In this document: in pieces, positions 1 to 64,000 of the stretch
Position numbering within the stretch: position 1 is the stretch's first letter
Layout: every line of letters starts with the position of its first letter
Source of the DNA: Rhea pennata
Lineage: Eukaryota > Chordata > Aves > Rheiformes > Rheidae
Direction of reading: 5' to 3'
Assembly (NCBI RefSeq): GCF_028389875.1
Contig: NC_084702.1
Span: 66,189,582-66,253,581 of the forward strand
Length of the DNA stretch: 64,000 nt
Notes under the pieces: model-generated
What the model saw: only the letters and a program-made list of their open reading frames with translations
Database searches by the model: none
Told to the model about the DNA's origin: nothing
Program-made: the position numbers and the translations under genes

Positions 1-435
1 AATCTTGGAAGCAGATCTTCCTAGTTTTCCCTTTTCCTGGAAGCAGATCTTCCTAGTTTTCCTTTTTCCTGCAAGACCTTTCACAAGGTGCTGCAGATTC
101 CCTGCTTGGCACCAACTTGTTCTGCTTTCCATCTACCCGCATACTTTTGGAACAGACTTAAAGATCTCCAAAAGACAGAACTTTTTTGCATTGCCCTTGT
201 ATTTTCTTGATCTTATTGGAAGCAGAAAAGCTAAATGAATTACTGTTTTCTGTAAGGAAGTATAGGCTGTTGTCTACCTTTTATATTACAGCATTAGTCT
301 TTCAAAAATATTTATAAAAATAATTAAAGCAATCCATTGCCTAGATCTCAGGTACTGCAAAAATATCAACAGGATGATTATTTTACAGCTAGTTTAATTA
401 GGTACAATGCCTTATTTGGACTTTTTATTTTCTAG
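1..435 (+). other. SELENOP: SELENOP last intron (3' part)
   Basis: This AT-rich sequence ends in a good splice acceptor: a T-rich tract followed by TAG at 433-435, directly before the selenoprotein P reading frame. I see no coding exon in it. The open frame from position 5 covers a tandem duplication and has no family resemblance. The rest of SELENOP (signal peptide and thioredoxin-like domain with its N-terminal Sec) must lie to the left of the window. Confidence 0.8.
6..69. repeat. 32-bp tandem duplication
   Basis: Two copies of a 32-bp unit (6-37 and 38-69) begin TGGAAGCAGATCTTCC. They differ by about one base near the end. The array lies in the SELENOP intron and has no recognisable family. 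Confidence 0.85.
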
Positions 436-1050
436 GAACCTGATATTGATGATGTATGTGAAAACATCACTAAAAAGGCAGATGAAAAGCTAGCAGATAT
501 AGAACCAAGACCAACTGGCCAACATTCACATCATCACCACCTACACAGACACAGACATCACCACCGGGAGGGGAGTCGTCATCCTGAAACTGCAGAACGA
601 CATCCTTCTCAAGGCAGCAGGCGTCATAGAGTTTTTGGCCGTAACAGACATGATCAGAGAGGTAGCCAAGAACAGGTAGAAACGCTTCCTCAGGGAGAAG
701 GTGCAGATTTTCTTACACAAGGTAAAAACCTATGAAAAAAGGGAAAAATCAACTGTAAAAATCAGCTAACTTGAAACTGGGAGAAAGCATCAGATTCAAC
801 TTCTAGTAGCTGATGCTGACATTGTCGACACCTTTTGTTTGAACAGCTAGGGAATTCTGTCACTTGACAGTGTCGTGGGGCACTTCCCAATTCTTGCAGG
901 TGACATGGCCAGCTGTTAGCAGAGGACATTACTGAATCTTGACAGTGACGTCTGCTATCAGCTGCCTGACAGTCATCAGCAGCAAGTGAAACTCGTGACA
1001 CCTGACAGTGACGGGAAAAGGCAGGAAACTGAGCCTGAGAAACAAACTAA
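436..1050 (+). CDS. SELENOP: Selenoprotein P, terminal coding exon with 13 Sec codons
   Basis: This is the C-terminal 204 residues of the secreted plasma selenium-transport protein. The frame opens in phase 0 after the acceptor at 435 and ends at TAA 1048-1050, with no TAA or TAG between. It starts with a CENITKK segment, then a His-rich stretch (ten His in the fourteen codons 523-564) of the type that binds heparin and metals, then the Sec-rich tail. In-frame TGA codons lie at 733, 772, 811, 817, 865, 901, 940, 946, 967, 1003, 1009, 1030 and 1036. Read as Sec, the tail contains HCRHLLFE and UQURLLSAAUQ, which match the mammalian tail (HCRHLIFE, QURLPPAAUQ) from memory. The segment L-U-K-K-G-K-I-N at about 730 aligns with mammalian LCRRGCIN, so the first two TGAs are inside the coding exon and no intron is needed there. 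The upstream exons are outside the window. The number of Sec codons is higher than in the human tail (nine). Confidence 0.96.
733..1038 (+). other. SELENOP: Sec recoding region (thirteen TGA codons)
   Basis: Thirteen TGA codons share one frame over 306 bases. Eight of them (817, 865, 901, 940, 946, 967, 1003, 1009) are followed by C, the context known to terminate least efficiently. Conserved flanking residues on both sides of most TGAs support decoding as Sec rather than chance openness. Decoding needs a SECIS element in the 3'UTR. Confidence 0.93.
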
Positions 1051-1366
1051 ACACCTTAAAACACTGCCTAAATTAATTTAATTGTAAGAGTGGAAAAATT
1101 AACAGATCAAGTGTTTTTATTGGCCCACAATAAAAAAATCATCTTAAGACAGGTGACAGGGGTGTGGAGTTAAAGTGTAAATACTGTAAACAACCGGTGT
1201 TTTGCAGCAGTGCTCTTAAGAGGTACACAAAACCTGTCAAATTCCATCAATGTAAAGCTTTGTTTTTTAAAGTAATTTAATTGACCCATAGTTTGTTTTT
1301 CAGTTGTAGCTGAAAGGTGTCTGGATTCTTGATTAATTTGTCTGTCTTGTTATTCTTCTAACATTC

Positions 1367-1435
1367 TGCTTGCATTTGTGAGGACAGAAGCATAAACTAT
1401 GACCTAGGGGCTTCTGTTTGATGCCAGCAAACAAG
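1367..1435 (+). promoter_or_regulatory. Candidate SECIS element
   Basis: The core quartet is TGAG at 1379-1382 opposite TGAT at 1419-1422. Between them is a helix of about 10 bp: ACAGAAGC (1384-1391) pairs with GCTTCTGT (1410-1417), extended by two G-T wobbles. The apical loop holds AAA at 1394-1396, about 12 bases after the quartet, where the conserved unpaired adenines belong. A lower helix can form from CTTG (1369-1372) and TTTG (1375-1378) with CAAA and CAAG (1428-1435). The base before TGA is G, not the usual A, and the lower helix is weak, so this is a candidate only. Confidence 0.5.
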
Positions 1436-2000
1436 AATAGAAGATGACAAAAAAGATATTTTAATCATACTTTATTATTAAGAAAGAACATGGAATATAT
1501 TCAGAAGTTTTTTCCTAACCTATGGATACAAAATGTGTACAATGAAAGCTTAGTCCTAAGCTAACACACCAAAATACCTTTTTATCTTAAATGTAACCAC
1601 TAATTGCATTATTTTAAAGTAACAGATTTATATGTTTATCTTATATTGCTATATACTGTATCAGAGCCCAATAATACATACTGCTGTGGCTTGTAAAATC
1701 TCATTAAATGAATAGGATCATGTCTAAAATGAGACAGCCTTAACAGCCCTTGATGCGGATCAGTATCTGTACCACCTCCCCCCCTAAATTCAGTCTTAAT
1801 GTTTATCTTTGTAACAGTGCTGAATTTGATAATCTATATTGATTTGTAATTTGTAAACTTCTGTTTGTAACTTAGTATTCTTTAACTTTGATTAACCAAG
1901 TTGAAGTGAAAAGAAAGTTGTTTGAAAGATTCTTGGATAAGGAAAGGAAAGCTACTTTGAGAGCATACACCATAATTAATGATGGTTTAATAGGGAAATT

Positions 2001-2006
2001 TTTATT
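2001..2006 (-). terminator. CCDC152: Possible CCDC152 poly(A) signal
   Basis: TTTATT on the + strand is AATAAA on the - strand, about 210 bases past the CCDC152 stop codon. If it is used, the CCDC152 transcript overlaps the last 100 or so bases of the SELENOP 3'UTR in antisense. Confidence 0.4.
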
Positions 2007-2098
2007 CCTACAAACCTGAAGCTTCTTATGGTGGATAAGCAAGAAAGTAATACTGAACAGAATGTATGCTTATGGAATATTTGACAAGAGAGTTTTCC

Positions 2099-2104
2099 AA
2101 TAAA
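2099..2104 (+). terminator. SELENOP: SELENOP poly(A) signal
   Basis: AATAAA followed within 20-40 bases by a T/G-rich stretch, 111 bases before the stop codon of the convergent CCDC152 gene. It is the best-placed signal downstream of the SELENOP stop codon. An earlier AATAAA-like run at about 1129 could give a shorter form. Confidence 0.65.
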
Positions 2105-2214
2105 AACAGATTCACTACTTCCTTGTATTTTGCTTTTGCTTTTGAAGTGTGCAGTTTGAGATACTTTGTCATACAGTGAGAACTAAAAATAGTGTATTTC
2201 AGCAGTACGAATTC

Positions 2215-2337
2215 TCAAAACCGTTTCCGTTTGAAGTACAAGTCCTGGCCTTTATTAAGACGTTGCTCCAAGTCTCTTATGGTATTACGCAGAATTTCAA
2301 TTTCTTTGTTTTTTTCCTCCTGGAGATGCTGCAGTTT
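2215..2337 (-). CDS. CCDC152: CCDC152 coding exon 8 (terminal)
   Basis: Encodes residues 216-255, from [16 protein letters not shown] to the basic tail FKRKRF and TGA at 2215-2217. The acceptor reads TTTACAG on the minus strand (+ strand 2338-2344). The exon starts in phase 0 and has 41 codons with the stop. Confidence 0.95.
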   Translation of the reverse strand, partial: KLQHLQEEKNKEIEILRNTIRDLEQRLNKGQDLYFKRKRF

Positions 2338-5300
2338 CTGTAAAGATGTAAGTAAATACTTCATTATCAAGTATCTTACAAAATTATGTACTGATACAAT
2401 ATGCTGTTGCTAATGAGAAATATTCTAACAATATTTTTCACAGTATTACAAAAATGACTTCCCCAGATTCCTGTTTCTGTGACGTCCCAAAGTTCCTAGA
2501 CTACAAAACAATAGTGCACATACTTCATTTATATCACAGTCAGTGATGTCACTTGTATCTTAAGTTCCCAAGTTAACAATTCTATATAAGAACCCACTTG
2601 ACATGAGGGCTTTTGGTGCTGCTGATGTCAAAGTTATTAAGCACACCCATATGAAGAGCAGTGTGAAAAGGCATTAAATAAGTTTTCCAAAGGTGGGAGG
2701 GAAGTGTTGGAAAAGTGAATGATATGGATCCTGTCAGACACGGAACATTTTTTTTCCCCTCCATATTTTTTTTGCAGAGCAAACCAAACAATAAAACATA
2801 AGGAACAGCAGTTTGAAAGATACTCTAACAATAATTGCAGACTCTAGGCTATTCAATCACATACCCTGCGATAGATACTTTGTGGCAAGACAGATGCATC
2901 TGAAAATGGTTTTGCAGTTTTATTCTGAACTCTTGCTAATTTAGCATTAAACTGAAAGAATCGGGAAAAGATAAAACATTAATAACCCAACAGGGGAAAA
3001 AATATGCTAAATAATAAACGCACAATTTTCAATTTTTATCCATGTTTTTGTAGTTAGAATAGTAAGAGCAAGCTTATCTACTCTTTAATCATAGGACAAT
3101 AAAACTAAAAGTTTATTTAAAAAAGAATGCAATTACATGTTAAGTTTTTGAAGTCAATGCTTCAAATTATTTCAAAAAGAAAAAATTGATATAAAATAAT
3201 GCCAATTTTCCATATATAAATATTTCTGAAATGTTAAATGAACAAAAACTCTGCCAAAAAATGCTCAAAGAACAAAGATGGTTCCCAGGCCCACATGTGC
3301 AGGAAGAGAGAATGGGGAGGATGCTAAAAACACTTGAAACCATTACCCTTCCTTCATGTTCCAAGGGGAACTCAGTCCAAACAATTTTAGACCTTATTTC
3401 TTTTTTAATGTGAAAGGTTTGAAGTACTTCCTTAATTACTGAATAATTAAGAGAGTGGCCTTAAAACCTTACCCATGAAATACACATTGAATTCTGTGAC
3501 TCTCAGAGCTCTGCAGGATTAGAAGTTTTTAAGCTCTTAAGTTTATGAATAACCATATCTTCCAAACATTAACAAAATTAAAAAGAAGTAGAAAATATTT
3601 TCATTTTATTATAGCACAAAAAAACAGATGACAAAATTTCAAAAAATAACTTAAGAATGCAGAATGTCCTTATATAGCAGATAAAACATTTTTGAGCAGA
3701 AACTATTCAGATGCAGTTATGGAAGGTAGTATATGCCACTGCCATTTGTATAATCTCTTGAATTTTCTTAGGTTCCATCAAATTACTCTATTAAAATACC
3801 ATTTACACCATTCTTCACTACACAAAATCTTCTAAGTATACCAGTGTCCAATTATCTTTAACTTAGCTTCATAATGCATACCTCTATCTGCAGTTTAATT
3901 ATTTCATTCTGCTTCTCTTCATCTTGAGTTTTCAGCTGTCTGGTTAACTCTAATATTTCCAGTTCTTTTTTCTCGATTTGTTCTTTATACTCCACTTCTA
4001 TTAGTTCAACTAGTAACAGTAGTAAACCAAAATATGATGATTAAACTATAAAGAGACTTAGATGGAAAAATAATAGCAGTATTTCACAAATATTAAGACT
4101 TTCTTGAACAGTCTTGAAGTACCTCACAGGAAAACAATGTTAGTGAAACTGAAAATATATTTTAAAACTACATGGAAATGACCTGTTCCATCACAGTAAG
4201 ATGGAGTCCCTTTAAGGAGGCACTGCTTTGTTAGCCTTTTTTGAGTTGACTGGATAACCAAAAACACCTACCCTTGAAAGTTACATCAGTAATGAAAAAA
4301 ATTAATATTGGAATCAGGTATTTCTATGTGGCAGTATTAATTACTTACAAAAATGCACGAAGTCCTGTTCTTCTGAGCAGAGCTGGAACAACAATCTATC
4401 TCACGGTTCCAGCCAGCACTTAACTCAAAATTTCATCCCTTTGGATTTTTGTTAGGCCCACATTCCCAGTGTTTGTTCCACCTGATTTGGAATTTCTGAT
4501 CATCTTGTACTTCTGTACTATTACCTCACTGCAACTGTCTACTCCTGAGCTAAGGTAAAATTCAGTTAAACACTCTATCCACTTAGAGCTTTCATGTGTC
4601 TTTTTGAGTACTATATTTGTACTTTACCTAAAAAAATTTTTCCAGTCATATGTTTCCATTAGGAAGTTGAACTATCTTGTGTTTAATCCTAGAATAGATT
4701 CCAGTATGGTTTACTCAGCTCCACAGCATTTAAGTCTTTAGAGAACTTACTTTTTTTTCTCATGTCACAATTCAATTGTGTTATTTCTAATTTGTGGTCT
4801 TCCTCTTTGTTTTTAATTTCTATCAAAAGCTTCTCAATCTGAAGTTTATATTCCTGTGAATGTAAAAAGCTTCATAAAAAATCTTCAGGTTTCTGTGAAC
4901 TACAACATTCTGATCAAAATGTACAATACTCTATATAATTCAGTATTTGTATTTCTTTCCTCTAGTAAATTCACAATGTCCAGTTACTACTTCCACAACC
5001 TGATGAATTCCACAGATGAAAAAAAATAGCAGATACAAATTGTGTTACAGCTATCAGTATTGTTAAAATAAAATTAGAATCACAGAATCAGTAAGGTTGG
5101 CAGGGACCTCTGGAGATCATCTAGTCCAACCTCCCCGCTCAGCAGGGTCACCTACAGCATGTTAGACAGGGTTGCATCCAGGCAGGCCTTGAAGATCTCC
5201 AGAGAAGGAGACTCCACAACCTCTCTGGGCAACCTGTGCCAGGGCTCCGTCACTCTCACAGGGAAGAAATTCCCCCTCTCGTTCAGGCAGAACTTCCTGT

Positions 5301-8300
5301 GCTTCAATTTCTGCCCATTGCCTCTTGTCCTGTCACATGGGACAACTGAAAAGAGTTTGTCCCCGTCCCCTTGACACCCTCCCTTCAGGTACTTGTACAC
5401 ACTGATAAGATCCCCCCTCAGTCTTTTCTTCTCCAGGCTAGAGAGGCCCAGCTCTCACAGCCATTCCTCATAGGGCAGGTGCTCCAGCCCTCTGATCAAA
5501 ATTGATCTTATTAGGAAAAAGGGATGAATAGAGAGGTAACAGCCCATTTCCCTAAACCAGCGCTCTAGTTAGTTAATGACTAGTTACACATTCACAGAGT
5601 TTGACTAAAGATTGTATAACAATGAATTGTATTTATAATATATAATTTTGTTACTATTGTTTATATCAAAGATTCCACAACTTCTCACTGGCAGCAATGA
5701 AAATGGTAGGGGTTTTAGCCGCAGTGATGCTGGTGACACCGATACCTGAGGAAAGGAAGTTTGAACATTCCTATTATAAGTTTGCTCTATTATGTTAAGA
5801 AATACTCCAGAATTACCAAGCAGTAATTACTGGCTGTAGTTGCCAGTACAGAGATGCTTACTCCAAAGCTCCTGCCCAAGTTCTCTTCTCTAGGCAGTCA
5901 CTGACCAGAGTAATGTCGAGGCACTTTAAAAAGTAATTACTGATTGATGTTAATAGTATATGTGTCAGTTAAGTGCCTTCAAAACATTGGGAGGCTCCAC
6001 CATGTATATAATCATAGTTTGTATGCCACAATTTGAAGACTAATAATATAGGTTTTCTTACCCTTTTTGAAAGCTTTACTTATTTTATCCTCAAACCATC
6101 AAGATAACAGCTTACAGTATGAATTTAATTTAAACAACTCAGTATTAATGCAGACAAAGAAAATCAGTATTGAGAGTGTTCCAAATACTATATAGGTAAC
6201 GAATGTGCAATCTTAGTACAGAGTACTGACATGACTCCTCACTAGCATTGCTGGTGTTGTCTCTCTTCCAAAAAAAGTGTAAAATAGATGAAAAGTAGAG
6301 AGATACTAGATGGAATCTGTTATGAGCCAAGGGACCTATACTTTGTAGCATTCACTCCCAAGGAAACCAGACAAAATTCAGAGTGGTTCTTGATTCTCTG
6401 GCAGTAAAGCAGTTATCTTGTACATCAAAGGTGTTTAAATTTTTGGCCTACAAAGCTGAATTTAAAGCAAATACAGCTAAAAGTAAGTGCAACTTAGACT
6501 GTGCCAGAGGTCTCAGCACTTAGTAGAACTGATCTTAGTCTTTGTAACACATTCTCATATTGGTACTGGTTTGAGAACAACTGTTCTCTTTGTACACATG
6601 ATAAACTCTAGGAAAAGAGAAAAAATAATGATGTGATCAGTAGCAAAGAGTTTAAGCATATATAAACTGTTACAATAGAAAAACTTTATTCCTGTGCCAA
6701 AAGAATGACCATTTGTGACAGACCTGTTCACGAGCCTTTAATTTCTCTTCCAAGATGTGAATGTTATCCTTCAGTCTCTCATTTTCATCTATGTAATAAT
6801 AAAATAAACTGTATGAAACACTAAAAAGTTCATTTCAGCAGTATTATTAAGAGTAAAAAATATTACTTCCATTTGACTTGTCTAAACTTTAAGAACTGTT
6901 AACATTTTGAAGACATGATAATCTTCATTTACACAACTATGCAATTTTAGTTGCCATTTTTGAACAGAAAATTTATCGTTTAATCATATTTGCCTAATAT
7001 TACTACTTTTGTTTTTAGCCTTCTTATTATTGATTCAGTCAATAAAACTGCAAAGTTCTTTAATTCAGAAATTAAGAAATTATTATCATGTCTCTGGCAC
7101 TTGCAAATAGGAGGTGCAACGCTTTCTTTTTAAGTACCTGTTCCCCAAAATAGGAGCTCAGTAAATATGTGTAGGTTCCCTTGCACCCTGACTGTAGTGA
7201 TAGTAAATACGCTATTATTAGTAAATATGCTATTAAATTGAAAGTAGCATTGCAAAGACAGAATTTTTAATAAGTAGATGGTTTTATTATTAAAAATCAT
7301 TCTGATTATTAAAAAAGCCACATACTTCCCATTTTTAGATGTTTATTTCTATGTTTATTAACATTTATGTTACTGTGCCTTGAACACATAATGGGTATAA
7401 AATTAAGTATATGATATATATATGATATAATATACACTGTGATAGAAAGTTACCTTGGTTCATGTTATATTAAAAAATGTAATACATATTTATATATTAT
7501 ATATTTACATATTTATATTATACATTGCATGTATATATTTTTATTTTAAAATAGCAATGAGACTTTGTCAAATTTTACAGACAACAACTAAATTTTAAAA
7601 CATCAGCTGAGGATTAAGATTCTGATCTAATAAAGCACTTAAACATGTAAAAACTATGCCTAAATGCTTTACTAGACTACAGTCCAAAGAACGAATAAAA
7701 CTCTCACTTCCTTGTAATATTTCTTGGGCAACACTGAACTAAAATTAAAACGCAACTATTGATTAAAAGTCTCACTGAGCTAGAACTTCTTTTACTAGCA
7801 GATTTTAAGGATAATTGCAATAGACATTTACTAAGCACACAGACCACTAAAACATGCATAGGATTGATTTTAGATACAATTTGCTTCCTTTCTGATCGGC
7901 TGCCAGTGAGCTTTCCTCTCTGAAAAAAAGCATTAAATATAAATTCAACTTTTAAATGCCTTATTTTAAATTATAGTACAGTATATATAACATTTTTGTT
8001 TTTACCTTTCACGTTACACTGGTTCTCAACAGTTTTTGTTAGACCATTTATCACATTCTGTAGAGCAGTACATTCTAAAATAAATGACAAATCCAGTAAT
8101 TTTGAATAATTTCTTCACTATTTTCATTTTGGAATTCATTATAAGTATCAAAACCAAATAATAAACATTACATTTAGGTATTTTTTAAACTGCATCAAAG
8201 AATAACATATTTTTATAATAGAAGTCTAAACATACATCAGCTTGACCTTCCCAGAATATTCAGTATTTTGAATTGTAGGAACAAAATAATCCTTTGCCAA

Positions 8301-11300
8301 CTGTAAAAACAACTGAAACTCTTTCTTCAAGAATCTCTGTACAAATACGATCAACTATCTTTTTTTTTTCTAAGACATTCTCCTTATTTCATTTATCATA
8401 CAACTTTGGAGAAGGCTATGTTTTCAAAGAATGACTTCTGGACTATATTTAATTATATATTATATATAATATATATATATAAGCGTATATGTGTATATAT
8501 ACACATATGTAAAAGTATATATATTTATTATATTTACTTAAACCTCACTTCCATAACTCAGGTTAAAGACTCCTAGTCTTTTATTAACAGACCACAAAAC
8601 TTCAGAAAAAAAGAATCTATATATTGTGTTGCCCAAAGATTGTACATATAAAACAAAAGTAAGTAAGTTACTTCATATTTGAGATTTAGCTTATTTAACA
8701 ACGTCATTATCCCAAGCCTCTCCTTTGCAGATGTACTTCAGGTTAAGACAATGGCATGCAAGAAAAAAGGCTGCTGAACATTTTGTTAATGTTGTTAACG
8801 GCTATATAAACAGGAAACATTTGGCACGTACAACTGTTAGAATAGTTTATTTTAAAGATTCAGTGAACATGGTGTATAGGATAGGGGCTTGAAAAATAGT
8901 AACAAGACAGATATCACTAGATGGATTTGGGAGTTCCCAGTGTATCAAAGTGCTCTGACAGGTAGATGTTGCTCTGTAATTAGACCTGATGTCAGACCCT
9001 ACATCCTTTAACCTGGATGTTTCTTCTGCTAGTAATTAAATATGCTTGATTACAATGAAAAAAACCCCCAGAGATTGAGCAAGACATTGTGCCAGAAACT
9101 GAGGCTAGGATTGGAGGGGCAGGTACTAGAAGTGCCAACAATGGGGACTGGCATAAGGAGCAAAAAGGATCGTAAGGGTAAGATGACATATACAAATCCA
9201 CCAAGGTGAGGTGGATCATCAGGAAATCTAGGGAAGGATAAAGGCAGGATATAAGAAATCAGGCTTTAGGAATGTCAGCGCAACCCTACTGATGAACCAT
9301 GATGATACCTGTTGGAATTTCTGTATTTCCCGTTATTTTATTAAAAACAGACACTATATACAAAAATCTATATAAATGGAACATTAAGACTGCAAGTCAA
9401 ACTTCCAAAAATTTGGATATGATGGAATTAAGATTGCTTAAAAATCATAGTTTGTCTTGAATACATGTGCAGTAATACACAATTCTTCCCCAGAATGAAC
9501 TAGATGAAGAGAATGAGGAGAGACAAAGACAGTGATCTGGGGATAAATCATTACCATTGCCATTTCAGTTATACAAAGTCAGAATTTTATTTTGAGTGAA
9601 ATGGGATGCAGTAGGACAGGGAAAGTTTGGTACCACAGCGCAATAGATTCCATCCCTGCCTCCCTCAAACAGTTTCTTTGTAGTACCTCTAAGCCAGGAG
9701 ATGGTGTCAGTGTGCCACTGTCCATAGTCTGTGCTACTAAGTGTCCTGCAAGCCACTGTGACTACGTAATATATCACATTCCTGCAGGCATATTAAGACC
9801 AGAATAAAGTGTCCTTGACCACTTACTCCTCATTTTATGGATACTTACCTTGAGATACGAGCTTCCAGGTACTGCAAATATGTAACTACTAAACAAGACT
9901 GTGCAAACCTACCAAATCATAGAATCAGTAAGGTTGGAATGGACCTCTGGAGATCATCTAGTCCAACCTCCCTGCTCAGCAGGGTCACCAAAAGCATGGT
10001 AGACAGGGTTGCATCCAGGCAGGCCTTGAAGATCTCCAGAGAAGGAGACTCCACAGCCTCTCTGGGCAACCTGTGCCAGGGCTCCGTCACTCTCACAGGG
10101 AAGAAATTCCCCCTCACGGTCAGGCGGAACTTCCTGTGCTTCAATTTCTGCCCATTGCCTCTTGTCCTGTCACATGGGACAACTGAAAAGAGTTTGTCCC
10201 CGTCCCCTTGACACCCTCCCTTCAGGTACTTGTACACATTGATAAGATCCCCCCTCAGTTTTCTCTTCCCCAGGCTGAAGAGGCCCAGCTCTCACAGCCG
10301 TTCCTCATGGGGCAGATGCTCCAGCCCTCTGACCATCTTCATAGCCCTACGCTGGACTCTCTCCAGTAGCTCCATGTCTCTCCTGTACTGGGGAGCCCAG
10401 AACCAGACTCAGCACTCAAGATGAGGCCTCCCCAGGGCTGAGGAGAGGGGCAGGATCACCTCCCTCGACTTGCTGGCAACACTCTTCCTAATGCACCCCA
10501 GGACACCATTGGCTTTCTTGGCCACGAGGGCACATTGCTGGCTCATGGTCAATTTGTCATCCACCAGCACTCCCACGTCCTTCTCTGCAGAGCTGCTCTC
10601 CAGAAGGTCAGCCCCCACCTTGTACTGGTGCCTGGGGTTATTTCTCCCTAGGTGCAGGACTCTGCACTTGCCCTTGTTGAATCTCATGAGGTTCCTCTCT
10701 GCCCAGCTCTCCAGCCTGTCCAGGTCTCTCTGAATGGCAGCACAGCCCTCAGGTGGTCCAGCCACTCCTCCCAGCTTGGTATCATCGGCAAACTTGCTGA
10801 GGAGGCACTCTGTCCCCTCATCCAGGTTGTTGATGAATAAGTTGAACAGGATGGGACCCAGTACTGAGCCCTGGGGATACCACTAGCCACAGGCCTTCAA
10901 CTAGACTCCACGCCACTGATGATGACCCTCTGAGCTCTGCCTTTCAGCCAGTTCTCAATCCACCTCACTGTCCACTCATGTAACCCACACTTCCTGAGCT
11001 TCTCTAGGAGGATGTTATGGGAGACAGGGTCAAAAGCCAAGTATAACAGACTATGAAGAATTAGACTTAAAGTGGACACCTACAATTGAGGGATTTTTTT
11101 TGACATTCATATTCATATCCAGTACAAATGGATTCCCATTTGTAAAAGGGAAACAATAGAAGATCTGCTTTTCCTTAAATAGTATTTATACACCTTGGGT
11201 TCCTTGTAACCTTATCAGTAAAGTTACAAATCATTCAAAGACTGAGGAAAATTTGAAATTCAAATTGCCTGCTCTTAAAACTTTCCTTTTTATTTCTGGA

Positions 11301-14300
11301 ATACCAGTGCATTTCTGAAATGGCTTTTAATTTCTAAAATAAATAAAGCACATTAAACAACAATTTCTCATCCCGTAACACGAAAGCTCTTTTGAAAACA
11401 GTAGATCATATAATTAAAGAGTACATCACAAATAAGGCAGTCAATAAGAGGAATTAAGAACCCAGCCCTAAGATTAGGTTTTCTAATCAATTTTATCTTT
11501 AATCTGTTTTTCCATCAGACGCTTTGCATGCATCTAAATTGTCAGCTTATCACATTCTCCTGTTGCATGCTTTCAAAGAAGCAGTAGAGGGAGCACTAAC
11601 AGCACAGAAACTACCTGCCCTCAGTTTCTATACTAGGTACCACAGCAGCTCAAAAGAATTTGCAGAAAAACCTGCTCAAAAGCTGAAGCTCCAAGTTAGT
11701 ACGCTTAGTACACAGAGAATATTAATTATGCAGAGATAAATCTTAATTTTCAATAGAGATAATTCTGGAGACTGAAAAATTGGGCAAATAGGAAAGGTTT
11801 CCCATGAAAAAAACACAAAAAATATCATTTTCACCACAAAATTTCTAAAAATATTATGTCTCTGCTCTAAAATATGAAGAGGCAAGAACTTCTCCAAAAA
11901 AAGCTTTAAGATATTCTATCAAAATAATTCTTTTTTGATTTTTTCTGCTCTTGGTTTGGAAAAACACTGACATGTTTGTGTTGAAGTGTAAACTACGTGA
12001 ATTCAGAGTGAGACAGGCACCTGCTACAGAAATTTGCACTGTGAACTGTCTGACAGAGATATAATCAACTGAAAACCTGTTAATCTTTACCACAGGCAGC
12101 AATAGTAACTCACCCTGTAATTTAAAGAACTTAATGGCTCACTCTAAGCCATGGAAGAATGATTCTTCTCTCTTATCACTTCTACTAATAATTACAATGC
12201 ATTAAACAGTGCATTATTTGGGTGCCTTACAGGTTTATTCTCCTGTAGGTCTGTTTGTGCTGGAAGAAATTTCCACATTTTCATGTATGGACAGAAGCTA
12301 AAACAAGACTGCTTTCTTAAAATGTGACTCTTCCAAACTGTTCACAGTGTTTGTACTGAACTAGTTCTACTACAAACTTTCTATCCTTCCAGAATGTATG
12401 GATGTCAATTCAAATGCCTGAAATTTATGCAGAAACTGGAAACATCTGGGTAAACGTGGAAACAGCAGCTAGTCTTAACAGTAAACCACAGCCATTTTAC
12501 ATGCAAGTCATTTCAGACAAAACACATCCAGTCCCAAGAATATTTCCTTATTTTTATTATCTTTAAAGCATATAGCTTGACAAAATCATTTTAACAGTTG
12601 TGTGACTGTAAAATTTACTGGGAACCCATGGTGAGTTTTGTTTGCCTACATTAAGGAAGAAAAAGCAAAATTGTGCTGAATTGTTGCAACTTTGTTAGGT
12701 CATATGGCATTAGCATCTGTTAGCAATCCTGCACTGTTACTCCTCTGTAAAGGATACTCCATACATGCAGAAAAACTTAACAGCCTAATCTTTTTCCATG
12801 TTTCTAATTTACTGCAGTTTCTTCCATCTGCAGTTACACTTGAAGCTACTGGCTTTCTTAATAGGGCAAGTTACATCAATCATTTTTTAAGCACATTCAA
12901 CACACTAAGTCAACATCCTCCACAAATACGTGACCCAGAAGTTGCTCTGAAAATGTGACATGCAATATGTCTGTCCTTGCTTGGTTACTAAGGAGCGTCC
13001 TCTACTGCTACAGAGCAACAGTGAAGGAATTAACTGTTAGCAAACATATTCTAACGAAGTGTTAATTTAGTCAAAATGAAACCATAAAGTGTTTTACAGG
13101 TAATTAGATTGCTTTCTTTTCAATGATTACAGCAGATGCAACAGTCTACTGCAACAGCAGAGCCTACTTGGTCACCACAGATGTTCAGGGACAGGGGGAA
13201 AAAACAAGAATTACAGAGTTTTGTCTGTCTTCTGTGAATCTGCAGTGAGTTTTCATCAAACTAAAACTATGGACCTGAAGCTTTGTTTAGCAAAAAACGT
13301 ATTAGAATAAAGCAAGGCTTATTTATGACTGTTCAGAATACACTTGCCCAGCTTTCTCACCCTTTAAACAAAACTAGGGTAAAAAAAGGTATCACTCTCC
13401 TCTCTTCCTTTAGCTTTAAACATTTTTCTTCCCCTTTTGCATTTTGTTCAGAGTTCCCACTCTTATGCTACCTTAAACAATTCTAGAGATAAATTTTTGG
13501 CAATGAAAGAATATCAGGGAGCCCTCAAATTCTCACCGATACTTCACAAAGATTTCTTCAGCCATGAAAATACTATCCCTATCACTGTTTCTCCCACTAA
13601 GAATTCTTTAGGTGGAATAAAGTTGCTCCACACCACCACCACTAGCAGCCATGAATCCTTTAGGGTAGATGGAACAAGAACCTCCCTTCCATAATGCTGC
13701 TTCTCTTTGCTACTCTGCTGTACGCAGCATGTTTGTTTGGGATTATATGTGAACCGTTCACGAGCAGGTGGCCTCTCATGCTTTTTCCTTAGCCCTTCTG
13801 CGAGTCTCTTGGTGGTCTACTATAATGCCTTACATTGTAAGGCTGAATTGTTTACTTACCCTATGAATACATTTACTCCTGTTTCAAACTTGTAATATGA
13901 TGACCTGAGCATTAAGAATGCATATCGATATTGTTGATCATGATGTTGATGCAACTGTCCCAACCCAGCAATTTCACCTGCCTTTGTACTGACTCTTCAG
14001 TTGATACACTTGACAAGTGTGGCTGGTTTGGATTCTGGGAAGTGGTTTGGGATGTGAGACTAGAAGGTTTATCTTTTCCAAGTTGTCAGGATCACTGTAT
14101 AAAGCCATTCTCATAACAAGAGTCCCTAAGGATAATGTTGCCAGAAAAAGAATGGAAGTGTCAACGCTACATTTGATCCCGTGCATCTTCTCCAGGCCAT
14201 GAGGATCTATTTCCCCAATCAAAGAAATTTTTAAACACACAGTGCTTTGACTTTCAAAAATGTTTTACAAAGCAGTAATCAAACTACCTGACACAACACT

Positions 14301-17300
14301 TTTAGTGTTTTGATTCTAAAAATACAGTATACTACTACAACACAATAGACTTAATAATAAATCTGTCTTCTGAAGGGCAGATGTAGGTGAATTTGATGAA
14401 GGTGTGAAGAACGTTATCCACTTTAGAAAGAAAAAGCAAAATGCTGTAGTAACATTTTGTAATAACTTATTAAACTCTAATGCCCTTATGAGCTATGGAC
14501 GTTGGTGATAACCAGTAATGCTGTAACTGTTTATTTGAAGATTCCTCTGACAGCAAATACTGTACATTACAGCAATTTCCTGCCCAAGATAGTTTATGAA
14601 ACTATGCTCTGATTACCATTAAATGAGTGCAGTTCAAAAGATTATTTATACAACTAAAAGATTACTTCCAACATTCTGGCATATCAGAATTCTATTGGAG
14701 TATCTTATTGGTACCTCAGTCTAATAAAATAGCCCTATTAATTGTCCTAATTTCTAAATACAGTCTATTTACTCTGCATCTCTCATTTACTTTCTACCTC
14801 TTTAACATCAAATGGCTTTCAGAATCACCTGTTGGATAGCCCATATTGTTGCAAGTTCCTGCTTTTCCTTTTTTTTTTTCTTTCTTTCTGCTATTAACAG
14901 TTTGGCAATCTCTCTTACTTCTTAGACTGGAATCCTTGCTTTCCGATAGTTCTGCCTCCCTATCCACATTCTTAATAATTTGTACAACTACTATGACTTG
15001 AATATTATTGAAATCTGTTCTTTCCTGACTAACCCTGCTGTTAAAACTCTGGTTCCTATTTCATGCTGATTGCTCTGGTATTTCTACTTGGCCTTCTGCC
15101 TTCCACATTTTCTTCCCCCATCAAGTGTTTCAAAACAGCTCCAGAGGTCATTCTCTATCAGTTATGACATCAACGTAGCTATCTCCTCAAATCATTTTGC
15201 TCTTATCTCATCAAATTGAGGAGCTACTTTCCATCTAAAAAGCCCAAATCTGCCATCTGACTTCCATCTGTTTTTAGTCCATTTGCTTCCACACTCCTTT
15301 CTGCAATCTTCCCAGCTGATCTGACTTCCTGCTTTCTCTCTCTCACATTGCCTGCTCTGTCTTCTCCATTGGTTTTATGTTAGAAATAACATTTTTTGTC
15401 CACCTTCTTCCATCCCTCTTTGAAATCTATCTTGTACAAAAATCCTCCTCTTGTTTTCATCAACTATTATTGATGAACCATCTGTTAATCAACCATCTCA
15501 ATCTGTTTCTGAGCAACTGTCCTACATTGTGTTTTGTGCTTGATTGATTGAAAAACAAATGGTTCAGCCCAGATTTCCATCCAGTTTGCTAATCTATTTT
15601 GTTATATTCAGTAGTAGATGCTTCCGGAAGGGGTAAAAAACCTTGGACAAACACGATCCTTAAAATACTCTCTCAGCTTCACAATAATAACAAGCGAACA
15701 ATAACCACAAGGAAGACCTGCATGAGAGATACTGTCTTTAACAAACTTGATAAAGTTTTCTTTCACAATTTTGTCTCATCTTTTTGGACTCATCTAGACT
15801 TTTGACATCCACAAACTCCTGTGACAAATGATTCAAAAACTTCACTTTACAATACGTGGGAAAAGTTCCTCCTTTTGTTTGCTTTAAAGAATATTATCCA
15901 TCAACAAATTTGATTTCCATCTATTTATTACAATGAACAGTGAATAATCATCCCCTAGTCATTTTCTCCACACCATTCTTAATTTTATCGCTATCAGTAA
16001 TATCCCAACGCTGCTGTTTCTGTTTAGGCTGAAAAATATCTGTCAGACTAAGTCTTTCCTCAGATATTCCATAATTGTTACCATACCTTCCAGGGTGTTA
16101 AGTGCTTCCTCCCCCAATCCCTTCCTGAGGGTTTGACTGCCTGGGCTCAGGGCCAGCTTGGAAAGAGTGCAGCTGGTGACCTCGAAACATGCTGTTTGAA
16201 CAGAGCTGGAAGACGACTCAGCAATGGCTGCCCCTCTTTCCCTTGGGAGCTGCTTTTACATTGCAGCTGCCTTGCGGCCATGTATCCTGTAGAGCCAGAG
16301 CCCAATCATGACCTATGGACTAACTTCCTGGCTTCCTTTCAGACCTGCCTCAATACTATGGACATACTGGTGATCACTGGACCTGTTACTGTTTCTAGAC
16401 CTGATTCTAACCCCAACTCACCTTCCTGTCTTGACCTCCAACCTGCCTCATCACTATAGACTTGTTCACTAACGTGGACTCTTAGCTGACCCTCACAACC
16501 ATGCCTGGGCCTGCCCTGCCCTCCTGCTCACGTACAGCGGGGTCAGGTCCCTGTGGGTCAGGTCCCTGCCTCTGTCAGCCTTGTTACATATGAGGCTCCC
16601 TGACAATACTGAACTGAATAGATTACTACCACTAGCAAACTTGTATTCACTTTTTCAATAGCTTTTCCTGTTCATTTCTGAGTACATTAAATAATTTAAG
16701 TCCCTGCAAAGATGTAAGTAAGTGAAAGCCACTGGCAACTTTACTCCTGTGTGAAACTAAATTTATTCCTACCCTGTTTCCTAACTTAAGCAGTTTGACT
16801 TGTCTGAGACTGAAGTTTTGTAAGAAGATACACCTTTCAGTGCTCTTATGAACTACAGAAGAACAGAAAACCACAACACTATATATACATAGATTATATG
16901 CTATATATGTATAAATATATAAAGTACCAGATATTATTTCCCTTTTTTAAACAGCCATATGAAAAGATATACTTCCAGCACAGAAACATTAAAAAAGAAA
17001 AAAAAAATCCTTCATGTTTACATTCATTTTTTATTTTTAATTCCTCAAATATATGGGAACATTTTTATTACAAGCTAGGGTCTTAAAATTCCCGAAGTAT
17101 TACAAATAGTTAAATGCCATCTTATTATTTAACTTTAGCTGTTATTAAACAGTTTGAATACTCTTAACATTTAGATAAACTATTATTACTGTCCGTAACT
17201 TTTTACTGCCATAATGACATCTGTTATGCAAAGTAAAAGAAATATGATCAAAACCTTGATCACATTAAAACTAACAGAAAGACAAATACATCCTATGGAA

Positions 17301-20059
17301 TAAACTTATGACAGTAATCAGTGTAATTGAACTCAAGCTTGAAGGAATTATGTGTAGTTGCTAACAATACATAACTGAGTTGGAAATGCAACTGTGGTAA
17401 AATATTGATGATTACATAAAGTCAAACAGGCTATCACATTGTTTAATCTGACCTCTTAGCATCACAGGGGATTAAATCTCACACAGATATAAAGTCTAAT
17501 CCCTTTGGATAGACTAAAGCTTTTAATTCCTCAAGAAGTTAAAGAAATGCTTAGGGAGAATGCCAGACTTGGGTTTCACCAATACCTAAAGTCCAATACA
17601 ATGGCACAGAATTAATTTAGGTTAAATTATTTCAGTGACCAATATTAAAAGAGTACTAGTAGAACTTCAATACACCTGTCATCATGGTGCAGGGAAGAAT
17701 GTTGTCCAGACCCAAACGAGGCTATCAGATTGACCTTAAATAAACCAAATCGCACAGGCAGCTAAGAGAAAACATTTTTACACCATCTCAGAGCATCACT
17801 CCCACCAGCCCGACATCCCATCTCCAATTATAGGCAAACATTGATGTTTTGGAACTCTGACATTTTCAAACTTCGATATTTTCAGAAGACAGTAAAACAC
17901 GCATCCAAGAATGTGCCAAAAAAGCAGAGAGAAAATACAGAAGGGAAGCTTTTCTTTCATAGATACCACATGAAATCAAAAATCTATTAATGTGGATAGA
18001 TACTAGTCTTGACTTGAAAAAAATAATTATTTTAACTCTGCTCTCAAAATGCAGTTGTGGATTAAATTTATGTTATGCAAATGAGGTTGACTCCATTGCA
18101 TTATCAAAAATTAAGCATTACTATTTTTCAAAGTGTTTTAGATCCTTGCTATTTTGTTTTTATATTTGAGATTATCACAGATAAAGGAAATATTTCTCAA
18201 AACTTCCTTAATTCAAAAAAAGAACATACTGTTTTCAAAATACTATTTACCTTCTTTTACTGAATCCTCTCTTGATTGGCTGAATTTTACCAACATGTTA
18301 GATTTTTCTAGCTGAAGAACCAGTAGGTTATTTGCTTCGTTAATTTTTGATATTTTCTAGAAAATTGGTAAGAGACTGATGTTATACTAAGAATTTTTGA
18401 TAAAAGTTTTAGATTTAGAATTTTTGATACAAGATCTTGAGTTTTAAATTCATAAAAACATTTACACAACACAATAGTTGCAAGCCTGTTTTACTTGACA
18501 CTCTGGGAATTCCATTACAGAGAAGAACAAAGTTAGACTCGAAAGCCTGTGCTGTACATAATTCAATATTTACCATCCATAAACACAACCTTGACTTACC
18601 TCATTACTTACAAACTCCAGGAATCTTTGCAAGAGAGAGTCCAGAATTATACTTGTCAAAATTAAATATACTAAATAAATGTTACAAAAGGGCACAAAGT
18701 AGAAAATGTACCTGCAAAACTGCTTAATCCCACCTTAATTTAATTGCTTCCTCTGAACTCCATAGTCTAGATCAATTCTCAGCACGGTTCTTTCTGTTGC
18801 TTTGCATACAATGCCCTCATTGAGTACTGAGTAATGTGTGTGAATAGTGATTGGTGTGATAACTTCCATGAGAATCACAAAATTTCTTCCAGGTGCTCCT
18901 TCTGTACTATCTCTGGTAAGCATTTACTGATCAGGATCAATCAGCAGAGAGATAGCCAAAATGGGTCTAATCAAACGAGAAATACAGCACTGATTTTCTC
19001 AGTGGATCCATCTTTAAAGAACCGACCTGTTCTTAAAGTAAAGAGAGCTCAGCACATTTGGAATTTAAGAACAGATGCGCCTGCTATGGCAATGACTTAA
19101 AAAAAAAAAAAAAAAAAGAATAAGGAACAATTTCTGCAATGAGTACAACAAAGCTGTGTAATATGAGTATCTCCAATAGAGGCTTCTGATGCAAATACTT
19201 GCACGTATTTCCTGAGGAACTAAGTTCTACCACAGAACACTTATTGAGCAGACCCCACAGATTTCAACAAGTCAGGCATTCTAAGATAAATTTTAATCTG
19301 GGAATCTAAAGGTTTTGGACCATAAAAAAAGTGTCTGTTTGCATGCTTATGCAACCTAGATGGCCTTATAAATCTGATTTTACATCCACAAATTCTGATA
19401 TTCAGAACTACTACTAGCTTCTTTTAACCCACTCCATCTTTACATACAGAGATTCTGATTCACTATCAGAAAGTTTGTTTTTAAGTGCCTAAAGATAAAA
19501 CATCTTTGACTATCTATGGACACAGAAGTCTGAAGCTTACTATACTGAATAGGCACATGTAGAGTTAAGTATTCATTAGGAATAACAAAAGAAATACATA
19601 TCTTTCCTGCAGACAAAAGGCATTTTAATGGATCACATGTAAATTGGCAGTTATCTGGGATCTATTGTTATTCACCTGTGAAAAATGATCCAAGATCCTC
19701 CTTCAAACAAACATTAAATGCACAACAGCACAATTTTCACGTGCTACTTCATAAATCAGCAGTAAAAAGGAGGGACATAATCATTCATCTTGAATCATTC
19801 TGAGCACTAACAGCCAGTACAGACACTTACTTTCCAAACAAAATTGGTGTTGCAAGACACAATAAGAATAAACAGACACCACTTAGAAGAAACTTTCACC
19901 TGAGAAGCATATTAAAACATGCCAAAGTATTTACAGATAGTAATTTCAATGATTTTTACCGTTGTCACTTACCTTTTCTATCACTGAGAAGTCATCTAGA
20001 AGTTTACCAAGATTCACCAAACTGATCTTTTTCATAGTTCCTTCACAGCTGTGATCCAT
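2215..20059 (-). CDS. CCDC152: CCDC152 gene, complete coding region (8 coding exons)
   Basis: The eight exons at 19973-20059, 18251-18356, 8006-8074, 6724-6788, 4751-4853, 3882-4009, 2865-2951 and 2215-2337 total 768 nt. They join in one frame with GT-AG borders to a 255-residue protein plus stop, close to the human length (about 254, from memory). The protein is Lys/Glu-rich with Leu/Ile heptads along nearly all its length, so it is a coiled coil with no signal peptide or membrane segment. Diagnostic matches to human CCDC152 are the start (MKKISLVNL), [36 protein letters not shown] and the basic end KRKRF. The molecular role of the protein is not established. In human, transcripts of this gene are antisense to SELENOP and have been reported to act on SELENOP translation. 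Here the gene converges on SELENOP but its coding exons do not overlap it. Confidence 0.95.
2865..2951 (-). CDS. CCDC152: CCDC152 coding exon 7
   Basis: Encodes residues 187-215, 29 whole codons, including AKLARVQ and the conserved LPQSIYRR at the end. The acceptor is TTTCAG and the donor is GTATGT. This Ser/Pro-containing segment interrupts the heptad pattern before the last helix. Confidence 0.95.
3882..4009 (-). CDS. CCDC152: CCDC152 coding exon 6
   Basis: Encodes the end of codon 144 and residues 145-186, a charged helix with [10 protein letters not shown] and [11 protein letters not shown]. The acceptor is ACTAG and the donor is GTATGC. Its phase joins exactly to the single A left over from the preceding exon. 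Confidence 0.95.
4751..4853 (-). CDS. CCDC152: CCDC152 coding exon 5
   Basis: Encodes residues 110-143 plus one base. It starts [10 protein letters not shown] and ends DMRKK in a run of eight A, followed by donor GTAAGT. The acceptor is TTCACAG. The A-run next to the donor could cause local sequencing or slippage errors, but the phase fits as read. Confidence 0.94.
4854..6723 (-). other. CCDC152: CCDC152 intron 4 (coding-exon numbering)
   Basis: Spliced intron between coding exons 4 and 5. Apart from the CR1 fragment at 5077-5498 I see no gene, RNA or other repeat in it. Confidence 0.85.
5077..5498 (-). mobile_element. CR1 LINE, 3' fragment
   Basis: 5'-truncated CR1 non-LTR retrotransposon lying in the CCDC152 intron between exons 4 and 5. 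Read on the minus strand it encodes the ORF2 C-terminus ([32 protein letters not shown]) and ends in the typical CTTACTGATTCTGTGATTCT tail. It has about 95% identity to the corresponding part of the element at 9915-11040. Confidence 0.95.
6724..6788 (-). CDS. CCDC152: CCDC152 coding exon 4
   Basis: Encodes the last two bases of codon 88 and residues 89-109 (ENERLKDN through KLKAREQ). The acceptor is ACATAG and the donor is GTCTGT, a usable GT site with a weaker consensus. It aligns with human ENEQLK and EKLKSHEQ. Confidence 0.93.
8006..8074 (-). CDS. CCDC152: CCDC152 coding exon 3
   Basis: Short 69-nt exon giving codons 65 to 88, both end codons split. It encodes [20 protein letters not shown], aligned with human ECATLHNIIKGLQQTIE. 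The acceptor is TTTTAG and the donor is GTAAAA. Confidence 0.93.
8448..8530. repeat. TA-rich microsatellite with palindrome
   Basis: Long alternating A/T sequence with a core GTGTATATATACAC at about 8490-8503. The flanking bases extend this into a near-perfect palindrome able to form a hairpin. Confidence 0.8.
9915..11040 (-). mobile_element. CR1 LINE, 1.1-kb 3' fragment with reverse transcriptase remnant
   Basis: 5'-truncated CR1 element. On the minus strand it runs from [17 protein letters not shown] through the reverse-transcriptase core with FADDT (about 10783-10797) to [53 protein letters not shown] and [14 protein letters not shown], ending in the CR1 tail at about 9915. The reading frame is broken by stops and shifts at several points (for example just after the GVESS segment at about 10897), so it is not active. 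It lies inside CCDC152 intron 2, same orientation as the gene. Confidence 0.96.
18251..18356 (-). CDS. CCDC152: CCDC152 coding exon 2
   Basis: Encodes residues 30-64 plus one base, including [17 protein letters not shown], which matches human NNILDIQLEKSNCLLKV. The acceptor is TTCTAG and the donor is GTAAAT. Confidence 0.94.
18357..19972 (-). other. CCDC152: CCDC152 intron 1 (coding-exon numbering)
   Basis: The intron contains a run of 19 A at 19099-19117 directly after a chance-length + strand frame. No other feature is recognised. Confidence 0.8.
19973..20059 (-). CDS. CCDC152: CCDC152 coding exon 1 (start codon)
   Basis: Encodes residues 1-29, [19 protein letters not shown] onward, with ATG at 20057-20059 and donor GTAAGT. 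A TGCAG seven bases before the ATG, with only AAATAA between, could be the acceptor of a 5'UTR intron. The start matches the human protein start (MDQSSEG.MKKIS). Confidence 0.94.
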
Positions 20060-21918
20060 TTATTTCTGCAACATGTCATCCAATGTTCATTGTATGCATA
20101 AAAAAAAATTCAAAGAATTTTTATATTCCTCACTCACACTATTTCAAAAGAATTCCATAGATGTAAATATAAACAGAATACAGAACACCTTTTTTAAACT
20201 TAAAACTATTTTTGCATGTTAAACTAAATTTTAACCACTCTCAGTTCCAGCACTTCTAGGAAGTCAGAAAGCTCAAGCCAAACCTATCAGCTAGATGGTA
20301 TCACTGAATTTGGAATTTTTGTTGCTGTTTAAAAACAAACCTGAATCCACTTCCGTAGACACTACACCACAATTTTACCTAAAAACAGTGCTCTACATGT
20401 TGGATGCTTGTAAAACATTATATGACTGACTCCTCTTTATATGCTACTAAGACAGATTGGTCTTCCTATACTTGTTTTAAAGACTAGGGAATTGAATCAG
20501 GGAAGCAATTCAGCAAGTAACCCAAGGCCACAATAATTTTTATGTTTCAATAAACAATTACTCATTCTCTGTGTATATGTTAGAAGCAACAGATCAATTT
20601 TTGTTAGATTTGGTAACTTGAAAAATGTTACTGAAGTAAATGAGACTTTACCAAGACTAGATCCTGCATTAACATATTCTGGGCTTTAAGTCCCTTACAT
20701 GTTCGCTCTGAAGTTATATTCTTCATCATTCAGTATTTACAAGTGTTTACATACATACATATATATATATGTAATTTCCTTACCAAAAAGGTAGATAAAA
20801 AGATAGTTCTCTGCACTTAACGCACAATTGTGTCTTCTATCCACTGTTTCCTCAACAGGACTAATAAAACAGCTAATTAACTTTTATTTTCTCTACCAGT
20901 AATTTTAAGGAATATGTAACATTAAGAATTAATACTTTTCTCTGTAGGTTAGTTGTTTTCTTCTCTGAAAGTTAAATGAGTAATTTCAATAATCTGTAAC
21001 TCTTATTACAATGCAGTAACTGTTAGAATGGATTTTGGGAATAAATATTTATCAACTTTGCAAAACAATAATTGATCTTAATATGCTATTGGTTAATAAT
21101 CTAAATGTACAGTGTGACTGCCAAGTCCTGATCTTTCCAGTCTTCATCATGGACAGCATCTTTTCCATTTGTTTATCACCCTTTTCACCATGCTTTTAGA
21201 ACCGTTTCTTTGTTGTTATAGTTTTTTGTATGTCATCCTCTAAATTTTGACTGAGGATGGATGTTGAGGGAGCAGTCAGGTTGTACACTGCTTTGCTTGT
21301 GTGTCTGTGCACTGCCTGGCATCACCTCTTCTTTTACAGGACAGGATGTGCTCAGCACTTAGCAGCATTAGCCAACAGTACCAAAGGGAATAAAACTCTT
21401 GTTGAACTAAAATGCTAAATTCAAAATAATTATAATACAAAATAACTATAATACATTTCCCATCAGGAAAACTCATTGTTTTTATTTTTGTATAAGATTA
21501 CTACATATGCCAGATCATCCAAAGACACTTTTGTTCAGACTTTCACCTCTACTTTGAACAGTATTTATTTAACTAAAGGAAAAAAAATCGAAGACCTAAC
21601 ACGTATTTTCGACTGTCTTAAAACTATTCAACCTTTCTATGACCCTCCCTCCACCATGACTGTCTCTCAGTATATTTTTTTTATTACTGTAGCTGATACC
21701 CGAATTTAGAAATTAAGGTTTCATTTTTGTTTCACGTGACAGTGAAACATGTATTAAAAACCAAAATAACAAGAAAACTTCTTCTTAGATTACTAACTGC
21801 ATGTCTCCATCGAATATTAATTATTCAGTAACAGCACCTTTAAGCAGTCTCACCCTTTTTCTGCACTTCACCCTTTTTAAAGACAGACAACTAATATTTG
21901 CATTGAGTCCAACCTCAC
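20060..21918 (-). other. CCDC152: Probable CCDC152 5'UTR intron
   Basis: AT-rich sequence between the start-codon exon and the CpG island. A GTGAGG donor-like site on the minus strand at 21913-21918 and the TGCAG at about 20066-20070 would make this a 1.85-kb intron. This is inferred from context. No coding exon is seen. Confidence 0.45.
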
Positions 21919-21929
21919 TTGAACCACTC

Positions 21930-22300
21930 AGTCTGTGAGGATCGCGGACCCCGAGGACACCGCAGAGCACCCGCGGCGGCGCGGCGAGCAAAGCGGCCCC
22001 GACGGCCTCGCCGAAGGCGGGAAACCAGCGCCGCCCGCGGAGCGTACCACTAGCGACCCTGTGGGGGGTCCCTCCTCCTTCTCCCCCTCTCCCCCGCCGA
22101 GCCGCTCTTGGACTCGACCGGCAGGCGCGTGGCAGCCGTTGGAGCTTCGCGCGCCAAGCGCTGCCGTTGCCCCGCCCTGCGGGGAGGGGGCGCTGCGGCG
22201 CGCGAAGAGAGCGACTGTTGCGGGGTGCGCGAGGCAGCGGCGGCTGAGGGCGCTCGGGGTGCTCGGCGCTGTGGCCGGCCTCTCGTAACGGTCTCTGTTA
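21930..22300. promoter_or_regulatory. CpG island, likely CCDC152 promoter
   Basis: Abrupt GC- and CpG-rich island in AT-rich surroundings, with many CG dinucleotides (for example around 21965-21990, 22130-22210). It sits just upstream of the first CCDC152 coding exon on the minus strand. The two overlapping long frames here (21935-22288 and 22108-22545) are what GC-rich DNA gives by chance and show no known domain. Confidence 0.75.
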
Positions 22301-23479
22301 TGGGCGACGGCTGTCCCTCTGGGGGAACTGGGGAAGCAAGTGGACTGTGCTGTGCGCCCTCATGCTGTATTGACACAACCCAAGTGCTTCAGCGGCACCC
22401 TTGCTCAAAAAAAAAAAAAAGCCCCCAAACAAACCAAACAGCCCACCTCAGAGGATCATCCGTGAAGGGCCTGATTTCACTCTGCTGTGCAGTCTGTGAA
22501 TTATTTTATCAAATGGCTCCTCACATCGACGTTGATGTGAGCTGAGGGGGGTGATTTAATGTGTGAATGCTCCTTTGAAGAGCAGTGAATAGACATCGGG
22601 GGGGGGGGTGCTTTTGTGAGTGACAGAGACCGATTCATTCCCTTTATCTTTAGTTTCTCAGCGTTTATACTATGCTTGTAACTATGGTTACCAAGCAGTG
22701 GTACTCCCCCTGCCTATCACTCCTTTCTGAGGAGAATTATCACAAAGAGCTTTTGAGAGAAGTTTCCAAGATATCCATGCTAGTCTGGGAGTGTGCCAGC
22801 AGGCTTGAGACTGATCAGCTAGGATTTCTTATTACAATCAAGACCTTGTCTCCTCTGTAGAAAGGTTGCTATTTTGGGGCAAAGTGCTCAGATGCTGTCA
22901 CTGTGCTAGTGTCTGAAGAGTCTGCAGCTGCTTTGAGTAGACTGGGAAAATGATGGTTCTGCTTAAATATGAAAAGGAGCACGTTTCCCTATTAATTGTT
23001 CTGTTACTGAAATTTGATAATGAATCCAGTTAAGATTGCTTTGGCCTGATACCTTTTATGTCTTGCCAGACTTTGTTAAAAGTATACATATAAGACTGGA
23101 AAGGACCTGTTGCATGATTGAATATCCCTGTGAAATCGCAGGCAACCTCCTCTGTCCCAGCCTGTTGCCACTTTACTACATATAGATTGCTTCTTTTTTC
23201 AGGTTAACATTGAGCCCATGACCAAGACATATCAACCTGGCGTATGACAATCCTGCTAGGAGCATCTATATTTGCTTCTTAACACCCTGTCTTACCATGG
23301 AAACAAACTGTCCTGGGGCAGTGGGGGCTTTTCTGCAGATAGGTTCATAGCAGTTAAATGTAACTGCAAAGAACAACTCATCAGCTAGATAGTCCTGCTG
23401 AGAGGTTCACAGAAAAACATTAAATATTTTAACATTTGCATCATTAGTTTTCAAGGTTGGTAGTACTAGATGAGTAAGA

Positions 23480-23618
23480 GAATCACAGAATAATTCAGGT
23501 CAGAAGGGACCTCTGGAGGTCACCTAGTTCAGAACCCTTTTCCAAGCAGGGCCAGTTTCAAAGCTACGTTGGGTTGCTCATGGCCGTGTCATGTTTGGAG
23601 AATCTGCAAGGAAGAGAT
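23480..23618 (-). mobile_element. CR1-like LINE 3' scrap
   Basis: Starts AATCACAGAATAATTCAGGT and continues with the familiar GGACCTCTGGAGGTCACCTA motif, the reverse complement of a CR1 3' end. It is more diverged than the two elements in CCDC152, so probably an older copy. Confidence 0.85.
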
Positions 23619-26417
23619 TGTTTTATGGCATAATCTGAAAAGATTTTGTTTTAGGGTAGGACTTGAAAACACTACACGAATGTAGATTTTTCAGAAAGAA
23701 GCTACAATATTATATTCCTAGGGCCACATCTGCATGCTATAAAAAGTGTCCTTGCTCTCAGAAATGCTAAAATATGCCATAGGGTTCCCAGATGGTGCAT
23801 TTTTATTTGTATTAGAGAGGAAATATGATATAGCTTCAATGCCTTTTGATGCTAATTAGTTGAATGTTGATTGCAGATTACAAGCCAAAGGAGCATGCAG
23901 GACTTTACCTGAACGTGTCCAGAGAAGCAACAACCTACCAGGCACAGTGACAAATGCTGTTTGCAGGCAACTATATGATTAGAATGTCAGAGGGTTGTTG
24001 TCCACTGGGATATAGACACAGACAAAGTAATTAAAATCATTTTTGTGCATAGAGGATCTGCAGCTGAGATGCAACTGGGAAAAGGAGGACTACGCTATCA
24101 ATCCTAGCACTAGACTAGGCAGTCTAAGTGTGTTGCAATGGCTGACACTAAGACGATCCTCTTGTCATCCCCTAGTGAACTCTTTGTGATTTCTTGCGTA
24201 CCTTTCCTGCTTCACTGGTCAATTTTTTACAAAACATGTTATAACCTTTTAGCTGTCCTTGAAAACTGTACCACCCCTAAAACCCTGCTTTAAAGGTTAA
24301 GTACTTAAATAAAAAATTCAATCTCTAATAGAACTATTTGTGGACAAGACTAGATCAGTGCTTTAGTCAAACATCACAATAATGACTGTTCTTCTCAGGC
24401 CTGGAAAAAGGTGCGCAATCACTTTTGATTGCTATAAAGATTTTTTTTTTAACCTGAGTGGTGAGGAGTTTACAGTACAGTCTGGCTTGTGATTATTTAG
24501 TGATGGTTTTATTTTATAGATTGCATTCATAGGAAGACAGAGAATGAAGATCCAACACTCATGATTAGGCAAAAACAGACTTTGACAAAGAAATACATAG
24601 CATAATAAAAGACGAGACTTTGGGAGACAGAGCTTTAAACTTACAATAGGTTTAGCAGTCAGCAAGTATTCTTATGTTTTAGCTTCTGAAATGCTGCTAA
24701 ACTAGGAAGCAATCTGGTAGCTCTAAAAGCCAAAATATGAGAGTTTTGCTATTTATAGACTCTAAACTCTAAACTCATTTAGAATTTATTCTATTTTTTT
24801 GCCTTTTTATAGATTAGAAACTTTTCTGGAAAGACACTCAAGGATTCTAGTGGTCACTGGAAGATATAATACATACACAGTGTATTAGGCAGATAGGGTA
24901 GTATTTTGTGGCAAAAATCAAGTTAATTGCTGAGTAATGCTGTATTAATACATTGCAACCTGTAGCGGGCTCCTAACAGTGGGAAACACAAATGCATTTT
25001 ATTGCCATAATGAGCATCCCTGTAAGAGAAAGTTCTCTGTGCCAGAGAACTATGAGATGGTAGTCCCAACCAGATTTCCTGTTACCACAAACAGCATCAT
25101 CTGTGTACATTGAAAATGTCATTGTTAGGCCGAGACTTGAGTAATTTTTTACTGATCTGTATGTTATTCTTGCATTTTCGCGTTCCTCCCTAAACGTCCC
25201 TCCAATCATATCAAAGGAAGGTAGCATCTGCAGTTAAAATACCAACAGTGCTAATATTTACTAGAATTAAGGTTTGCAAAATTCAACTCAATTTACAAAA
25301 TGATTCTTTTCATATTACTCTAAAGAACACATGGGAGGATGTGCATAGGTTTCAGCTTGCTCTAAACTTTTAGTGTCAGACTCATCGCAGTAGTTAACAC
25401 TCTACAATGTGAGACTGCAGAGCCATTTAATAAAATCGAGGAAGAAATTATACTATTGTGCATCGTGGGCATCGGCACTGTTCTTGCTGTTGTTATAGTC
25501 CTATTGATAAAGGAGTTCATTTTTCTCATTTCAGAAATGAAAGGTTTCAGGTTAGGGTTTTGGTTCAGAGGCATCTGCTTCTGTTGTGTTCTCCAAAAAT
25601 CTCTGTATTTGTCCAGAAGACAAAAATGTATCAAAATATACAAATGTATGTTTATTAAGTATTTTAATATACTAGAATGCATTTAAATATAGACATTTAA
25701 GTGTATAAATACACACATATATAGACACCTTGCAACTGAAGCCATCAAACAATGAAAAAAGGTCACTTAGTTTCAGCGTGTGCTTGAGTTATTTTGTTCA
25801 GAAACAAAAAATAAGGATTTTTTTTTCTGTGCAGCATTCTTTTTCCTGCATACTTATGTCTTTTTACTAGGCAAAAGATGACCTAATCCTTCCTTTGTAA
25901 CTGCAGTAATTGAATAAACAATAGCTTAGCTTTTTTATTTTTTAGTTTTTACAGTATCTATCAAAATACAAGTCTCATTATTTCTAACAGGACAGTGGTA
26001 GGCAATAAATTTCTGATATTGCTTATATAAATTCCATATGCTTGTAAACCTAACAGTAGTGGTCTGTGATGCAGGATGAACTGAAAAAAAGGAAGGTATA
26101 CACCAGGTAAAATGGAAATGAAAACTGTTAAAATGTGTATCACTCTGTGCCTCTGTGATAAGCTTGATTTTGTAGTCTCCAGATGTTACCTATGTCAGAT
26201 GTAAAATCACACAGTCTTCTGTGTTAGCTGTACTACATGCTTGACTTAAAATATTTTTGGTCTGCCTTCTGAAATAACTTTGTTAGTGATTGGATGAAAA
26301 ATAACTCACTATATCATGTTGTCTACAAGACTTTGTCTGAAATAGCCTGTGTTTGTCTACAGCATAACTTTTATTAACATATTTGGCCATATGGTGTTGA
26401 AGGTAGACAGCATGTTC

Positions 26418-26452
26418 CAGCACTAGCCTGCCTAGGCAGGCTGGACGTGCTG
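26418..26452. repeat. Palindromic hairpin
   Basis: A perfect 18-bp palindrome (AGCCTGCCTAGGCAGGCT, 26425-26442) nested inside a second pair of arms, CAGCAC (26418-26423) and GTGCTG (26447-26452). It is GC-rich in an AT-rich setting. Confidence 0.9.
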
Positions 26453-28796
26453 TTTCCAAGGGGAAAAAAAGCCCCTTGTATTTAACTGGAGCCTAAGAGA
26501 CCTTACAATCATTTAGCTTGTCAGAGCAATATTTTTCATTTTAAAAGTCTCAACCATCACTCAAGTGAGAGTGAAAACTTTAAATTGTAGCACAGCTTAT
26601 TGCTTTTTTTCTGACACACATGCTCATTTATGTTGACTCAGTTTTGATTAAATTCCCTTGTGTGTATACATACACGTATACTTACTGAGGCCCAAAGAGA
26701 AAGCACATACCTGCATTCAATCATTGTAATACAATATTATCAAATTTTAATCTATGCTGCAAGGCAGAAAATGTCTGTCTACACACAGATTCAGATATCT
26801 TTATGTCTTGAGTGAACTTAAATGTCTTCAGTATTTTTCGTGTGTGTCAATATAATTTATAATGTGCGTCAATATAATTTACTTTGTGTCAGATTTTGGG
26901 AGAACCTAATTGTGCAAAAAATATATTGTTGATTTTGAAGACATGCATGCATAAAACTTCAAGGCACTAATTAATTATTTTTCCTTCTTGAAAGATTTTC
27001 ACTGTATGAATCACTGTTAACTGTTTGTACCGTGGCTGTGTCAGCACTGCAACCATGTCAACCGTGTTGCTCTGACTGTGCAAGCTTATTAAAAGGCAGT
27101 CTTTGCTTAGAAGCACGTACGAGATAGATGTCATAGGCAGTTTAAATAGGATATGACAAAGAAGATGGATAAACATTAGGGATAAAGAGCAGTGAAGAAA
27201 GAAGGACAAAGTCAACATAATAAAAGTCAACAGAAATAATTGTATTGCTTCCACTGAATTCCCAAGTAACCATGCATGCATACCTTTGCTTTCTTATTTA
27301 CATAATATTGATCTTTTGGCATATTGATGAGTCAAACTGTAATAATTTTTATTTTAATTAGATTTGCAATAATTATGCTGTTTTTATAATTTATTTGTGA
27401 TTCTGGTTCTGTTGTAATCCTAAAGTAATGCTGAAGTTCTCTTGACTAACTTTTCTTTCTTTTTTTTTTTTAAAAAAAAAAAAACAACCTAAAACTAGGG
27501 TGCTTGTGTGTGTGTCAGAAGCAAAATTTCTTAAATGCATCTAAAACACTATAGGACCATGCTGCTTTGATAGGGACCACATTTTTGCGAAAGTATTGTC
27601 CCGTCTAATTGATCCCATCCAAAGCAACCCATTTGGATGGCATGTTTTTTATTTTGTCCTGGTTTACTTTCTTTGTTTCTCCCTCTTGTCCTGGCTCCAA
27701 CTATTACCTATTAGCACTTCTACAGAAGTTAGGCAATGGAATAGTCTTGTAAGGAACGAAAGCTCATGTTGAAAGTGTCATTTACTGCACTATGGAGGTA
27801 GAAAGGCAACTTGTGAAGACACATATGCTTTTATTTTCTTGTACTTCAATTTGTGATAGTGTTCAACCATCAGTGTGCCATGCTAAAAACATGCATCTTG
27901 CATCTAAATAGTAATTTAGTACATTACCGAATGGAGGTAAATTCAGGAGCCTGTTATCAAATCAGCTAATTAATAGTAATCACATTCCAGGAAGAAAGCG
28001 ACACCACTTTACAGTTATTTATACTATAGAAGCAACAGGCTTTTTATTCCTATATCTTTTCATAAAATAGGTCATTCTTTGGCCAGTTGTTGTTGTAGTC
28101 TGACTACTGTTATAAAATGTATAAAGTAGAGATAGGCAAAATTTTACCCCTTTACATACTGAGGAATGGCAAACCTAACTTGTCTATAGATAATACAGCT
28201 CATTGTCCACAGTTGCATGTTCTTCCATCAGCAATTTGGCTCAGAGAATTTAACTTAAAAGATTTCATGGCATTTCAACACACTAGCAAATTGTTCTGAT
28301 TCCATCATAAAAAATACACCATGACTTAAAATTCCAATATATAGATAAAAACTTAATGAGTCTAAAGAATCCTACACAGCTAGGCCAGAGATGGAGGACA
28401 AGGTAGATGCTCATAAAGATTTTAACGTGTCTGGGTAACAAACTTAACAGAGCACAAACTATCACGGAAGCAGTGCTGGACCCCACTCATTTGGTAGCAC
28501 AGTTTTGCTAGGAATCATGTTGCCTCTGGAAATTTTCCAAGCTGGTGCCTCACTCTCTTCCAAGGAAAGTACATTTAGTTGGCTCACAGAACAAGTTCCT
28601 GAAGACGTTTTCCATTGAGAAGGGCAAGCTATTTCCTTAGTTTGTAACTAGAGATTGTAGCTGCATGGATAGCTGCTGTGAGATAGATCAGAAAATATAA
28701 TTTCTTTCTTAGCATGTGAAAGCTATACAAAAACCATATGGTTCTCTAGCTAAGGTCTTTCTGGTATAATGTAATATTTCATTTAAAATACAAATT

Positions 28797-28871
28797 AAAA
28801 AATGTAAAATAATATTCTGTTTCTTTTTTTTTTTAATAGTAAAATTAACAGAATATTATTTTACATTTTTT
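28797..28871. repeat. Perfect 25-bp inverted repeat
   Basis: Arms 28797-28821 and 28847-28871 are exact reverse complements (each contains ATGTAAAATAATATTCTGTT or its complement), with a 25-base T-rich loop. It could be a small MITE-like element or a fold-back. No target-site duplication was identified. Confidence 0.92.
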
Positions 28872-29880
28872 GATGTAAATCTTACTGATGAGAGGAATCA
28901 GTTTCCTGGCATACATAAGACTCAGATGTCTCTTAGGAAACACATTTATTTCTTTCCACGTAAGTGCAAAAGCAGACTAAGGACAGTAGTGGAAGCATGA
29001 GTTATTTCTGCTCCGGTAGTGTCTGTGACTACAGACAGCTCTACAGAGAGCTGACAGCGCTTCAACTTTATTTTTACTCCTGCTCGTTGAGGACAAGGCT
29101 CTTACTCCTTCCCATCTGTAAGACAGGAGTTTACCTATGTTCTCTCGCAATTTGCAACATGACATGGAAGGATCCTATGCCTCTCTGACAAATTTCAGGA
29201 GGCCAATGCATCATTAGTCTGCTAAATTTCATATATGAGACGAAAGAAGCTCACATTATACGAAAAGAATGTTAAAGCTTGTGGGAAAATATTTAAACCT
29301 GTCAAACATTTATGTCAATTTATTGGATGTGTTGATTTAAATAGATGCGTCTGCTTTTCATTACAACTGGCTACAGTTGTCATCTACACACCACTCCTAC
29401 AGCTCCACCTACAACTAATTACCCTGTGCATGGCTGACTCCTTTTGGCAGCTGCCCCATTTTGCCTGGTTCTCTGACACCACTGTTACTGTCTTCCTCCT
29501 CTTCTGTCTCTTTGTAGTGTTGCCTACTCCCTCTACTGGCACTGATTAGTGAAGGTGAGGAAATACCAGAGTGCTTAAGTAATATACAAATCATAGAAAT
29601 GGACTTAGGCTACATCTTTTGTTTGGCCTAAGGGCATGCGTTCTATGGCAGTTAAAGTGTTGGCTGTGTATATAATTAATAAAGATTAGTCAGAAAGCAA
29701 AATCTGTGGAATAAAATTAGATTTAAGCAGAGGGAGTTCCAACAGAGAAATATATCTAGTGGTATCTCTTCAAAGTCAGTCAGCTATAAACTCTGATTAA
29801 GTCCTTATCAATTTCATTCTCTTGGTGAATTAGGATATTCTTCTGAATTAGAACTAACAAATATCTAATGTAATCCTCCC

Positions 29881-29972
29881 TGGCTAACACGCTGTAGGCG
29901 ACCCTGCTCAAGCAGGGAGGTTGAACTAGATGATCTCTAGAGGTTCCTTCCAACCTTACTGATTCTATGATT
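29881..29972 (+). mobile_element. CR1 LINE 3' scrap
   Basis: About 90 bases of CR1 3' end on the + strand: CCCTGCTCAAGCAGGGAGGT, then CTAGATGATCTCTAGAGGTT, ending CTTACTGATTCTATGATT. Confidence 0.93.
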
Positions 29973-32900
29973 AACCTCTTTGTCTTCCCATTCTCCCAAA
30001 CAAAGTTTGCCCTGCTTCTTTAATAAATATTCTAAACTTTTTTCCTCTCTTTTCTTGGCAAGTAAAGCAATCTATCACCTTGGGTCAGGCACACTCTTTT
30101 TTGTGTAGTAATAGCCCCGAGTTACCATGTCTCAGTGCTGGCAAAAAAGGTCATCTGTGGGTACACTTCATACAGCTCTCAGTTTTGCTTTGAACTAGAG
30201 CATCATTTCCATTTCTTAAGACTTGCTGATACATAGAAATCTGTGTATAGTAAGGTCTGAATGGCAGTAGAGTGCTCCCAGCTTGGATTGCCATCTTAAT
30301 AAACTTGAAGCATTTTTAAAAATGGTGCAAGACTACAGAACACCTCCCATTCTCTTTAATACTCTTCCTAGTTTGAAAAAACAGAGCATGTCTTTGACAA
30401 TGTTAATTTTCATTCATAAAAACTGGACAGCTCTCATGGGCTGCTGATCGCTCCTTTTGCGTCTTGGAAATGCATATTGAGCTATTGTGCACTGTTGTAT
30501 TTTCAATCAAAATACTCCTCGCTAATAGTATCCCTCTGCGATGTTTGTGTCTTTTCTCCTTCAATAGTTTATCTAGTGATTAAACTTAGCAAATAAAAAA
30601 TTTAGCTGGCATTTTGCCATGTTATGATTAGAAGTATTTTTAAAAGAATTAATTCTATCACTTTTTCTTTGAATTGTATGTATGGCTAACATCATTGAAA
30701 CAATATATAGCATTATTTCTCTATATGAGTAAGAGAGGAGATGATAAATTACTGGCCCAAAGGCTCTTTCTATAGACATCAGATATATTTTTCTCCACCA
30801 CAAAGAGAAGTTGAAAATAAATAAGCATGTTGCTTTGCAACAGTGTAGTACAAGCTTTTCTCTCTCTGACAAACATACGCTGAAATAGTATGTAGTTGTA
30901 TTCAGTAGAAAAATAGTGAATTGCCAGAATAAGAAAAAAGAAATGGTCAGAGACAACTGCAAGTCTGACGCTCAGACCCCTATATGTGAACAGTGCCCAC
31001 AGACTGCAATTGCCAGGCATGGGATTACTTGAGCTATGTTACTGCCATAGGGGGCCCAGGTTGGCTTTCCACAATCCGTTAAAGCTGACCTAGGTAATAG
31101 GATAGCTACCACCAAGAGTTCTTTACACTACCTTCCTGCAAGCCCACACCTACTTTAAAAGTTGTATATTCCTCCTGCCTCTTCCACAGAGCTGCATGCA
31201 GGCTGTTTTGGCTAAAAAGATATTTTTGGGAAGACCCTCTAGTTCCTCCCCTTTCTCTTGTCCATGTGGTCCCGTCTCTCTTCCCTGCTTCTCATCGGGG
31301 ACTTTAACGAATCACTTGAATTCATTAATCAGCAGAAAAAGGCTTCTGATAGTTTGCTCCCATAATTATTTCAGGTTTTAGAGAGTTGGATCAGCTCACA
31401 GAGAAGTCTGGAGAGCACAAGAACTTGCACAGTTAAACAAGGGGAGCAGGAGTTCCCCCCCATGGCAGTGGTGAGTCACTGTGTTCATTCTTTGCCATCT
31501 CTTACCTTCCTTCAGTCCACCTACGAATCCTCACATTCCCACCGAAGCACAAGCATTTTTAGAGCCTTACGAAAGGCATAAGCCACTTGAAACTTAATTC
31601 TTCACATGGCAAGAGTAAGCAGTGTATTTACTCATCACGTTAGTTCATTTGCACTGAGTTCTAAAGATAAAGTTGTTTTTACACAGAGCATAAGCAATGA
31701 GAAAAAATGCCAGTCACTCCCTCTGGCCTAGCTTGTCCACAGGGGTCAGTTAAGGTGAAATTAAGCTCAATATTAAGACACCTTAATTAACACATTTTGG
31801 TGTCTGAACGTGAGCAAGATGTCCAAGCTCCCATTACAGTCTGAAGAGTCAAGAACACCAGTCAGCCCATCTAAAACAGACACCTGTATTTGGTCCGCGA
31901 AATAGCTCTTTAGACTCCACTAACTATAATGGTAACTTAGACCTGCCTGACACAAAGACATTTACGTTCCTGGTGCTGCATCCTTCCGCGAGGGACTGAG
32001 TTGCCAAAACATGGGCTCTGCCATAATTTAGCCTGACAGGTAAGACAGAATCTACAAGAGACCTATTCCGAACCAGCTGCTGGAAGCCAGATTGCATACC
32101 CTAAATGACACTGGATTTCTATCTGTAGGCAACTGAATCATAGCCTGATTCCCTTGAGAGGGAAGGGTTTACTCTTATCTGATTGGATTCTTTCAACAGC
32201 TCCCTTCATTTCAGTCAACAGGGAAGATGGGCAGTAATGAAATACTGAGCTACATGCTGACAGACATAGAAGATAAAACAGCTTTCATAGAGACAGACTT
32301 TTCAGAGTTCATATACTGCTAGGACAGATTCCTTTTAACTATTGCTGTAAGTGACTGATGAGATTTGTCAGAATATCTCATTTGTGGATTCAGCTATAGG
32401 TGCAAATCTTGAACTAGTACAGCTTACTTATTTGCAACCACAGGTTGTTCCCACAAAAGGTGAACTGGGCAGCTAAATCAGTAACACATGTCTTGGGCAG
32501 TTCTGCGTACAACGTGTCCTATCTCCGTCTGTAAATTTAGGTCTGTGCTTCTATTTTTAGCTATATACATATCAATCAGTGAAAACATGGATCCCAGTTG
32601 GCCTTGCTTCTGTATAAAGCAAGCTGCAATCTACTCTATTCAATGAGAAATACTTGATTTCTCCTGATAAAATCTCTACACTCTATAAAATTTAATTATC
32701 TGCAATAAAACACATTGTGTCGGGACAGATCAAAGACAATACATTTATTAAACTTTGAGAAAAAACAAACAAAACACTGACATAAGGAAAGTTAAATAGA
32801 AACTGAAAGACACAAATCTTCTGACCGGCGCATAATGGCTTGTGTGACCAGTAAAGTACCAAAATGACATTCTGAGTTTGATTGAGGTATTTATCTATTT

Positions 32901-34136
32901 TTGGCAATAGAAACAGAGTAAGAAACTTCTTCCAAACACACACATAGGCATTAATTGTATTAGTGTCTATCTTCTATGAAATTTTATATGAAACTAAATA
33001 ACACAGCTGTTAGAAAAATATAGCAGCAAATTAGCAGAATATCTAATGCACATTTACCATAAAGTCTGTGCTAAACCTAAAAATCCCTCCCAATAGTTGG
33101 GCCCCATCCTGTAGCCCTTGGTCACAAAGAGCATCAGTGAATTCAGTGGGAGATATCATGAGCAACAGCTGCATTCGCTGCACTTCATAAACTTCTATTC
33201 AGGTAACAGAAAGGAAATGAACATCCCTATTTGTTTTCTAAGTAGTACTTCTGCTACGATGGACCTGTGGCCTGCTAAGTTAACTTCTGAAGCCATAACA
33301 GTTGATCGCAAAGCTTGTAAAGTTCCTAATGTACTTAGGAACAAAAAGCTTCCCCACTGAGTTTTGTTTTTCTCTCCTTTCCTTCTGAAAGCCTGCCTAA
33401 CGCAGTCAGAGGAGATGCTGTTAGGCTGCAAAAGGGAGAAACACTTTTCAGCAATACTATATTCACTTCCCTTGTTCCACTGAAGTCATTTAATCCCAAT
33501 ATAGCTTCAAAAATGAACTGCTGGCCAAATCCTGAAGTCCTTATTTTATTTGTTTAATCAATGCTTTATGTGGCACAAACTAATGACTGTAGCGATAGCT
33601 TTGGTTGTAAGAGGGCTTCAGAACTTGGTCAAATGTGAAAAGATTATGCTGCTAAATCACTAGAGCTTATTCACATGTGTTTCAAAATTGTTCAATGAAA
33701 GTGTAGTTCTACACTGTTAAATATTGTGGTCAACAAAAACTTGCTTATAAAAAGTGTATTATTAGTATTAACGAGGATCTGATGAAGCAGAAAATATCAT
33801 TTGCCCAAATATTCTGTATATTTTAAAGTTTTCTACAAAACTTTAAATTTAATGTATATTTCTATATTAGTTACTGTAAGAAAGTAATAGGATCAGTTAC
33901 TGTAAGTTCCTATAATATTTCAAAATTTCTCTATAGGGTTCTTTGGAGGTATAAAATGGCTCTGTAAAAAAATCTATTCTTTTTTCCTTTTTGCTGCAAA
34001 CAAAATTTTTATAAAACAGAAAATACTTTCTAAGATTGCAGCAATTGCATTGCTTAGATGGGTCATCATAATTCAACTACAGTGTGTAGTGTAATATAAA
34101 ACATTTATGCTTTTATGACTAAAATATTAAAATATA

Positions 34137-34588
34137 TTTTATTAATTTATATAAATCAAAATAAATGTGTTCTTTATTCAAACTACTTTTGTTTTTTCAC
34201 CTATATGTTCAGTTCCCAATTACTGATATAAAGATCTCTGCCAACAGCATTTTTATTAAATTCTTAGACTTTAAACCACTTGATTTTTAGCTTTATCAAA
34301 AAGCATGATTTACTGTACATTAAACATAGTAATTTCAATGCTTAGTATCACAAAAATCAACACCCACAATAACAAGACAGTCACTGCTTGTAAAACAGTC
34401 TCAAGACAAATTCATAGATAATATTTACAGAACACAATAGGAATACTTTGATGAATATTTTATGTTTCAACATTTCAGATAAAATTATAACAACCACAAG
34501 AAACTTTTAAACTTCATTTTGGTTTCAGCATACAAGCCCAAGCTGACTCTCTGCTGTGAAATACTGCATACACCTAGTCAAAGAAGAG
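34137..34588 (-). other. GHR: GHR 3'UTR (proximal part)
   Basis: Noncoding AT-rich sequence after the GHR stop codon. Minus-strand AATAAA signals lie at 34252-34257 and 34173-34178. Mammalian GHR has a long 3'UTR of a few kb, so the true end may be further left. Confidence 0.6.
34252..34257 (-). terminator. GHR: Candidate GHR poly(A) signal
   Basis: TTTATT on the + strand, AATAAA on the minus strand, about 330 bases past the stop. A second copy is at 34173-34178. Neither can be chosen without transcript data. Confidence 0.4.
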
Positions 34589-49670
<15,082 letters not shown>

Positions 49671-52600
49671 CTGTCATGAAAAACGCCAGCAGACTGAATG
49701 AGACTTAAATACATAAACCAGACTAACATGCTGTTAAAATAAACCTTGGCATTTTTACAAGTAATTGTCTTTTTCTTTCAATTACTTATGCACAATGAGG
49801 CAAGATTTAAAATCCTCTTACATGCATCTATCTAGGTGACTATACCTGAAAAAGCCAAATTAGTAAGACAGAAAAAACTATTGTACAGTGTGGAAATTTT
49901 AGTATCACAGCTTCATACACAGAGTGGGGATATGTCAGTTCTGTGGCTGTAGTTCAGTACAGACATACCTGAATTAGCCCAGCACTTGCTTTAAAGAAAC
50001 TGTGGTGCTCCAGAGCTCACCATTAGACTAACTACAACCTAAGTATTTACCCAGCTGAACAGTTTTGCAATGTATGAGGCTCTGCAGGGCTAACTTAGTG
50101 TAGGTACCTTGAACTGAGATCAGGTTTGCCTGTGCTACACTGTGTAGATACAACCTTGCTCTAAGAGAGATAAGGGCAACTCTAAGCATGTGCCTGTTGT
50201 GCCACATGTTGCTTCTCTACTCACGATTTCTATTCTTTGTCAAAACTGTAATGATGTAGGATCATGCAGTGGCAGGTACAATTAGTCAACCTTATTAATC
50301 TTCGTGAAAAAAATAAAAACAAAAGCTGCAAGTATGATTCATTGCTTCCAAAGTAGGTACCTAATTTTTTTCTGATTTTTAATGATCTAATGGTTTTACG
50401 AAGCAGTCATCCAAAAATACCAATGGTTTCTATTTAGCCTGCAAAGATTTCCAGAGAGGCATTCATGCACATGGAAGTGGCTACCTCTTTTCACTGACTA
50501 GCTAGGAAACACGAGCATTTACTAAGAAAATTTCAGCATTAGGCACCTAAAATTTTGTCATGAGTTGGGCGTTTCTGATGATAGGTGAAATGATCCCTGG
50601 CCAGTGAGGAACATAACGCTACTGTATTGTGCATGTGAAGGTCTTCGCAAATATTTTTGCAATATCATAACTGTAAATATTTGGTACAAAATATTAAACA
50701 CTCAAAATTGAAGAAAGTATCCACAATACAGATGCTTCCTCCTATGTATGAGGATTCCTGCATGTGGAGTCTTACAGCACATTGACTCTTTATTTAAGGC
50801 TTTTACAGACTGCAGACACTGAAAGACAAAGCAACTTGTATTTCTTTAGCTTAATGGTTCAAACTGTCCCCTCTACACTGTACACTGCTAACCATCCACA
50901 GTGGCAAAAAATAACTAATATATGAATACTATGAATTTCTGATTTGCTTACTCCATATCATCGCCTGATTTAACACTTTGGACATTGAACAAGGCCTGAA
51001 CAGAAGTGTGTAAATAAAAGATTTTGCAAGTTTGGTGGCTAAACCGAAAGAGCATTTAATATTTTTTTTGTCAACCTAAACTAATTGATGTTTGATTAAA
51101 CAATTTAAACGAACAGGATTTCCTTAGCTAGAAAGTTCCTTTTTACTGAACTGTAAAGAAATTTCTTTTTTAAATTGAAAAAAAAATTACACAGAAATGT
51201 TGCAGCAAATGGAAAGATCAAATTGTTCTTTTTCAGAAAACACTGAAATAAAACATTTTAACTATTGCACATTGTTTTGTTTGGCATGTATTCAGTGTTT
51301 GACAGCTTAGGCCTAAAATCCCCCAAACACTTTTGGCTGACCTTGATCTGAGATTTTATATATTTTAACATCATTCTTGAAATAGATTTTTACCTAGTAA
51401 AAATACTATGGTAAAAAACATGATAATGAAATTACAAACTACTATAATATATAACCACAAGAAAATGGAATAAAAGATCCAGGAACACTATTATATTTAT
51501 CGTTTTTAAAATTCATGAATGTTCCAGCTTTCAAACTTTACATTTCTTCTCTATTTAATGTAAAATCAAACCCAAAACAAAGAAAAAGAAATGAAATTTT
51601 GTGCACCTCCTTCAGAGACATCACTAAAATTGCCTCAATTGCATAATACCTATAATCAAGGAAATGAGTCTCTCCCTTCTTCTATAAACAGATAATGTGC
51701 ACAGAAGTATATGTTACGTTTTTTCCTGTTTCTATCCTCAGCTATGAGAACCAAGAACAAATATAGACAATTTCACTGAAGCAGGTAAGAACTTAAGAAA
51801 ATGATATACTGAAAACATCCTCCTAAATTAGAATATTTCTGTTGATGCTGGCACTGTATTTGTAACTAGGACATAAAATATTTAAAGTCCATGCAGATCA
51901 TGTCCTCATCTCCAGCTATATATGAAGTCACACGATCATTTCTTAACATGACTGAGTAACAGCTGGAGTCAAACTTCACTTACGCTTTTGGAGATTGAGC
52001 AGGAGTTTAGATTTAGGCTCTATTATATCTTAACAATGAACGCAGCTGAACTCACCAGCTTTATATATGAGCTAAATTAAGGACTTTAAGATATGTAAAC
52101 TCTTCTAGAAAAATGGATTATAGCGTAGCCAGAATTAGCATCAATTACAATAGACAGGATTCGCAATTCACCCTGAACACAAATTCAGATGTGGTCCCTT
52201 ACAGCCTAAGTTTAGGGGAATGTATTCCTAAAGTCGCACTTGTTTGTCTACTTTCTCATGACAAGACTCCTACTGCTTTGTCTGGACAGATGCTCCTTCA
52301 ACAGGCCCAAGAATTTTTCAGCAGAGAACAGATTTGTTTAGGATTCATATACTCTTAGTTTAGTGGTTTATAATTTTTATTTTGGTATTTTATGACTACT
52401 TCCGTTTGTAAAGAAAATTACCTTCTGATTGATCATTTCCAGTTTGTGTGCCAAATTTTCAGCTTTCAAAACAGCAGGTCTTTGTGACAGACTGGAGGAA
52501 ACTTTCGTCAAATTGACTTGTTTAATGCTTGGCACTCTTGAGGTAGATCTCCTGAATTCCTTATTTCCCCCCAAATCAATTATCAACATTTTACAGGACC

Positions 52601-55600
52601 CTGTGTGAGCTCCATCTTCTGAACAAACCGTACTAGAATGTGATAAATGAGCACAACAGCTCAGTGGAATGTGTTTAGGCATAAAAGCAGCAGGCTACTG
52701 AGGTAAAGGCTGTCAAACCGAGATTTAAAATAGACCAGAAAAGTAAAACAAAACACAAATACATACTCCCTCTTTTCCCACCTGATTGAATAAATTCTGC
52801 TTGGATTGTCACAAACATAAATTTCAATCACTGCATTCAAGTCACAGCATTTAAGACACTGCATATGGGAGTAGTTTGCAATCTCTTACACTTGGCAAAA
52901 TACTCAGATTCAATGGCAGAAAACACGGAAAAGGACTAGAAACTCTGTGGCTTCCACTATGGCTGCTAAGAAAGTTTGATAGAAAAGTTTGAGAGGAAAG
53001 CGAGTCCTGCCTTAGGGTTCGGTGGAAGGTAAAATGTTACGCTACCACAACCACGCTGCATACGAGTAAAGTCTCTTCCCACCCAGCTTTCGTTTTGTTA
53101 TGACCACGGATTAGCTATGGTCCAACTCTGGCTCAGCTTGAATAAACTGTGCCAACACAGTAGCCAAAACAACAGTGTGGTTTATGGAAAGAATCAGGAA
53201 TGCAGATGTACATCTCTTCTTACATTTGTCTGTAGGTCATCAGCTTGCAGTTTTCCATTTAGTGTAGTTTCAATGCTATATATAATCATTAAAAACAGAA
53301 TACTGTAACTGTTGTTAACAGAAATTAATATTTAGATGGCCTGCAAAACAAAAAAAAAGTCTTAAAGACAACCTAACCTTCTCAGCAGGCCAACTCTTTT
53401 ACAGATCAATTTTCCTCGAGTTATAGTCTGTCTTAGGTATTGTTTGGTTTAGAAGTCCTGCTAACAAAAATCTAACGTTAAAGGGAGCTGGCCACGAGTG
53501 TAGAGCAGCAATTGTTAAATACCAACAGGAACTGAAGTTTATAACCTGAGTATAACCGAGCAGGTTACTCTCACCTTGGGGGAAATCCTGCTGCCGCCAG
53601 AGCCCTAACAGATCTGTGAGAACAGCAGCAGAGCATTACAAGAGTTGCAAAGAAACTTCTCCTACCAGTATGGTGCAGGTAAATTCATAATGATCGTAGA
53701 AAAGAATCAAGCTGACTTGATCACTACGCTAACTTAATCAGTAAATGAAGAAAGAGAATTTTTTTTGCTGAACTCAAGGAAGTATTTCTGGTCGTGGTGA
53801 TTTTAAAAGCTTTATGTAAAATTGTCCGTTATCAGAACTTTTACAATACCTATCAAACTTAGAACAAACTTACACTTTCAATAACATGTTCTAATATGAA
53901 AATCAGTGATAGGGGAAACCTTATGCAACAATATATATCTTCATATGATCAACTCTCAAAGCATACACAATGCGTCATTTGTAGAGCATAACAGAGAAAG
54001 ATGAAAAAGTAGCAGAACTACATCTAAAATTGGAAATAGTTATGAAAAACTGGAGGGTTATTTGCCATAGCTCAAATTTGTACATTGAAAGTGACTGTTC
54101 TGTCAATTAGGATCTGCTCCTGAATCCACTAAGCTCAACAAATGCTGGTGCAATTTACTTCAATAAGAGCAAGATAATTTCTATTACTGGTACTAGGAAG
54201 TTCTGATTCTTTCAAATTGCACAAAATAGACAACATTTGCTGTCAGTGGATGACATTTTTAAGTACAGTCCAGTACTAATATATTAACAGACATCACACA
54301 CATGAGAAGTGGGATGCAGTAGGCAGAGACAACCACAAGGTCACTTCCTAATTAGGTTGCTTCCTAATCTGACTTTTGATCTAGTGCACCCTTGCCATGA
54401 ACGGCCAGTAGCAAAGTTTCAGAACAACTTTTGGGGAAAAAGAAGAAGAATTTCTTTCATATCAGTAATGAGTGAGATCCTTTCACATGATGTCCTCAAC
54501 AGAAAGGAAGTTTAGTGACTCTAAAATAGATACTATATTGCTATGAGACCTGAAGGTAAGACAGTATTTTGCCTATGGAATTAGTCTAAATATTGTAATG
54601 CTTCTTGATAAATACTGGTGCTTTCCTAAGGCTTGCCTAAAACACTAGTGATGTGTTTTAACCACTGCATTAAGACTATTTTAGTGACTGCTACTTAGAG
54701 CAATGATACATCAGCATCCCTGCGTAACATGGGGCTGGGCTCAGAGTTTTGGGGAATGCCAGAAGTAATTTTTAACAACTTTGCAACATAGTTCATGAAC
54801 AAAAAAATCAAAATCCTGTTCTGGAGTTTGATAACACTGAACAACAGAGATGCAATAGACAGTTATTCTCTTTCAGAACAAACTTCCTTTTATCTTTGTG
54901 AGACTGATATGGTGAAAAGGATAAAAGCTTTGCGGAAGCAGATCTGTTCCACAGCACCACAACGCAATCGCTATTCTGTTTTCCCCATGTGCTCTGTGCT
55001 ACTAAACGTCCATAACAACAGAAGACATTGTAGCTTGCAGAAATGCTGTCGATAAGACACACGATGCTGCTCAGGTACACAACAAAATTAACCAGTTAAA
55101 GCTCAGAACTGTGGGAAAAACAGACGCCGCCTGCAGCGCTGCTAGACAGTGCAGGGATTAGCAAGGACGTAGATATGTGCTATGTCCCAAGCTTTTTTGG
55201 CATATGCTTTCATATCCTGCTATATGCTGTGGCAAAATCACATAATTCTGTTATATGCAGGCCAAAAAAACTAGCCTGCCTACGTATAAAGGCAAGTGGA
55301 TAGATGGAGAACACCACATTTGTAAATGAAAGGCAGTTAACGCAACGAACACAACTGCAATTGCTTCTTAATTGATCACATACTTTTAGCTCAAAATGCA
55401 ATTATATTTTCAAGAAAGTATATAAAAATAATAATGAGTAGTGCTTTTATCTTTTACTGTCGTAGTGGTAGACATTCAATATTGCCTCACATTAGCTGGT
55501 AGGGCATATGAGGAAAGCTGCATTCTTACAGGAATGCAAAGGAGGTCCTGTTAGAAAACCGTATGTGCAATAACCAATGATCACAAAAGGTTTTCCATTC

Positions 55601-58600
55601 CCTTCTTAGAGAAAGCAACTTCTATAGTACTAACAACATAACCCCCAACAGTCTTCTTTCTCCTGTGCATCTAGCAGTGACTTCCCATCTGAAGCCCAGT
55701 TCAAAGGTAAGAGCTATTTAATTGCAAACCCACTGCTTTATCGTAATGAAGCACAATAAAGCCACTCAGCTGTGAGAGGACTGGGTTGTCCCACCAGAGC
55801 TTCTCAGACACGGCTGTCACCTTCCTGCTGAAAATGGAGCGCTCAAAACCAGAACTGAGGTTTCTCCGGAAGTGCAAACTGGAGCATATAATCTGGCACT
55901 CACAAATCCCGTTCCAAGCTGACTGGCACAGCTCCCAAGACTCCAACAGGAAGATGGTTGGAGAGTCTGGGGGTAAGACTGTTAGATTATGCATCCTATT
56001 TTGTGAACTGCAGTTTTACAGCTACCTTCATAGAAGCCATGAAAGGGCACATCATGACAGTCTTGGCTAAATCGAACTATTTATTTTCCTTGTTTTGACA
56101 TTAGGCTGTTTCCTACAAAAAAGAAGGGGCAGTTTGACAGTTTTAGAATGAGCATTCACACGATACTGATATTTTGGTTTGACTTCAGGAGAAGGGGTGA
56201 TCCAGTCTTGAGCTCCAGGAGGCCTTCAGAAGCACCCGGTGGATCAGAGAAGCCTGCTGAGGATCCAGCACAAGATCCACACCAGATGCGCATGGCAGAT
56301 GCAATACTAGCAAAGCTGCGTGAGGTGGCAGCAAATAGTTATACAGCACAGTTAGAAAAGCAAACAACAGAAGTGCCAATGTGAGAACAATATGGAGAGT
56401 GTTTGTACAAAACAAAAGTTAAAGCACAGCTAACACACACAGTGGAAGTGGACAGATGAAGTACAAGATAAAGAAGGACAAAGAAATAGGAAAAAAGATG
56501 AAAAATAAGATTATATATTTGGAAAGAGAAGCATGAGAGAACACAAATGGGATGTGTATAAGAAGAAGACAGAGAAGGGCAGCAAAAGACTTGAGGTGAA
56601 AGAAGAAGAAATATAATACTGACAATTTGTAAATGAAATGTTAAGGTGACATAAAGATGCGATCACACTGTCACTCAGTTTAAATAGTGAAGATGACAAT
56701 TACTTGGTCTGATATATAAATATCCTGATACGTGGAGGAGAAATTGCGTATTTCGGGGATCACCAAAAGAGAGAGTGAGTGAGTGAGAGATGGGGGAGCA
56801 AACAAGCAGTGCGAGGACAGTTCAAGTGGCAAGGCAGAGGAAATAAGAAATTAAAGAAAATATTACAATGCACCTCTGTTTAAGGATGTTTCCAGAATGA
56901 TGGCAACTCAACAGAAATACTGCAGTCTCCCTTACAAATCTAACAAGATTTCAGTCCCTAGGTTTAGTAGAATCAATACTCCATAAAAGCAGGGCCACGG
57001 ATTTGCTGGGATCCATTAGACAGACACAGCTGTGTATTATCAATTACCAATGACACTATGTCCCCAAATCTGTATTTCATCATCAAAACAGTGCTTGTTA
57101 TGCACAAGCTCATCCCGACATTTCTTGTTGTTTATTCCCCCTCCACACCCTCGTTACATTCGAATGAAGTAACTCATGAAGATACTGGCCCTCAATCAGT
57201 GCTTGTTCTTGACCTTTAATCATTTTAACTCACACTGCTATTGTGAGACCAGAATTAAATGTAAATTCTTGAACTTGTTGTTGCTTCAAGCTACTCCTGG
57301 CTTCTGCAGATTTTAACCTTTCTTCAAAATAATGACTGCCTGTTGTGTGAAGAATAACGCTTGCATATAATAGTTAGAAAAATCCTACTCTGCATTCTAC
57401 AGAGATTTCAACGAGACCCAGTCTCAACAATCTCCATTTCACAAAATTTGAAGTGTTGTAATTTGGTGCTGCTTTCAGTCATCAGAGAAGGAAAAATGTC
57501 ATTTTTGACTCTATCGGAATGCATTTGGAGGAAACTCCCAGGAGCAATCTTCTTCAGTCCAGAGAGATGTTTCTTGTTACAATCAACACATATCAACTAA
57601 GAACTGGAGAGAGAAAAAGCTTCCAGAGGTTGTTATTAAGAGGATTGTTCATACCCTTCCACATCTGCAACCCCAAAGGGCATTACTGATCTGCCAGTCA
57701 GAGACTCCTCTGAGATGTCCTGCTACAAGATTCACCTCTCACAGCAAGGGGACATTTACAGAAAAAAGATAATGAGTTTTCAGAGCAGTCTGGGGATTTA
57801 GCTGTTGCACTACAATCAAATGTAATGAGAACTGAAACCTAAATACGCTTTGAATATCTGAAGATAGATTCTTCAAATATTTTTTATTCCATGGTGAAAA
57901 ATGCTTGAGTTCATCTTTGCACAGAGACTGAGAAAAAGACAGTGCTTACATGATATTTTCACTTTTTTTTTCCATATCTGGGCCATAATAACTTTCCTTG
58001 GGTCACAGAGAATACTGCATCAATTTGAGTATTTTAGAACTTTCTGGCATAGATTATCTCTCCTGTGCTTTCTGGAGTGTCTGATTTATTGCTGCAGCCA
58101 GGATGTTTATTTATTCAGTAATTCAGAGCTTTATTATTGCAATGAATCATGAGCTATGAGTTACCAACTTCAAGAAAAATCCAATGAAATTTAAAAAACA
58201 AACTACAGAAGAATAAAGTATTTTCTTCTGCTCAGTTTATCATCAGACTTAGCAAGAACCTGAAACTTTTGTATTTTTGCGTTTTTTTATAAAGCATCCT
58301 TTCTTAAATGGTTTTCAAAAAGAAAATGACTGTAACAAATTTTGTCCCCCTACTTATGTAGAGTTATTATAGACTTACTTTTTTTCCCTTTGATAGTATT
58401 TCTAAAGTAATAATCTCTTTTTTCCCCTCTCACTTTTAATGGTCTGAAATGAAGCCAATAATGTCATTTTTCACGTAAAACACCTGCTAAATTAACAAGC
58501 AAGTTTTCCTTTAAGAAAATCCCACCAACAATCAGAGTATCAAGCAGTTCTCAAGAACATGACTAGCCTGGTATGCTTTGGATCCTGGTTGGACTCTTGC

Positions 58601-61600
58601 ATACGAAAGGAAATACATGCAACACATTTAAATTTACAAACATGGAGTATCTGATGTTCTGCTGAAAATAGGAAAATTGCTGAGCTGGATATGTTTTAAC
58701 CTACTGTGAAATTCAGGATGATGTAAATACCAAAAGAGAGAGAAATCATGACGATGACTTTAGGCAGATGGAATTATATTAAGAGTAGAAAAACAAGCCC
58801 CGGAGAAGCAGTGGACATATAACACTAGGATGAACAAAGCACTAGACAACACAAACAGGGAGTATTCATGACTCAGAGGAGAGCTGAACTTAACAGAATA
58901 ATACACATTTTCCTTCAGTTTTCATTTCTGCAATCTGGCTGTGATCCCGAAAGAATTTTCTGATCATCTGCATAGCAAGTGGCCTGAAGTATGCTTCCAG
59001 ATTCATCCTGCATTTAGTGATTCGCATGCACAAGAAACTTGGACAAAACAATCACATTCAAAATCACAGTGGACAGATCTGTGATCTCATTTTTTTCTGA
59101 CAGACTGCCAAAAATCTCATTTTTTTTCTGTCAGACTGCCAAAAATGATTTAAGTTTTACATATCCTCTGCTGAACTTAACTTTCTCTAACATGCACTCC
59201 CTTTTTGTGAGACCTGAGTGGTGTCAGCCTGAGGTTTCACAGCACAGTTAAGTAGGAATTGCAGAGAAAGGTGGTGAGGGTCTGCTCTTCTCAGTGCTTG
59301 AAATACACTTGAACTCATGGTATTAAAGACCAATGGGTTTGTAAGAGGTCAAGTCTGATCACTACAAAAAATGGGTTTTCCCACTTGGCTTGTTTCCCAG
59401 CTTCCCCCAATGTCTTTTCACAAAGGAGCTTTTTCAAATAAACGTAGGAGGAATGCAGAGGGAAGCCCTCATTTTTTTCTTCTGAAAACACAGCCGTTTC
59501 CTCCCTGGTCAAAACAGAGCGCAAACGACCAAGTCACCTAAAGACCAGTCCAAGTATCTAGAATTACAGGTCCCACATTACTCCTCAGCACAACTCCTAG
59601 GACAACTCCACTTCCGACAAAAGCATGGACTTTAAGGGTACTGTGCCAAGGAGGGACTCATTCCCAGTGACGGAGCGACACTGATACAGAAGCAATATGG
59701 CACTCATGATTTATTTAGATTAACAAGAGATTCATGGGCGCTGTCAATAAACATATACCCAAAGATTCTTTAAAACAATCAAACAAACACAAGTCTGCCA
59801 AAAACTGCTCTTACCTATCATCTATAGCAGTCCTTGCTTGTCCTCTCTATCAAGCTTTCCAAAATCCACTTTAGGTCAGTGGGTTCTGGTCAATTATAAT
59901 TATGTGCTTTGTAGGTCGCCCCATTCAAGCTGTCATTCAAACGACAGCACGTAACTCCCTTAAAATGATTATGCCATACGCATTTTTCTGCATTTTGCAG
60001 TAGGAAAACAGGGGAAGAGAGGTTCATTAGGTGAACTCCAGCTGAGCTTGAAAAGTGGAAAGGAAGGACAGTCATCAAAGTCAAAATGATCACTCAGAAA
60101 TTCCTAGCATCCCCGACTTGCTCTATGTCTCAGACACTGTGTTGCCAATCAGTTACATAACTCCATTCACATTCAGGTTTCTAAACACATGTATTATCAT
60201 TAATCATTACTATATCTGGTATAGACTGGCACCAGGTATTACTATGAGATATACCTTGCCTGCCTTCAGCCCCTGTAACTCTGGAAAGCCTTAAGGCAGA
60301 TATTGCAGAATCCGTCACCTCTGACAATGCCCATGTCTCACCTTGCTTCTGGCCCAGCTTTTCTGCTTCTTCTCACTTTTGTCTCATTATCTCTGTGTAT
60401 TCTGTAGGTATCAATAAATGCAACACTTAAGCCAGCGGTCACTCTGTTGACTTTGCTCCACTGCCTTTGCAATGGAAAATATGGCTTACAACAGCCCACA
60501 AACCACTTCGCTGCATTTAGCCAGATTTACGCATTTTGACTATAGTTTCAACAACTATGATCCCATCTACGCTCCTGCACAGTAACAGAGAGAGGTTTCT
60601 ACTCGGGTCTTTGGAATAATGTTATAATTGCACCATTTTCTCAGCTACAATCACAAGCTGTAATTATACATAAGGACCAAAACTACATTTATGACATAAA
60701 TAAAACACATGCGATTAAGTGATTCATTCAGGACCTCTACGGGGAATCAGAAAAACATATAAATGCAGGGAGTTTCATCTTCAAACATAATTTCTTAACA
60801 ATAAGTAGAAATAGTAAGGAAGATGGAAATTGAAGTGAAAGCACCACTGAGTCACAGGATGACAATTTTATTTCAGCAAATGGTTATTTCAGTGAAAACT
60901 CCCTAGTTAATGCTGTTCAATTAACATCAACAGGTGAATTGGATTTATCCAAGTGTAAGAGACAAATGAAACCAAGCCCATATCCAATTTAATTTTGGGT
61001 AGAAAATTATTGTATAATTTCCTTCATACTCTTATTTTTGGCAAGTATGTTCCACATCCCCATTGGTTTGCAGGCTGGTAATTTTTTGATTAAGAAATAC
61101 ATAAGATTTAAAGAGCTCTTAAAAATTATTCATATTTTAATTTTTATTATGTCATTTTTGAAAGATCTTTTGATCTTTTAAAAATTATATTTAGGCAGCT
61201 TTATGGTAAGAAAAGGAACAATCATAGCACTACTAGACTGTACCTTTAATTTCTGCGCATTTACAGCACAGACATATGAACTGTGCCTTCAGACGTACTA
61301 TCCGTGTATATAAACATCCATTTTTGTTTCTAGAACAGTAAGTTTATTTGTAAATCTAAACTCCTGTATTTATGAAGTCCATGTTTTCCTCATGATACTG
61401 AAAGTGGAGTTTGCCCTGGTACAAACCGTCAGGTCCTAATCCCTGCTGATTTTTATCAACTGTAATTCTTTTCATTGCTCACAGAAGTCCAAGAGTCCCA
61501 GCTGCAACACAGAAACAGCTTGGGAGATTTTGCCAGCTGTGATTTTTCTTAGCCATGTAGATTAAGAAATTTGTATGGATTTATTGATATAATTTAAGAA

Positions 61601-64000
61601 AATACAGAGACTGTATGGTAAGACTAGAATTAGAAAATGCAAAAAAAGCAGATGCGAACACCTGATTTTAAGCAGCTAAATGCTTTTTCTTCAGCAACAA
61701 GAGAGAACTTGTAAAAAATGTTACCCTTTTATTTAGATCTAATCATTGATTATCATACTGTCTCAGTTTATTTAAGGAAATGCTAAATCTTGATGGCCAG
61801 CCAATACAAATTTGGGAAAGTGAGATGATTATACAGTGGCCTTGAGATTTACCTTGAGATTTATAGTGCTGAACCCCTAATCTAACCTTTAAATACGCCT
61901 GTATTTTCAGTCACTAAAGATGTTATGCGAGTTAAACGCAGCTGAGAATAAGTAGGTGGAAACAGGCAGGAAAAAAAAAGGAAGAAGAAGAACAACAAAA
62001 AAAGCATCCGGAAAGAAAACAAAGCCATGAACTGTAAGCCATGAAGACACCTATACCTGAAAGCTGCCTGCTTTTAAACTCTTATCACAGAAAGCAACTG
62101 CTGCAAAGATACTAAAAATGAAGCTAAATTTTTTGATTGTGTATATACCAGTGAGATTTCCTTATGAGTGGTGCTGGCAGACCTGCCTGTAAATGGCAGA
62201 CGGGCAATGGGCAGCAGCGATTTCCCGGGGCCGCAAGAACTGAGAGATACAGTCGCACTGGGACCGAGAACCGTGTGCTGCGGGTTCAGTCAGTGCCACT
62301 CAGCAACAGTGAGACGCGAGAGTTACCAGCAAACTGAAATGCTAGACTGGCAACTTACGTAAAGTTTGCATAAAATTTAGCCAGAAATTACTCTTTTTTT
62401 TCCTGCTTAACATGTCTGTTTTAAAAACTTGCCTCATTTCTCATCACATGTTTTAGCGAGAAAAAAATATTTTGATTTTTTCCAGGGCAAACGCATCGGC
62501 TCTCCGTTTGAGCGCCTCCCCCTGTTTGCTGGTGACTGAGCGGAGATCCGGTGCGGCTCGGTGCCCAGCTGATGCCAAGTGCAGGAGTTCAAGGTTGTTT
62601 CGGAGCCTGGACAGCGAGAGGCAGCTTCACAGCGTGCACGCGAGCACCCACGCAAAACGAACGGAGCCGTGGAGGCCAGCTGTGCCCACCACCTTGCTCG
62701 GTGAAATGAACACTTGACCCGAGTGTTTGACTGATCGTGAGAGAGGCCAGAAGCTACAGCAGGAGACAAATTGAATGTTTCTAAGAAAGAAAATAAGATT
62801 TCAGCAGTATACACCCGATCTGCGAACAGAAGAGTCCGTGCTACAGGCACAGACAGACACATGTGGTTGTTGAACTGAACTATATTGCACCAATTCTTTT
62901 GTATTACAGACACATGTAACATTTATACCAGGTTTCAAAGAAGTCAGAAAGTAAAAATTACACCTACCGGCATTTGTCGTAAGAATCAGCTAGGCTGAAT
63001 AAGATGTATAATAACAGATAAAAAAAATTAATCAGAAACAAATTCTGTTCTTTTCAACAGATCCAATCCTTGTGATTCCGAGTATCTACAAAAATTTTTT
63101 TTTAGTGAAAACAGATAGAGAAAAAATTTTTCTGTGGAAGCTTGACATTCAAGAAACACAAGGGATAAGCAAAAGCTAAGACAAAAGACTGGAAGATCTC
63201 AAAAGGCTCCCGACAGAGGAAAAAGAGTAAATGGTAAAAAAATCCTAAACAAAGTAGAGTATGTTGAGACTTATTTGCACCTACTGGAATGTCTGGGAAG
63301 GCAATTCATCAGTAAGAGCCTGTAGTATTTGCATTTCATCATTTACTTTGAGATCAGAACTATCCTGAACAGTCTGATGAGTTTACATCGGCAGCTAATG
63401 TTTAACTTTGTAGACAGTAAAAAACCCCATTATCTCCTACAGCATTTGCAGTAAAGAATCTACCATAAGAACAGCACTATTTCTACTAAAAACCACTTTC
63501 TTAGGAGATGTTCATTAGTGCTGAACACCAGTGACAGTGTTGGACTGACCTCAGACTATCTGAAAGCTTCATTCAGCATTTCAAGCTTGTATGCTTATTT
63601 GCATCTCTAGAGACATAGTTTTTTTTAAACTTGCAATCCCGCTGGCTTTAGCAAGGTAAATATTACATTATTAAGAACAGAATATGATCTATGGTCTGCA
63701 AATCTGAGTAGGAAGTCTCTGAACAAGCCCTCTCACGGGATCTTCAGCACCATTGTTTTATTGCCAAGCTAAAAGTAACACTAGAACAGTCTCATAATGG
63801 TTTTTCCCCTTCTCTATCTAAAGTTTTTGCTTAAACTGTAAATTAATGGTAAATTCCTCCCAGCATTCCACTGTTTCTCACTGATTCTTTATTAAGAAGG
63901 GACTGATTGATCCCAAGGTACCATGAAGAAATCTCTTGTATGTGAATCCCATAGTTTGTAACTTCAAGCAACTAACAAAGATCTGCTTCTTCAGCTGGTG
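49671..64000 (-). other. GHR: GHR 5' intron (start beyond window)
   Basis: Sequence upstream of exon 4. I searched by eye for a minus-strand exon with ATG, a hydrophobic signal peptide and a donor in phase 1 and found none, so exon 2 probably lies further right. The stretch holds a 30-bp tandem duplication (59084-59144), an unexplained spliced-looking + strand frame (56186-56384), a purine-rich tract (about 56400-56850) and a CpG-richer block (about 62170-62720). Confidence 0.65.
59084..59144. repeat. 30-bp tandem duplication
   Basis: Two near-identical copies beginning ATCTCATTTTTTTCTG and ending CAGACTGCCAAAA, at 59084-59113 and 59114-59144. The second has one extra T and one substitution. 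Confidence 0.9.

Follow-up and report, generated by a model that had tools for sequence, protein, structure and literature searches.

Among birds, SELENOP (SelPa/SEPP1) has been described for the turkey (Meleagris gallopavo), whose cDNA (JQ660509) has 12 cloned UGAs and one predicted upstream, giving 13 selenocysteine (Sec) residues (PMC4466519). In the literature text covered by our search, turkey was the only bird with a stated Sec count. Across vertebrates, SEPP1 is reported to contain 7 to 18 Sec residues, and most of the variation, largely due to replacement of Sec by Cys, falls in the part of the tail that ends with the ApoER2 site (PMC4699779). We analysed a stretch of 64 kb of Rhea pennata DNA (the window), which starts at position 66,189,582 of its contig and to whose first letter all coordinates are referred. 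On the grounds set out below, positions 436 to 1050 are almost certainly the last coding exon of a SELENOP orthologue, the product of which would be a secreted protein of 378 residues with its UGAs recoded via SECIS elements. The gene is an ordinary bird-like SELENOP.

The last coding exon and the whole gene

The frame at 436 to 1050 has 205 codons on the plus strand, of which 13 are TGA, none is TAG and one is TAA. The sole TAA is the final codon and 204 residues are encoded, and the codon count is therefore as an earlier note on this DNA had it, namely 13 in-frame TGA codons and neither TAA nor TAG until 1048. Note that 13 TGA codons as a bare count are not beyond chance within the window: a second such stretch, of 229 codons with no TAA or TAG before its end, lies on the minus strand (plus-strand coordinates 9958 to 10647). 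It is held by a repeat-like element with a reverse-transcriptase fragment (9920 to 10882, minus strand), which we take to be of the CR1 type; a minus-strand frame at 10412 to 10882, overlapping the 13-TGA stretch, gave a reverse transcriptase match (E = 3.1e-9). The existence of this other frame would favour the reading of 436 to 1050 as a TGA-rich frame that lacks TAA and TAG by chance. However, that reading is rejected by the homology to SelP_C and SelP_N and by the agreement of the Sec positions with those published for the turkey cDNA, which, together with the acceptor AG and the matching upstream exons, set the frame apart from chance, and we give it practically no credence.

The Pfam domain SelP_C matched exon residues 75 to 204 (profile positions 5 to 133 of 133, E = 3e-29). 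The bases 5' of position 436, TTTTCTAG, form a splice acceptor with its AG at 434 to 435, and the exon joins the preceding one in phase 0. As in SELENOP, the last coding exon encodes a His-rich region and, after it, a C-terminal tail with multiple Sec residues. The proposal that this is a SELENOP tail exon thus gains support from the SelP_C match, the upstream exons and the turkey Sec positions. Identity with SELENOP2 (SelPb), which as a rule has a single Sec and no Sec-rich tail (PMC2397514), is excluded by the 13 in-frame tail TGA codons. Among the matches to solved structures, there was no SELENOP relative; a match to ribosomal protein S4e (E = 0.84) and another ending in a run of His (E = 0.022), each the best of its search, were both taken as chance.

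Three upstream coding exons were read from the same chromosome, outside the window, and joined to 436 to 1050 (Table 1). The four joined exons encode 378 residues, starting MWAGLGLVLSLCLLPGG, with 14 Sec, 13 Cys and 21 His, and matched both SelP_N (E = 1.1e-98) and SelP_C (E = 1.1e-28). The SelP_N domain has one Sec in a UxxC motif, UYLC at residues 55 to 58. The N-terminal Sec that had been predicted upstream is accordingly present, as residue 55, and the total of 14 agrees with the expectation of about 14, above the 10 of human SELENOP. A segment of the N-terminal part is identical to a rat peptide at 23 of 24 positions (ungapped alignment; peptide from PMC8230778). UYLC and its surroundings, a Sec tail ending in U-x-U pairs and a SECIS in the 3' UTR are shared with human and rat SELENOP. 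In the protein, a thioredoxin-like N-terminal domain, with a single Sec in UYLC, would be followed by a His-rich middle and then by the tail, which has 13 in-frame TGA codons in the assembly as given; UGA recoding in Rhea pennata, secretion and selenium transport would be expected by analogy with the SELENOP family.

We also considered a processed or decayed SELENOP pseudogene, since in-frame stops can come from decay. Nothing was found in its support, whereas introns and splice borders are present, the four coding exons contain no internal TAA, TAG or frameshift, and a SECIS lies downstream (Table 1). Furthermore, a DNA search of the rhea's own genome with the exon 436 to 1050 returned this locus alone among the best candidates scored. 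The intact exons and this single place led us to reject the pseudogene, which we regard as scarcely credible.

Table 1. Features of the Rhea pennata SELENOP locus. Positions are relative to the window; turkey residues are those of the cloned part (PMC4466519), and rat residues are from a peptide in PMC8230778.
Feature	Position	Strand	Residue	Turkey residue	Remarks
Upstream coding exon	-5246 to -5056				GT/AG borders, matching phases
Upstream coding exon	-3237 to -3025				GT/AG borders, matching phases
Upstream coding exon	-1395 to -1278				GT/AG borders, matching phases
Last coding exon	436 to 1050	+			His-rich region, Sec-rich tail, TAA at 1048 to 1050; SelP_C, acceptor AG
Sec codon	733 to 735	+	274	226	Rat Sec (KLURRG)
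Sec codon	772 to 774	+	287	239	Rat Cys
Sec codon	811 to 813	+	300	252	Human SUCCHCR
Sec codon	817 to 819	+	302	No UGA	Human Cys
Sec codon	865 to 867	+	318	270
Sec codon	901 to 903	+	330	282
Sec codon	940 to 942	+	343	295	Human Cys (ESCQUR)
Sec codon	946 to 948	+	345	297
Sec codon	967 to 969	+	352	304
Sec codon	1003 to 1005	+	364	318	Past 2-residue gap
Sec codon	1009 to 1011	+	366	320
Sec codon	1030 to 1032	+	373	327
Sec codon	1036 to 1038	+	375	329
SECIS 1	1369 to 1431	+			GTGA core, AAA in upper part; Rfam RF00031
Candidate SECIS 2	1968 to 2033	+			Form-1-like; fold z -2.96; own structural pattern
Poly(A) signal (likely)	2099 to 2104	+			AATAAA

Sec positions compared with turkey and mammals

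As shown in Table 1, the UGA residues reported for turkey fall on Sec codons of the rhea gene in all 12 cases, with one 2-residue gap, and one of the 13 tail Sec codons here is unmatched. Specifically, subtraction of 126 from the turkey residues gives exon residues 100, 113, 126, 144, 156, 169, 171 and 178, and the last four turkey UGAs follow after the gap. Random placements (n = 300), for which an offset and one gap of at most 3 were likewise allowed, reached no more than 7 coincidences with turkey. The two genes also share the N-terminal Sec, which is a prediction in turkey. On the other hand, turkey has 13 Sec residues to the 14 of the rhea gene, and residue 302 corresponds to none of the UGAs in the published turkey list.

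The first two tail codons, 733 and 772, had attracted attention in the earlier note. A small intron at about 722 to 792 would remove both TGA codons and leave 12 Sec residues, and AAG/GTAAAA at 719 to 727 does look like a 5' splice site. However, the SelP_C match spans this stretch, running from exon residue 75 through the exon end, Sec also occupies the first site in the rat peptide, and the turkey UGAs at 226, 239 and 252 are spaced by 13 and 13 residues, the same as exon residues 100, 113 and 126. Because the turkey data are from cDNA, the first two tail UGAs are exonic in turkey, which is evidence against the intron. We reject it on this spacing and consider it very improbable. Conservation across 733 and 772, the lack of which in orthologues the earlier note had named as a refutation, was found in the turkey cDNA, with UGAs at both places at the same spacing.

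The further suggestion that mammals have Cys or non-Sec residues at these two codons agrees with the rat at 772, where it has Cys, and disagrees with it at 733, where the rat peptide KLURRGCIN has Sec (PMC8230778). Because of this peptide, the form LCRRGCIN, given earlier as mammalian, is not general for mammals, and Sec at 733 is no peculiarity of birds. When rat 252-278 was aligned with gaps, U274 stood over the rat Sec and U287 over the rat Cys at all five gap costs. Note that ungapped alignment was applied to 11 peptides, three of which (human 347-368, rat 333-357 and rat 252-278) were misplaced or shifted and were left uncounted. The fold of 736 to 816, sought as a recoding structure 3' of codon 733, was unremarkable (z = -1.39; 18 of 200 shuffles were as good).

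The codon that differs from the turkey cDNA is neither 733 nor 772; it is 817 to 819, the sole tail Sec beyond those of turkey, and the surrounding residues read SUCUHC(R) here and SUCCHC(R) in human. Relative to turkey, Sec at residue 302 may be a gain here, a loss in turkey or an error. A lineage-specific Cys-to-Sec gain in this bird would run opposite to the usual Sec-to-Cys loss, and we hold it to be rather unlikely; if true, the number of Sec residues would still be rising in some birds. It is improbable that this TGA is a polymorphism or stems from faulty sequencing or assembly, and that the usual Sec number is 13, as in turkey: TGA is one base away from TGC or TGT and no other tail Sec codon is without a turkey counterpart, but Sec/Cys exchange is reported to be common among vertebrates in this part of the tail (PMC4699779).

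With 14 Sec residues as counted, the rhea SELENOP is not unusual, because the published vertebrate range given above includes this number, turkey has nearly as many and the count in fish is reported to reach 37 (PMC12822975). Fish SelPa likewise has a Sec-rich tail in its last coding exon (PMC6301783), in which it resembles the rhea gene, and differs in having 15-17 Sec residues (PMC4699779). The Sec count bears on differences in selenium supply between bird lineages, and 14 lies inside the known range. Residues 274, 287, 302 and 343 of the rhea protein all fall in the tail region that ends with the ApoER2 site, where the reported variation is concentrated. Human peptides from mass spectrometry have Cys at the positions of bird 302 and 343. 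Human SELENOP presumably has Cys at 274 and 287 as well, and Cys at these four positions would explain the human count of 10 against 14 here.

SECIS elements and the likely poly(A) signal

The 3' UTR contains SECIS 1, which passed the Rfam gathering threshold narrowly (36.2 bits against 35) and whose fold gave a z score of -2.31 (4 of 200 shuffles were as good). Its Rfam match starts 319 bases past the stop codon, compared with 313 for the start of the turkey SECIS as published (PMC4466519). A candidate second SECIS lies downstream: its helix I has 8 pairs (CACCATAA/TTATGGTG), its core reads ATGA/TGA, its helix II has 11 pairs, and its apical loop begins with AA; 1 of 200 shuffles gave a fold as good. 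A structural pattern, written after the candidate had been seen, matched this site alone in the 64 kb on both strands, and gave a hit in 1 of 300 resampled UTRs that kept the dinucleotide steps. This pattern misses SECIS 1, whose AA sits in an internal bulge, and the candidate was absent from the Rfam matches up to E = 10.

The candidate ends about 65 bases before the AATAAA, a spacing that agrees with the arrangement described in human, where the poly(A) site lies just 3' of SECIS 2 (PMC5133445). Its distance from SECIS 1, about 540 bases, exceeds the average of 334 given in the literature (PMC3316567) and speaks somewhat against it. Mammalian SELENOP has two SECIS elements in its 3' UTR, whereas the turkey authors, in the text of their report, identified one only (PMC4466519); if the candidate is real, this apparent oddity of the turkey report is removed. 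The SECIS elements of the rhea gene, one sure and one likely, would recruit the Sec machinery, by which the UGAs would be read as selenocysteine. In mouse, SECIS 2 acts mostly on the first UGA and SECIS 1 on those after it (PMC5133445), and by analogy the same division of labour may hold in the rhea gene.

Annotation and neighbouring genes

The rhea SELENOP illustrates well how a gene is shortened by simple ORF callers, and can be used as a check on how Sec-rich genes are annotated automatically. RefSeq runs a pipeline for selenoproteins. The expectation of the earlier note, that the gene is invisible to ordinary ORF callers and would be called truncated or noncoding, accords with the frequent misannotation already published, in which selenoprotein genes were well annotated at 11% in Ensembl, 5% in GenBank and 77% in RefSeq (PMC12822975).

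Exons of a coiled-coil-like gene lie on the minus strand at 2215 to 2337 and 2865 to 2951, convergent with SELENOP; from its position, this gene is presumably CCDC152. A Pfam search with the two joined exons gave only matches below the cut-offs. Its stop codon (2215 to 2217) is about 110 bases past the SELENOP poly(A) signal, and four minus-strand AATAAA motifs occur in 1051 to 2300. One of them is at 2001 to 2006, so that a CCDC152-like 3' UTR ending there would overlap candidate SECIS 2. Human CCDC152 neighbours SELENOP, and its RNA, antisense to SELENOP, is reported to inhibit SELENOP translation (PMC8266573). The synteny of SelPa is described as conserved, including chicken and human, in a statement that gives no gene names (PMC6301783). 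Farther along the window, the last exon of the growth hormone receptor gene (GHR) was found on the minus strand at 34592 to 35560 (PF12772, E = 3.3e-134). In human, GHR is presumably also a neighbour of SELENOP.
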